Shown here: piece by piece, positions 1 through 43,242 of the stretch
Position numbering within the stretch: the stretch's first letter is position 1
How the letters are laid out: the number at the start of each line of letters is the position of its first letter
The notes under the pieces: generated by a model
Databases searched by the model: none
What the model was told of the DNA's origin: nothing
What the model saw: only the letters and a program-made list of their open reading frames with translations
Origin: a virus
Reading direction: 5' to 3' (one strand)
DNA: 43,242 nucleotides
Virus record (IMG/VR): IMGVR_UViG_3300034158_000003
Coordinates: 1 to 43,242 of that record
Made by a program: the position numbers and the translations under genes

Positions 1-127
1 GAGCTCGAAATGGCACGCGACGATCTGGTCATTTTCAAAAGTGCAGTGTCTGCCCTCTGGGAGGCGTCTAAAAAACTGGTCTTTTGTGCCAGAACCACGG
101 GAGGAACAGCCGGGCCAGATCAGGGCT
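1..127. repeat. Terminal direct repeat, left copy
   Basis: Identical over 127 bases to the right end of the window (43116-43242). The reading frame entering at base 1 is the same frame that leaves at the right end, so both copies represent one locus. An exact 127-base overlap is what a de Bruijn assembler run at k=127 leaves on a circular contig. A real short terminal redundancy is less likely but not excluded. Confidence 0.95.
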
Positions 128-450
128 TGATGGATGCCTGCGCCGCTGTTGAAGGCGTTATCACTCTCGGCGGAATTGCTCGAGCAATGGATGAGTTCGA
201 ACAAATGACCGCTGAACGTGACGACCTGAAGATGCGTCTTGAGCAGGCGCGCGACCGGAAGAACTCCATCGTTGACCTTCAGCAGCGCCTGACAGCCGCC
301 GAGCAGCGGAATGCGACTCTCGAAAGCCTTGTTCGCCAGTTTCAAGACGTTGCTTACGGCGGCTTCCTGGATGACGACCACCTGCTCCGTATGCAGCGTG
401 ATATTGACGCCGCATTGGATAAGCCCACCGAATCGGGAGCAAGCGAATGA
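1..450 (+). CDS. 3' part of a 242-aa coiled-coil phage protein (starts at 42837)
   Basis: The frame is open from base 1 and continues the gene starting at 42837 once the terminal repeat is merged, giving 242 aa. The first Met inside this part (base 10) is internal residue 97 and is not a believable start. The C-terminal part contains a heptad-like stretch around ELAALREELEMARDDL and a second Glu/Arg/Gln-rich segment, suggesting a coiled coil. It resembles the hypothetical proteins of phage accessory regions that combine a short conserved head with an ELAxLREEL helix. Function unknown. It overlaps the next gene by ATGA, so it belongs to the same operon. Confidence 0.8.
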   Translation, partial: ELEMARDDLVIFKSAVSALWEASKKLVFCARTTGGTAGPDQGLMDACAAVEGVITLGGIARAMDEFEQMTAERDDLKMRLEQARDRKNSIVDLQQRLTAAEQRNATLESLVRQFQDVAYGGFLDDDHLLRMQRDIDAALDKPTESGASE

Positions 451-737
451 GTCTGTTCCAGTGTGAAGAGTGCGGCTGCTGTGACAACACGGCCACCAGC
501 GGATATTGGTTCCGTGATGACGAAGGCAACCAATGCAAAGGTCGCAAGCTTTGTGCGGTTTGCGACCCGAGCATAGGAAAATGGCATGACGTGTTCCCGC
601 GCCGATTACTACCGAAAGGCGAGTTCCACACCAATCAGCGTGGAAACCTTGAGCACACTGCAACAGGCGCGGAAGACTTCAGGGTTTTTGAAATCAAGAA
701 AGGGGCAAGCAAATGCGACCCAGTGAAGCAAAGCTGA
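447..737 (+). CDS. Small Cys-rich zinc-binding phage protein
   Basis: 96 aa. The N-terminus has Cys pairs (CEECGCC near residues 6-12) and a second pair (CAVC near 36-39), followed by a WHDVF motif, an arrangement expected to bind zinc. Short proteins of this type are frequent in accessory operons of proteobacterial phages and have no known role. The ATG overlaps the stop of the upstream gene (ATGA) and is preceded by GGAGC, so the start is well supported. The last 25 nt overlap the following small ORF. Confidence 0.8.
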   Translation: MSLFQCEECGCCDNTATSGYWFRDDEGNQCKGRKLCAVCDPSIGKWHDVFPRRLLPKGEFHTNQRGNLEHTATGAEDFRVFEIKKGASKCDPVKQS

Positions 738-865
738 AAGTTGTGTGGCAATCGGACAAGCAAGAATTCATTGCTACCCACCCCAACACAAACGTCAAAG
801 GCTACGGCCGGTCTCCAGGCGAATCGGTCCGCAACTGGGAATTCTGGTGGAATATCCCCTACTAA
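713..865 (+). CDS. Small hypothetical protein, 50 aa
   Basis: Starts MRPSEAKLKVVWQSD and ends NWEFWWNIPY. It has a ribosome site (AAGGGGC) a few bases upstream, overlaps the 3' end of the preceding gene and ends 11 bases before the next start, so it fits the tightly packed operon. It is rich in Trp and aromatic residues at the C-terminus. No family was recognised with certainty. Support comes from position, ribosome site and codon use. Confidence 0.6.
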   Translation: MRPSEAKLKVVWQSDKQEFIATHPNTNVKGYGRSPGESVRNWEFWWNIPY

Positions 866-876
866 GGAGCAAGCGA

Positions 877-1533
877 ATGAGCAGTAAAATTGAACCAAAG
901 TTCTACGCAGTCGATGCGCTGGACGCATACCCGGAGCCGGTCGGCACTGACGACAAGCTTGAACTCAATCAAGAAATGGGCGCCGTGTACGTTCACCTGA
1001 ACTACAAGCGCGCAAAACTGGTCGGCCTGCAATCGCTGGACTACCTGATCAAAAATCTTGATCTGATCCGCGTAGAAGCACTCGGGCCAAGAGTCGCCGC
1101 CCCTGTCGTCGAGCGGCAGGGGGATGCCAGCCCAGGTTTCACGGAGTGGTTCCGTGACCACGGTAAAGAAGCCATGCAGCACGAGCTCAGCGTCGAAGAC
1201 TTGATGGAAGGTGCCTACGGTGCTGGCGTCAAAGCGGAGAGGGCTAAGCGCCAGCGTGAGCCGGTGGCCACCGTTGTTGACTTCGGCCACAAGGAAGGCT
1301 GGATCGCCCAGGGCATTGTGCTCCAGTGGTGCGCGGGCGTGAAACAGGAAGACCACGTCGGCGCGAAACTGTACAGCCATCCGGCCGAGCAGCCCGCTCC
1401 GTCATCGGTGCTCAACGAAAGGCTGGCGGCAATCCTTCTTTCTCTGCGCACTAATGCAAAACCCGAGCTATTTGCACCGGGACAATTGGCTGAGGTGGAC
1501 GCCTGCCTCGACAAGGTCAAGGAGCTGAATTAA
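877..1533 (+). CDS. Hypothetical phage protein, 218 aa
   Basis: The start at 877 is chosen because AAGGAGC lies just upstream. An in-frame extension to 745 would overlap the preceding small gene and has no ribosome site. The sequence is soluble and mixed alpha/beta. The N-terminal 75 residues look like one unit (FYAVDALDAYPEPV to the YLIKNLDLIRVE segment), followed by a Lys/Glu/Arg-rich middle and a helical C-terminus. No catalytic motif was recognised. The stop overlaps the next start as TAATG, indicating translational coupling. Confidence 0.7.
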   Translation: MSSKIEPKFYAVDALDAYPEPVGTDDKLELNQEMGAVYVHLNYKRAKLVGLQSLDYLIKNLDLIRVEALGPRVAAPVVERQGDASPGFTEWFRDHGKEAMQHELSVEDLMEGAYGAGVKAERAKRQREPVATVVDFGHKEGWIAQGIVLQWCAGVKQEDHVGAKLYSHPAEQPAPSSVLNERLAAILLSLRTNAKPELFAPGQLAEVDACLDKVKELN

Positions 1534-2018
1534 TGAGCCGTCAGCAAATCACGCTCGACCATAGAATCAGTGCTCATGAGATGCGGACGTCCGGTAGGAC
1601 CTGGGCAGCTGTCGAGATGGAGCTTGGATTCTGCCGGGATAGCCTGCGCTCAAACATGAAGAAAAACGGCCTAGAGATGCAGGTCAAGTTCGGAAAAGTG
1701 CCTGTCGGAAAGCTATCTGCGCCAGCTCATGAAATCCGGTTTCATGTCATGCGCCTTGGAACCAGAAAGAATGTCGCAAAACTGTACGGCTGCGGCTATG
1801 TGACCGTGTACCAGGCGCTACCAACTGAAGACATTGACCTTTATCAGCGCGGACAGATGGTAAGCATCGGCGGCATCATGGCAAAGAAGTGCCTTCAATG
1901 CGGAACGGCAAAAGAGCTTGAGAAGTTCTGGTCTAACCCTTCGGCTGCATCGGGATGCCGCGAGACGTGCGACTCATGCAGATTGAAAGCAAGGCAGGAG
2001 AAGTACAATATCCACTAG
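1533..2018 (+). CDS. HTH protein with C-terminal four-Cys zinc ribbon
   Basis: 161 aa. Residues about 10-45 and 75-96 each read like helix-turn-helix units (RTWAAVEMELGFCRDSLRSN; RKNVAKLYGCGYVTVYQAL). Residues 117-155 carry C120-x2-C123 and C146-x2-C149, a zinc ribbon with the same spacing style as the N-terminus of the HNH endonuclease encoded head-on at 2064-2642. Family knowledge: such HTH plus zinc-ribbon proteins occur next to HNH enzymes and probably bind DNA. It is the last gene of the plus-strand operon and is followed directly by a terminator. A separate short protein starting at Met117 is possible but has a poor ribosome site. Confidence 0.65.
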   Translation: MSRQQITLDHRISAHEMRTSGRTWAAVEMELGFCRDSLRSNMKKNGLEMQVKFGKVPVGKLSAPAHEIRFHVMRLGTRKNVAKLYGCGYVTVYQALPTEDIDLYQRGQMVSIGGIMAKKCLQCGTAKELEKFWSNPSAASGCRETCDSCRLKARQEKYNIH

Positions 2019-2040
2019 TCAACGCTTCCAGTGATACCAG

Positions 2041-2065
2041 GCCGCCCCACTAAGGCGGCTTTTTT
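2041..2065 (+). terminator. Rho-independent terminator of the plus-strand accessory operon
   Basis: GCCGCC, a 7-base loop, GGCGGC and then six T. It lies 22 bases after the stop of the last plus-strand gene and overlaps the very 3' end of the convergent HNH gene. Confidence 0.85.
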
Positions 2066-2642
2066 ACGCCTGCATTTTCTCGCGCTGCTGTACCTGTCCA
2101 TTTTCTTTTGCCCAGATATCCGGGTGTTTTGCGCCCTTTGACAGGTTGCATTTAGGGCATAGGCATTGCAGATTTTCAGGCCAGTTAGAGCCGCCAAGCG
2201 CAAGCGGCATGACATGGTCAATGTGATACTTATTATCTCCATCAGTAGATAATTTAGTTTTGCAGTTTGCGCAAAGCCCGCGCTGTGACTGAAAAATTAA
2301 TCTAACTTCATCAGCGGTATGCTTGCCTTCTGCGTTTAGCTTTAGCGCTCTACGGTTTCTTCTATGCTCTGAAATTGTTTCAGGGTGCCTAGCCCTATAT
2401 CTGCGATCTTTCTCGGCAACCTTCTCGGGGTTCTTGGCGGCATATTTCATTTGTTGCTTTGAGCGTTCTCCAGGCCTTGAAATCCTGTACGCCCGCTGAT
2501 AATCGGAAATATTTTTGGCATTTTTAGCCCTATGCTCTTTCCTGCACGTTTTGCAATGAGGTTGCAGGCCGTCGCTTCTTGCGGAGTGCTTATCGAATTC
2601 ATTTTTTGGCTTTTCAGTTTTGCATTTTTTGCATATTTTCAT
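2064..2642 (-). CDS. Free-standing HNH endonuclease with N-terminal zinc ribbon
   Basis: 192 aa from the ATG at 2642. The N-terminus has C3-x2-C6 and C30-x2-C33 (zinc ribbon), the middle is basic and helical (residues 40-110), and the C-terminus is a classical HNH domain: C124-x2-C127, the YHIDH motif (H140, D142, H143), N157 and C162-x2-C165. The fold predicts a metal-dependent DNA nicking or cutting enzyme, typical of homing endonucleases or packaging-associated HNH proteins. Here it is far from terminase, so a homing role is more likely. The gene is visibly more AT-rich than its neighbours and sits between two terminators, which suggests acquisition. A longer in-frame ORF begins at 2756 but would run into the upstream terminator. 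Confidence 0.9.
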   Translation of the reverse strand: MKICKKCKTEKPKNEFDKHSARSDGLQPHCKTCRKEHRAKNAKNISDYQRAYRISRPGERSKQQMKYAAKNPEKVAEKDRRYRARHPETISEHRRNRRALKLNAEGKHTADEVRLIFQSQRGLCANCKTKLSTDGDNKYHIDHVMPLALGGSNWPENLQCLCPKCNLSKGAKHPDIWAKENGQVQQREKMQA

Positions 2643-2756
2643 GGCGCTCACCCGTCTAAGTGGCCGTCGATTGGTTTGCAGCAGGCGATGACGAATCGCT
2701 TTTCGGATGCCTCCTAGCTGCGAGTTGATTCTATCCATACGGCGGCGCTCGGGCAA

Positions 2757-2783
2757 TAAAAAGCCCCATCCGAGGATAGGGCT
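2757..2783 (-). terminator. Terminator after the primase-like gene
   Basis: Read on the minus strand: AGCCCTATCC, a two-base centre (TC), GGATGGGGCT and then TTTTTATT. The 10-bp stem contains one G-T pair. It ends the repressor/primase transcript before the HNH gene. Confidence 0.85.
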
Positions 2784-2830
2784 AGTACCGGCGACGAGCT
2801 TGACAGGAGCATCGCTAAGGAGTTGTCAGC

Positions 2831-3700
2831 CTATGCGCAGCAGGCTTTTCTGTCAACCTTAGCGTAAGGATCCAGTGGTAGCGCGATGACAGCACGGCCT
2901 TCGTCAACATGGTGATCAGCTTCGGATGGATCACAGCCGATGTGCGTGAATCGGTCCCTGCAGTTGGCCAGCATCCAGTTGAAGTTGTCGTATTCCATGG
3001 CGCACAGGACGCGGCTTTTTCCGAGCTGCGACCACCAGATCCGCCAGGCGTGCGCGTAGTCGATGCAAATAATTGTTTTGCCGTCGTGCTCGCCTTCTGG
3101 TTCAAGGATGGCGGTCGAGCCGAACGATGGGTTCCCGGCTGCGTAGGTGATCGAGCCTGATTTCATAATGGCGGCAACGTTGACTGTCTCGCCGATGTTG
3201 TTGATCAGCGGAACCATCAGGATGCCCTTGCTGTTGACCGAGCTGCAAATATTGGAAGCGGTGTTGTTCGTCATGAGGTATGGATGCATTTCTGTTAGAT
3301 GGGTGCGCGACATGATGTCGGCTGATTTCTGGCTGTCTTCGGCGTGACTCGGCAGCTCGCAGCGTGTTGCCCGAACAATCTTCTTGCGCGGCGCCGCCGA
3401 ACTCTCAAGCGTCAGCTCGCCAAGAATTGACTGGACGGCATCGCGGAAGCTCATGCCTGGATTCATCTCGCGGACGAACCCGACTGCATCACCGCCTGCG
3501 CCGCATCCGAAACAGTAGTACATGCCCTTCGCGTCATTAGTCGTGAAGCTGCCGGATTTCTCTTTGTGGAATGGGCAGACCGCCGACCAGTTTTTCCCGG
3601 TCTTCTTTAGGTCGGGGAGGTATCCGCGAACGACGCCGACAATATCCTCGTTGGCCCTGTCGACGATATGTTGCGGCACAAGCTCACGGTCGCCGCTCAC
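2831..3700 (-). CDS. CHC2 zinc-finger primase-like protein with degraded Toprim region
   Basis: 289 aa. A GTG start overlaps the stop of the repressor gene (GTGA). Residues 42-66 form the DnaG-type CHC2 finger (C42-x2-H45 ... C63-x2-C66, with the YYCFGCGAGGDAVGFV signature), which binds template DNA in primases. Residues 139-190 resemble the linker of phage Toprim primases (HPYL ... LMVPLINNIGE ... YAAG). Residues 209-262 align by eye with a Toprim fold, but the catalytic EGYATA-like Glu is replaced (IDYAHA) and the acidic DxD becomes DPSEAD. The protein may still bind DNA or recruit a primase without full catalysis. It is co-transcribed with the repressor and closed by the terminator at 2757. 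Confidence 0.8.
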   Translation of the reverse strand: MSGDRELVPQHIVDRANEDIVGVVRGYLPDLKKTGKNWSAVCPFHKEKSGSFTTNDAKGMYYCFGCGAGGDAVGFVREMNPGMSFRDAVQSILGELTLESSAAPRKKIVRATRCELPSHAEDSQKSADIMSRTHLTEMHPYLMTNNTASNICSSVNSKGILMVPLINNIGETVNVAAIMKSGSITYAAGNPSFGSTAILEPEGEHDGKTIICIDYAHAWRIWWSQLGKSRVLCAMEYDNFNWMLANCRDRFTHIGCDPSEADHHVDEGRAVIALPLDPYAKVDRKACCA

Positions 3701-4134
3701 TTCTGAAGACTCAGCAGCGTAGGCAGCTTGATTGCCGGGATGCGACCGCGAGACTTCCAGGTGTGATAGTCGGAGACGCTGCAAAATGCGGCGGCACACA
3801 GGTTGCTGACGCTGCCGAATTGTTTGGCTAGGCTGACCAGCAGCTTGGCGTCACCAGTGATTGCCACCGGCTTAACGCCTGGATTCGGACCTGGGAATTC
3901 CTGCGCCCATTCTTCAGCAGTCAGGTCAGGCCGAAACTCTTCTTTCATTCGCCCGGTCTTCTCCGCCAGCGCGAAGGCGGCTCGGCGGGACATGTAGCCC
4001 CTTTTAACCCAGAGCGCCGCCGCTGGCTGGCAGACACCGACAGCGCGACCCAGCGCGGCCGCAGAGCCGTATTCATCGATCAGGCTTGCAAGCACTCGGC
4101 CCCGGTCGTCTTGCTGAAGATCAATTGGAGGCAT
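3697..4134 (-). CDS. Small transcriptional repressor with two tandem Cro/YdaS-like HTH units
   Basis: 145 aa. Residues 23-60 read as a YdaS/Cro-like HTH (AALGRAVGVCQPAAALWVKR). Residues 106-143 repeat the pattern (GSVSNLCAAAFCSVSDYHTW, then KSRGRIPAIKL). A Pro/Gly linker (81-92) joins them. Members of this family are phage repressors that bind short operators. The gene is divergent from the early operon at 4215, and a 13-bp dyad lies between the two promoters, so autoregulation and early-gene control are likely. In-frame upstream Met codons are ignored because they lie across the promoter region. CI-like or Cro-like behaviour cannot be told from sequence. Confidence 0.8.
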   Translation of the reverse strand: MPPIDLQQDDRGRVLASLIDEYGSAAALGRAVGVCQPAAALWVKRGYMSRRAAFALAEKTGRMKEEFRPDLTAEEWAQEFPGPNPGVKPVAITGDAKLLVSLAKQFGSVSNLCAAAFCSVSDYHTWKSRGRIPAIKLPTLLSLQK

Positions 4135-4147
4135 AATTAATTCCGTG

Positions 4148-4177
4148 TTGACATAGTGATTATGTTTCGCGGATAGT
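4148..4177 (+). promoter_or_regulatory. Early promoter and operator, plus strand
   Basis: TTGACA at 4148-4153 with GATAGT (18-bp spacer) or GGATAG (17-bp). The spacer contains the dyad CATAGTGATTATG at 4152-4164, one of at least six copies of this operator in the genome. It drives the gene at 4215. Confidence 0.75.
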
Positions 4178-4202
4178 ACCACCGGAGAGACAATTATGGC
4201 AA
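4173..4202 (-). promoter_or_regulatory. Promoter for the repressor/primase operon, minus strand
   Basis: On the minus strand TTGCCA (4202-4197) is followed after 18 bp by TACTAT (4178-4173). The predicted start lies just before the dyad at 4152-4164, so a protein bound there would block this promoter and the opposing early promoter together. Confidence 0.55.
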
Positions 4203-4214
4203 TGGAGAAGAGAG

Positions 4215-4427
4215 ATGTCAGACTGGAACAAGATCGAGGATTCCCCGCCGCAAGCTGGCGATTATCTGCTACTGCTCGGTGACGGCTCGATGGCTGTGGG
4301 CTACTGGGATGCGTGGAAAGAATGGTCGCCGAGCGGGGTATACCCAACATATGACGGCTGCGGCACAGTCGCTTTCGATGCAGCTCCAACTTACTGGCAA
4401 CCACTTCCTGAGCCGCCAGTAAAATGA
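4215..4427 (+). CDS. DUF551-like small protein
   Basis: 70 aa. It shows the DUF551 layout: an N-terminal W-x(5)-P-P segment (WNKIEDSPPQAG), a central VGYWDAW stretch and a C-terminal THWMPLP-like ending (TYWQPLPEPP). DUF551 proteins are common in phages of Enterobacteria and Pseudomonas and have no established role. It is the first gene after the early promoter, with GGAGAAG upstream of the ATG. A second DUF551-like gene lies at 42512. The stop overlaps the next ATG. Confidence 0.8.
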   Translation: MSDWNKIEDSPPQAGDYLLLLGDGSMAVGYWDAWKEWSPSGVYPTYDGCGTVAFDAAPTYWQPLPEPPVK

Positions 4428-4687
4428 AGACGCACAGCAGATGCCGCCACTGCCTGGCCAGGCGCAAGCTCAAGAAACACCCGGAAGCCTATCGCCTCCA
4501 GCCAAAATGCCTATGCGGCGCCCGAGACTGGCGCAAGGACGAATACCGTCACCGAGTCGAGGTCGTGCAAATGCGCGCCAAGACGGGCAGATACCTACCC
4601 TGCCACGCTGATTGTTTTCCGCACCCGCACCGAGCCGGCTCGACAGGCTGCAAATTTGACAAAGACTTTAATTATCGCGACAACTGA
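4424..4687 (+). CDS. Cys/His-rich zinc protein of phage early regions
   Basis: 87 aa. C-x2-C near residues 7-10 (CRHCLARRKLKKHPEAY), then a C-x-C and the GARDWRKD motif, then CHADCFPHPHRAGS ... C. Basic throughout (Lys/Arg). This motif set is familiar from small phage proteins encoded beside replication genes. Zinc binding is likely and the role is unknown. ATGA overlap with the preceding gene places it in the early operon. Confidence 0.8.
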   Translation: MKTHSRCRHCLARRKLKKHPEAYRLQPKCLCGARDWRKDEYRHRVEVVQMRAKTGRYLPCHADCFPHPHRAGSTGCKFDKDFNYRDN

Positions 4688-4696
4688 TTCGATGGT

Positions 4697-4713
4697 TTGA
4701 TATAGTTGTTATC
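4697..4713 (+). promoter_or_regulatory. Weak relative of the operator/promoter unit
   Basis: TTGATATAGTTGTTATC keeps most of the TTGACATAGTTATTATG unit, but its -10 (GAAATG) is poor. Downstream the usual GACAGGAGCAA ribosome site precedes the ParB-like gene, so the unit may be a diverged copy. Confidence 0.5.
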
Positions 4714-4741
4714 CGCACGGAAATGACAGGAGCAACATAAA

Positions 4742-5656
4742 TTGGCCTATACCCTCAACAACATCGCATCCGACAAAGAAAACACCGCGGCAAAACGTGG
4801 TGATTCGATCCGCGCACTGCACAGCAAAATCAAGATCGTCAACGGTTTCAATGAGCGTGATTTTCAGCGCGAAGACGTGCGCCTTCATATCGCCTCAATC
4901 GTCGCTGCACTGATTGCTGGCGAGCCGATTCCTGCGCTGGTCGTCTGGACGAATCCAGAAACCGGCGACATCGAGCTGGTCGATGGCGAGTGCCGTTATT
5001 GGGCCTACAGCGATTTCGCTGGCTCCTACCCGGATCGCTTCGACGGTTATGTGAGTGTCGTTCCGTTCCAGGGCACGCCAGCACAGCGTAAGGCCATGGT
5101 AGCCAAGAGCAACAGCCAGCTGCCGCTTGATCCTGTCCAGCGTGGCCGCGTTTATCTTTCCCTGCGCGATGAACACGGCATGACTCGCCAGGATATCGCC
5201 GCCGAAATAGGCAAGTCCCTGGCGCACGTCGATCAGATGATTCTGCTGGCCAGTGCAAAGCCTGAAGTTCTGGCTGCGGTCGACTCTGGATCTATCAGCG
5301 CCACAGAGGCCGTGAAGCTGACTCGCGAGCATGGTGACGATGCGCCAGCCGAGCTGGAGCGCCTCCAGGAGGCCGCTAAAGATCTCGGCAAGGACAAGGT
5401 GACGGCCAAGGTTGCCAAGCCTAAAGCGCCGAGTCGTCCAAAGGTTGACATGGTTGTTTCTAATGCGGTGGTGTTGGTCAAGTCATTGACCGCTGAGCAA
5501 TTGGAAGCCTGCGAACTTCCTGAGCGCGGCTTCATCGCCATTGATTCTCACGCACTCGCCGATCTCATCCAGGCCGTCAACGACATGCGCGAATCTGGCA
5601 AGGCGTTGGATGCTGATAAGCAAGCGGAATTGTTTGAGGGTGAAAATAATGAATAA
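4742..5656 (+). CDS. ParB/Spo0J-like nuclease-fold DNA-binding protein
   Basis: 304 aa from a TTG start placed 8 bases after GGAGC; no upstream ATG is available in frame. Residues 20-125 match the ParB N-terminal domain (LHSKIKIVNGFNERDF; IPALVVWTNPETG; VDGECRYWAY in place of the DGERR box; KAMVAKSNSQLPLDPVQRG). Residues 140-170 form the HTH (MTRQDIAAEIGKSLAHVDQM). The C-terminus is helical and Lys/Pro-linked. Phage ParB-like proteins act in plasmid-type partition, gene regulation or as nucleases. No ParA is present, so partition is unlikely. The 3' end overlaps the next gene. Confidence 0.85.
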   Translation: MAYTLNNIASDKENTAAKRGDSIRALHSKIKIVNGFNERDFQREDVRLHIASIVAALIAGEPIPALVVWTNPETGDIELVDGECRYWAYSDFAGSYPDRFDGYVSVVPFQGTPAQRKAMVAKSNSQLPLDPVQRGRVYLSLRDEHGMTRQDIAAEIGKSLAHVDQMILLASAKPEVLAAVDSGSISATEAVKLTREHGDDAPAELERLQEAAKDLGKDKVTAKVAKPKAPSRPKVDMVVSNAVVLVKSLTAEQLEACELPERGFIAIDSHALADLIQAVNDMRESGKALDADKQAELFEGENNE

Positions 5657-6023
5657 GCCGATCCCACCGATAAAAGCCTACGACGTGCAGAGCGACGAAT
5701 ACGGGACAATTGAGTTTGCCCGCTATAGCGTGGTCGCTCGACGTGACGGCGCCAACGAACTGAACATTGATTTTGAAGATGTTGTTTCGTGCCGAAGAGT
5801 GCCAGAGCTGGATAAATACGCCGGCGTTAAAGGCGGCGTACCTATGAAGGTTTTGGTCGAAGAACACGGCTGGTCGCAGGAGTGTGGGAGCTGCTATCGC
5901 CGAGTTTATAGCGACGAAAAAGCCCGCGTATGGGTAACGGACAATCAGGTTTGCTGCGACCTTGAATGCGAGGCGCGCCGCGAGAATTATCACCGCAATG
6001 TCGGCATCAAGGATGATGAATAA
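5649..6023 (+). CDS. Hypothetical Cys-containing protein, 124 aa
   Basis: The start at 5649 is preferred to an in-frame opening at 5541 because it gives an 8-bp overlap with the ParB-like gene and a GAGGG ribosome site (GAGGGTGAAAATAATG). The C-terminal half has CGSC ... CCDLEC, possibly a zinc site. No family recognised. It lies between the ParB-like and helicase genes, and its stop overlaps the helicase ATG. Confidence 0.65.
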   Translation: MNKPIPPIKAYDVQSDEYGTIEFARYSVVARRDGANELNIDFEDVVSCRRVPELDKYAGVKGGVPMKVLVEEHGWSQECGSCYRRVYSDEKARVWVTDNQVCCDLECEARRENYHRNVGIKDDE

Positions 6024-8065
6024 TGGCTCTCCAGCTCCTAGAGCATCAGCTCCCAACAATCGCCGCCATGCAAAAACACTTCCGCAGCCGCGAGACGGTG
6101 AAGTGGGGCGACCGAGATATTCATCCGCCTATCGTCTGCAACGCCTCTGTTTCAAGCGGCAAAAGCATAATGATCGCGGCACTGGCCATGGCGGTCAGAA
6201 AGGCCGCCATCAACGCTGCAAAGCCTAGATCTGTCCTCGTGCTGGTCATCCAGCGCCAGGGTGAGCTGTGCATGCAGAACTCAGAAGCCGCCTGGCAGTT
6301 CAACGACGAATCCAAACTGCTGAACAACAGTCTATTCTCGGCCAGTTGCGGCAAGGTCAAATCGACCCATTTTCAAGTGGTATACGCTACCGAGGGCACG
6401 CTTTCCCGCGCTCTGGGTTTCGGCGTAAAAGCCAAGGATGGCGAGGAGCCTGAAGCGCCAAAGCCTCAATACCGCTTCTCTCCGTGCACCGTTGAAGAGA
6501 TGACCAAGACGCCCGAGCAGCGCGCACTGATGAAGAAGTTCCACCCGGACCTGATCATGTGGGATGAGTGCCACCAGATCCCATACGATAATCCGGACAG
6601 CATGGCGGTCAAGATCCTTGAGCATTTCTACGACTGCAAGCCAGCAATGCGTTTCGCAGGATTCAGCGGGTCATGCTTTCGCGGCATCGAGTCTATCGTC
6701 GGCGATACGCCTCAGCACTTATGGCGCAAGTTCGCCAGCATCAAGCCGGACGATCCTGATTACCCGGAGGGCGGGGTAGGCGACGGCATCATCACCACTG
6801 AATTCATGATCGAACAAGGCTGGGTCGTTCCGCCGACATTCGGCTATCCAGACGACACGGATAAGCAATACGACTTCAGTCACCTCAACCCGAACGGCTG
6901 GGAATATGACGAAGCGGAGATGGATGCCATTGTCAGCGATCACCAAAAGCTGCTGGCGGTCTGCTCTGACGTAATCGAGAAGTCGGCCAGCCGTAAGGGC
7001 GTACTGATCTTCGCAGCAACCCAGCGGCATGCCAGGCAGATCGCTGCCGCCATGAAAGACCTCGGCGTTGACCCAGACACCATTGGCGTCATCACCGAGA
7101 AGACCAAGGACAAGGATCGTCGTCGGATTCTGGATCAGGCGAAAACCGGCGTCATCAAGTACACGATCAACGTGGCCGTTCTGACGACAGGAGTTAACGT
7201 GCCGTGGTGGGACACGCTGGTGTTCATGCGGCCAATCGGATCTCTGGTTCTGTTGATCCAAGCTATCGGTCGAGTTCTGCGCCTGCTGATCCTTGACGGC
7301 GAAGTTCCGATGTTTGAGCGCTCCAACCTGTTCGGCCTGACTGCGGCGGATCGACTGGAGCTGATTGCAGCCAGCAGCAAGCCGGATGCTCTAGTGATGG
7401 ATTATGCCGACGTGATGAACACGCTCGGGCACCTGTACGACAACCAGATTCTCGAACAGGCCGAGCTGGAGAAGGCGAAGAAGGAGAAAAAGGATCTGAT
7501 CGAGTGCCCGAAATGTATGGCCGACCTGGGTGTTCAGACCATGAACAGTCCTTCGGCGCGGCGCTGCATCTATCGCGACAACAAGGGCGAGCGCTGTGAG
7601 CACTTCTGGCACTTCAGGTTGTGTCCTGGCTGCATGACTCAGAACGACCAAGTGGCCAGGGAGTGCCGCTCATGCCGTCGCATGCTGATCGATCCAAATG
7701 CCGTACTGAACAATAAGAGTTATTCCGATGGCGAGTCGATTCCTGTGCGCTCGATGAAAGCCGGCCACGGATCAGGCGGAAAACTCTGGTTCCGATACGA
7801 GCTCTCGACCGGCGACACGCCGATGGAAATCTTCTATCCGCATGCCGGCGACAACAAGAAGGTCAACAACATCATCTGGGGCAAGTTCGTTGATGCGCTG
7901 CCGATTGATCAGCGGTCGCGTCTAAGGTTGCGGGCAATGAAGGCTGAAACCGTTATGGAAAACATTGATCTGATACCGGTTCCGGCTGAGTTATCGGCGC
8001 GGAAGAAGGGGAGTCGCTGGACCATAGGCCGCCGTCGCTATCAGGAACAGGAGGTTGCGCTTTGA
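6023..8065 (+). CDS. SF2 DEAD/DEAH-type helicase with C-terminal zinc ribbons
   Basis: 680 aa. Motif I (ASVSSGKS, residues 41-48), motif II DECH (181-184), FSGS near 214-217, and the helicase C-terminal lobe with motif VI QAIGRVLR (413-420) define a superfamily 2 ATPase. After the helicase core comes a helical Lys/Glu segment and four CxxC-type half sites (C495/C498, C515/C525, C534/C537, C548/C551), likely zinc-binding, then about 120 further residues. It probably unwinds or translocates on DNA during phage replication or recombination. The next gene, a VRR-NUC-like nuclease, overlaps by TTGA, and this helicase-nuclease pair is a recurrent phage arrangement. Confidence 0.9.
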   Translation: MALQLLEHQLPTIAAMQKHFRSRETVKWGDRDIHPPIVCNASVSSGKSIMIAALAMAVRKAAINAAKPRSVLVLVIQRQGELCMQNSEAAWQFNDESKLLNNSLFSASCGKVKSTHFQVVYATEGTLSRALGFGVKAKDGEEPEAPKPQYRFSPCTVEEMTKTPEQRALMKKFHPDLIMWDECHQIPYDNPDSMAVKILEHFYDCKPAMRFAGFSGSCFRGIESIVGDTPQHLWRKFASIKPDDPDYPEGGVGDGIITTEFMIEQGWVVPPTFGYPDDTDKQYDFSHLNPNGWEYDEAEMDAIVSDHQKLLAVCSDVIEKSASRKGVLIFAATQRHARQIAAAMKDLGVDPDTIGVITEKTKDKDRRRILDQAKTGVIKYTINVAVLTTGVNVPWWDTLVFMRPIGSLVLLIQAIGRVLRLLILDGEVPMFERSNLFGLTAADRLELIAASSKPDALVMDYADVMNTLGHLYDNQILEQAELEKAKKEKKDLIECPKCMADLGVQTMNSPSARRCIYRDNKGERCEHFWHFRLCPGCMTQNDQVARECRSCRRMLIDPNAVLNNKSYSDGESIPVRSMKAGHGSGGKLWFRYELSTGDTPMEIFYPHAGDNKKVNNIIWGKFVDALPIDQRSRLRLRAMKAETVMENIDLIPVPAELSARKKGSRWTIGRRRYQEQEVAL

Positions 8066-8463
8066 TTCGCATCTACGACAGCGGCTATCGTGGGGAATGC
8101 CGAACCGAGCGATGCGAGCAAATCGACTGCATATCCTGGCTAAAGCATAACCATGCTGACCGCTGGCCGCTGATCTTCCATTGTCCAGGGGAGACGAAAG
8201 CCAGCCCCCAGCATATGCAAATGCGCGCCAAGGAAGGCGTTAAAGCTGGGCCGCCAGACATCATCGATCTCGGCGGCATTGTCGGCCTGTTCGAACTCAA
8301 AAGGCTTGACCGCACGAAGTCAGCGGTCAGCAAGGAGCAAAAGGATTTCTTGCGGGCTGGCGCTGAACAAGGTCACTTCGCCGCCATCGTCTACGGCTTC
8401 GAGCAGTTCAAGCTGGCCTATGCTGATTATCTGGCATTTATCGCAGAGAAACGATTGACATAG
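8062..8463 (+). CDS. VRR-NUC-like PD-(D/E)xK nuclease
   Basis: 133 aa. A TTG start with a strong GGAGG 7 bases upstream overlaps the helicase stop. The core motif is KEGVKAGPPDIIDLGG (D66) followed by LFELKR (E78-x-K80) and a Q-containing helix (KEQKDFLRAGAEQGHFA), which matches the VRR-NUC fold of Holliday-junction or flap-type nucleases. It likely works with the helicase. The final codons RLT-stop are written by the next promoter's TTGACATAG. Confidence 0.8.
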   Translation: MIRIYDSGYRGECRTERCEQIDCISWLKHNHADRWPLIFHCPGETKASPQHMQMRAKEGVKAGPPDIIDLGGIVGLFELKRLDRTKSAVSKEQKDFLRAGAEQGHFAAIVYGFEQFKLAYADYLAFIAEKRLT

Positions 8464-8483
8464 TTATTATGCGGGATTAATCT
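8455..8483 (+). promoter_or_regulatory. Promoter and operator upstream of the recombination operon
   Basis: TTGACA (8455-8460), 17-bp spacer, TAATCT (8478-8483). Dyad CATAGTTATTATG at 8459-8471. The stop codon TAG of the nuclease gene is inside the dyad. A GACAGGAGCAA ribosome site follows before 8525. Confidence 0.8.
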
Positions 8484-8524
8484 CTCGCTACCGAAACGCA
8501 ATTATCCATGACAGGAGCAAGACA

Positions 8525-8812
8525 ATGGCTAAACAAATGGTGACTCTGTACGTCCATACGATCATGCGCACCTGGGCGACGGAACCTGAGCTTTTTATCT
8601 CAGGCCGAGACATGAGCTCGGTCGATGATTACACCTTGATCTGTACTCGCGAAGCTGAAATTGATATCCCAGAATACGACACTCGCGGCCTGATGATCGA
8701 ATCGCTGAAAGCCAGCATCAAGAAGGAGCGCGCCGATTCCCAATCCCGCGTCAATATCCTGCTCGACCGCATCAGCAAGCTGAAATGCCTGACTCATGAG
8801 GTGCCGGTATGA
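8525..8812 (+). CDS. Hypothetical protein, 95 aa
   Basis: First gene after the promoter at 8455, with a GACAGGAGCAAGACA leader. The sequence has a beta-rich N-terminus (MVTLYVHTIMRTWATEPE), the segment DDYTLICTREAEIDIPEYD and a helical Lys/Arg-rich C-terminus. Similar short proteins occur before exonuclease genes in phages, with unknown function. ATGA overlap with the next gene. Confidence 0.7.
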   Translation: MAKQMVTLYVHTIMRTWATEPELFISGRDMSSVDDYTLICTREAEIDIPEYDTRGLMIESLKASIKKERADSQSRVNILLDRISKLKCLTHEVPV

Positions 8813-9063
8813 GCATCGAACAAACCCTGATCGAGCGCGGCAATCGTTACGGCGACTTCGCAGATCACGCCAAGATCTGCCAGAACATCAAGCGCGGCAT
8901 GATGTGCCAAGGAATGGATAGCCTGCCTGATATGCATCGCCAAGCGTTGGAAGTCATCGCCGACAAGATCGCACGCATCCTGTCGGGTGACCCAAACTAT
9001 GCCGATAACTGGCATGACATTCAGGGTTATGCCCGCCTTGTTGAAGAGAGACTGCCGAAATGA
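8809..9063 (+). CDS. DUF6378-family protein
   Basis: 84 aa. The motifs RGNRYGDFADHAKI, EVIADKIARILSGDPNYADNW and HDIQGYARLVEE match the DUF6378 pattern (R-x-YG-D-F ... KxxRI-x-G-D ... D-x-x-D-x-x-GYA). The family is found widely in phage early operons. The all-helical fold with conserved acidic and basic positions resembles MazG-like nucleotide pyrophosphohydrolases, but an enzymatic role is not shown. Overlaps its neighbours on both sides. Confidence 0.85.
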   Translation: MSIEQTLIERGNRYGDFADHAKICQNIKRGMMCQGMDSLPDMHRQALEVIADKIARILSGDPNYADNWHDIQGYARLVEERLPK

Positions 9064-9872
9064 TCTACGAAAACCTCCCAGCCGAAGAATACTTCGCCAT
9101 CGAAGCGGCCAGCAACTCAGGTTTGAAATTGATCCGCCGCAGCCCTGCGCATTTCAAATACAAGGAAGAAAAGGAGCCTACGCCAGCAATGGCGATGGGT
9201 ACGCACCTACATATGGCGCTGCTGGAGCCAGAGCGATTCGCCAAGCATTACGTCGTCGCTACCGAAGCCCTGGACAAGCGCAGCGCTTACTATAAGGGGC
9301 TCGTTAAAGACGTTGGTGCCGACCGCGTATTGACGCTCACCGATCATCGCAAGCTTGTCGGCATGCAGGATGCCGCCTACCGCAACAAGCGCTTTGACGC
9401 CTACATGAAAGCGCCAGGCCGAAACGAGCTATCGGTTGTCACAACCGATCCAGAAACCGGAGTACAGGTAAAATGCCGCTTCGACCGCATGGGCGACTCG
9501 ATCTTTGCGCTCGACGTGAAGAAGTGCCAGGACGCTCGCGGTGTTGAATTCACCAAGCCAATCACGAACTACGGCTATTACATGCAGGTCGCCTTCTATA
9601 GCGACGTTTGGTTCTGGGCAACTGGCGAGCGGCTGAAAGAGTTCCCGCTGTTCGCAATCGAAGAGGATTCGCCGCACGGGACAATGTTTCACGACCTCGA
9701 TGAGATCGCGCTGGAGCTGGGGCGTATTCATTATCGTGAAGCGCTCAATACTTATGCGCGCTGCCTGGAGTCTGGTATCTGGCCTGCGTATGCAGATGAA
9801 TCGGAAGTCACTAGTTTGACGAGCTGGGCGGCTAACGAGCTGCTTGGCGATGTTGAATTTGGAGGTGTGTGA
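9060..9872 (+). CDS. RecE/DUF3799-like PD-(D/E)xK exonuclease
   Basis: 270 aa. The N-terminus YFAIEAASNSGLKLIRRSPA and GTHLHMALLEPE (His49) are the hallmarks of the exonuclease VIII/DUF3799 group. E123, D142 (CRFDRM) and D152-x-K154 (LDVKK), followed by Q176 (YYMQVAFYSD), provide the PD-(D/E)xK active site. Predicted 5'-3' double-strand exonuclease for single-strand annealing recombination. Its partner is probably encoded nearby, with the product of 10048 the best candidate for the companion gene. Overlaps DUF6378 by ATGA. Confidence 0.9.
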   Translation: MIYENLPAEEYFAIEAASNSGLKLIRRSPAHFKYKEEKEPTPAMAMGTHLHMALLEPERFAKHYVVATEALDKRSAYYKGLVKDVGADRVLTLTDHRKLVGMQDAAYRNKRFDAYMKAPGRNELSVVTTDPETGVQVKCRFDRMGDSIFALDVKKCQDARGVEFTKPITNYGYYMQVAFYSDVWFWATGERLKEFPLFAIEEDSPHGTMFHDLDEIALELGRIHYREALNTYARCLESGIWPAYADESEVTSLTSWAANELLGDVEFGGV

Positions 9873-9874
9873 AT

Positions 9875-10051
9875 ATGTGGATTCTCATTGCATACCTTTA
9901 CGTCTCTGCATCGCCGGCGATGATGTCAGTTCCTGATTTCGATAATTACGATGCCTGCAACAAAGCCGGACAGGCTTTTGGTGGGCTTCCGACATTCGGT
10001 CGATACAAATTCATCTGCGTTAATCGCAACACTGGAGCTACAGCGCCATGA
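9875..10051 (+). CDS. Small protein with hydrophobic N-terminus
   Basis: 58 aa. The ATG at 9875 has GGAGG 9 bases upstream; a GTG at 9869 is in frame but too close to it. The N-terminus WILIAYLYVSASPAM looks like a membrane helix or signal sequence, followed by a polar segment with two Cys (YDACNKAG; FICVNR) that could form a disulphide outside the cytoplasm. Role unknown. ATGA overlap with the next gene. Confidence 0.6.
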   Translation: MWILIAYLYVSASPAMMSVPDFDNYDACNKAGQAFGGLPTFGRYKFICVNRNTGATAP

Positions 10052-10713
10052 CACTCACAGCCGAAGACCTGCAACGAGCAACGCAGGCAAAGTCTGACCA
10101 GCTCAATAGCTGCGACATCCTTGGCGGCTCACTTGTCGCCAAGATTGTCGACGTGAAGTCTGGCAGCAGCGAACAACCGGTGATCATCGTCATTGACTCA
10201 TGGTCGCAACCATGGAAGCCATCCAAGACCTCCCTTCGCGTCCTGTGCGCCTGCTGGGGTAATGAGCCTCAACACTGGATCGGTCGCACCGCAGTGTTGT
10301 TCTGCGATGAAACAGTGAAGTTTGGCGGCGAGGCAATCGGAGGCATTCGCACAAGCCACCTGAGCCACATCAGCGGGACAAAGAAGGTCGCGGTAAACAC
10401 GACGCGAGGCAAGAAGGGCATCCAGACTATCGAGCCGTATTACCCGCAGGACGACGCACAACCAGTGAATGCCGAGCCAATCTTCTGGCCCGACGAGGCA
10501 TTCTCCAAGCGCCTGGCGGCAGCTCAGGTCAAGATCGATTCTGGCGAGCTGACCGCCGAAGCCTTCATCGCCACGCTGGAAAAGAAGGCTCCGATGACTG
10601 TCGGTCAGAAGGCGCGGGTTAAGAAGACTCCCGCGCCAGTCGATGATGATCTCGGCGAGCCACCGCAAATAGAGGATGGCGATCCGTTCGGCATGGATCA
10701 GCCTCCGGAGTAG
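10048..10713 (+). CDS. Recombination-associated hypothetical protein, 221 aa
   Basis: The N-terminal 110 residues contain the pattern KPSKTSLRVLCACWGNEPQHW, VGR-like IGRTAVLFCDETVKFGG and AIGGIRTSHLSHI, familiar from phage proteins encoded next to RecE/ERF-type exonucleases. The C-terminus is a low-complexity acidic/proline tail (DDDLGEPPQIEDGDPFGMD), as in single-strand binding proteins. I infer a single-strand DNA or recombination accessory role, with moderate doubt. Last gene of the operon, followed by a terminator. Confidence 0.7.
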   Translation: MTLTAEDLQRATQAKSDQLNSCDILGGSLVAKIVDVKSGSSEQPVIIVIDSWSQPWKPSKTSLRVLCACWGNEPQHWIGRTAVLFCDETVKFGGEAIGGIRTSHLSHISGTKKVAVNTTRGKKGIQTIEPYYPQDDAQPVNAEPIFWPDEAFSKRLAAAQVKIDSGELTAEAFIATLEKKAPMTVGQKARVKKTPAPVDDDLGEPPQIEDGDPFGMDQPPE

Positions 10714-10727
10714 CACGCAACCCAATC

Positions 10728-10752
10728 AGCCTGCATTCGTGCGGGCTTTTTG
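10728..10752 (+). terminator. Terminator with TTCG tetraloop
   Basis: AGCCTGCA, TTCG, TGCGGGCT and then TTTTT. Eight-bp stem with a stable UUCG loop, 15 bases after the stop of the preceding gene and just before the next promoter. Confidence 0.9.
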
Positions 10753-10762
10753 TTATCTGGTG

Positions 10763-10791
10763 TTGACATAGTTATTATGCGGGCAGATACT
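10763..10791 (+). promoter_or_regulatory. Promoter and operator for the third early operon
   Basis: TTGACA (10763-10768), 17-bp spacer, GATACT (10786-10791). Dyad CATAGTTATTATG at 10767-10779. Same leader and GACAGGAGCAA ribosome site as at 8455 and 42005. Confidence 0.85.
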
Positions 10792-10820
10792 TGGCTCAAC
10801 ACAACGACAGGAGCAACAAG

Positions 10821-11216
10821 ATGAATACCCATCAAGAGCGCCGCGAACAAATTCTGATTGGCGCCATGGCTGAGCTTAAAGAAAAAGCCTCCGAAGTCAT
10901 AAGCGGAATCATGAGCGACCTTTACACGTCGTACCTGCCTCACGTCGAGTCGGATACGGAATCAAACATTTGCTACCGCGCTACCGGCATCGTCAAGAAC
11001 CTGATCGCGGGCAACTTCAAGGATGTCGGCAATAACCTCGTTGAAGTATCCGACGACTACGGCTGCAACCATTACATGCCTCTTGCGAGCTATGAGCGTT
11101 TGGTGAGGCCGCTATGCGCAGCGATGGGCGACCAGATCCAGAATGAGCGCATCAAACAACTTGAGCGCGAAGTTGAATCGCTTCGCAATATGCTCAATTC
11201 TCGCGGTATGTACTGA
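10821..11216 (+). CDS. Hypothetical protein, 131 aa
   Basis: Starts MNTHQERREQILIGAMAEL after the conserved GACAGGAGCAA. Predicted helical at both ends. The centre has DYGCNHYMPLASYERLVRP and the C-terminus is a short coiled coil (RIKQLEREVESLRNML). No enzymatic motif. First gene of its operon, followed 14 bases later by the next start. Confidence 0.7.
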   Translation: MNTHQERREQILIGAMAELKEKASEVISGIMSDLYTSYLPHVESDTESNICYRATGIVKNLIAGNFKDVGNNLVEVSDDYGCNHYMPLASYERLVRPLCAAMGDQIQNERIKQLEREVESLRNMLNSRGMY

Positions 11217-11230
11217 CAGGAGCTAAACCA

Positions 11231-11596
11231 ATGCCAGCCCTACTAACCGCCGCAGTCATCGTATGTGGCGCACTACGCCAACCAGGCGCACCACTCGCAT
11301 GCCGCGCACAGGTCTATCACGGCATCTACGCCGAACAGCCCGAATGCGCCAAGCTGTCTACCCGCGAAGCCATTCGCCTTGAAGCGGCAGTCGTTCAAGC
11401 TGGAGAGCTGACCCGTACCAGTTCGCACGGCGAATGCTTCTATGCTGCCGACGAAGGCTCCATTGTCTTCTACCTGCCAGAATTCATGAAGGTTCATATG
11501 GGCGCCAAGACCTCTGCCGTCGTGCATTACGATTTGGTTGACGGCACGCCAGTTGAGCGCAAGGCTATCAAGAAAGTTAAGGGGGCTTCGATATGA
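11231..11596 (+). CDS. Predicted exported small protein, 121 aa
   Basis: The N-terminus MPALLTAAVIVCGALRQPG reads like a short signal or anchor followed by an extracytoplasmic domain with Cys residues (LACRAQ; PECAKL; GECFYA). The C-terminal KVKGASI tail is basic. GACAGGAGC lies 8 bases upstream. An envelope-facing role is possible (for example superinfection exclusion), but this is inference only. ATGA overlap with the next gene. Confidence 0.55.
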   Translation: MPALLTAAVIVCGALRQPGAPLACRAQVYHGIYAEQPECAKLSTREAIRLEAAVVQAGELTRTSSHGECFYAADEGSIVFYLPEFMKVHMGAKTSAVVHYDLVDGTPVERKAIKKVKGASI

Positions 11597-11793
11597 GTAT
11601 CGTCCGTGAAAATCTCATGAGCCGTCCAGGCTATACGCCTTACTGTGGGAACATGGATAAGTGCAGCATGCCGAGAACTTCATGGAATGGGCGTCAGTTT
11701 CGATGTGGCCAGTGCGGCTGGGAATCTCAGTTCCCTGCTGATTTCTTGGCCGAATACCGTGCAAAATGGAACCTTTCGGAGCCACGCCCATGA
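11593..11793 (+). CDS. Zinc-ribbon small protein
   Basis: 66 aa (or 58 aa from an internal Met at 11617). Contains PYCGNMDKCSMPRTSWNGRQF and then CGQCGW: two Cys half sites forming a zinc ribbon. This RPGYTPYCGN ... CGQCGWES arrangement is recurrent in phage accessory operons; role unknown. Overlaps its neighbours by ATGA at both ends. Confidence 0.75.
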   Translation: MSIVRENLMSRPGYTPYCGNMDKCSMPRTSWNGRQFRCGQCGWESQFPADFLAEYRAKWNLSEPRP

Positions 11794-11972
11794 TCACCGA
11801 AATCCTACGCGAACACGAAGACGGCACCGGCTTCACTCTGACCACGCTCGATCCGAAGTCAGCCTTCGCCATGGCCGAAAAGATGGCATTCAGCGGTAAG
11901 GATTATTCGATCAAGCTCGGCGGCCAGAAGGGTGGCGAGTGGGTTGTTGTTGTGACGGAGGTGGCGAAGTGA
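11790..11972 (+). CDS. Hypothetical protein, 60 aa
   Basis: The start at 11790 is chosen for its ATGA overlap with the preceding stop; an in-frame Met at 11766 would overlap more. Compact alpha/beta protein (FTLTTLDPKSAFAMAEKMAF; YSIKLGG ... EWVVVVTEV). No known role. Confidence 0.65.
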   Translation: MITEILREHEDGTGFTLTTLDPKSAFAMAEKMAFSGKDYSIKLGGQKGGEWVVVVTEVAK

Positions 11973-12241
11973 GCATAAAATACAAGATAATAACTTGCTC
12001 GCAGGATTCCCGCTATCCGCAAGATCTGGTGTTAACGTTACGCTTTGAGGGTGGAGAAGCGCCGGATGCTGGCCCCGTTATCTGCCTTGTCGAGGATGCG
12101 CTAGATCTTCTGGCCGCCCTTCAGCATTGCGAGATGCGCTTAACGGCAATGGTCGGCATGAGTGACCTTTGCGCCGATGAAATTCAGCGATCAATCGATG
12201 TTGCTCGCAGCGCTATCACCAAAGCCAGAGGTGAATCATGA
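11969..12241 (+). CDS. Hypothetical protein, 90 aa
   Basis: GTG start overlapping the previous stop (GTGA) with GGAGG upstream. N-terminal beta-rich half, C-terminal helices (EDALDLLAALQHCEMRL; EIQRSIDVARSAITK). No family recognised. ATGA overlap with the following ORF. Confidence 0.65.
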   Translation: MSIKYKIITCSQDSRYPQDLVLTLRFEGGEAPDAGPVICLVEDALDLLAALQHCEMRLTAMVGMSDLCADEIQRSIDVARSAITKARGES

Positions 12242-12390
12242 AAAACAAAATCCACCGCGATCTTCCCTGGAAGCCGACTTGCTGGGTAGGCGACAAAAAT
12301 CCTGTACATCTGGCCGACATGGAAAATGAGGTCAAGAAGGATTCGGCAGCCAAGGCGACTGCGGCAATCTTGAGGGCGATGCGGAAATGA
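12238..12390 (+). CDS. Small hypothetical protein, 50 aa
   Basis: MKNKIHRDLPWKPTCW at the N-terminus and a helical Ala/Lys-rich tail (KKDSAAKATAAILRAMRK). Overlaps both neighbours by ATGA, which is the main support along with reading-frame continuity. Function unknown. Confidence 0.6.
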   Translation: MKNKIHRDLPWKPTCWVGDKNPVHLADMENEVKKDSAAKATAAILRAMRK

Positions 12391-12617
12391 GCGACCAATC
12401 TAATCAGCCTGACTGGAGAAGGGCTCCGGATGGCGCAACTCACTGGGCGCCAGACTCAAAAAGTTATAGTGAGTGCTGGTATAAGAAAGTCGGCGCTTAT
12501 TGGTGGTTTGCCAAAGCATGGTGCAATTCAAAGGAATGGCACCGAATGAATACACCGCCGTCAATTTTCAGAAAAGGCAAGATGGTAAAGAGACCACAAC
12601 AAAAAAGCGCCCCTTGA
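12387..12617 (+). CDS. Small aromatic-rich phage protein, 76 aa
   Basis: The motif WRRAPDGATHWAPDSKS followed by CWYKK, YWWFAKAWC and a basic tail fits a family of short Trp-rich phage proteins (W-x-x-AP-x-GATHWA) of unknown role. Its stop codon lies inside the loop region of the convergent terminator at 12599-12623. Confidence 0.7.
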   Translation: MSDQSNQPDWRRAPDGATHWAPDSKSYSECWYKKVGAYWWFAKAWCNSKEWHRMNTPPSIFRKGKMVKRPQQKSAP

Positions 12618-12623
12618 GGCGCT
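12599..12623 (-). terminator. Terminator of the late (structural/lysis) operon
   Basis: On the minus strand AGCGCC, six-base loop, GGCGCT and then TTTTTT. It lies just after the holin stop. The plus strand has TTTATT after the same stem, so it may also stop the convergent early operon. Confidence 0.85.
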
Positions 12624-12641
12624 TTATTCGTTCCGCGTTGA

Positions 12642-13232
12642 TCACTTATCCGGCTTCGTCACCGTGCCAGCGGAGGTGGCGAAGTCCGTGACAATCGCAT
12701 TCTGTTTCTGCGACTCCTTGGTCATACCGAACCAAAATCCCATCACTTCCTTTGTCATGCCCAGCCACAGGCCGAGCACGGTTCCGACTGTCAGCGCAGC
12801 GGTCGGATCTTTGATGACCTCGTTCGCCCACCCGATCAGCACGGCCACGACGACAAACAGGGATCCGCCCAGCATGATGAACGTCAGGGCAGGCCGCACA
12901 ATGTCATTCGGCTGCTTGCCGGCCAACTGCCTGGCGCTATCCCGATCAGCAGCTTCGGCGGCATATTGCGCGCCAGCAGCCTGGAGCCGGATCGTTTCAG
13001 CCTGAACAGACAGCTTCTCCAGCTCGACACGCGCATTCAATTGCAGCTCTTGCACACGAACCATGGCGCCAGGGTTGCCAGCGAGCGCCACACTGACCGC
13101 GTCAGGGTCATTTGGCACATTCAGTGCGCTAGCGACCAAAGCGCCTACAGCAGCGCCAGCGGGGCCACCAAGCAGGGTGCCGACGATTGGCGCAGCTCGC
13201 CCAACGATTCCGCCGATATCAGACCAGTTCAT
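12642..13232 (-). CDS. 3TM-type holin
   Basis: 196 aa from the ATG at 13232 (GGAGTG upstream; 13271 is a longer, less likely opening). An N-terminal Gly/Ala-rich hydrophobic segment (about residues 8-35), a helical Glu/Gln-rich middle, then two clear membrane helices (LTFIMLGGSLFVVVAVLIGW and ALTVGTVLGLWLGM). This matches the 'holin of 3TMs' family associated with phage and gene-transfer-agent release. Predicted to time lysis. It overlaps the endolysin stop and is the last gene of the late operon. Confidence 0.8.
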   Translation of the reverse strand: MNWSDIGGIVGRAAPIVGTLLGGPAGAAVGALVASALNVPNDPDAVSVALAGNPGAMVRVQELQLNARVELEKLSVQAETIRLQAAGAQYAAEAADRDSARQLAGKQPNDIVRPALTFIMLGGSLFVVVAVLIGWANEVIKDPTAALTVGTVLGLWLGMTKEVMGFWFGMTKESQKQNAIVTDFATSAGTVTKPDK

Positions 13233-13699
13233 CGCACGCACTCCAATCCAAAAGCCCAAGACGCCGCCCATTCTTCAGGATGCGGCCTGCCTGGACGCCA
13301 CAGACGCTCGGCATACATCTCCCAGGCATCAGCGGAATTAGCTGGAAGTGGAAACGGATCGGTGTACATCAGCAGGCGGGCAAAGACGGCGCCCAAGACA
13401 TCGTCAGTTTCCATTGCCTTCCATACGGCCATGCGTTCCGGCTCTACGCCGCACGCTTTGCACGCTTCTTTGGCGAGCTTGGCGGTAGCCAAATGGCTCA
13501 GCACGCCATTGATCGCAGCAAGTCGCCCATTTTCAAACTGCCAATAAGACCGCGCCGGACCATTGCCGTACTGGATGCGAACCTTGTATTTCGATTCCTG
13601 ATAGCCGATGGCCGCGTGAATGACTCGCGCCAGCCTGGAATCCATCTTGACCGGCAGCAACTGGAATGCCGCGTCTACTGCTGCTTTCGGGTAGGTCAT
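13229..13699 (-). CDS. Endolysin, lysozyme/lytic-transglycosylase fold
   Basis: 156 aa. The segment AAIGYQESKYKVRIQ (E35 as likely catalytic acid), GPARSYWQFE (48-56) and an NG-x(3)-A-x-NGVL segment match small phage endolysins with a GH23-like motif (E-S ... GPARG-WQFE). It should cleave the glycan strand of peptidoglycan. No signal sequence, so release depends on the neighbouring holin. ATGA overlap with the upstream gene. Confidence 0.85.
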   Translation of the reverse strand: MTYPKAAVDAAFQLLPVKMDSRLARVIHAAIGYQESKYKVRIQYGNGPARSYWQFENGRLAAINGVLSHLATAKLAKEACKACGVEPERMAVWKAMETDDVLGAVFARLLMYTDPFPLPANSADAWEMYAERLWRPGRPHPEEWAASWAFGLECVR

Positions 13700-14001
13700 T
13701 TCGCATTCACTCCAATTCGGCAGACGCCGACCAATGCCGCGATTTCTTTGTCTTTCTTCCCGAGCTGCCGCATATAACGATTATGTAGACTGGCCCGCTC
13801 CTTGCCTGCCGCCACCGAGAACTCTGCCAGCACCTCTTGATGCTTGGCATCCGTGGCCGCCAGCGTATCCTGATACTTGATCGACGCCATCGAATAGCCG
13901 AAACCTACAGCCAGGGCAATCGAGATAGCCCCGTAACACATGAAAAGCTTCCGCTCTTTCGATGCTCTAACTGGATCACAGTGTTGTGATTGATCGGACA
14001 T
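13696..14001 (-). CDS. Rz-like inner-membrane spanin candidate
   Basis: 101 aa from the ATG at 14001, preceded by GGAGGG. Cytoplasmic basic start, one membrane helix (MCYGAISIALAVGFGYSMA), then a periplasmic helical segment (TLAATDAKHQEVLAEFSVAAGKERASL). This topology and its position in the lysis cassette suggest an i-spanin. No lipoprotein o-spanin was identified, so the call is tentative. Confidence 0.6.
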   Translation of the reverse strand: MSDQSQHCDPVRASKERKLFMCYGAISIALAVGFGYSMASIKYQDTLAATDAKHQEVLAEFSVAAGKERASLHNRYMRQLGKKDKEIAALVGVCRIGVNAK

Positions 14002-14338
14002 TTGACCCTCCGCCAAGCTTGCGGACTTCTGCGCGCAGCTCTTCGTTTTCTTCTCGCAAATGCTTGATCTGTTCGATCATCACCGCATTCTGCGCCTTCA
14101 TTTCGGACTGATCGATAATGATTTGGTTCAGCTTGGCTCGGTAATCATCAATAGCAGTTTCAGCCTTTTCAGCCCTTGACTGCCATCTGTCGCGATCCTC
14201 AGAAAGAATTGTGACCTGTGTCACTTCGTTCTTTTGAGCCTGAACCCATTTGTTCCAGGCCGCAATGCAGGCAAAGAACACACCGACAGCCGTAGCGATT
14301 GTGGTTGGCAGACCGGTCAGGCTAACAGGGTCATCCAT
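13976..14338 (-). CDS. Membrane-anchored coiled-coil lysis-cassette protein
   Basis: 120 aa. The start at 14338 has AAGGATC upstream; an in-frame extension (Met at 14368 and further) would cross a strong hairpin. An N-terminal membrane helix (TTIATAVGVFFACIAAWNKW) is followed by about 75 residues of coiled coil (LSEDRDRWQSRAEKAETAID; HLREENEELRAEVRKLGG). It could be an antiholin or second spanin-like protein. It overlaps the next gene by 26 bases. Confidence 0.65.
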   Translation of the reverse strand: MDDPVSLTGLPTTIATAVGVFFACIAAWNKWVQAQKNEVTQVTILSEDRDRWQSRAEKAETAIDDYRAKLNQIIIDQSEMKAQNAVMIEQIKHLREENEELRAEVRKLGGGSNVRSITTL

Positions 14339-14361
14339 GCTTGATCCTTGGCGAAGTTGTT

Positions 14362-14383
14362 GCGCCATCGTTACGGATGGCGC
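14362..14383. other. Perfect 8-bp inverted repeat before the lysis cassette
   Basis: GCGCCATC, GTTACG, GATGGCGC. It lies between the transglutaminase-like gene and the lysis genes. No T-run follows on either strand, so it is not a standard terminator; it may be an mRNA processing or translational control hairpin. Confidence 0.6.
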
Positions 14384-14457
14384 TTTGGCATTATCGTCAA
14401 GATAACACTTATTGTCCGGCCGCCAAAACCTGCGCGACGGACAGCGCGAACAGTAGC

Positions 14458-15189
14458 CTACACAACCGTCTGGAATATACGGCGATACCACAGTTCGGAC
14501 TGCTCAGGCGTATCAAGCATCAACGCCCAGTAAAGGCCAAGGTCGAGGTTGCCCGCGTAATCGTGATTGTACTTGTAGTCGTAATCAAGACGCACACGCT
14601 CTGGCATGGCACCACCGCCGGCAATATGCGCGATGAATTCGGCGGTGCTGAGGTGCTTGCCCGCTGCATCGCGGAAGTAGCAGCCATTCGTCAGGTCCCA
14701 CATGCGCCACTCCGCCCCATGTAAGGTCTCAAAAATCACATGGCCGTCGTCGTAACCGTTCTTCGCCCCGAGGGTGCTGACGTTCTTGATGCGCGCACTC
14801 ACGCCAATCTGAGGCATCAGCCACGCACACATAGCGGCGATGTAGCCGCAGCGGGCCGACCACTTGACGAACCTCCCGGAGTTGCTCATGGCTTGCAGTG
14901 AGGCGCTATCGAACCCCTGCTCCGTGCCAGTTCCGTGCACATGGTTCCAGCTAATTCCGCTGAGTGCCGCGTACACGTCCAGGGCTGCACCCGAACCAAG
15001 CACGATGCGGTTCATAAAGTACCCTGCTGGATTCCACCAGCGGTACAGCCCCTGGCGCGCGCAGTCGTAGCTTACGCCAGCAACCACGTACACACCGGGC
15101 ACCATGAAAGCCGAGCCACCCGGCAGGGCAGTTCCGCCAACGGTTGCCGGGATATCCGACTGTTCATCATGAACATAAAATTTACTCAC
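14458..15189 (-). CDS. Transglutaminase-like (Cys-His-Asp) protein of the tail-fibre locus
   Basis: 243 aa. A GTG start overlaps the stop of the small gene before it (GTGA). The segment ARCGYIAAMCAWLMPQIGVS, with C114, then DDGHVIFET (H150) and WRMWDLTNG (D165), has the order and spacing of the transglutaminase/papain-like core, in which Cys starts a helix and His and Asp lie on adjacent strands. The N-terminal 110 residues look like a separate domain. The family includes amidases, peptidases and cross-linking enzymes. Its location directly after the tail fibre suggests a virion component acting on the cell surface, but a lysis or host-directed role is also possible. Identification is by motif only. 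Confidence 0.65.
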   Translation of the reverse strand: MSKFYVHDEQSDIPATVGGTALPGGSAFMVPGVYVVAGVSYDCARQGLYRWWNPAGYFMNRIVLGSGAALDVYAALSGISWNHVHGTGTEQGFDSASLQAMSNSGRFVKWSARCGYIAAMCAWLMPQIGVSARIKNVSTLGAKNGYDDGHVIFETLHGAEWRMWDLTNGCYFRDAAGKHLSTAEFIAHIAGGGAMPERVRLDYDYKYNHDYAGNLDLGLYWALMLDTPEQSELWYRRIFQTVV

Positions 15190-15329
15190 GGGGCGCTTCT
15201 CTCCATTAATCGCTTGTAAAACTCGGCGAGTTCTTTGTGGTTTTCTTTAAGGAATTCTTCGGCGTGGCCAGGTTGCGCGGACGAATAGGCCGCAACGATC
15301 TCGCCCGCCTCATTTCTTTCTACGAACAT
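15186..15329 (-). CDS. Small tail-fibre-associated protein, 47 aa
   Basis: MFVERNEAGEIVAAYSSAQP followed by HAEEFLKENHKEL and a basic end. The start overlaps the tail-fibre stop (TAATG) and the stop overlaps the next GTG. Very short proteins with an AAYSxxQPGxAEEFL pattern are typical just after fibre genes of Pseudomonas-type phages. They may be fibre assembly factors; this is unproven. Confidence 0.7.
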   Translation of the reverse strand: MFVERNEAGEIVAAYSSAQPGHAEEFLKENHKELAEFYKRLMERSAP

Positions 15330-16591
15330 TAGCGATTCTCCTTGTAGCCAACTGTCAACACGCGACCCCGCATGTTACCGGTTGCAAAAGTGCGCATGCG
15401 GACTTGAGACGATGCGTCGACATAAACTTGAAATTCTGCCGAGCCTGACTCGGTAGCTGACCCGCCGCCAGACTGGACGATAAGACCGCCAGTAAAGTCA
15501 GTTTCGGTCGCCCCCATTACGCTATCAGTCTGGTCAGTCGCGATCAGCTTCATACCGACGGCATCGCCGTACACGAGCGGCTGCATGCGGGCTGTGGCCA
15601 GCGCCAGGCCGGTAACCGTCAGCAGCGAAGTTGACGCCGCCACCGGACCGAAAGTTACTTCAACAATCGGCGTTACCCAGTCGAAGCACCCGTTGCCGCG
15701 ATCCTTGAATGCGCGGATGTTGCCAGATGCGTCCGTTACAGCTCGACCAATGCGGCGGAAGCCAACATAGCCACTTGGCATGGTGGGTGCGGTTGGTGAC
15801 AAGCTGTAAAGAATGTCATCGGCCATGGTTGGGTGTCCGATAGCGAACTTGTAGTACGTCGAGTTGATCGCCTTGGCGCCTGCGTCCAGTTTGTTCTGGT
15901 TGTCGCCGGCAGCCCACGCCCCGGAGGATTGCAGAATGCCGCGCAGGGTAGTGGTAGTCGCGATGTCAACAGTGTTTGTAGAGTCGCGGGCGGAGCCTGG
16001 CGCTACATCGAGCGTAGTGTTTGGGGCGCCCGAGTTATTCGCCAGCGCGAAGCCAGACAAATAACCTTGCGGGAGCCTAACCACCGACGCGACGGCGGCG
16101 GCAATTGCGGCCGCCACGCCGGCCGGATGCGTGGCCAGTGAAGTCGATGTTCCTGTAACTGTTTCGGCCGCCGTAGCCAGCTCAACGGAGCCGCGCAAAG
16201 TCTCAGTTGCTGCTGCGTAAAGCTCCCGCCACTGACTCGGGGAGGACGCAGGAGTATTGCCAACGTTGGTATTGATCAGCGACGAGTAAACCACGCCGGC
16301 AACGTTGCACAGGCTCCCGATGTGGTATTCCTGAGCAGCGTTGTATTCGGCGATACCGATCTGATGGAGGTACGCCGAAAGCTGGCCGTTCGTGTACATC
16401 GCGCCGTTGAAGTCTTCAAGCGTTGGCTGGTCGGAAGGCCCGACGATTCCCCAGCCGCGCAGGAAGTCAGCGGTAAACTGACTGGTCAAGTCGTTAGCCT
16501 GAGTGACTTCGCCGAACAGTGTGCGTTCTGTGCCTAAGGCTGCTGAGGCGAAAGCCTTTACGTCGCCGTTGACCCGGACAATTTTTGCCAT
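15329..16591 (-). CDS. Tail fibre protein
   Basis: 420 aa. The N-terminus (FGEVTQANDLTSQFTADFLR to LEDFNGAMYTNGQLSAYLHQ) is the baseplate-attachment type found in phage and tailocin fibres. It is followed by an ATETLRGSVELATAAET motif, then a Gly/Thr/Ser-rich shaft and a beta-rich tip. It probably mediates receptor binding. It follows the DUF2612 baseplate gene by one base, as expected for the end of the baseplate operon. Confidence 0.85.
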   Translation of the reverse strand: MAKIVRVNGDVKAFASAALGTERTLFGEVTQANDLTSQFTADFLRGWGIVGPSDQPTLEDFNGAMYTNGQLSAYLHQIGIAEYNAAQEYHIGSLCNVAGVVYSSLINTNVGNTPASSPSQWRELYAAATETLRGSVELATAAETVTGTSTSLATHPAGVAAAIAAAVASVVRLPQGYLSGFALANNSGAPNTTLDVAPGSARDSTNTVDIATTTTLRGILQSSGAWAAGDNQNKLDAGAKAINSTYYKFAIGHPTMADDILYSLSPTAPTMPSGYVGFRRIGRAVTDASGNIRAFKDRGNGCFDWVTPIVEVTFGPVAASTSLLTVTGLALATARMQPLVYGDAVGMKLIATDQTDSVMGATETDFTGGLIVQSGGGSATESGSAEFQVYVDASSQVRMRTFATGNMRGRVLTVGYKENR

Positions 16592-16592
16592 G

Positions 16593-17309
16593 TTAGATCA
16601 CCTTTCTTGCAAAGAGGCCGCCAATTCTAAGCGGGTCAAATTTACTCGCGAAGCCTTGCGAAAGCGGATTGTTCGCGAAGCCGAATGTGCTGCCAGGTTC
16701 TGCCTGGATGATTACCTTGTATCGAACACCCTGCGGCTTTGGCAGCAGATTAAGAGCCTGAATCAGCCTTAATCGGTCAAGGCTCACAACGGGCGAAACA
16801 TAAAGAGTCAGCGTCATGTCGAGGTTGTCGACAACGTAGGCGCGACCATCAAACGCGGCGAGTACGACGTCCTGAATGCTGATGTACTGGTCGCTAGATA
16901 CGTATCCGGCCGCCCGGTTTAGCGATGCCTTGACACGAATGAAAAACCGATAATCGTTATCGCCAAGCTGCAAGTCAGTGAATGCCGACGAGAACTTGCT
17001 GTAAAACGGACCGCCAATACGGAGAGGATTGAACTTGCTGGTGAACCCTTCATTGTTTGGGTTGATGCTGAAGCCGAAATAGACCTTCGGGATTACGCCG
17101 GGAACTGAACGGCTGATGCCGACGATTCGACCAAGCACGTCAAGCTGCGGGCCTATTGCGTTATCCAGATCGAAGGCCGGGTCAAGCGCCGCGATAAACG
17201 CCCGAGTCTTCTCCCAGGTCGCAGCCTGAAGCTCAATTTCAGCCTTGGCTTTCGGCTTCTCCCAATACTGCTTGATCAGGAGGTTCGCGGTTTCGTCGAT
17301 TAGCGCCAC
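16593..17309 (-). CDS. DUF2612 baseplate protein
   Basis: 238 aa. The N-terminus DETANLLIKQYWEKPK and the LDVLGRIVGISRSVPG segment are characteristic of DUF2612, the myophage counterpart of P2 gpI/Mu gp48 that links baseplate and fibre. Two copies of an aromatic/basic motif are present (FGFSINPNNEGFTSKF then NPLRIGGPF; FGFANNPLSQGFASKF then DPLRIGGLF), one in the middle and one at the C-terminus. Overlaps the gpJ gene by one base. Confidence 0.85.
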   Translation of the reverse strand: MALIDETANLLIKQYWEKPKAKAEIELQAATWEKTRAFIAALDPAFDLDNAIGPQLDVLGRIVGISRSVPGVIPKVYFGFSINPNNEGFTSKFNPLRIGGPFYSKFSSAFTDLQLGDNDYRFFIRVKASLNRAAGYVSSDQYISIQDVVLAAFDGRAYVVDNLDMTLTLYVSPVVSLDRLRLIQALNLLPKPQGVRYKVIIQAEPGSTFGFANNPLSQGFASKFDPLRIGGLFARKVI

Positions 17310-18487
17310 TAGATCACCTCGGTGATGGTGATGTTCGCTACGTCGATTTCGAATTTGGAGCCAGGGTCAGGCGTCAGCAGGCCGTCAGTGAATGTGACGT
17401 TATCATCGCTGATCTCCATCAGGGTTAGGATGAAGTCGTCGCCAGCGGTGTACGCTGGGCAATACAGCTCTGCGGCCTGAAGCGGCGTGCGGATGTAGAA
17501 TTTGTACGCGGCGATCTTCTGCTTGATCAGCGCCAAGTCAACCGGGACCAGAGGATCCTTCCGGGTGGCCGTAAGCGTGATGTAGATCGGCACCATGACA
17601 GGTCGGTCGAATCGGCGGATCTGATTTACGATGAAAGTGCTGCCATCAGGCCTGGTCAGCGTCTCTGGGATGATCGCCTCGATAGCGCCCTTGATTGGCG
17701 TACCTCCGGTCTTCTGGAAAAGCATCGCCTGCATGATGTCGTCAATCGTGCCGCCCTCGACTACCGCCCATATGCTATGGGCGACCATGTTGTTGATCGG
17801 ATCATAAACATCCGAATCATTGTCGTAGACGTAGGCGTCAGTCACGCCCGCCGTATTCAGTAGGCGAGCCGTCAGGGAGTTGGTCGTAGAAAACGCCGGA
17901 TTCTCAAGGCTTCGGTTGCGCTTCTGGACAAACTCTTCGTCAGTTTCTTCGTCCTTGCCTGGCTCGGCATCTACGGCAGCGGTGAAGCCTGTTACGCCGA
18001 GGACGACGGTTACTGGCGTGAATACGGCTCCGGCCAGCCCGGTAACAGAGCCGAAATCCGTAGCTTGGAAGGTGATTGCCGAAGTGCCAATCGGAAGAAT
18101 GACCGGCGCCGGAAGCTCCCAGAGCTGCCCGAGGTCATCGGATATTTGATATCCGGTCGGCAGCGTCAGGATGCGAGTCGTGACAACGGAAAGATCCCAG
18201 AAGGACCGGGTCGCAGGACGCGGGAACACGCCGGAAAGCTTGGCGATCTTCGCCTGGAAGATGCCGCGAGCGAAGTCAGGATCAAAGTTGTTTGCGATCC
18301 ACAGGCCGAAGGCCTGCATGTCTGCGCGAGACTTGGCCTCAATGGCGACACGCTGTCCGTCAGGGCTTTCCTGGTCGAGATTGATGTCGACACCGTAGAT
18401 CGCTTGATAACCGGCAACGAGTTCGGCAAGGATCTCGTCGAAGCTCTGAATCGTTATGCCATTGGCATCAATCGTCGGGCCTGCCAT
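17309..18487 (-). CDS. Baseplate wedge protein J (Mu gp47 family)
   Basis: 392 aa. The N-terminus (FDEILAELVAGYQAIYGVDI; NLDQESPDGQRVAIEAKS), the central DEETDEEFVQKRNRSLENPA motif and the VVEGGTIDDIMQAMLFQKTG to GTPIKG segment are classic for Baseplate_J. It forms the wedge ring that controls sheath contraction. Position between gp25-like and DUF2612 genes agrees. Confidence 0.9.
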   Translation of the reverse strand: MAGPTIDANGITIQSFDEILAELVAGYQAIYGVDINLDQESPDGQRVAIEAKSRADMQAFGLWIANNFDPDFARGIFQAKIAKLSGVFPRPATRSFWDLSVVTTRILTLPTGYQISDDLGQLWELPAPVILPIGTSAITFQATDFGSVTGLAGAVFTPVTVVLGVTGFTAAVDAEPGKDEETDEEFVQKRNRSLENPAFSTTNSLTARLLNTAGVTDAYVYDNDSDVYDPINNMVAHSIWAVVEGGTIDDIMQAMLFQKTGGTPIKGAIEAIIPETLTRPDGSTFIVNQIRRFDRPVMVPIYITLTATRKDPLVPVDLALIKQKIAAYKFYIRTPLQAAELYCPAYTAGDDFILTLMEISDDNVTFTDGLLTPDPGSKFEIDVANITITEVI

Positions 18488-18840
18488 CAGATGGTTATCT
18501 CTTCAGTAATGCTGTCGTCAAAAATCGTGCCAAACGAGAGCATTATAGTGGCTTTGCGAGTGCTTGTCTTGACCTCGATATCCAGCTTGGTGATCGTGGT
18601 CACGCCTTCGGTTGATAGGGTGACTCGCTCGACGGCGCGAAGGATCTCGTCCTTGGTTTCTCGGCGTCCGAGCAAGTCGATCCAATCGATATTGGCGTCA
18701 ACGTCAAGGAAGAAGTCGGAGCGGAAGGATTTTAGGCGGGTCACAACGTTCTGGCGGACAGCATCGCCACGGGAGATATAGACGGCAAGGCCTCGGCCAA
18801 ACCGCCAGTCACCGTCTTTGTCTAGGCCTGATACGCGCAT
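18487..18840 (-). CDS. Baseplate wedge protein, gp25-like
   Basis: 117 aa. The sequence (SRGDAVRQNVVTRLKSFRSD; FFLDVDANIDWIDLLGR; EILRAVERVTLSTEGVTTI) fits the T4 gp25/Mu gp46 lysozyme-like wedge family or its DUF2634-type relatives. It has the expected position just upstream of gpJ. It starts the attachment of sheath to baseplate. Overlaps the next gene by one base. Confidence 0.75.
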   Translation of the reverse strand: MRVSGLDKDGDWRFGRGLAVYISRGDAVRQNVVTRLKSFRSDFFLDVDANIDWIDLLGRRETKDEILRAVERVTLSTEGVTTITKLDIEVKTSTRKATIMLSFGTIFDDSITEEITI

Positions 18841-18878
18841 GATGTCACCTGCAAGAGCTATGCCAGCATCTTACAGCA

Positions 18879-19502
18879 TCACGCGACGTTTGTGATGAGT
18901 CCTGCGATAACTGTGACTGTTCGGCTGTCGCCGGTTGCGAATGTGCCGGTCCAGCCTGGAGTGCCACCAACAGAATAGGTGCCTGAATCAGTATTCACGC
19001 TGGTCAGCGTGTTGCCAGTCACTTGCAGGATTCCGGTCAGGTCGTAGTTGCCGGTATGAATCCAGTTTCCCGTCACCGTCGAATCACCAAAGCGCTCAAT
19101 GGTCGTCGGGATGGTCTTGGCCATTGATGCAGGCGACACGCCTACCAGGGCAAAACAGTCGCTGTAATCGTGCATGCGCTGTTCGATTGGCGGCACGTTA
19201 TCGGCGCCGTCATACCAGCGGTCGAAGCATCGCTCGCTGACCAGCAGCAGGCAATAGTCCCCCTCGGTGATCGGGTGCGCGTCATAGCTTTCGCCGCCAC
19301 TCAGGAAGATCGGCGGCACTGAAGGGAATACCGGCAGATCTTGAGCCTGTCCGTCGACTACTCGCTGGATGACGGGCTTCACGTCAATGGTCGTTGAGCC
19401 GACGGATGTCACCTTGGCAATCACGATGGTATGCGTATTCGCAAGCGCCGTGATCATGGCGTCATTCATTACATCCGTTAGCTCTTCTTTCTTGGCAGTC
19501 AT
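18879..19502 (-). CDS. Baseplate spike protein with Gp138 N-terminal OB-fold
   Basis: 207 aa. Residues 1-110 match the Gp138_N pattern (HTIVIAKVTSVGSTTIDVKP; FPSVPPIFLSGGES; ITEGDYCLLLVSERCFDRWY), followed by a beta-helical repeat of alternating Gly/Thr/Asn (ERFGDSTVTGNWIHTGNYDL), the needle that pierces the outer membrane. About 40 bases separate it from the next gene. Confidence 0.85.
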   Translation of the reverse strand: MTAKKEELTDVMNDAMITALANTHTIVIAKVTSVGSTTIDVKPVIQRVVDGQAQDLPVFPSVPPIFLSGGESYDAHPITEGDYCLLLVSERCFDRWYDGADNVPPIEQRMHDYSDCFALVGVSPASMAKTIPTTIERFGDSTVTGNWIHTGNYDLTGILQVTGNTLTSVNTDSGTYSVGGTPGWTGTFATGDSRTVTVIAGLITNVA

Positions 19503-20383
19503 CGCGGCACCACGTAGCTTTCCGCGATCTCCCCGGTGACGCGCTGAGTCCAGTCGCTGCCGTCGGTGTCGCCGCTATAGGTTATCAGCTTGCACTTGTA
19601 GACGCCGTTGCGATGAGGCGCGGTGACAGAAATCAACTGGTACAGGCCGCCGACTTTGATTGATGGGTTGAGGAATGTGGTGATCGTCACTTCTTTCTTG
19701 TCGGCCTCGGGCGTGTTGATCAGCCCGGTTTCGGCGCTGACAACTGGCACATAGCCGGAAACGACCTCGCTTGCGTTCAAGATATTCAGACGCTCGTCGT
19801 CGATGAACCAGCGCTGATCAGGATCAAGCATTTCCGACACGACCGCCATGGAGTTGCCGACGAGGATCTTGGGGCGCGTGATATCCGACTGGGCGCCAAT
19901 CTTGCCCTTCTTGGTGTTGGGCATGGTGCCGAGTACCGCGTCTACCGCTGCGGCTTTGCTGGTCACTGAGGTTGACACGAAGCCGCGAAGGAAGTCTTCA
20001 CCGCCGTCCATCGCAGAGATATTCGTGACGAACTGTCCGTCAGCCTCGCGAACGCTGCCAGCCTCATCAATGGAGCCTCGAAAGATCGTCTCAAGTTTTC
20101 CTTGATATCCGATCTCCAGCAGCACCGGGAAATAACCATTATTCGAATTTGAGGTTGGCTTGTCTTTGCCGTCCTTGTCTTTCTCGGGTTTTTCGTCGGC
20201 GTCGCGAACTAGGCGACGGCGCTTATCAGGATTGAGGCCATCGATCTTGATCGTGGCTTTGTTCAGGTCTGACTTGTCAGACTTATCGACGCTGAAGCGA
20301 ATTCGGAATGGAGGCAGGATGGTGACAGCCTGCGCGCCTATCCCAATGGTGAGCCGGTAGTCGCGTAAAAATCTATCAGTCAT
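19499..20383 (-). CDS. Baseplate hub protein (gp27/gpD-like)
   Basis: 294 aa from the ATG at 20383, which overlaps the stop of the small membrane gene (TAATG). N-terminal PPFRIRFSVDKSDKSDLNKA, NGYFPVLLEIGYQGKLETIF and repeated beta barrels are typical of myophage hub proteins such as Mu gp44 and P2 gpD. Lies directly upstream of the spike, with which it forms the central hub. A Lys/Asp/Ser-rich loop (60-88) is unusual and may be disordered. Confidence 0.8.
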   Translation of the reverse strand: MTDRFLRDYRLTIGIGAQAVTILPPFRIRFSVDKSDKSDLNKATIKIDGLNPDKRRRLVRDADEKPEKDKDGKDKPTSNSNNGYFPVLLEIGYQGKLETIFRGSIDEAGSVREADGQFVTNISAMDGGEDFLRGFVSTSVTSKAAAVDAVLGTMPNTKKGKIGAQSDITRPKILVGNSMAVVSEMLDPDQRWFIDDERLNILNASEVVSGYVPVVSAETGLINTPEADKKEVTITTFLNPSIKVGGLYQLISVTAPHRNGVYKCKLITYSGDTDGSDWTQRVTGEIAESYVVPR

Positions 20384-20583
20384 TATCCGACCCATCCCAG
20401 CAGATAACAATTAAGCGCGACCGAGAATGTCGTCATAAATGGTACGATCAGCGCGGCGCAAATTGCCGCAAAAAAAGGTCGCTCATGCGGCTCAAAATAC
20501 TTAGACACGCAGGAGAGTACTGACGCTGAAGACCAGATCATTATCCATAAAGCCCACAACCACATTGGCGCTAGATAGGTCAT
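20383..20583 (-). CDS. Small two-helix membrane protein (moron)
   Basis: 66 aa. Two hydrophobic segments (MWLWALWIMIWSSASVLSCV and AAICAALIVPFMTTFSVALN) separated by a charged loop. It has no place in the tail assembly order and sits with three other non-structural genes between baseplate plug and hub. Could be a superinfection or holin-like protein; the function is not known. Its stop overlaps the hub start. Confidence 0.55.
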   Translation of the reverse strand: MTYLAPMWLWALWIMIWSSASVLSCVSKYFEPHERPFFAAICAALIVPFMTTFSVALNCYLLGWVG

Positions 20584-20586
20584 TGG

Positions 20587-21213
20587 TTATTCTTCCGTAA
20601 TTTCGAATTTTCGGTAGCCGGCGTCGTAGAGAAGACCGCAGCGGATATACTCTGAAGTCCTGACATTATCCATGCCAAGCGCTGCAATCATGTCATCGAC
20701 GGCCTTGCTGCGAATTTCCGCCGCGATCTGCTCGGGCGTGCGGATTGGGCGGAATTCACAATCATCAGGAGAAAACGCAGCCTCACAATCGGGGCATTCG
20801 TCATCGCCTCGATAGAGAAGCAGAGCGGTATGTTTACTCAGATACATGATCTTAGTTTCGATCCATGCACCTCCATATTTGTCTCGCCATTCACACACCG
20901 CCCCAACTGGCGGCAGACCTTCGCCGGTCCAAGTCCTCGTCCATTTGGCTTTAACGTCATCCAGTGAAATCAGGTTACCGGCATCGGCATCAGCGACACC
21001 TTCTCGAACCTTCAACGAATCGACTACGGATTGCCATTCATCCTTGTGAACTGCGGCTCCAGTTCTTTCGGTGCATTCTGAACAGTCCGTGATTAGCGTT
21101 ATGTAGTCCTGACCCATATCCGCATAGCATCCGTTGGCGCCATCAAACTCAATCCATCGGCATTCTTCAGGCCACGCCTTCATCTCTCGCGCCAAAATAT
21201 CAACCAGCTTCAT
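20587..21213 (-). CDS. Hypothetical phage protein, 208 aa (moron)
   Basis: N-terminus MKLVDILAREMKAWPEECRW, middle LPPVGAVCEWRDKYG, and a Cys-containing segment (DDECPDCEAAF). These blocks recur in accessory proteins of enterobacterial and Pseudomonas phages without a known role. Here it lies inside the tail module, overlapping the PH-domain gene, and is presumably driven by the promoter at 22058. Confidence 0.7.
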   Translation of the reverse strand: MKLVDILAREMKAWPEECRWIEFDGANGCYADMGQDYITLITDCSECTERTGAAVHKDEWQSVVDSLKVREGVADADAGNLISLDDVKAKWTRTWTGEGLPPVGAVCEWRDKYGGAWIETKIMYLSKHTALLLYRGDDECPDCEAAFSPDDCEFRPIRTPEQIAAEIRSKAVDDMIAALGMDNVRTSEYIRCGLLYDAGYRKFEITEE

Positions 21214-21716
21214 GCCGCACCGCCTTGCTTGAATCCAGCAGCAAACACTGACGGATCAACATTGAATTCTTTGATGCCGGATACGCGCAGCTCTATCTCT
21301 TGCCGCCGCTCGCAAGCCGCATCAACCCGCGCACGAAACGCCAACGGATCTTTAACACCCTTCATAACCGCATCATTCCCGCCGCTACCCGAGATGATCA
21401 CGTCGCCGTAACCGAAGACGCGACCGAGGAAGCCCTGCTTGACCGATACCGACTCAACCTTGCTCAGCCGGATTTCAGACGTATCGCGCATGATCACGCC
21501 TGATTTGCGGATGACTCGCTTGCTGGTGATACCCATTTCGGTGCTGCGGATCTTGAGCCAGGCATACAGCAACAGCATCGCGCTGATCGGCAGACAGATG
21601 ATCGATACGCCGAAGATGACGGCTGCGCAGTAGATGTGAAACAGCGACCACTTGGAGATTTTGCCCTCGGCTAGAAGGGTTTCGTCGGCGGCTAGGGTTT
21701 GCTGGATGTAGGTCAT
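21210..21716 (-). CDS. Membrane protein with bacterial PH (YdbS-like) domain (moron)
   Basis: 168 aa. N-terminal ETLLAEGKISKWSLFHIYCA leads to two hydrophobic helices, then the bPH_2 core (STEMGITSKRVIRKSGVIMR; IRLSKVESVSVKQGFLGRVF; GYGDVIISGSGG). The family comprises host membrane proteins of unknown function, sometimes linked to envelope stress or resistance. A copy inside a phage tail module is unexpected and suggests a cell-envelope modification such as superinfection exclusion (inference). Confidence 0.8.
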   Translation of the reverse strand: MTYIQQTLAADETLLAEGKISKWSLFHIYCAAVIFGVSIICLPISAMLLLYAWLKIRSTEMGITSKRVIRKSGVIMRDTSEIRLSKVESVSVKQGFLGRVFGYGDVIISGSGGNDAVMKGVKDPLAFRARVDAACERRQEIELRVSGIKEFNVDPSVFAAGFKQGGAA

Positions 21717-21991
21717 TTGGATTCTCCTTTTGCGGCAGCCAGCAAATCACGCATCGCATAAGTTTCTGGAATTGAGAGGCGGTCGCCAGCTAAAATGACC
21801 AGCTTCTCCAGCGCATCCAGCATTTCCGGCGCGGCAGCTATCAGATAAGCGTCGGCTTCTTCATAAACAAGATCGACTACCTGCTCTTGGTCCTCGTTGA
21901 AGTCAATCGCGAAGGCTCTCTGACCGGGGATTGCCAGGCCTTTAAGCACCCTGATCGTCCAAGGCCCCGGAGTATGCTTTGCAGTTGTCAT
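21713..21991 (-). CDS. HTPGPW-motif hypothetical protein (moron)
   Basis: 92 aa. The N-terminus KHTPGPWTIRV and the centre EADAYLIAAAPEMLDALEKL are the defining blocks of a very common phage and prophage protein family without known function. The start at 21991 is chosen because of its position after the promoter at 22058 and an AGGGGAAAG ribosome site. First gene of the moron operon. Confidence 0.8.
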   Translation of the reverse strand: MTTAKHTPGPWTIRVLKGLAIPGQRAFAIDFNEDQEQVVDLVYEEADAYLIAAAPEMLDALEKLVILAGDRLSIPETYAMRDLLAAAKGESK

Positions 21992-22029
21992 AATTCTTTC
22001 CCCTGTCATGCGCCTCATTGCGCAAACGA

Positions 22030-22058
22030 ATAATCGACTAGGATAATCATTATGTCAA
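22030..22058 (-). promoter_or_regulatory. Promoter and operator of the tail-module moron operon, minus strand
   Basis: On the minus strand TTGACA (22058-22053), 17-bp spacer, GATTAT (22035-22030). Dyad CATAATGATTATC at 22054-22042. The TTGACA includes the stop codon of the baseplate plug gene (22055-22057). Confidence 0.75.
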
Positions 22059-22396
22059 GTCGGAACTTCCAATCCCCTGCGCTCCTGCATCTCTTCGGCG
22101 GTCACGAAATAAAGCTCGCACCGACCCTCGCTGAAGTCGCCGATACGGAACGGTGCCAGCCCACTTGAATCAGTTGTCGCGCAAAAGAAATCAAACGGCC
22201 AGTTCAGCGCCTGGATATGCAGGCAGCCCAGGCTCAGCATGAAACCGTTGCGCCGAACATTGCGCCAGCTCACATCGAACGACCAGAATTCGGAAACCTG
22301 CCAGAAGTTCAGGATCAGGACGATCTCTTCGTCACCGACCAGCAGGACGTGACGCTGACTCGGCTCATCGGTGATATTGATTATCTGAAAAGCCAT
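22055..22396 (-). CDS. Baseplate plug-like protein (cyanophage Pam3 gp18 type)
   Basis: 113 aa. Beta-rich sequence with FQIINITDEPSQRHVLLVGD, VSWRNVRRNGFMLSLGCLHI and CELYFVTAEEM. Length, beta pattern (F-S-x-R-W ... N-G-F ... I-x-G) and position after the Dit-like gene fit the small plug protein of myophage baseplates. It closes the tube before infection. Confidence 0.65.
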   Translation of the reverse strand: MAFQIINITDEPSQRHVLLVGDEEIVLILNFWQVSEFWSFDVSWRNVRRNGFMLSLGCLHIQALNWPFDFFCATTDSSGLAPFRIGDFSEGRCELYFVTAEEMQERRGLEVPT

Positions 22397-22399
22397 GCC

Positions 22400-23176
22400 C
22401 TATCTCCCGATTACCGCTGACAGCAGCGACTTCTCTTTCTTCTTGCCGGCACCGTCGCCGGATGTTGGCGACTGTACGCCCTTATCCGCCGTCCCGCCCG
22501 TCTGGCTTTTCATCGACGGCGCAGGCTTCTTGTAGAAGCGCGACACGTCAGAAAAGATCGTCTTGGCAATTCGGAATTTCTGCGCGGTCAAGGTGAACGT
22601 CAACGCCTGGCGCTGGTTGTCTCGCGTGATCGTCACGTCATTGATCGCCATGCTGTCGTGCGTGCGATACGGCATCGAGATCGTGACCAATTGCTTGCCA
22701 TAGTGGATCGATTCAATGAAGTCGATGAACTGCTCGCGGATCGGTTTAGACCCGGACTTGTTGCCGGTGAAGTCGCCAGAATTGGTGCCAAGAGAGATCT
22801 CTTCGTTGATGCCTCGACGGCGATCATCGGCGCTGTCCGTGACCTTGGCGACGCGCTGTTGCTGCGATGGCGTGCGCTCAGGTAGGAATGAGGTCGTTTT
22901 GCCGACAGTTGGCAGCCGGCTATCCGACGCACTCTTCGACGGCGCATTGAAGAACACGTCAGCTACGTCGCCGTTGATGCTGATTTTGATTGGCGCGTTA
23001 ATCAGATGGTCGCCGATATAGCTGCCGTCCTCGACAACCGAGGTCGGCGATGCGGTCGAGTATTGCGTCTGGTCACTGACCCTGGCGAACAGGGTAAAGC
23101 CACCAATGCCGACCTCTTCCAGCGAGGACGACGACAGCGCCTGATCTTCACCAGCCTTCAGCTCTTGGAAACTCAT
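22400..23176 (-). CDS. Dit-like baseplate/tail protein, 258 aa
   Basis: N-terminal EEVGIGGFTLFARVSDQTQY; middle REQFIDFIESIHYGKQLVTI (SMPYRTHDSMAINDVTITRD follows); C-terminal low-complexity Lys/Gly-rich tail. The pattern resembles Dit-like proteins of short contractile tails. Located between tape measure and plug, as in related phages. It probably forms the first baseplate ring under the tube. Confidence 0.7.
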   Translation of the reverse strand: MSFQELKAGEDQALSSSSLEEVGIGGFTLFARVSDQTQYSTASPTSVVEDGSYIGDHLINAPIKISINGDVADVFFNAPSKSASDSRLPTVGKTTSFLPERTPSQQQRVAKVTDSADDRRRGINEEISLGTNSGDFTGNKSGSKPIREQFIDFIESIHYGKQLVTISMPYRTHDSMAINDVTITRDNQRQALTFTLTAQKFRIAKTIFSDVSRFYKKPAPSMKSQTGGTADKGVQSPTSGDGAGKKKEKSLLSAVIGR

Positions 23177-24723
23177 CGGCCACCCCGGTTAACTTGAGTC
23201 TTGGCGGTCTTCAATTGATCCTGCAAGGCGTTATCCACGGCGGCGCCTGCGGCCTGCGGATCGCTCGTCTTGATGTCGATCTTGATGTCCTGCTTGACCT
23301 GGCTGTTGTTGACCGAGCTGCTGCCGGCTGGAGTGATCGCCATCGCATCATTCGGACTCAGCCCTGCGCCCATATCTGGAGCCGGAGATTCGCCGGAGCC
23401 AATCAAGTCGATAGCCCAGTCAGGCAGAATAGACATAGCGCCCTGCTTGATACCGTTGAGAATGTTTCCCCACCCCCAAGCCAGGTAATCGAACAGCAGG
23501 CCGAAGACTCCTTTAACGAATTCAATCCACGACGAGAACGATTGCGACAGAGAATCAAGCGCGCCGTCAAAATCACCCTTGAAGAGTTTTATTACCGCAT
23601 CGAACATCGCCGACCACGAATCGAACAGCGGCTGGAGGATCGCAAGGACCGCGCTCACCATATCCATGAAGGCATCCACGATACCGTGCATGATCGGCAC
23701 AATATCGACGCCGAAGAACTCCATGAAGAAGTCGGCGATAACGGACTGGCCGCCTTGAAAGGCTGTGATCAGATCGTCAACGATCAGCAGTAACGCCACG
23801 ATAGCCGCTGTAATCAGCACGACAGGTGACGTCACGAAGCCCAGTATCGCCGCGAACCCACCAGTAGCCAGCTTGGCGACGATGAATGCCGAACCCAGAC
23901 CGAGAACGAGCGGCGTCATGCGCACAATGAATCCGGCAGTCGAGTTGATGACCTCGCCGAGATATTGCAAGCCGTTCTTGATCAGGTCTTTGTTGGCAAT
24001 CAGGAACTCGGTGAACCCATCGGTGATGCGCTGAGTGGAAGGCGCCAGGTTGATTGCGATCTGCTGGCTGAGTGCGCTCACTGCGAACTTGGCGATGCCC
24101 AGAGAATCCTGGAATGCAGCCGCCGCTTCCGCCTGCTCGGTCGTAACGATGCCAAGTGCGCGAGCCTTGGCGGTCAGTGCGCTTACTTCATCATTGGTCG
24201 CATTGAGAAGCTGAAGCGTGGACGAGTCCAGACCAAGCGAAGCGATAATAGATTTCTGGGTGGCCTTGTCGGTGCCGAGCCTGGCGAAAGATTCGCGCAG
24301 CTCATTGAAGAGAACGTCAGCGGTTTTTACGTTGCCACTGGCATCCTTGACGCTGATCCCTAGCTCGTCGAAAGCTTTCTTGCCCTTTCCGAGGCCGCGA
24401 GCGGCATCACCAGACACTTTCGCAAGCCCAGATAGGCTGGCGGTCATCGCTTCAGCGCTGGAGCCTGACAGCTCGGCAGCGAAGCCCAGCTCTTGGATGC
24501 TTTCGACAGAGATGCCTGTTTCGGCATTCATGTCGGTCAGCGCGTCAGCCGCCTGCGTGGTGGAGGCCACGAACGCAAACACGCCACCAGCAGCGCCAAC
24601 AATAGCAGCACCAATACCGGTCAGCAGCGCCAGAGACAGCTTCAGGTTTTCATTAAACTCTCGCTGAGGTGCAAGATCCCCGACGAAGCTGAACTTGCTG
24701 ACCAACTCGTTAACGACCGCCAT
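23173..24723 (-). CDS. Tail tape measure protein
   Basis: 516 aa, short for this family, predicting a short tail. N-terminal helix-rich region with a hydrophobic segment (TGIGAAIVGAAGGVFAFVAS), a motif common to tape measures (ADALTDMNAETGISVESIQE; LGFAAELSGSSAEAMTASLS), then several long hydrophobic helices near residues 275-320 and a Gly/Pro-rich end. It sets tail length and is ejected on infection. The start lies inside the end of the frameshifted chaperone ORF, as usual. Confidence 0.9.
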   Translation of the reverse strand: MAVVNELVSKFSFVGDLAPQREFNENLKLSLALLTGIGAAIVGAAGGVFAFVASTTQAADALTDMNAETGISVESIQELGFAAELSGSSAEAMTASLSGLAKVSGDAARGLGKGKKAFDELGISVKDASGNVKTADVLFNELRESFARLGTDKATQKSIIASLGLDSSTLQLLNATNDEVSALTAKARALGIVTTEQAEAAAAFQDSLGIAKFAVSALSQQIAINLAPSTQRITDGFTEFLIANKDLIKNGLQYLGEVINSTAGFIVRMTPLVLGLGSAFIVAKLATGGFAAILGFVTSPVVLITAAIVALLLIVDDLITAFQGGQSVIADFFMEFFGVDIVPIMHGIVDAFMDMVSAVLAILQPLFDSWSAMFDAVIKLFKGDFDGALDSLSQSFSSWIEFVKGVFGLLFDYLAWGWGNILNGIKQGAMSILPDWAIDLIGSGESPAPDMGAGLSPNDAMAITPAGSSSVNNSQVKQDIKIDIKTSDPQAAGAAVDNALQDQLKTAKTQVNRGGR

Positions 24724-25290
24724 CGGGATTCCTCGATTTATGCGCCTGGATCTCGGCGGTAATTTGTTCGAACTCGATAGCGTCTAGAAACTCAGTCGTG
24801 TCCATCGCCTCGATATCGGCCAGGGTGCCATACCCGGCCTTTACCAGAGCGAACATTGCCATGCGTTCGCCGCTTACATTGGTTTCTCGGATGAGGTCTT
24901 CGCTGGCTCCCCTGCTTGGGATGCTGAGGCGATACCTGCGGCGCGAATAAAAGGGTAGGACATAACGCTCATAGCAACGCTGAGCAGGTTGATGTAGTCC
25001 TCTGGGAACTCTTCCCAGTGGTCGCGAGCCTTGTTGACGGTCACGCCATCGACCGAGATATTCGACCACATGACTTCCTCGACAGCCGCGTACTGGGGCG
25101 TGTCGAGGAAGCTGAAGTCTTGAGCATTGATTTGGCGCTGAACAGAAGAGTAGAACGCAAACACCTTGCGGCGCTCAACGTGCGTCATCTTGTGGAATTT
25201 GTACGTGCGGCCATGGACCTCGGCTTCGCCGTCTTCATAGACGGCGCGCACCATAGCCATTGCCTTTTCCCGTTGCTCCTGCATGCCCAT
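24710..25290 (-). CDS. Tail assembly chaperone, long form made by -1 frameshift
   Basis: Predicted 193 aa. Ribosomes that slip one base back at C_CCT_TTT (24955-24949) leave the short frame after Pro-Phe and read YSRRRYRLSIPSRGASEDLI and onward to the stop at 24710. This second frame is open across the whole overlap and encodes an acidic helical domain (YGTLADIEAMDTTEFLDAIE). The gpG/gpGT-type arrangement just before the tape measure is nearly universal in long-tailed phages. Sequence support is strong, and expression is inferred. Confidence 0.8.
24874..25290 (-). CDS. Tail assembly chaperone, short form
   Basis: 138 aa. Motifs YEDGEAEVHGRTYKFHKMTH, VERRKVFAFYSSVQRQI and DHWEEFPEDYINLLSVAMSV resemble chaperones that pair with DUF3277 tubes. 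Located between tube and tape measure. It terminates 75 bases beyond the slippery site. Ratio with the long form probably controls tube assembly along the tape measure. Confidence 0.8.
   Translation of the reverse strand: MGMQEQREKAMAMVRAVYEDGEAEVHGRTYKFHKMTHVERRKVFAFYSSVQRQINAQDFSFLDTPQYAAVEEVMWSNISVDGVTVNKARDHWEEFPEDYINLLSVAMSVMSYPFIRAAGIASASQAGEPAKTSSEKPM
24949..24955 (-). promoter_or_regulatory. Slippery heptamer for programmed -1 frameshift
   Basis: The minus strand reads C CCT TTT in the zero frame (TAC CCT TTT ATT), an exact X_XXY_YYZ site. The -1 frame stays open to 24710. Confidence 0.8.
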
Positions 25291-25293
25291 AAA

Positions 25294-25725
25294 TTACAAG
25301 CTCCGTTTCGCGGTGCGGAATTGGACGGTGTATTCCATCATGGCGTTGCCGTCTTGATTGTTCCGGGTCTGGGTCGGCTGCGTGGTGATGCTGCCGCCGT
25401 CCAGGTTCCAGCTTTCGACGCCAGCCTGGCCATCCTTGGAATAGGACTCTTTGGCAGAGCCGGCAATCACCGTGACGCCAGGGGTATTGATAAAGGCCAG
25501 CATTTGGACGTCATCGTCGCTGTACTTCTGGACGCTGAAGGTGGCGTCATACACGTCGCTGTCCATGCGCTCGCCGATGGTCACTCCGCCAGCCGCAGAG
25601 TTGACGCGAGACGTGCGGGGGTTGACCGGGGTCAGCGTCATATAGTCGCCTTCCCCAAAGCTCTTGAACGTGTAGTCATTCAGGATCAGCGTTCCGCTGT
25701 CCAACGAGATGGTAATAACACTCAT
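25294..25725 (-). CDS. Tail tube protein (DUF3277)
   Basis: 143 aa, the standard length. N-terminal VITISLDSGTLILNDYTFKS, then FGEGDYMTLTPVNPRTSRVN and MMEYTVQFRTAKRS at the end. DUF3277 members are the inner tube of contractile tails and are always encoded after DUF3383 sheaths, as here. Confidence 0.9.
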   Translation of the reverse strand: MSVITISLDSGTLILNDYTFKSFGEGDYMTLTPVNPRTSRVNSAAGGVTIGERMDSDVYDATFSVQKYSDDDVQMLAFINTPGVTVIAGSAKESYSKDGQAGVESWNLDGGSITTQPTQTRNNQDGNAMMEYTVQFRTAKRSL

Positions 25726-25736
25726 GGGTCAGCCCC

Positions 25737-27239
25737 TTACAGGTTGAAATTAATGATGATGTCGGCCGAGTGAATCGCGCCAGCATTCTTCACGGCGCCT
25801 TGCAGCACTGGAGATTTGCGGGCCTGACGATCCGGCTGCGGCTGATCGCGCAACAAGCCAGCCAGCCAGTAGAAGCCGAACTGCTCGATGTTGCGGTTGA
25901 AGGTATCGATGTTGCCGAAGCTGTCCGGGCTCGTCCAAGTACCGGCGCCGAAGACGTTGGCGCGCACGAAGCCGCGAGAGGTCTTCTCGGCAGTCGCAAC
26001 CAGCTTGTTCACGTCGCGAGTGATCTGCGCCAGCTTGGTGCCGGTCGACTTCAGGACGTTGAACATGTCGGTTTGGATGGCGTCGATGAAGGCGATGATG
26101 TTGTAGACGTTATCGACGAAATCATTGGCGCCGCTGGTCAGTACAACTGGGGTATCTTTGATGGTCGTGTAGATGTCGAGGCCGACGTTCTTGGCCGAGT
26201 TGATCTCGGGCTGGTCGTACGACTCAGCAGCAACGCTCAGCTCTTTCAGGTTCATCGTCATCGCCGAGTTTTCGGCGTTGAAGTTCACCGTGTGAGTGCG
26301 CGCCATGTAGGTGGCTGCGTACAGCCGATTGCCGGATTTACTGTACAGGCAACGGAAGTTAGTTTGACTGGCCAGCTTGACGGCCCAAACTGGGTTGGCA
26401 GGCGATATGGCCAGATAGCTGGAGCCGGTGAAGACGTTGTAGATGATGACCTGATTCGAGCCAGCCCATGCGGCCAGGGTTGGCACTTCGGCATCCAGAA
26501 CGAGATCAGTGAAGACCGCGCCCTTGATGTTGACCAGGGCTTTCAGCGCGCTGATCGATTGCACCTTGGTTTCGATTGGCAGTACGACCGAGGCGGCGCC
26601 TTGGGTCAGCGTGCCGCCAGTGCCATTCGACATCGTCAGCAGTCCGCCAATGAACGTACCGGCAGGGCCAGGCGTCATGTAGGTCAGCAGGCTGGTCGCG
26701 CCAGTCGTCGAGCTGGTCACGGTCAAATAACCGTTATTGTGCGCCACGACCGCGCCAGTGATGGCGGTGTCGAGAATCGCGGCAATGCCGTCCAGGGTAG
26801 TCACTGCGCTGAAGTCCAGCGCGGAAGCGACAACCGGGGTCGCGTCAACGGTGATGTTGAAGCTGCCATCGGTGATGGTCTGGAGCAGAGAAACGATTGT
26901 GGCTTCGACGAGCTGAGTGCTGCGAAGAGTCGCGGCAGTCGCCGGAACAGTTTCAGCGGTAGCCCGATGCAGGCCGACGATCAGTTCGCCGCCGAAGTTG
27001 ATCGGGTTCGGCTTGGTGTCGAAGATCGCTTGCGCGTACTGGGTGACGATGGATGCAGTACCCCAGTCAGCTTCAACGGCAGCAGAATCACGGTAGGCCC
27101 GGAAACGCTCAGCGCTGAAGATCACGCCGGTTTCGCTGGTGATTACCGCGACCGTGTTCATGTTGTCGCGTTGAGCTTGACGCCCTTCGGGAATCAGCGC
27201 GACGTTGATCACGTTCGTGATGCTTGCGTTATTGCTCAT
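25737..27239 (-). CDS. Contractile tail sheath protein (DUF3383)
   Basis: 500 aa. The N-terminus (ITNVINVALIPEGRQAQRDN; NMNTVAVITSETGVIFSAER) and the C-terminal block (FDAIQTDMFN-like FIDAIQTDMFNVLKSTGTKL; RGFVRANVFGAGTWTSPDSF) are diagnostic for DUF3383. It forms the contractile outer sheath and establishes the myovirus morphology of this phage. Its start overlaps the terminator-protein gene by 11 bases. Confidence 0.93.
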   Translation of the reverse strand: MSNNASITNVINVALIPEGRQAQRDNMNTVAVITSETGVIFSAERFRAYRDSAAVEADWGTASIVTQYAQAIFDTKPNPINFGGELIVGLHRATAETVPATAATLRSTQLVEATIVSLLQTITDGSFNITVDATPVVASALDFSAVTTLDGIAAILDTAITGAVVAHNNGYLTVTSSTTGATSLLTYMTPGPAGTFIGGLLTMSNGTGGTLTQGAASVVLPIETKVQSISALKALVNIKGAVFTDLVLDAEVPTLAAWAGSNQVIIYNVFTGSSYLAISPANPVWAVKLASQTNFRCLYSKSGNRLYAATYMARTHTVNFNAENSAMTMNLKELSVAAESYDQPEINSAKNVGLDIYTTIKDTPVVLTSGANDFVDNVYNIIAFIDAIQTDMFNVLKSTGTKLAQITRDVNKLVATAEKTSRGFVRANVFGAGTWTSPDSFGNIDTFNRNIEQFGFYWLAGLLRDQPQPDRQARKSPVLQGAVKNAGAIHSADIIINFNL

Positions 27240-27735
27240 AGATCAAACCTCGTTCGCCGATTATGCGAAGTTGTGCGATGTCGATACGCAGTATATCAAC
27301 AATCAGGGACGGGCTGTAGTGGACTTGGCATTCTAGTTGTATGCGTTCGCCATACTGCTGGCCGGTCAGTGATTTGACGTTGGTTGCTGCGCCCGGATGG
27401 TGGACGGTGATGCCAAGCGACTGCTGAAGCTCAAGCGAGTTTTCGCCGCGAGCCAGGAGCCTGAAGTTTGTGCAAAGCGTTGCGGCTGTCGGGCCGTAAA
27501 AGTCGAAGGTGAATGCCCGCGAAACAAGCTCACTGTATTCCATTTCCTCAGCGTCTTCGTCGTATCGGGTCGAGCTGGCCAGAGGGACGTCGCCAGACAG
27601 CGAGTCAACCACGATATATGGCAGTTCAAATTGGTGGCGGTCGAAGTTCTGGCGGCCAGCTTTGATGTACTGCTCTGGATGCCCAAGCAGGTCGCGTGTG
27701 TAGCGCTGAAGCTGAATCAGGATTGGTTCTGTCAT
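27229..27735 (-). CDS. Neck/tail terminator protein (gp12-like)
   Basis: 168 aa from the ATG at 27735, ATGA overlap with the connector gene; the longer frame from 27846 is rejected. Blocks QFELPYIVVDSLSGDVPLAS, MEYSELVSRAFTFDFYGPTA and ERIQLECQVHYSPS fit phage neck terminator proteins that cap the tube below the connector. Confidence 0.75.
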   Translation of the reverse strand: MTEPILIQLQRYTRDLLGHPEQYIKAGRQNFDRHQFELPYIVVDSLSGDVPLASSTRYDEDAEEMEYSELVSRAFTFDFYGPTAATLCTNFRLLARGENSLELQQSLGITVHHPGAATNVKSLTGQQYGERIQLECQVHYSPSLIVDILRIDIAQLRIIGERGLIYEQ

Positions 27736-28079
27736 GGCGTCGGCACCAGCAGCGGAAGTTTGGTTTCTTCGCCGACAGCCTCGGTGTAGCCGTACTGTCC
27801 ATAGCCTTTTCGGAATGGAACCAGCTTGAAGTCGCGGCCATCCCACTGCACGTATTGACCAATAGCCATCGGACTGACGCTGTGAATCTGGATGTACTCA
27901 AGGGAGAAATCAATCTGCTCGACCTTGAGCTTTTCCGGGTCGGCGGGCTGCACGACGGCCATGATGTCGAGCGCCGTGATCGTAGTCGTCGGCACGAAGT
28001 CAATGGTTGTCTCAGTCTTGGTTTTCAGCTGAATTAGCTGCGACCATTCGGTCAGGACGTCGGACATGTCAGGAAGCAT
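27732..28079 (-). CDS. Head-tail connector protein, 115 aa
   Basis: Beta-rich sequence (FVPTTTITALDIMAVVQPAD; VEQIDFSLEYIQIHSVSPMA; IGQYVQWDGRDFKLVPFRKG) typical of small head-tail joining proteins. Encoded between the gp10-like protein and the terminator. Overlaps the neighbour on each side. Confidence 0.65.
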   Translation of the reverse strand: MLPDMSDVLTEWSQLIQLKTKTETTIDFVPTTTITALDIMAVVQPADPEKLKVEQIDFSLEYIQIHSVSPMAIGQYVQWDGRDFKLVPFRKGYGQYGYTEAVGEETKLPLLVPTP

Positions 28080-28558
28080 TATTCAACTACCCAAGTGATG
28101 GAGTTCCGAAGAAGCCCGGTGTCGATGAGGATACCAGAAGAACCCTTGGCGTCCTTGGTCGATTGCGCGATGTCCTGCCAGGTTCCGTAGCCCTGCGTTT
28201 TGAACGCGCCAACGCTGATGTTCCTGGCGGCAAGACCGACGCGACCGAGGGCAACCTCAACGTCAAGCCCTTTCTCAAGGACGAGTTTAAATTGCCCGTC
28301 GATGATCCTCTTGAGGTCGGCTTGCTTTTCAATGAAGGGGGCGCGGAGAAAGGATCGCATCGGCACAAATCGAGTGCCGTACTCGTGCCAGATGCCAACC
28401 TCTAGAACTGTTGGCGCGGACTTGTCGCCATCGGACTTGTAGGCCTTGCTGGTCGCCGCCTCACTTGCAGGCAGGCCGACCTTTACGACGGCGTTCTTGG
28501 CGCGCTCCATAGCCTTGAGCTGGTTTTGCGCCAGCGCCAAGACCTCTTTCGGAGTCAT
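28079..28558 (-). CDS. HK97 gp10-like neck/head completion protein
   Basis: 159 aa from the ATG at 28558, which overlaps the upstream stop (ATGA). Contains APTVLEVGIWHEYGTRFVPM and RSFLRAPFIEKQADLKRIID, the EYGT ... P-x-RPFLRP signature of gp10-like/virion morphogenesis proteins. Places this protein at the connector. Confidence 0.8.
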   Translation of the reverse strand: MTPKEVLALAQNQLKAMERAKNAVVKVGLPASEAATSKAYKSDGDKSAPTVLEVGIWHEYGTRFVPMRSFLRAPFIEKQADLKRIIDGQFKLVLEKGLDVEVALGRVGLAARNISVGAFKTQGYGTWQDIAQSTKDAKGSSGILIDTGLLRNSITWVVE

Positions 28559-28890
28559 ACAAAGCGAGCCCCGACGCGGCGGCCAGTGAGCAGCCAGTAG
28601 ATCTGGCCGTAACGAGTGGTGTTGTACCATGAAGCCAGGTTGCTGCCGGCAGTGGCAGACGCCTCATAGGAAACTGAGACGCTTCCGACAGTCTTGCTGG
28701 CAACGTTCCGGGTAGAAGATCCGCCGCCAGGCAAGGCAGCCAGCGTCAACAAGTGGGCGATCAGATTAAGGATCGCCTCCTTGGTTGAGTCGCTGTATTG
28801 CAGGCAGGTGTAATAAATCCAGGTCGACGCGATTTCCTCAACCCAAGGGATGAGCGGGAAGCGGGCCTCGAAATCGGTCTGGATACTCAT
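28555..28890 (-). CDS. DUF4054 head-tail adaptor
   Basis: 111 aa. The pattern F-x(2)-RFPLIPW ... AHLLTLA ... VASKTVGSVSVSYEASATAG ... TRYGQIYWLL is the DUF4054 pattern, an alpha-helical adaptor that docks on the portal. Overlaps the upstream gene by one base. Confidence 0.85.
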   Translation of the reverse strand: MSIQTDFEARFPLIPWVEEIASTWIYYTCLQYSDSTKEAILNLIAHLLTLAALPGGGSSTRNVASKTVGSVSVSYEASATAGSNLASWYNTTRYGQIYWLLTGRRVGARFV

Positions 28891-29354
28891 TATTTCACCT
28901 TGATCAAGCCGAGATCGATAGCACGCAGGACCTTCGCGGCAAAGCGAGGATCGGCGACTTGAGCGCGAGTGATGGTTGATTCACTGTGCAATCCAGCAAG
29001 ACCCAGGACTTTCATCGGGTTGACTTGCAGATTGACAATCACAACCGAACCGCTATCGGTTTCGGCCTTGAGAGCTTCAGCTTGAGCATCCAATTCGGCC
29101 CGCTCGCGAGCATGGATTTCAGCCAGAGCATCTGCGTCAGCCTGATCCTGCGCTTCCTTTGCAAGACGCGCCTGCTCGGCTTCTTCTTCTGCGGCTCGCA
29201 CGCGGGCGCGCTCTTCGATCTCAGCCTGGATTTCGGCGTCAGCAGAAGCCTTGGCTGCTACAGCAGCATCGACTTCTTCTTGCAGGCGCTCATCACTCCA
29301 GCGGCCATCAACTTTGATACCCAGTTCTTCCGCTTGTTTCTTGAGCTTGTCCAT
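28890..29354 (-). CDS. HeH/LEM-domain plus coiled-coil virion protein
   Basis: 154 aa. N-terminal LKKQAEELGIKVDGRWSDER forms a HeH/LEM-like helix-extended loop-helix found in phage head genes. A long Ala/Glu-rich coiled coil covers residues 35-100, and the C-terminal block is VIVNLQVNPMKVLGLAGLHS to RFAAKVLRAIDLGL. Commonly encoded just after the major capsid gene; exact role unknown. AGGAGG upstream of the ATG. Confidence 0.75.
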   Translation of the reverse strand: MDKLKKQAEELGIKVDGRWSDERLQEEVDAAVAAKASADAEIQAEIEERARVRAAEEEAEQARLAKEAQDQADADALAEIHARERAELDAQAEALKAETDSGSVVIVNLQVNPMKVLGLAGLHSESTITRAQVADPRFAAKVLRAIDLGLIKVK

Positions 29355-29375
29355 GACAAACCCTCCTAAATAGGC

Positions 29376-29391
29376 GGCGCATCCATGCGCC
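29376..29391. other. Hairpin immediately after the major capsid gene
   Basis: On the minus strand GGCGCAT, GG, ATGCGCC (7-bp perfect arms) starting 9 bases after the capsid stop, without a proper T-run. Could stabilise capsid mRNA or attenuate downstream transcription. Confidence 0.6.
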
Positions 29392-29399
29392 TAGGGAAA

Positions 29400-30386
29400 T
29401 CAGAGACCGGTCAGAGTGGCAGCAGCGCCATCTTCGATCACGTCCAGGCCTGCGATGGAGAAGTAGCTCTCCATGTAGTACTTGAACCCGCGCTGGTCGA
29501 TGCTGGAGATCTCCAGCGGAACCGGCAGGCGGAATTGCATGGCGCGACGGTTGGTCGAGAATGCAATAGTGGTCGAGGTCACGGCAGCCTGGCCAGCTTC
29601 GGCGCGGTCGGTCATGCCGAAGGTCACGCCAGCAAAGTTATCTTGCAGGGCGCGCAGGACGCTGGAGCTACCGGCAGCAGTGTTCAGGATCTTGCTGGTG
29701 GCGATGTTGTAGACCGACCACGGCATGGTCACATGATCAGCCATGTAGGCCGGCACGTTGAACACGTTCGACCACTGGCGATTGATCAGGCCAGCGATTT
29801 CGTCGTACAGCTCTTGACCGGTCAGCGCAGACGCCAAGCCAGCAGAGGTGTCGGTGTCCCAGCTCGCGTAGTTCAGTAGGCCGCGAGTCTTGAACGTGCC
29901 GTTAGAACGAACCTGGCCAACATAGCCGATGGCATCGATCTTGCGGTTGTACAGCTCGTTGTGCGCTTCCATGAACCGGCTCGGCAGGTTCACGTTTTGC
30001 AGCTCGGCCTTCTTCAGCTCGATTTCCGACCAGTCCGACTCGCCGTCCATGGTGAAAACCGGGATGCTGTCGTCTTCACCTTCCAGCGTGATCTTGCCGG
30101 TGGTGTTGGTGTTGGTGCCAGCTTCGCGGAAGTCACCAGCGATGGCCAACTTGATCTTTTTGATCGTGTCGGCATAACCACCTTCGTTGTTGACGGTGAT
30201 ACCTTGCTGCAAGAAGGTCAGCTCAGGATATTCCTGAGTGAAAATCTCGGTGCTGAGGTATTCCAGGTTGCGAGCCAGGATGATGCCGCCAGCATCGGTG
30301 AAGTGCTGCTTGGCGTACGCCGCCTTGTCTTCGAACGACTTGACGTTGAACAGCTTGAACGGATCAGGTTTGATAATTTTGCTCAT
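29400..30386 (-). CDS. Major capsid protein (DUF2184, HK97 fold)
   Basis: 328 aa. The sequence FLQQGITVNNEGGYADTIKK, DGESDWSEIELKKAELQNVN and the C-terminal RLPVPLEISSIDQRGFKYYM are characteristic for DUF2184 capsid proteins. Size and position after the decoration gene agree. No internal delta domain is evident, consistent with a separate scaffold (see 30878-31498). Confidence 0.9.
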   Translation of the reverse strand: MSKIIKPDPFKLFNVKSFEDKAAYAKQHFTDAGGIILARNLEYLSTEIFTQEYPELTFLQQGITVNNEGGYADTIKKIKLAIAGDFREAGTNTNTTGKITLEGEDDSIPVFTMDGESDWSEIELKKAELQNVNLPSRFMEAHNELYNRKIDAIGYVGQVRSNGTFKTRGLLNYASWDTDTSAGLASALTGQELYDEIAGLINRQWSNVFNVPAYMADHVTMPWSVYNIATSKILNTAAGSSSVLRALQDNFAGVTFGMTDRAEAGQAAVTSTTIAFSTNRRAMQFRLPVPLEISSIDQRGFKYYMESYFSIAGLDVIEDGAAATLTGL

Positions 30387-30389
30387 GAC

Positions 30390-30875
30390 TTAAACCCCGG
30401 TCAGGTATTTTGGAATCAGAACGAGCCAGCATCCAGGGCGTTTAGGCTCCCAGAATACCGCGCCAGGCACGATTGCGTTGTTGGTTGCAGTCTCGGTCGC
30501 TTTGCCCAGGTTGGCGCCAGCGGTGTTCACGGCGTAAACCTGCTGGAAGCGAGCCGGAGTATCGCCAGCCAGGACTTCAACGCTGACGAAACCGAAGTTC
30601 ACGACCTCGGCAACCTGATCAGGCGCGATACCGAGCTTGGTGTAGGTCAGGTTTTCCAGGGTGCTCGAGATCTTGCGGCGAACAACGCCAGCGATCACCG
30701 GGGTGGCCGAGGTGTCGAGCAGGTCGATGGAGCCGGTGTCGTACTTGACGAAGCGGCCAGGGACCAAGCCTTCTTCCCAGACGTCGAACGCCGAGCAGTT
30801 GTAAGGCGATGCGGCGATGAACTCGCCAGGCATCAGGTCCGGTGGAGTGGTGACGACGGTTTCGTTAAAGGCCAT
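30390..30875 (-). CDS. Head decoration/structural cement protein
   Basis: 161 aa. A beta-rich protein (PGRFVKYDTGSIDLLDTSAT; AGVVRRKISSTLENLTYTKL; VVNFGFVSVEVLAGDTPARF) resembling DUF2190-like cement proteins encoded between protease and major capsid. Probably binds outside the capsid shell. Confidence 0.75.
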   Translation of the reverse strand: MAFNETVVTTPPDLMPGEFIAASPYNCSAFDVWEEGLVPGRFVKYDTGSIDLLDTSATPVIAGVVRRKISSTLENLTYTKLGIAPDQVAEVVNFGFVSVEVLAGDTPARFQQVYAVNTAGANLGKATETATNNAIVPGAVFWEPKRPGCWLVLIPKYLTGV

Positions 30876-30877
30876 GA

Positions 30878-31498
30878 TTATTTACCTTCCTGTTCTTTTT
30901 TGAGTCGAGCCGAAAGGCTGTTGTCATCGGCAGAGCGGTCGCCGAAGGTTTGATATTCGCCACCGGATTTCTTCAGCAGCTTGAAGGCGACGGACAGCTC
31001 GGAGTCGCTGAACTTCTGCGAACCATGCTCGACAGCCAGGGCATCACGCATCAGTTGCGCGGTCGACTTGTCAGCAAAGCTGTAGTTTTCCGGTAGGATG
31101 GTGCGAGCCTTGTCGGTGACGGAGGCGTGAACCTTGACGGCACCGCTAATCGCCAGTGCGAGCTTGTCCGCGAACTTCTTGCGCAGAACCTTGCGGGCCG
31201 AGTCGGTAACTTTGACCGGTTCGCCGCCAGCAGCTTCAGCACTTTCGTCCATAAGCTTGTCGGCGTCTTCGTCGGTCATCAACGGCAGCTCTTCAACAAC
31301 AGGCTCGACGGTAGTCTTCTCGACACCAGCAGCCTCAGCAGCAGCCATGATTTCCTGAAGTGCTGGCAGCAGCTCAGAAAGCTTGTCGGCAGGTACGTTC
31401 TTGATCGCTTCCGGCAGGCCAGCCGCCAGTTCCACGATCTGTGCGAGGCTCAATGCCCCATCGGCGTCACAGAACGCCTTATGAAACTTCTTCGGCAT
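30878..31498 (-). CDS. Nested scaffolding protein from an internal start
   Basis: 206 aa, in frame with the protease. GGAGG is placed five bases before the ATG at 31498, a much stronger ribosome site than that of the full-length gene. The product starts MPKKFHKAFCDADG and comprises the entire helical scaffold region. This is the lambda C/Nu3 strategy; expression is inferred. Confidence 0.7.
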   Translation of the reverse strand: MPKKFHKAFCDADGALSLAQIVELAAGLPEAIKNVPADKLSELLPALQEIMAAAEAAGVEKTTVEPVVEELPLMTDEDADKLMDESAEAAGGEPVKVTDSARKVLRKKFADKLALAISGAVKVHASVTDKARTILPENYSFADKSTAQLMRDALAVEHGSQKFSDSELSVAFKLLKKSGGEYQTFGDRSADDNSLSARLKKEQEGK

Positions 31499-32014
31499 GG
31501 TAGCCTCCGGGTTTGGTTTTCGGTCGATGAAGCGGCAGCCAGAACCGCAGCGGCCAGAGTCAACAGTAGCAAGATGGGTTGGCACAAGGTCGCGCTGTTC
31601 GAAGTCCCATTTATCGTGGGGGACTAGGCGGCCTTCGTAGCCAAGAGATAATTGATTTTTGCCGCCATCGATTTCGGCGAGCATGTCGTCGTCGAGAAAC
31701 AGCTTGTTCTGGATTGCCAGCGTTGAATTGGTCGACTCATCGAACGCATCGATAAAGGACGCTGACTCAACACGACTTGGAATGTCGGCAGGCTCGGTGC
31801 CTGGCTCGATATGATCGCCAATGACCGGGATGCCTGGCATCTGCGAAACAAGACTGGCAATGGTGGCAGGCGAGCGGTAGACGGTGAAGATCTTGTCTGG
31901 CGGCTCTTGGCCGATCTCGCTGCCCAGGTATTCAAGCACGCCGTCGCGAACAGAGACAGCCGTCCGAAGACTGCCGTCGTAGGTTGCCACGTCGATGAAC
32001 TTGAGAGTTTCCAT
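30878..32014 (-). CDS. DUF2213 prohead protease fused to scaffold
   Basis: 378 aa from the ATG at 32014. The protease part (residues 1-165) has SQMPGIPVIGDHIEPGTEPA (catalytic His likely in DHIE) and GGKNQLSLGYEGRL (catalytic Ser in LSLGY), as in DUF2213 proteases. Residues 173-378 are acidic, Ala/Glu/Lys-rich and helical, as in scaffolds. A frame open to 32152 crosses the terminator of another gene and is rejected as start. An internal start gives the scaffold alone. Confidence 0.85.
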   Translation of the reverse strand: METLKFIDVATYDGSLRTAVSVRDGVLEYLGSEIGQEPPDKIFTVYRSPATIASLVSQMPGIPVIGDHIEPGTEPADIPSRVESASFIDAFDESTNSTLAIQNKLFLDDDMLAEIDGGKNQLSLGYEGRLVPHDKWDFEQRDLVPTHLATVDSGRCGSGCRFIDRKPNPEATMPKKFHKAFCDADGALSLAQIVELAAGLPEAIKNVPADKLSELLPALQEIMAAAEAAGVEKTTVEPVVEELPLMTDEDADKLMDESAEAAGGEPVKVTDSARKVLRKKFADKLALAISGAVKVHASVTDKARTILPENYSFADKSTAQLMRDALAVEHGSQKFSDSELSVAFKLLKKSGGEYQTFGDRSADDNSLSARLKKEQEGK

Positions 32015-32099
32015 TATCCAGCCTTGGAACGAATCTTGCCGAATTGTAAACCCTGATTGATGGCAAAGCAAATATTGTGCCGAGGGGAATTGCGGGCAA

Positions 32100-32123
32100 G
32101 AAAAAGCCCCGGTAAAGGGGCTT
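32100..32123 (-). terminator. Terminator of the moron at 32136
   Basis: Minus strand: AAGCCCC, six-base loop, GGGGCTT and then TTTC. It lies 13 bases after the moron stop, between it and the protease gene. Confidence 0.85.
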
Positions 32124-32135
32124 GAGGCGTGATGT

Positions 32136-32336
32136 TTATCGGTAGTAGCCATCTCTTCGCATCATATATTCCAACTGCTCGCTGGTGATGACGTGAGTCG
32201 CGAGATAGATACGATCCGATGCGTGCCTATGCCTGGAGCAAAATAATGAATTTATTTCTCGGTTGTGCTTGCACTCATTCGGCCCGACCTTTGCTGCGCA
32301 TATTTTTTTATCCGATTCCTCGTATGAGCCCTTCAT
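32136..32336 (-). CDS. Cys/His zinc-finger-like small protein (moron)
   Basis: 66 aa. Pattern C13 ... C22-x-H24 ... C33-x2-H36, i.e. C-x(8)-C plus FCSRH, like small zinc-binding phage proteins related to DUF5763-type sequences. It sits between head genes but has its own operator-promoter (32396) and terminator (32100), so it is an independent transcription unit. A host- or DNA-directed early role is likely; no specific function is claimed. Confidence 0.7.
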   Translation of the reverse strand: MKGSYEESDKKICAAKVGPNECKHNREINSLFCSRHRHASDRIYLATHVITSEQLEYMMRRDGYYR

Positions 32337-32367
32337 CTCGTCTCGCTCCGGTCGTTTCGATGGAGTA

Positions 32368-32396
32368 AGACTATCCCGAGATAATAACTATGTCAA
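32368..32396 (-). promoter_or_regulatory. Promoter and operator of the head-module moron, minus strand
   Basis: Minus strand: TTGACA (32396-32391), 17-bp spacer, TAGTCT (32373-32368). Dyad CATAGTTATTATC at 32392-32380. It abuts the stop of the 288-aa head gene (32401). Confidence 0.8.
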
Positions 32397-32400
32397 CAAC

Positions 32401-33267
32401 CTATTGCGCCTTAATCGGCAAATCAGTGCCGCCCTCGTAGAAGTCCAGGAAGTATTGGATGCGCGTATTGCCAGTGCCGGATGACGTGATGATCTCAACA
32501 AGGAATTCCGAGTTGCCTGGAATGATGCGCTCGCGGCCTACTGGGATTGTCGTTCCTGACCTATTCGCCGCGCCTGTTGATCCGAAGAACCATTCTGGAC
32601 CCTCAAAGAGAGTGCCGGGCGTCGTAACGGTAACGTCCTGCTTCGCCTGGCATGTCGATGCGATGCCGTTTACTCGGTTGTAATTACGGATCTGCATGTC
32701 AGTGCCGCCAACAACCCCGGTTGGCGCTGAATACAGGTTGACTTGAAACTCTTCGCCGGAGTAGTGAATCTCGCGAAGCTTGATGATCACCGGCTTAGTC
32801 GTCGTCTTGAACCATATGCGCCTTGTGCTGCTGGCCGGTATCTGGTTTGCCGTAGCCCAGGCTGCGCGAGTGAAGAACTGCAAGCCATTCTTGACGTTAG
32901 CTTCGGTATACGGCTGCGTGATGATCCCTCGCAGCCCGGAGAACGCGCCGTCGGGAGTCATATCCAGTGGATCAGCCGTACGCCAGATGATCACTCGATA
33001 GGTCGTGTAGCCAGTCACGCCAGTCAGGTCGATCTTGATGCGTGATGCCGGACCATTGAAGCGCCACTCATTCGTGCCGAACGGATAGACGCCATGGAAG
33101 ATGTTGCCGCTGTCGTACAGGCTGCGCGATACGGAAGGCAGGCCAGACACCGCGACAGGCAGCCCGCCAGCATCGTAGAAGAGGAATGAGATCAGCGCTC
33201 CGCAAGCGTCCAGGCCCATGACCGGACTGATCGTCTGTCCGTTTTCGATAAAATAGCGCTTGGACAT
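32401..33267 (-). CDS. Hypothetical virion protein, 288 aa
   Basis: Beta-rich soluble protein with no transmembrane segment. N-terminal half (GLDACGALISFLFYDAGGLP; RRIWFKTTTKPVIIKLREIH) and C-terminal half (NSEFLVEIITSSGTGNTRIQ; YFLDFYEGG) look like two beta domains. Placed between the gp7-like head protein and protease, a slot often used for head-decoration or fibre-like proteins. No family assigned. Confidence 0.7.
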   Translation of the reverse strand: MSKRYFIENGQTISPVMGLDACGALISFLFYDAGGLPVAVSGLPSVSRSLYDSGNIFHGVYPFGTNEWRFNGPASRIKIDLTGVTGYTTYRVIIWRTADPLDMTPDGAFSGLRGIITQPYTEANVKNGLQFFTRAAWATANQIPASSTRRIWFKTTTKPVIIKLREIHYSGEEFQVNLYSAPTGVVGGTDMQIRNYNRVNGIASTCQAKQDVTVTTPGTLFEGPEWFFGSTGAANRSGTTIPVGRERIIPGNSEFLVEIITSSGTGNTRIQYFLDFYEGGTDLPIKAQ

Positions 33268-33272
33268 AATCC

Positions 33273-34328
33273 TTATTCCTCTTCAACCGTTTCCGGAATG
33301 ATCATTGTGTAGGTGCAGCGGCAATTGTAGTCGGTGCCTGGCAACAGATACAGTCCGTCGTCCGACGAATACAACCCTTCAGCCAGATCAAACTCCTTAC
33401 CTTCTCTATCAGCATGCGCAGGACGAACACGCTCATCACCAGCAGTCTCCCAGACGGCCTTGGTAATCCCCAGGTTCTGCGCCCTGATCTTGGTCGTGAT
33501 CGAGTTGTAATTCTGAACCTGATTGCGCGCCAGGAACTTGGCATGGTTCTTTCGCTCGGAAACCACGTCATCAAACTGGCTGACAATGGTGTCCAGTGAC
33601 TCGCCCTGGCTCATGGCAAACAGCGTGTTGTTCGTGAACTTCTGGAAGGTGTCGTCGCGCAGGGTCTTGATCCATTGCGAGGTCTCGGCCACCAGTGCGT
33701 TCGTGGTCGACTTCAGGCCCTCCTTTGCGATCAGGTCGGCGACGTTGATGCCGGTCTTCGCGGCGACCCGCTTGTAAAACTCTTCCTTGGACTTCTTGTC
33801 GAGTTTGCCTAGGGCGGCCTGCGTTATCGTATCAATACGACCATTGCTGAATTGCTTGAGGATCGACTTGCTGGCGGCTTTCGACAGGCGCAGGAGGATC
33901 GAGGCGAAGTTACCGGTTTGGGCGTCTTCGAAAGTTACAATTTGATCGGCTGGTTTGATATCGCTTGCGACTGTGATGCGCTGGTAACGCTCAGTGCGAT
34001 ATACCGGGTCGCGGTACTCGACTTCGACACGCTCTTCTCGCGACCACTCAACGCCAGAAGCATCAGTAAATGTCCGGTCTTCGGCCTGCCATCTCTTGCG
34101 GTCAACGTAGCCATCGATCACCTTCCTCTCGCGCATAACTGTTATGGCGATGTCAGTAAACTTCTCAACCGTCTTGACCTGAAGCTGATTCAGAACTTGA
34201 TTCTGAAACCGCTTCGCCATCGTCTCGACCATGAACTCGATGACTGATCCCAGCTCGTTTTCGATGCCTCGCGGTGACTTCGGCGCCTTGATTGGGGTTG
34301 GCTTGGCGGCGGTCAGTTGGCGCTTCAT
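33273..34328 (-). CDS. Head morphogenesis protein (SPP1 gp7/Mu gpF type)
   Basis: 351 aa. The C-terminal domain has LARNQVQNYNSITTKIRAQN, AVWETAGDERVRPAHADREG and PGTDYNCRCTYTMIIPE, the signature of Mu gpF/SPP1 gp7 minor head proteins with a conserved D-x-R-x(3)-H and a C-R-C end. N-terminal region helical and charged. Encoded after portal with ATGA overlap. It assists capsid assembly and DNA exit. Confidence 0.9.
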   Translation of the reverse strand: MKRQLTAAKPTPIKAPKSPRGIENELGSVIEFMVETMAKRFQNQVLNQLQVKTVEKFTDIAITVMRERKVIDGYVDRKRWQAEDRTFTDASGVEWSREERVEVEYRDPVYRTERYQRITVASDIKPADQIVTFEDAQTGNFASILLRLSKAASKSILKQFSNGRIDTITQAALGKLDKKSKEEFYKRVAAKTGINVADLIAKEGLKSTTNALVAETSQWIKTLRDDTFQKFTNNTLFAMSQGESLDTIVSQFDDVVSERKNHAKFLARNQVQNYNSITTKIRAQNLGITKAVWETAGDERVRPAHADREGKEFDLAEGLYSSDDGLYLLPGTDYNCRCTYTMIIPETVEEE

Positions 34329-35548
34329 GATTGCAATCCAGCAGTCAGGTCGGCTTCAGGATCTTCCTTTGGCTCGGCAAACAATTTCTTCCACGGATCA
34401 TCCTTGATGATGTCGTGCGTGATCAGATATTCGCGATAATCCTCACCAAGGGCTTCCAGCTTGACAGCGTTATCGATCACCTTGGTCTCAAAGTCCATGC
34501 GCTCGGCCGCAGTGCCACCCTGGTTCTCCTTGAAGCAGACTTCATTAATACCGTAATGCGTGCACAGCTCTTTGATCGGATCTTCCATGTAATCGAACTG
34601 GAGGTTTTCGACCATGTCTTGGAACGACTGGCGCTCCTGGCTGCCGCTGCTGTTCAAGCCCTGGACGGACTCGCCAACCAGAAGTGGAACCGGGATGGAT
34701 GTCACAAGCGCCAAGCGGCGAATCGTGATGTTGTCCACAGAGTCAAGGTTTGTCAGCGCTTGAGCTACCGAAATCATGTCGTCCTTGGCGTCGATTACAG
34801 CATCGCCGTAGATGCCTCGCAGCTCGGCTACTCGCGAGTAGTATTCGATCAAGGCATCATCCTGTCCGCACTTAACCGCGTCAGCAAACCCATCAACCTT
34901 ATGCACAAGCGTCGAGTTCTTTTCGAGAATGGTCCCGCTTGCCCGCTCAACGATGCCGTCGTTGATCAGTTGCGTGTGAATCATTTCGAATTCGCTGACT
35001 CCGCCGTAACGGTAGGTCGGCAGATCCAACTCAGGCGGCGCGTAATAGGTGAAGTCCACAACCCTCGACCAATGGAAGGACTTGCCGCGAACGCTGTAGC
35101 TCTTAGGCTTCTGATAGCGGACATCGTTCAGGTCGATGCTGACTTCCATCGGCGTAACCATGTCGCCACTGAATACGTCGAGCTTCACCTTGGCCAGATC
35201 CAGCTTTCCGGTAAGCGGCTTCGACAGATCGGCGCCGCGCTCATTCAGCAGGATGATACCGCGACCAAAGCCCAGCATGAACTTGGACGCCTTCTTTACG
35301 GCTCGCTGCAATCGCCGCTTGTAAAGTTCTTCGTCCTTATCGTTCGCAAACTGGAGCGTGTCATTCAGCGCGTAACCAGTCTTGATACTGATTATCTTGG
35401 CGCCAAGTCCAGTCTTGAAGATGGCGCGAAGCTGGCTGTCATCCAGTCGAGTAGACGTAACCACGTTGACGTTTGCCGCGCTCCGACGATTCGCGAGCTG
35501 GTTGACGATGTTCGTGATGCCGTCCATGAAGGTACGGGTTCGGCTCAT
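34325..35548 (-). CDS. Portal protein (DUF1073)
   Basis: 407 aa. Starts at the ATG at 35548 (ATGA overlap with terminase; a TTG 15 bases upstream is possible). SRTRTFMDGITNIVNQLANR, FMLGFGRGIILLNERGADLS, SFHWSRVVDFTYYAPPELD and the block VPLLVGESVQGLNSSGSQER are all typical of DUF1073 portals. It forms the dodecameric DNA channel. Confidence 0.9.
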   Translation of the reverse strand: MSRTRTFMDGITNIVNQLANRRSAANVNVVTSTRLDDSQLRAIFKTGLGAKIISIKTGYALNDTLQFANDKDEELYKRRLQRAVKKASKFMLGFGRGIILLNERGADLSKPLTGKLDLAKVKLDVFSGDMVTPMEVSIDLNDVRYQKPKSYSVRGKSFHWSRVVDFTYYAPPELDLPTYRYGGVSEFEMIHTQLINDGIVERASGTILEKNSTLVHKVDGFADAVKCGQDDALIEYYSRVAELRGIYGDAVIDAKDDMISVAQALTNLDSVDNITIRRLALVTSIPVPLLVGESVQGLNSSGSQERQSFQDMVENLQFDYMEDPIKELCTHYGINEVCFKENQGGTAAERMDFETKVIDNAVKLEALGEDYREYLITHDIIKDDPWKKLFAEPKEDPEADLTAGLQS

Positions 35549-36978
35549 AGCATGCTTCTCCAATCTCGCTTGCCCTGGTTCAGGACGTTATCGATGGCGT
35601 CCATCGTTGGGTCGATCTGGTCATCATGGCTGCCTTTGGGGAAGGCCGCGAACTCGGACAGGTAGTCGGAGAGCCATGGCGCGTTCTTGGGCAGCAGTAC
35701 GTTTCCTGATTGTATCAGGGGGATGGCGTCCATGGCTCGGGTGATTTTGTCAATGGATCGCTGGATTCCCAGGATCGGAACGCCTTCCTTCTTCAGCGTC
35801 TGGATCAGGCCGGTTCCGCTCGCCTTATCCTCGACGTTGAATGACCTCAGCGTTCCAGTGCCTTCTGATTTGTGCTTGGCCCAAAACGCACGCGCCTGGG
35901 TCAATAGCTCTGGGGCCTCCCACTTGCCCCGGATCTGATCAATAAGCACGGCCTGCCCTTCCATGGACTCGCCCCAGCACTGGAACACGGAATAATCGTT
36001 TTGCTCTTTGGTCTTGAGCGCGGTGTCGCCGAAGATCGCCCGCCACTTAAGCTTGGGCAGGACGTCGTAGAACCTGAATTCATCCGTCTTGAACATGTTG
36101 CCGCCAAGCGCGATAGGCGACTGCTGATACATGGCCGACCAGAAGTAGTCGGACATGATCGCTTTCTGCTCGAGCAGCTTGTCGAGCGGATGCAGGTCAG
36201 GAACCAGCGCGCCTTCGCGACGACTCGGATCGTAACCCTTCTCGCCTGGCATGTTGACCGCAACGAACTTGAGATGCTTGGCCTTGGCGTTGATCTTCAG
36301 GATGCGGCCTGACAGGTCGTCGGTTGCCCAGCTGGTGGCCATGATGATCTGGCCGCTGTTCTTGCTGAGGCGCGTCAGGAAGGTCGTGATGTACCAGTTC
36401 CAGATGCCGTCCTTGATCGTCTCGCTCAATGCCTCCTGGGCGTTCTTGATCGGGTCATCGATCAGGCCGATGTCCAGGCGCTTACCAGTGAGCGGGCCGC
36501 CGACACCCTGGCCAACGTATCGACCCTTGCGCCCAACGATCTCAAACACGTCGCTGTTGCGCTTGGCTTCGACGTCCACGGTAACGGCACGCTTGGCGCT
36601 GAGAGATGCGCCAGGAAACAGCCGGTGATACTCAGGGCTGAGCATGATCCGCTGAACATCGCGGTTCATGTCGGTCGCCAGGTCTTTGGAGTAGGACAGG
36701 CCGCCGATGGACAGATCCGGAGCCTGGCCGAACAGGAAGGCAGGCGCGTATCGACTGACGATGTCCGACTTGCCGTGTTGCGGCGGCGCCTGAACCACAA
36801 GCACTGGACGCAAACCAGCCTGCTGATCAATGAAGAACTGATCCAGCGCCGCGCACAACTCCTGCGCAAACTCGCTGACGATGTATTCTGGATTGATGTA
36901 CAGGATGAAGTCAAGGAGGCCTCTGCGAGCCTTCCTGCGCCCAAGCAGCTCTTGGGCCGCCAGTTGCACTGGTGTCAT
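35545..36978 (-). CDS. terL: Terminase large subunit
   Basis: 477 aa. ATPase domain: Walker A-like QAPPQHGKS (64-71), Walker B in LDIGLIDD, coupling motif IIMATSWATDD. Nuclease domain with the Asp-rich sites IFGDTALKTKEQNDYSVFQC and FPKGSHDDQIDPTMDAIDNV. It drives headful or site-specific DNA packaging; the strategy cannot be decided from sequence. Overlaps terminase small by ATGA. Confidence 0.95.
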   Translation of the reverse strand: MTPVQLAAQELLGRRKARRGLLDFILYINPEYIVSEFAQELCAALDQFFIDQQAGLRPVLVVQAPPQHGKSDIVSRYAPAFLFGQAPDLSIGGLSYSKDLATDMNRDVQRIMLSPEYHRLFPGASLSAKRAVTVDVEAKRNSDVFEIVGRKGRYVGQGVGGPLTGKRLDIGLIDDPIKNAQEALSETIKDGIWNWYITTFLTRLSKNSGQIIMATSWATDDLSGRILKINAKAKHLKFVAVNMPGEKGYDPSRREGALVPDLHPLDKLLEQKAIMSDYFWSAMYQQSPIALGGNMFKTDEFRFYDVLPKLKWRAIFGDTALKTKEQNDYSVFQCWGESMEGQAVLIDQIRGKWEAPELLTQARAFWAKHKSEGTGTLRSFNVEDKASGTGLIQTLKKEGVPILGIQRSIDKITRAMDAIPLIQSGNVLLPKNAPWLSDYLSEFAAFPKGSHDDQIDPTMDAIDNVLNQGKRDWRSML

Positions 36979-37601
36979 TCTTCTTTCGCCGCAGAGCCTG
37001 CAATCAGCGCGAGTAATGCTTCGTCAGAAAGCTCGGTGACGTCCTTGGTTAAGATTGGTCCGCCGCCAGGTCCGGCGTGTTCGAATTTCTGCGCGGCTTC
37101 CCAGCCTCCCATCTTGGCGAGTTGCGCAATGGCAGCCACTTTGGAGTGCTGTTTGATCTTCGGGCCGTTCTTGCCGACTTCCAGCTCGGAGATAATCATT
37201 AGCTTGTCAGGGTCATTTGCCTGCAATGCCTCGTCGATCTCCCATGTGGTCTGGTGTACGTCGTCGCCCGTCTCGGCGTTCTGGCCAACGTGGACTGTTT
37301 TGAATTTGACGATGTCGGTCAGGTTGCCGCGACCCAGGGTTGTGAGGATTCGCATGGCCTCTTCACGTGTCATGATGGCGTCAGAAACTGCTTGCATCTT
37401 CATCGAATCCATGAACGATTTCACGTTAGGGTTTCTTAGGATTTCATGCGCGCAAACGTCTGTATTGTTCTCAGTCGTGTTGGCCTTTCCTCCCGCCTGG
37501 ATATAGGCCGCACGCTGACTCATGCCCGCAAGCACGTTCGTGGCTACCCGCTGCTGTAGCTGTGTGAGGTTGTCGAATAAAGCCTGCTGCTCAGCGTTCA
37601 T
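36975..37601 (-). CDS. terS: Terminase small subunit (Terminase_2)
   Basis: 208 aa. N-terminal HTH region (LQQRVATNVLAGMSQRAAYI; HEILRNPNVKSFMDSMKMQA) with the Terminase_2 pattern, C-terminal oligomerisation segment (SKVAAIAQLAKMGGWEAAQK). Recognises the pac or cos region. It is the first gene of the long late operon, and the interval before it contains a terminator for upstream transcription. Confidence 0.85.
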   Translation of the reverse strand: MNAEQQALFDNLTQLQQRVATNVLAGMSQRAAYIQAGGKANTTENNTDVCAHEILRNPNVKSFMDSMKMQAVSDAIMTREEAMRILTTLGRGNLTDIVKFKTVHVGQNAETGDDVHQTTWEIDEALQANDPDKLMIISELEVGKNGPKIKQHSKVAAIAQLAKMGGWEAAQKFEHAGPGGGPILTKDVTELSDEALLALIAGSAAKEE

Positions 37602-37653
37602 ATCATTCCCATCCTGTCCGTATGCCTGAAACTATATCACGCCAGCAGAAATG

Positions 37654-37684
37654 AAAAAGCCCGCTTCCGTGAGGTTGCGGGCTT
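37654..37684 (-). terminator. Terminator upstream of the late operon
   Basis: Minus strand: AAGCCCGC, 12-base loop, GCGGGCTT and then TTTC. It would stop minus-strand transcripts coming from 37685-38540 before terminase small, implying that such transcripts exist. Confidence 0.85.
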
Positions 37685-38237
37685 ACCACCTGTAGCTTTA
37701 CGTCGAACTGTCTGTGGTTATCCCCGACGGTGCAGTTTGCGTCACGCTGACGGATGAGATGGCTGGCTCGGTTCTGCCGTGCTTTCCAGCGCTACTTCTG
37801 CTTCGCTTGTCATCTGCATCAAGGTGTGATCCGTGATGGATTCGAACCATCTCCCCAAGTCCGCAGTCCCTGGTTTCGTCCCGCGACAAATCACACTTTG
37901 ATAAAGACGATTTCCGCATCTGCGGGCTGGCTATCCAGATTAGTGGTCTGTGTCGCATCCAGTTACAGAGAGCGGTGATCCACCACCGTAGACATTTGAA
38001 GCCGGACTAATCTCTGCTCGTCCTGCCCATCATCAAAAATGCCGGAGCCAAAACACTTAGATTAAAGGACTTGTCTTTATCTCTCTTCGCCACCAGCGAG
38101 ACAACTGGCATACAGGTAAGCAGACCCTTGGCTAAACACATTCATCGCATTGCGCTATCAGGAGAAAGCTGCCTGAGTGACTGCAAACTTTGCGAAGTTG
38201 ACCGATGTCTCTGACGGTATTGCTGGCGCTGGTTGAT
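37685..38237. other. Interval without convincing protein gene
   Basis: About 550 bases. Frames of 74-91 aa on either strand lack ribosome sites and overlap the tRNA-like element. Contents: the tRNA-like structure at 37824-37896, short dyads (for example CCGCATCTGCGG near 37914) and otherwise no recognised element. On the minus strand a 25-codon frame follows the tRNA-like element (MQMTSEAEVALESTAEPSQP) but has weak support. Confidence 0.5.
37824..37896 (-). tRNA. tRNA-like element, degenerate or partial
   Basis: On the minus strand GTGTGATTTGT (5') pairs with ACGGATCACAC (3') over 11 bp including two G-T pairs. Inside is a perfect T-arm (GATGG, TTCGAAT, CCATC) and an arm CCAGG/CTTGG with a nine-base loop containing CTGCGG. 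The D-arm is missing or replaced by a short hairpin, no encoded CCA follows, and the anticodon loop is not seven bases. It could be a decayed tRNA gene, a tRNA fragment used as attachment site, or a tRNA-mimicking RNA. A standard functional tRNA is unlikely. Confidence 0.35.
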
Positions 38238-38399
38238 TCATTTAACAAGTTCGAGTTTAGCACGCTCTCGAACAAGATCACTGTAAGCTTTAACAATTAC
38301 GATTGGCAAGACAGCCAAGTTACTTTCGATCAGATCAAGAAGTTTGTCGAGCTCTTCAATGCCGAGGATCTTTACATGCATATCAGTTATCGAAGCCAT
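38238..38399 (-). CDS. Small helical protein, 53 aa
   Basis: Minus-strand ORF starting MASITDMHVKILG with AAGGA upstream and a strongly helical body (IEELDKLLDLIESNLAVLPI; VKAYSDLVRERAKLELVK). The opposite strand carries a 91-codon frame through the same bases, but its composition (Phe/Asn/Ser-rich) looks like an antisense shadow. The minus-strand assignment fits the terminator at 37654 and the element at 38562. Function unknown. Confidence 0.5.
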   Translation of the reverse strand: MASITDMHVKILGIEELDKLLDLIESNLAVLPIVIVKAYSDLVRERAKLELVK

Positions 38400-38466
38400 A
38401 TCTTAATCCTTATTGAATTCTGTTGTGGTGGCCGGTGTCGATCTCCGGCTTGGCGGCCTAACTCAT

Positions 38467-38538
38467 CTAGGTATCAGTAGCTCGCCATGGATACTCGCAT
38501 TCAGCATCGACCTGCTCATTCACCACGAAACGAATCAT
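38467..38538 (-). CDS. Very small ORF, 23 aa, possible leader peptide
   Basis: MIRFVVNEQVDAECEYPWRA followed by TDT and stop. It has an excellent GGAGG six bases before the ATG and lies right after a TTGACATAG half-operator. May be a leader peptide of the minus-strand transcript that continues to the 53-aa gene, or simply a small protein. Confidence 0.4.
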   Translation of the reverse strand: MIRFVVNEQVDAECEYPWRATDT

Positions 38539-38554
38539 CTCGCACCTCCAAAAC

Positions 38555-38562
38555 TATGTCAA
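38555..38562 (-). promoter_or_regulatory. Half operator/-35-like element, minus strand
   Basis: Minus strand TTGACATAG matches the first nine bases of the phage operator unit, but the second half-site is missing. No good -10 lies at the right distance before the 23-aa ORF. Possibly a decayed copy. Confidence 0.35.
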
Positions 38563-38639
38563 ACGATTATCGCGACAATCTAAGGAAATTTTATCGGCTC
38601 TGCTTTTCCTGGATTCCAGCCATCGACCCTCGATATCAA

Positions 38640-38673
38640 TCTGCACCCCCTTCCATAAATGGGGGGGTGCAGA
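38640..38673. other. Long GC-rich hairpin next to the iteron array
   Basis: TCTGCACCCCC (38640-38650) pairs with GGGGGTGCAGA (38663-38673). Inside, CCAT/ATGG extends the stem after a two-base bulge with an AA turn, for about 15 bp in total. No T-run follows. It lies three bases from the first GATTCA-type box. Confidence 0.8.
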
Positions 38674-38675
38674 CT

Positions 38676-38956
38676 TGAATCTCGGAAAGGGTTTAAGGGT
38701 ATATTTGAGATTCAAACTGAGATTCACTTTCTGTTTACGAAATAAAAAACCCAATGAAATCAACGGATTCATCGGATTCATTTTAGATTCAAACCATGAA
38801 TCTGAATCCGCAATGAGAATCAGTCCAGATTCAAGGAAATGGATTAATTAAGAATTTCTCAATCTCAGTAATTGCCAAGCGCCCGCATTCATTGGGTTCG
38901 GCTCGGATTCAAACTGAGATTCATTTTCGAAACGTTTACATGTATCCGTCTGAATC
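38676..38956. repeat. GATTCA/TGAATC iteron array, candidate replication origin
   Basis: Twelve copies of the hexamer in about 280 bases: forward at 38709, 38721, 38766, 38775, 38786, 38828, 38906, 38918; reverse at 38676, 38797, 38803, 38951. An 18-bp block GATTCAAACTGAGATTCA occurs exactly at 38709-38726 and 38906-38923. The interval is AT-rich, free of genes and lies directly upstream of the replication operon. These properties match iteron-type origins bound by an initiator. Confidence 0.75.
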
Positions 38957-39008
38957 CCTTGAGTTTGGCGGGTTTACAGTTTATTTCCGGAAACGATTTC
39001 ACTTTTTG

Positions 39009-39037
39009 TTGCCTGGTGGTTTTTGCGGCTGTACACT
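39009..39037 (+). promoter_or_regulatory. Promoter of the replication operon
   Basis: TTGCCT (39009-39014), 17-bp spacer, TACACT (39032-39037). The AAAGGAG ribosome site of the next gene lies about 15 bases downstream. No operator dyad here, so control differs from the other early promoters. Confidence 0.55.
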
Positions 39038-39062
39038 CGCCAAAACGCAAAGGAGAACCGCC

Positions 39063-39299
39063 TTGAAAGTCATCCGAAACGACATCGCTCCACCATCCGA
39101 TAAGCCACGATGCGGCCGCAAGAACAGCAACCCATTCGATGAAATGAAGGTGAAAGCCTCGTTCCTGGTTGACGATGACCGTCTGGCCGCTGTGCGCGTG
39201 TCTGTGTGCCGAGAGAACAAGAAGGGCGTGAAGAAGTATCTGGTTGGTCGCTACACGTCGAAGCGCGGCACTGAGTGGCGCTGCTGGAGGATTGCGTGA
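39063..39299 (+). CDS. Small basic phage protein, 78 aa
   Basis: TTG start 7 bases after AAAGGAG; the frame continues upstream into the iteron region without a better start. The NSNPFDEMKVKASFLV motif and the basic C-terminus (KYLVGRYTSKRGTEWRCWRI) match small proteins often found in phage replication operons (NPFD-x-MKVG-x-S pattern). Possibly DNA-binding; role unproven. Confidence 0.75.
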   Translation: MKVIRNDIAPPSDKPRCGRKNSNPFDEMKVKASFLVDDDRLAAVRVSVCRENKKGVKKYLVGRYTSKRGTEWRCWRIA

Positions 39300-39640
39300 A
39301 CCTGAATGCAGCCGTGCTTGACTGCTACGGTTGCAAACTTCCAGAGATACCTAATAACGGCAGGATGTATACGTTTCCTATCGGCCAGCTAAAACTTGGC
39401 TACGTCATTAATCTGGGTGAAGTATTTGTATTTGGCTGTCGCACTGATGGCGATAATTATTACTTCGATGGCGTTGAGTGGCATGGCTATGTATCAGTGC
39501 CGGCAAGACCGACAAAGCAGGAGTTCAACAGAATGATAATAGAATGCGCTCGCGGGTTGATTATTCGCGGAGAAGTGTTGTGCGCCACTGATGCGGCCAG
39601 GCTTAAACTTGCAGTACAGCAAGTAGAGGCAAACTCATGA
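39296..39640 (+). CDS. Hypothetical replication-operon protein, 114 aa
   Basis: GTG start with GGAGG five bases upstream and GTGA overlap with the previous gene. N-terminal Cys-containing DCYGCKLPEIPNNGRMYTFP, then a beta-rich part (YVINLGEVFVFGCRTDGDNY) and a C-terminal helix. May act as helicase loader or accessory given its position just before the helicase, but no homology is claimed. Confidence 0.65.
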   Translation: MNLNAAVLDCYGCKLPEIPNNGRMYTFPIGQLKLGYVINLGEVFVFGCRTDGDNYYFDGVEWHGYVSVPARPTKQEFNRMIIECARGLIIRGEVLCATDAARLKLAVQQVEANS

Positions 39641-40944
39641 TGGAGGATTTTGAGCATCCATCGGAAGTCCCAGAATCAACTGACGAGCTGATTGACCTGA
39701 TGGCGCTGGTCGAGGCTGAGCCCGAGAAGTTCGACCCGACGCAGCAGGTTGTGCAGATTCAAAGCTATAAGGAGTTTGTCGAAAAAGCTGTCGAGGATGG
39801 CAAGCGGTCGCCGAAGAAGGTAGCGCCTGAAGTCGACGACGCAGTGTCTGGCGCCAAATTCCTGTCCCGTATCGAGTTCGATGAAGACGTAGCCATCGAG
39901 CGCGTCAAGAACAAGAAGTGGCTCATCTACGGATTTCTGCCGCACAACGATGTCGGTTACATCTATGGGCGTCCAGGCAGCTACAAGAGCTTCATGGCGC
40001 TGGATGTGGCCAGCAGGGTGGCCAGCGCCAGCAAGTGGAATGGCATCGACGTCGACTATCCCGGCATGGTTCTGTACATCGCCGCCGAGGGCGGTAGCGA
40101 GTTGCACCTGCGCAAGAAGGCCTGGCGGATCGAGACTGGTGAAGACAACAGTGCTGTGACCATTCTTGAGGCCAGCGTCATCATCAATAACGCAGTTGAC
40201 CGCGAGCAGTTGAAGGCAGCCATGCGCGAAGTGCAGAAGAAGCTCGGCATGAAATATGTGCTGGTTGTCATCGATACCTTTTCCAAATGCTTCGCTGGCA
40301 ACGAGAACGACGCCGCCGACATGCGCGGGTTTATCACTGGCTGCGAGGATATCCGAGATTCGTTCGATGGCTGCACTGTGCTTTTCGTTGGTCACACTGG
40401 CAAGGGCGACTCAGCATCCATGCGAGGCTCATCGGTTGCGTTCGGTGACTGCGGGTTCAGCTACAAGATCACGCGGGGCAAAGAGAAGCTTTACGCTGAG
40501 CTGCACACCGACAAGATCAAGGACGCCATCGAGCCGGAAGACATGGCATTCGAATTCTCGGTGGTGCGTACCGGCGACGTGAGCGCAAAAGGTATTGAGC
40601 TAGCCAGCCTGGTGCCGAAGATGACCGCCATGCTCGACAGGACAGAGATGAATGCCGACTTTGATCAGGGTCGCGCCGAGAAGGAGAAGACGGCACCGAA
40701 GGCCAACCAGCGCGTCAAGTCGATGATCATGAGTCAGCTCCGTTTGCGGTGCGCGAAGAACACGGGGGCTCCAGAGCCGAGGCTTGTGGTTCGCGACGAC
40801 GTAATGAATATGCTGATCAGCGCCGACGAGATGAATCCGAACACGGCGAAGACTGCCTGGCAGCGGGCGGCTTTCGAGCTGCTTGAAGAAGGCGCAATCA
40901 AGAAGGTTGATGGCGACCTTTGGTTGCCGGTTAAGGGGAGATAG
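39637..40944 (+). CDS. RepA-like AAA+ replicative helicase
   Basis: 435 aa. Walker A GRPGSYKS (111-118), AAEGG at 149-153, Walker B VLVVID (208-213), and VGHTGKGDSASMRGSS (251-266), as in the AAA_25/RepA family of hexameric DNA helicases used by plasmids and phages. About 100 residues precede the ATPase core and a C-terminal basic winged-helix-like region follows. Downstream of the iteron array it is the prime candidate for the replication helicase. ATGA overlap with the preceding gene. Confidence 0.9.
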   Translation: MMEDFEHPSEVPESTDELIDLMALVEAEPEKFDPTQQVVQIQSYKEFVEKAVEDGKRSPKKVAPEVDDAVSGAKFLSRIEFDEDVAIERVKNKKWLIYGFLPHNDVGYIYGRPGSYKSFMALDVASRVASASKWNGIDVDYPGMVLYIAAEGGSELHLRKKAWRIETGEDNSAVTILEASVIINNAVDREQLKAAMREVQKKLGMKYVLVVIDTFSKCFAGNENDAADMRGFITGCEDIRDSFDGCTVLFVGHTGKGDSASMRGSSVAFGDCGFSYKITRGKEKLYAELHTDKIKDAIEPEDMAFEFSVVRTGDVSAKGIELASLVPKMTAMLDRTEMNADFDQGRAEKEKTAPKANQRVKSMIMSQLRLRCAKNTGAPEPRLVVRDDVMNMLISADEMNPNTAKTAWQRAAFELLEEGAIKKVDGDLWLPVKGR

Positions 40945-40945
40945 C

Positions 40946-41206
40946 ATGGATATCATTCGCGAATGCCGGTATCTGTATTTGGTTCCAAGAGGTCACAAAT
41001 ACTATCCGGATGGCCATTACGGAAGCTTGATGGCTGTCGACCTGCGCGACGCGAGAAAGCATCTTGCCCGCTGGTGTCGAGGTGTAAAGATTGTTCGTGC
41101 AAGGCTTGGCGAAGAAGGCTGCCAACTTGCCGACGATGGCGATCAAGAATATAGAAAGGCGTTATTCGACGCAGCTATACAAGCAAAAAACAGGAGCGCC
41201 AAATAA
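40946..41206 (+). CDS. Hypothetical basic protein, 86 aa
   Basis: Tyr/Arg-rich N-terminus (ECRYLYLVPRGHKYYPDGHY), then a helical region (DLRDARKHLARWCRGVKIVR). One base after the helicase stop; GGGGAG upstream. No family recognised. Confidence 0.7.
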   Translation: MDIIRECRYLYLVPRGHKYYPDGHYGSLMAVDLRDARKHLARWCRGVKIVRARLGEEGCQLADDGDQEYRKALFDAAIQAKNRSAK

Positions 41207-41508
41207 TGAATATCAAAGAAGCAGATGAAAAGTTCGAACAATGGCGCAAAGAGCAAATTGCCTCGCTGATTCGTACCGGCCATCTGGAAGCGGCCAAGGC
41301 ATTCGAACAGCTCGGCTCGATTCATTGGATGGCATGGCAATGCGCCTGGCAAGCCTCCCGCGAATCACTGGTGATCACGCTGCCAGCCAATCGACACGAA
41401 CTAGAATTAAGCGGTGAGGATCTTGTTCCAGACGAAAACGGCTCTCTTATTTACCTGCACGATCTGATCGAGCATCTTGAAGCCTTGGGCCTGAAGGTGC
41501 GCTTATGA
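41206..41508 (+). CDS. Hypothetical protein, 100 aa
   Basis: TAATG overlap with the previous gene, AGGAG upstream. Helical N-terminus (DEKFEQWRKEQIASLIRTGH; AFEQLGSIHWMAWQCAWQAS), resembling short phage proteins with an F-x-x-W-x(6)-W-x-AW-QAS signature. No known function. Confidence 0.7.
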   Translation: MNIKEADEKFEQWRKEQIASLIRTGHLEAAKAFEQLGSIHWMAWQCAWQASRESLVITLPANRHELELSGEDLVPDENGSLIYLHDLIEHLEALGLKVRL

Positions 41509-41705
41509 CCGACTACGTCGAACTCCAGAAACGCTGTCAGCGTGGATGCGCCTCGCTGGACAATGCCAACAATCTGCTGGCCGATTGCTATGGCGCTATC
41601 GGCGAACTGGTCGCTAAGCTTGAATGCTCGCAGGGAGATCTACGTCAGGCGCTCCAGATCATTGAAAAATCCAGGATGATCGATCCATGCTCATCTTCGA
41701 CCTAA
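41505..41705 (+). CDS. Small helical protein, 66 aa
   Basis: ATGA overlap with the previous gene. Coiled-coil-like body (LDNANNLLADCYGAIGELVA; KLECSQGDLRQALQIIEKSR). The 3' end overlaps the next gene by 19 bases. Function unknown. Confidence 0.65.
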   Translation: MTDYVELQKRCQRGCASLDNANNLLADCYGAIGELVAKLECSQGDLRQALQIIEKSRMIDPCSSST

Positions 41706-42013
41706 CCTTCACAGACGGCAAAGCCTGCCGCTACCTATGCCCAGATCCAGAAGCAACCGAGGCAACTGAGCGAGCCAGCCTGGAAGCCATCTTCTGCGGT
41801 CGACTGGCATCCATGGAGCGGATCATCGCGCCGCCACCAACAAAGCTACCATGGGAGCGCCAGTCGAAGACGCTGTGGACGCTACACCTATTCGCGCTGA
41901 GCAGGCTGGAAGACGGGGCATTCCACTGCTTCTGGCCTGGCGGCGAGGTGACTGGCGACAAGGATGAGATCTCGGCTGTCGTGCGAATTCACTGGCAGGA
42001 GGGATTGACATAG
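41687..42013 (+). CDS. Hypothetical protein, 108 aa
   Basis: Begins MLIFDLTFTDGKACRYLCPD with AGGAT upstream. Contains ATERASLEAIFCGRLASMER, WTLHLFALSRLEDGAFHCFW and ends with EGLT-stop, where LT-stop is written by TTGACATAG of the next promoter. No family recognised. Confidence 0.7.
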   Translation: MLIFDLTFTDGKACRYLCPDPEATEATERASLEAIFCGRLASMERIIAPPPTKLPWERQSKTLWTLHLFALSRLEDGAFHCFWPGGEVTGDKDEISAVVRIHWQEGLT

Positions 42014-42033
42014 TTATTATGCAGGACTAGCAT
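42005..42033 (+). promoter_or_regulatory. Promoter and operator of the late-early accessory operon
   Basis: TTGACA (42005-42010), 17-bp spacer, TAGCAT (42028-42033). Dyad CATAGTTATTATG at 42009-42021. Followed by the GACAGGAGCAA ribosome site. Confidence 0.85.
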
Positions 42034-42073
42034 CAGCCGTGTAGAAACAAATTCCCCGACAGGAGCAAGCAAA

Positions 42074-42280
42074 GTGTCAATCACCACAATCGCCCAAAAG
42101 TGCCTTGAGTCCAGCGACGCTTACGAATATGCCGTAATGCATTGCGCGTATAAGGGCCAGCCATCACCGATGCTCAAGGTCTTCCATTTTGAAGACGGCA
42201 GCTATCTATCCTTTAGTGTCAGCTATGCCCCGCACGAAGCGGGAAGGACTTTCCCATGCCAGCCACAAAATACGATCTGA
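42074..42280 (+). CDS. Small hypothetical protein, 68 aa
   Basis: GTG start after GACAGGAGCAAGCAAA. Compact alpha/beta (MSITTIAQKCLESSDAYEYA; MLKVFHFEDGSYLSFSVSYA). First gene of the last operon. Overlaps the next small ORF. Confidence 0.65.
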   Translation: MSITTIAQKCLESSDAYEYAVMHCAYKGQPSPMLKVFHFEDGSYLSFSVSYAPHEAGRTFPCQPQNTI

Positions 42281-42336
42281 TCATCAGTTTGGTAGCGATT
42301 GTCGTAATCGTTATGCTGTCCGGAATTAACGCATGA
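42256..42336 (+). CDS. Tiny single-helix membrane protein, 26 aa
   Basis: MPATKYDLIISLVAIVVIVM then LSGINA. Almost the entire chain is one membrane helix. Overlaps both neighbours (ATGA with the next), which supports translation; could be a membrane toxin, exclusion or regulatory peptide. Too short for a firm call. Confidence 0.5.
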   Translation: MPATKYDLIISLVAIVVIVMLSGINA

Positions 42337-42509
42337 GGCCGTCAAATAGACTCTACCTCGGCGACCGAGCCCTAGACCCGCCCCAAGACCTCGTAATGGT
42401 CCGCTGCGATTCATGCCACAAGAGCGCCTATTCCGCCGAGTGGATTCGAAACAATGGGAACTGCCCGCGATGCCAGAAGGCGTATGCGGGCAAGACTGAT
42501 GAGGATTGA
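42333..42509 (+). CDS. Zinc-ribbon protein, 58 aa
   Basis: Two C-x2-C pairs (VRCDSCHKSAYS and GNCPRCQKAYAG) form a zinc ribbon. N-terminal RPSNRLYLGDRALDPPQDLV. Overlaps both neighbours. A nucleic-acid or transcription-factor contact is possible. Confidence 0.7.
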   Translation: MRPSNRLYLGDRALDPPQDLVMVRCDSCHKSAYSAEWIRNNGNCPRCQKAYAGKTDED

Positions 42510-42511
42510 TG

Positions 42512-42718
42512 ATGAGTAATTGGATTAAGTGCGCCGACCAGATGCCAGAAATTGGAACTCCTGTTCTGATCCGGATTCCTGTTTGCGGGCATTGGAATGT
42601 TGAGAATGGTGAGTACCGGGGCGAAGGGGAGTGGTATGGAGCATGGTGCAGCCGTCGCGGTGATGGGCAATGCTACAAGGTTTTTCAGTGGGCGCCGATG
42701 CCGGATGAGCCATTGTGA
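42512..42718 (+). CDS. DUF551-like protein, second copy
   Basis: 68 aa. MSNWIKCADQMPEIGTPVLI, aromatic middle and FQWAPMPDEPL at the end fit DUF551, like the gene at 4215. Start ambiguity of one codon (ATG at 42509 or 42512). Stop overlaps the next GTG. Confidence 0.75.
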   Translation: MSNWIKCADQMPEIGTPVLIRIPVCGHWNVENGEYRGEGEWYGAWCSRRGDGQCYKVFQWAPMPDEPL

Positions 42719-42840
42719 TCTACCTCGCCTACATATTCGCAGCATGGCCCCTAATCGCGGTGGTCACGGTAGTTCTGTGGTGCCGCATCATTCACAACGA
42801 CAAGGCTCGCGAGGCGGGCCAAGGAAAGTTCAGAGCATGA
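42715..42840 (+). CDS. Small membrane protein, 41 aa
   Basis: GTG start overlapping the previous stop. One membrane helix (IYLAYIFAAWPLIAVVTVVL), then a basic cytoplasmic tail (DKAREAGQGKFRA). Overlap with the following ATG. No known role. Confidence 0.55.
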   Translation: MIYLAYIFAAWPLIAVVTVVLWCRIIHNDKAREAGQGKFRA

Positions 42841-43242
42841 GCATTCAAAAAGGTTACAAGCTAGTCCCGGCGTCAATGTTGCTGGACAAAGAAACAATCA
42901 GCTCAATCAATTTTCATTGCGGTGATGGCGGCGACAATTTTGGCGAGCATTCCGACGGCCTGCTTTGGGTTGGCGCCGTCACCGATGATGAAGGCAATGA
43001 GGTTTACGGATTGCACCTTGCGACTGCCGAGTATCCAGAGGAAGGCAGCACCACGCTTGTTGAATTTCAAGCCCATGAAGACACCGCCCAATCCGAGCTG
43101 GCTGCGCTGCGGGAAGAGCTCGAAATGGCACGCGACGATCTGGTCATTTTCAAAAGTGCAGTGTCTGCCCTCTGGGAGGCGTCTAAAAAACTGGTCTTTT
43201 GTGCCAGAACCACGGGAGGAACAGCCGGGCCAGATCAGGGCT
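42837..43242 (+). CDS. 5' part of the 242-aa coiled-coil protein (continues at base 1)
   Basis: Starts MSIQKGYKLVPASMLLDKET with ATGA overlap and runs off the window end. Residues 1-85 form a conserved-looking head (SSINFHCGDGG; HSDGLLWVGAVTDDEGNEVY), and the ELAALREELEMARDD coiled coil begins at about residue 87. The frame matches the reading frame at base 1. Confidence 0.8.
   Translation, partial: MSIQKGYKLVPASMLLDKETISSINFHCGDGGDNFGEHSDGLLWVGAVTDDEGNEVYGLHLATAEYPEEGSTTLVEFQAHEDTAQSELAALREELEMARDDLVIFKSAVSALWEASKKLVFCARTTGGTAGPDQG
43116..43242. repeat. Terminal direct repeat, right copy
   Basis: Exact copy of bases 1-127 (see left copy). Confidence 0.95.

Follow-up and report, generated by a model that had tools for sequence, protein, structure and literature searches.

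Two bacterial proteins of the transglutaminase superfamily offer close parallels to the enzyme reported here. WbmE of Bordetella bronchiseptica, which is encoded on the chromosome within the O-antigen locus, is described as a periplasmic enzyme that acts on the LPS O-chain, whose uronamides it deamidates (PMC3507681). HvyA of Caulobacter crescentus, a periplasmic transglutaminase homologue of the BTLCP type, limits capsulation and controls phage sensitivity by means of residues C192, H226 and D241 (PMC4241560). The fold and its Cys-His-Asp triad are also already known in phages, namely, in PeiW, PeiP and PeiR, which methanogen viruses and prophages encode as pseudomurein endoisopeptidases. Phage-encoded glycan modifiers are known as well. 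Prophage glycan modification that excludes rivals, for instance by Oac of D3, is well known (PMC11436027), and a deacetylating tailspike is described for Pectobacterium phage PP99 (PMC6989608). These two, together with gtr operons and the O-acetyltransferase of Burkholderia phage Magia, edit the surface glycan to which phages bind, as proposed here for a transglutaminase-like enzyme; however, they have other folds and work by acetyl or glucosyl transfer or as esterases.

The object of this study is a stretch of viral DNA of 43,242 nucleotides (IMG/VR record IMGVR_UViG_3300034158_000003, positions 1 to 43,242), referred to as the window, which encodes a transglutaminase-like protein in its tail region. 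In an incomplete search of the literature, we found no tail-fibre locus described as encoding a transglutaminase-like protein, nor any description of a fibre-tied family with this fold and exported second copies.

The locus, the fold and the catalytic triad

The gene of interest is located on the minus strand (14458..15189), with a GTG start at 15189 and a stop codon that ends at 14458, and its product of 243 aa has no signal peptide. A Shine-Dalgarno-like GGAGAG, read from the junction sequence, precedes the GTG by 9 nt (15199..15204, minus strand), and the start overlaps, as GTGA, the stop of a 47-aa ORF (15186..15329, minus strand). This small ORF, with homologues in contigs L001 (58%) and L002 (49%), overlaps at its other end the tail fibre gene (15329..16591, minus strand; 420 aa), which was recognized by its PHROG tail fibre match. 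The initial annotation had placed the enzyme directly behind the fibre; the link to the fibre holds, but not the immediate adjacency, as the enzyme is the second gene behind it on the minus strand, with the 47-aa ORF in between. Small ORFs behind the fibre were also seen in Bordetella phages and in phage Magia. Upstream of the fibre lies the baseplate (16593..18487, minus strand), including a DUF2612 protein (16593-17309) and a baseplate J protein (17309-18487), and downstream of the enzyme a probable lysis region (12642..14491, minus strand), with weak holin- and spanin-like matches. The window contains neither a second copy of the enzyme nor an integrase gene that we could find. It does encode a ParB-like partition protein (4742-5656, plus strand; PHROG E 1.4e-48), so that a phage-plasmid lifestyle is possible. 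In a search for near-identical DNA, no phage was found to be closely related to the window in its late region.

By the sequence databases searched, this is not a case of missed annotation. Searches of Pfam, PHROG, NCBIfam and the PDB sequences gave no significant match to the window protein, and a weak match to DUF6278 (E 0.025) was disregarded. No likeness to PeiW or PeiP was found with phmmer up to E 10, and profile searches of a PDB set that included the structures of both were negative up to E 1. Two homologues score above the cut-off of 23 bits with the Pfam profile Transglut_core (PF01841), P0015 with 25.0 and P0007 with 23.8 bits; P0003, P0005 and P0013 fall just under the cut-off, and the window protein has no match to this profile. 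The BTLCP profile is absent from the Pfam matches of all family members up to E 0.1-1, and none of them matches a peptidoglycan hydrolase profile of the NlpC/P60 or lysozyme type.

The structure of the window protein was approached by prediction. An AlphaFold2 model, obtained with an 11-sequence alignment as input (pLDDT 85, pTM 0.85), places C114 (codon at 14848..14850) at the N-terminus of helix 114-128, H150 (14740..14742) at the start of strand 150-157 and D165 (14695..14697) where the next strand, 160-165, ends, all three codons being on the minus strand. The leading high-probability PDB fold matches of this model, and most of the re-ranked PDB list, belong to the papain/transglutaminase superfamily. 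The best matches comprise a putative cysteine protease (3isr), PeiP, PeiW and transglutaminases, and arylamine N-acetyltransferases and vasohibins are also found among them. The scores are moderate but consistent, with Foldseek E values of at least 0.01, probabilities up to 0.98, and VIA Z of 5.4-6.1. VASH peptidases top the structural ranking for this model and for that of homologue P0011, for which Z reaches 8.4 with vasohibin and is about 7 with transglutaminases. No strong match was obtained from the viral structure library.

Relatives of the window protein were found in several IMG/VR contigs, namely, L007 (67% identity), L001 (60%), L002 (52%), L008 (38%), L009 (31%) and L010 (29%), with more distant homologues in L012, L013, L029 and L031. 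In addition, three B. bronchiseptica phages (PBb001, PBb002 and PY223) encode a relative of 30% identity, which has been annotated as hypothetical or left unannotated. No homologue was found on plasmids, nor in bacterial genomes by two scans, which use short patterns and so do not establish absence. C114, H150 and D165 are invariant across 15 homologues, the most distant of which have about 22% identity, and they are included in the only 12 invariant positions of the 15-sequence alignment; N144, D147, G149, E154, W161 and R133 surround the active site. A chance motif, which we had considered, is ruled out by this invariance. Within the family, dN ranges from 0.27 to 0.51 and synonymous sites are saturated, which argues that the enzyme gene is under purifying selection.

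These data bear out the initial annotation in its reading of the three residues, correctly numbered, in transglutaminase-like order. The two grounds for doubt that it had named, an unrelated predicted fold and a triad that is not conserved in homologues, were both checked, and neither was found. The window protein thus almost certainly has a transglutaminase-like fold with an intact triad. The order of the triad is that of HvyA, and its spacing (36 + 15 residues, against 34 + 15) is similar, a likeness drawn from the description of that protein; HvyA differs in being chromosomal and cell-cycle regulated, and the phage proteins lack a Pfam BTLCP match. PeiW, PeiP and PeiR resemble the window protein in being phage-encoded enzymes with this fold and a Cys-His-Asp triad, and are among its best fold matches; unlike it, they act on archaeal pseudomurein with a role in lysis, have no sequence match to it and are not linked to a fibre.

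Linkage to tail fibres

In every phage examined, at least one copy of the enzyme gene immediately follows a fibre gene or lies no more than 0.8 kb away from it. The two genes may adjoin, be separated by one small ORF, or have a gap of 0.3-0.8 kb between them (L012, L013), and start and stop codons overlap with the fibre or the small ORF in several unrelated phages. The fibres that precede the enzyme are of about eight types, which are not joined by BLAST at E 1e-3, and PHROG puts them into different families. Within these types, the fibres of L010 and L013 are related by BLAST, and those of the window, L001, L002 and L007 have a common C-terminal half (aa 166-420 in the window; 15332..16096, minus strand), while their N-terminal halves and baseplates differ. 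Between the window and L001, homology is limited to the C-terminal half of the fibre, the small ORF and the enzyme, at 48%, 58% and 60%, respectively, and does not extend to the N-terminal half of the fibre, the baseplate or the lysis genes; hence, the enzyme travels with the receptor-binding half. As judged from these alignments, the three elements constitute a cassette. With this co-transfer and the range of unrelated fibre types, the tie to the tail fibre is stronger than had been claimed from the window alone.

The fibre of the window is a chimera, whose residues 1-119 match Vibrio phage VBM1, a myophage, at 54%, and whose residues 73-309 are 47% identical to Pseudomonas phage vB_PsaM_M1. 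VBM1 has a related baseplate and no such enzyme gene behind its fibre, which indicates that the gene is accessory. In L031 (2455-7529), the structural genes that neighbour a copy with a Tat-type signal belong to PHROG families other than those of the window, so the enzyme crosses phage types. The possibility that the N-terminus of the enzyme serves as a tail adaptor was rejected, since this region is common to exported homologues.

Morons are frequent between fibre and lysis genes, and for this reason position alone is no proof of a shared substrate. The other occupants of this interval are among the evidence for an enzyme that edits surface glycans. In L013, a formyltransferase gene (4099-4839, minus strand; Formyl_trans_N PF00551, E 3.8e-12) is inserted between the fibre and the enzyme on the opposite strand, and its product is probably a sugar N-formyltransferase that serves in the conversion of surface glycans. 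Phage Magia, which has a baseplate J protein related to that of the window, carries a 58-aa ORF, the O-acetyltransferase and an outer-membrane lipid esterase between its fibre and holin genes, so that its O-acetyltransferase occupies the same slot as the window enzyme. A baseplate related to that of the window is also found in the Bordetella avium myophage IFTN9, one of a group of phages whose receptor has been shown to be LPS (PMC10269795).

Exported homologues and lysogeny

The window protein and nine homologues have no signal peptide, and export signals are present in six homologues, as judged by eye and with a hydropathy scan rather than with a trained predictor. These are Sec-type signals in P0013 and P0016 (L012 and L029), a Sec signal or membrane anchor in P0007 and P0011 (L001b and L009b, the latter being the weakest case), a lipobox, LLAGC, in P0015 (L007b), and a Tat signal, RREFLP, in P0017 (L031). 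Thus, the export to the periplasm that characterizes WbmE is a trait of these six homologues only and not of the window copy. Half of the exported homologues (L012, L029 and L031) are directly behind a fibre or close to it. A strict split, with signal-less copies coupled to fibres and exported copies not, was considered and is broken by L029 and L031, which are exported and adjoin a fibre. In three phages, L001, L007 and L009, a signal-less copy linked to the fibre coexists with an exported one, and all of these copies keep the triad. On the tree the two forms interleave (3 changes), implying that localisation switched while the enzyme stayed.

An integrase is encoded by five of the six phages with an exported copy, against one of the six without (one-sided Fisher p 0.04 for 12 records; 0.12 when two short fragments are removed). 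In L009, the signal-less (4983-5849) and exported (7209-8180) copies flank the lysis cassette of endolysin, Rz and Rz1, and a tRNA-Met separates the exported copy from the integrase, at a distance of 1-2 kb. Lysogenic conversion genes are usually found in such a setting. As a separate observation, a protein that starts with MCGRI is encoded beside the exported copy in L034 (G003; 621-1310) and L036 (G005; 2138-2809), and has by eye the look of an SOS-response-associated peptidase of the SRAP/YedK type.

The initial annotation had also suggested that the enzyme acts at entry on surface peptides or peptidoglycan. This is not supported as stated, given the six homologues with export signals: those near fibres would have their place of action in the producing cell's envelope, not on a virion that is assembled in the cytoplasm. 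Peptidoglycan, moreover, gives no reason for travel with receptor-binding modules, which makes a surface glycan the more economical substrate. On the whole, an entry enzyme is only partly supported.

Candidate roles of the enzyme

The best explanation of these results is that the enzyme belongs to the tail fibre, both functionally and by inheritance. The precedents of WbmE and HvyA, the Bordetella hosts, Oac of D3 and the deacetylating tailspike favour an amide-acting glycan editor, and we put at roughly 0.45 the probability that the window encodes a Cys-His-Asp enzyme of this kind, editing the surface glycan that serves the fibre as receptor. In such a reaction the cysteine would form a thioester with an amide carbonyl, followed by hydrolysis or transfer, and the substrate may be the polysaccharide to which the fibre binds, LPS O-chain or capsule, with deamidation of uronamides as in WbmE. 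WbmE is likened to the phage family from its description, as a member of the papain-like transglutaminase superfamily with Cys-His-Asp, and its host, B. bronchiseptica, is infected by three phages that carry the family; it differs in its place in an O-antigen locus, the window copy being linked to a fibre. Signal-less copies, namely, those of the window, L001a, L007a and the Bordetella phages, may reach their substrate on the virion or at lysis, and would process or destroy the receptor, for release or for adsorption. Signal-bearing copies, found mostly in phages that encode an integrase, would edit the receptor from inside, so that superinfecting phages are excluded. Because the window copy has neither an export signal nor a second copy to accompany it, we have to assume that it reaches the surface.

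Several other roles have to be weighed against glycan editing. An enzyme that is assembled with the fibre into the virion, and that cleaves a peptide or isopeptide bond in peptidoglycan or an outer-membrane protein at entry, would fit the overlapping codons that couple the gene to the fibre and the nine homologues without signal peptide; it also draws on the nearest phage enzymes of this fold, PeiP and PeiW, being pseudomurein isopeptidases, and on the VASH peptidases that head the structural ranking. We regard it as unlikely, however, since the Sec and Tat signals of the fibre-following L012, L029 and L031 would remove these proteins from virion assembly, and the co-transfer with receptor-binding halves would be left unexplained by peptidoglycan. 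Somewhat similarly placed is an enzyme that is not part of the virion and stays in the cytoplasm until lysis, when it would strip or alter the receptor on cell debris, which would otherwise trap the progeny. This alternative, which overlaps with glycan editing, would account for the interleaving of signal-less and signal-bearing forms and for a position between fibre and lysis genes, yet it makes the tight coupling to the fibre superfluous, and we consider it improbable as a separate role.

The position and coupling of the gene are, on the other hand, typical of fibre chaperones, and together with the co-transfer of the fibre C-terminal half they could point to a maturation enzyme or chaperone whose target is the fibre, which it might, for instance, cross-link or trim. 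Nevertheless, exported versions behind fibres cannot reach a cytoplasmic fibre, members of the one family are found behind about eight unrelated types of fibre, and second copies are located far from fibres, all of which makes such a role very unlikely. Least credible to us is an accessory moron unrelated to the receptor, acting on host proteins or small amines, perhaps in the manner of an N-acetyltransferase. That the interval between fibre and lysis genes often holds cargo, and that N-acetyltransferase folds occur among the structural matches, agrees with such a gene, but neither the start-stop overlaps in several unrelated phages nor the co-transfer with one particular half of the fibre would be expected of it.

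Returning to the editing of receptor glycans, the phages with both kinds of copy, L001, L007 and L009, lend themselves to a tentative and rather doubtful extension, in which editing takes place in two compartments. The signal-less, fibre-linked copy would serve the particle or the lysate and the exported copy the prophage, such that the amides of the fibre-bound glycan would be edited by the former for infection or escape, and by the latter to keep rivals out. The known phage edits of surface glycans are acetylation, glucosylation, removal of esters and chain cleavage. If our reading is correct, the editing of amides by a fibre-tied enzyme of the transglutaminase fold would add a further chemistry to these, and would predict that the receptor glycans of such phages contain uronamides or N-acyl sugars. 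The Bordetella phages PBb001, PBb002 and PY223, whose hosts can be cultured, provide gene pairs in which this could be tested.

Follow-up and report, generated by a model that had tools for sequence, protein, structure and literature searches.

The oriV of the IncQ plasmid RSF1010, which functions with RepA, RepB' and RepC, contains 20-bp direct iterons, and hairpins are found near the origin. In satellite phage P4 the primase, helicase and ori-binding functions are combined in a single protein, alpha, that acts at ori and crr, and the many short sites present there in both orientations are read by the C-terminal domain of this replication protein. Bacillus phage SPP1 uses gp38, gp39 and gp40, an origin-binding protein, a loader and a helicase, at oriL/oriR, where repeats are combined with an AT-rich element and the host polymerase carries out synthesis (PMC6316719). 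In the PLE satellites of Vibrio cholerae the RepA domain and the iterons co-vary; the replicon is kept while the origin repeat and the DNA-binding portion of the initiator are swapped jointly (PMC8263062). Such a joint change in the specificity of an origin and its reader is difficult to investigate, since every site has to change simultaneously.

Here a viral sequence of 43,242 nt was analyzed at its full length (IMG/VR record IMGVR_UViG_3300034158_000003, positions 1-43,242; "the window"). The record is complete, as its first and last 127 bases (1-127 and 43116-43242) are identical, and these termini probably reflect an overlap in the assembly of a circular or permuted genome. The phage is a myovirus since a tail sheath is encoded. 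Recombination-type proteins are also encoded and, because no DNA polymerase was found among the proteins read, the host polymerase is likely used. A leftward terminase pair is followed by a gap that holds an array of hexamers and then by a rightward operon of three genes. We estimate a probability of roughly two in three that the hairpin and hexamer array in the gap (38640-38956), judged from sequence comparison, act in cis as the origin of a mobile replication cassette. The features are as follows.

2831 to 3799, - strand: CHC2 zinc-finger DnaG-type primase, outside the cassette
4742 to 5656: ParB-like protein (phrog_1033), also present in L003 and Amjad_SA
35545 to 37601, leftward (read right to left): terminase pair, left of the array gap
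38640 to 38673, + strand: hairpin TCTGCACCCCC-TTCCATAAATGG-GGGGGTGCAGA, with the first + oriented site 35 bp further downstream
38676 to 38956, both strands: array of 12 GATTCA sites at 38676-, 38709+, 38721+, 38766+, 38775+, 38786+, 38797-, 38803-, 38828+, 38906+, 38918+ and 38951-
38709 to 38731, + strand: duplicated block, copy 1, with two sites 12 bp apart
38748 to 38758, + strand: left arm AACCCAATGAA of an 11-nt inverted repeat that flanks the central sites
38888 to 38898, + strand: right arm TTCATTGGGTT of the same repeat
38906 to 38928, + strand: duplicated block, copy 2, 96% identical over 23 bp
39063 to 39299, + strand: 78-aa phrog_10287-like protein ("PF..M...SF...EWRCWRI"), fast-diverging, candidate array-binding initiator
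39296 to 39640, + strand: 114-aa protein (121 aa if it starts at GTG 39275), candidate accessory or loader protein
39637 to 40944, + strand: RepA-like helicase (AAA_25), third gene of the operon

The sequence-only reading had described twelve GATTCA hexamers in both orientations, and all were found, eight on the + strand and four on the - strand, within 281 gene-free bp. Its estimate that chance predicts less than one also agrees with our count: outside the array 26 copies are scattered over 43 kb, so that some 0.2 copies would be expected per 281 bp. Any 6-mer was present at least 12 times in only 5 of 2000 dinucleotide shuffles of the gap, and the array is the strongest 6-mer cluster genome-wide, the maximum count of any 6-mer elsewhere being 7 per 389 bp. 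The second-strongest cluster, seven copies of GCGCCA at 12921-13220, lies within coding sequence. Both copies of the 18-bp block GATTCAAACTGAGATTCA, reported at 38709 and 38906, match exactly, and the duplication stretches to 23 bp, with the reported 12-bp internal spacing. The gap is AT-rich as claimed (GC 0.40 against about 0.55 for the genome), and stretches inside the array fall to 24-36% GC. The operon does begin directly downstream (first start at 39063, TTG), with the helicase as its third gene. The description as an iteron array was correct in part: repeats of a single word are clustered near replication genes, but they are not classical plasmid iterons, which are regularly spaced direct repeats of about 17-22 bp, since the words are 6 bp long, lie in both orientations and are spaced 6-78 bp apart. 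Gaps of 11-12 bp recur between same-strand sites, for some pairs only.

Two viral contigs, L003 (41 kb) and L004 (a 22 kb fragment), were found via the helicase; searches of viral and species genomes gave no other relatives of the helicase and the 114-121-aa protein at useful similarity. L003 is collinear with the window across nearly its whole length. The match to L004 consists essentially of the cassette (hairpin, array, small protein, 114-121-aa protein and RepA-like helicase), apart from a few short weak protein hits. The homologous regions of both contigs have the same hairpin and site positions and different words, which is a new observation. In an unbiased count the top 6-mer of the gap was GATTCA in the window (12 copies), GATGCA in L003 (7, tied with two overlapping words) and GATGTA in L004 (8), and the words do not occur in one another's gaps except for one GATGTA in L003. 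Relative to the hairpin, sites lie at the same distances in all three phages, differing by at most 1 bp (+36, +48, +102, +113 and +245, with some words degenerate), and the window and L003 have further offsets in common at 3 and 130 (both minus strand) and +233. Exact words coincide at five positions between the window and L003, above all 380 rotations; the coincidence with L004 (three sites) was weaker, as 5 of 380 rotations matched it. Additionally, CCAATGAAT motifs in L003 and L004 resemble the left arm of the 11-nt inverted repeat of the window.

When the window and L003 are aligned, GATGCA stands opposite GATTCA at seven sites (one of these pairings spans a gap), while outside those sites T to G is found at 11 of 153 positions (7%); the notation runs from the window to L003 and implies no evolutionary polarity among the three phages. 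The shared site positions are due to common descent. Descent does not explain the same base change at seven sites; this requires selection by a reader with shifted specificity, or a spreading process, e.g. gene conversion between the sites, and subsequent selection of that kind. At the level of sequence, the geometry of the array is conserved and the switching of the word is concerted, and judged from these alignments a site-specific factor must read the array. Non-functional local expansion of repeats by mutation is the least probable explanation and can practically be set aside: slippage can create short repeats, but the copies lie in both orientations with irregular spacing and unrelated sequence between them, and the different word at the same positions in relatives is a conserved geometry that contradicts it. 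Methylation of the CcrM type (GANTC) was also rejected, as GATTCA contains GATTC and the words GATGCA and GATGTA do not.

The terminases of the window and L003 are of the Terminase_2/Terminase_6 type, and L004 has an unrelated Sf6-type/Terminase_3 pair. This bears on whether the small terminase, whose gene is about 1.1 kb away, recognizes the array as a packaging signal (pac or cos). A terminase is the leftward neighbor of the array in L003, L004 and the cultured Pseudomonas phage Amjad_SA as well, and the pac site of phage P1 is built of hexamers. A packaging signal would be expected to follow the terminase type, but the hairpin and site positions are common to the window and L004 despite their unrelated terminases and the array tracks the replication genes, which makes packaging improbable. 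The comparison establishes, as far as these contigs go, that the array is co-inherited with the replication genes independently of terminase type. A probable replication origin, as claimed earlier, stands as the best reading, and this co-inheritance, the kept site geometry and the concerted word change add support to it.

The hairpin beside the array has a DNA fold z of -5.0. The window, L003 and L004 have the same loop TCCATAAATGGGGGG, with 0 mispaired cells and 2 compensatory changes, and the covariation is suggestive only (61 of 500 shuffles). A search of viral contigs with the loop gave 60 stretches, and the flanking arms were found only in those of L003 and L004. The hairpin was rejected as an intrinsic terminator, as a T-run is absent on either side.

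The array could alternatively be an operator at which a phage regulator represses or activates the rightward replication operon, without itself being an origin. It lies in the divergent gap and stops about 106 bp short of the operon's first gene, word switching requires merely some site-specific binder, and the first gene, which is tandemly duplicated in L004, could be an autoregulator. However, twelve non-palindromic sites over 281 bp are more than a simple operator would be expected to have, the + strand gave no good sigma-70 promoter, and the conserved hairpin without a T-run and the AT-rich DNA suit an origin better. An operator is unlikely, yet it is the main rival to an origin, and operator and origin roles can coexist.

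The cumulative GC skew that had been proposed as a check on the origin has a local dip at the array and no global minimum. The dip is not diagnostic because the switch from leftward to rightward genes coincides with it, and GC skew was rejected as an origin test since it is confounded by gene direction. No DnaA box within one mismatch of TTWTNCACA was found in 34983-39777, and a DnaA-dependent origin was rejected on this basis.

The array is real, conserved and specific, and is probably an origin with a switching recognition word. We infer binding, melting, helicase loading and origin activity as follows. A cassette-encoded protein would bind the GATTCA words, several of them about one helical turn apart, and build a nucleoprotein complex on the array; this complex would open the AT-rich DNA and position the RepA-like helicase for theta replication by the host polymerase and the phage primase. 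The analogy with the SPP1 and PLE replicons makes an origin the most likely reading. The likeness to SPP1 is functional; the helicase of the window is RepA-like and not of the DnaB type, and its repeats lie outside genes. The PLE differ in that they have three ~30-bp semi-palindromic iterons and a RepA_N initiator, whereas the window, L003 and L004 have 7-12 hexamers, another gene set and conserved positions. As in RSF1010, a RepA-type helicase (AAA_25) adjoins the repeats and a hairpin lies nearby; unlike RSF1010, the hexamers are in two orientations, the primase is of the CHC2 type, and no RepC was found among the early proteins scanned (a subset of the ORFs). P4 shares the many short two-orientation sites, but the functions of alpha are split over separate genes in the window, where array binding is putative.

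The protein that binds the array is, from sequence comparison, most likely the 78-aa protein or the C-terminal domain of the helicase. The 78-aa protein diverges fastest (44% identity to L003 versus 75% for the helicase). Its model has a beta-alpha-beta-beta fold of moderate confidence (pLDDT 74), and among viral folds its best match (E 2e-3, probability 1.00) carries the name DnaA C-terminal, with no match in the PDB. Relatives of it in L071, L072 and Yazdi-M have no adjacent array, which counts against it as the reader. In L004 the array is followed by a tandem pair of small phrog_10287-like genes that have diverged from each other (4191-4663). In the helicase, identity is 81-86% for the core and only 54-63% for the C-terminal 75 residues; this terminus may be a winged helix as read by eye, for which database searches gave no support. 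Relatives of the helicase on plasmids are labelled "helicase RepA family". The model of the 121-aa protein is poor (pLDDT 50), and PDB sequence and fold searches gave nothing meaningful.

The ParB-like protein is a less likely reader because its helix-turn-helix segment SLAHVDQ is identical in the window and L003 although the words differ. The same segment argues against a partition or silencing site for this protein, an explanation slightly less probable even than packaging. The protein is present in the window, L003 and Amjad_SA, and the parS loci of RedRock are arrays of 8-bp repeats (PMC7157519). However, its gene is far from the array, it was not found in the L004 fragment, and no ParA was found among the window ORFs read.

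These comparisons suggest that the recognition code of the origin changes along with a phage protein. One probable origin occurs naturally in three states (GATTCA, GATGCA and GATGTA), at the same positions and with compact operons, which allows swaps that can identify the reader and the code. This would give a function to a widespread family of small phage proteins, and origins in other phages carrying the cassette could be located in the same way. More tentatively, and with the odds against it, the locus may represent a new class of phage replication cassette, with short two-orientation words at fixed positions and a new small initiator family (phrog_10287-like), in which the word is switched wholesale and the geometry and helicase are kept.

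Amjad_SA (L082) encodes a 38% identical homologue of the 114-121-aa protein, which supports the 39296 start of the 114-aa protein. The gap between its leftward terminase and rightward operon has twelve copies of GAGCAC (0 of 2000 shuffles), and a second word, GATAGA, is repeated eight times (2717-2945). The passages found in its published description (PMC12968170) do not mention an origin array. The first gene of its operon encodes a possible small-protein relative, judged by eye ("MEVGSSKF...FRVWRIS") and at 22% identity, that gave no profile match; the Amjad_SA helicase is a DUF3987 protein, unlike that of the window. Within an annotated hypothetical gene of Amjad_SA (7561-7860), ACCTGG occurs 17 times in 300 bp.

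A comparable array upstream of the helicase was not found in the distant RepA-like phages L085 and L086 nor in loci L005 and L006. In L084 (MW202711) ten copies of GGGACA occur in 300 bp (6481-6780), about 1.4 kb downstream of its RepA-like helicase. A ~30-nt non-coding element, TTGTGGTGGCCGGTGTCGATCTCCGGC, with no match to an Rfam family, is present in the window (38421-38456), L003 (3741-3766), L087, L088 and L089, and recurs, with about 89-94% identity, in numerous phage records from several genera. This stretch of the window is matched by 64 records, nearly all via this element among the matches listed. The element sits in gene-free gaps in those records inspected and adjoins a tRNA in L003 and L089.
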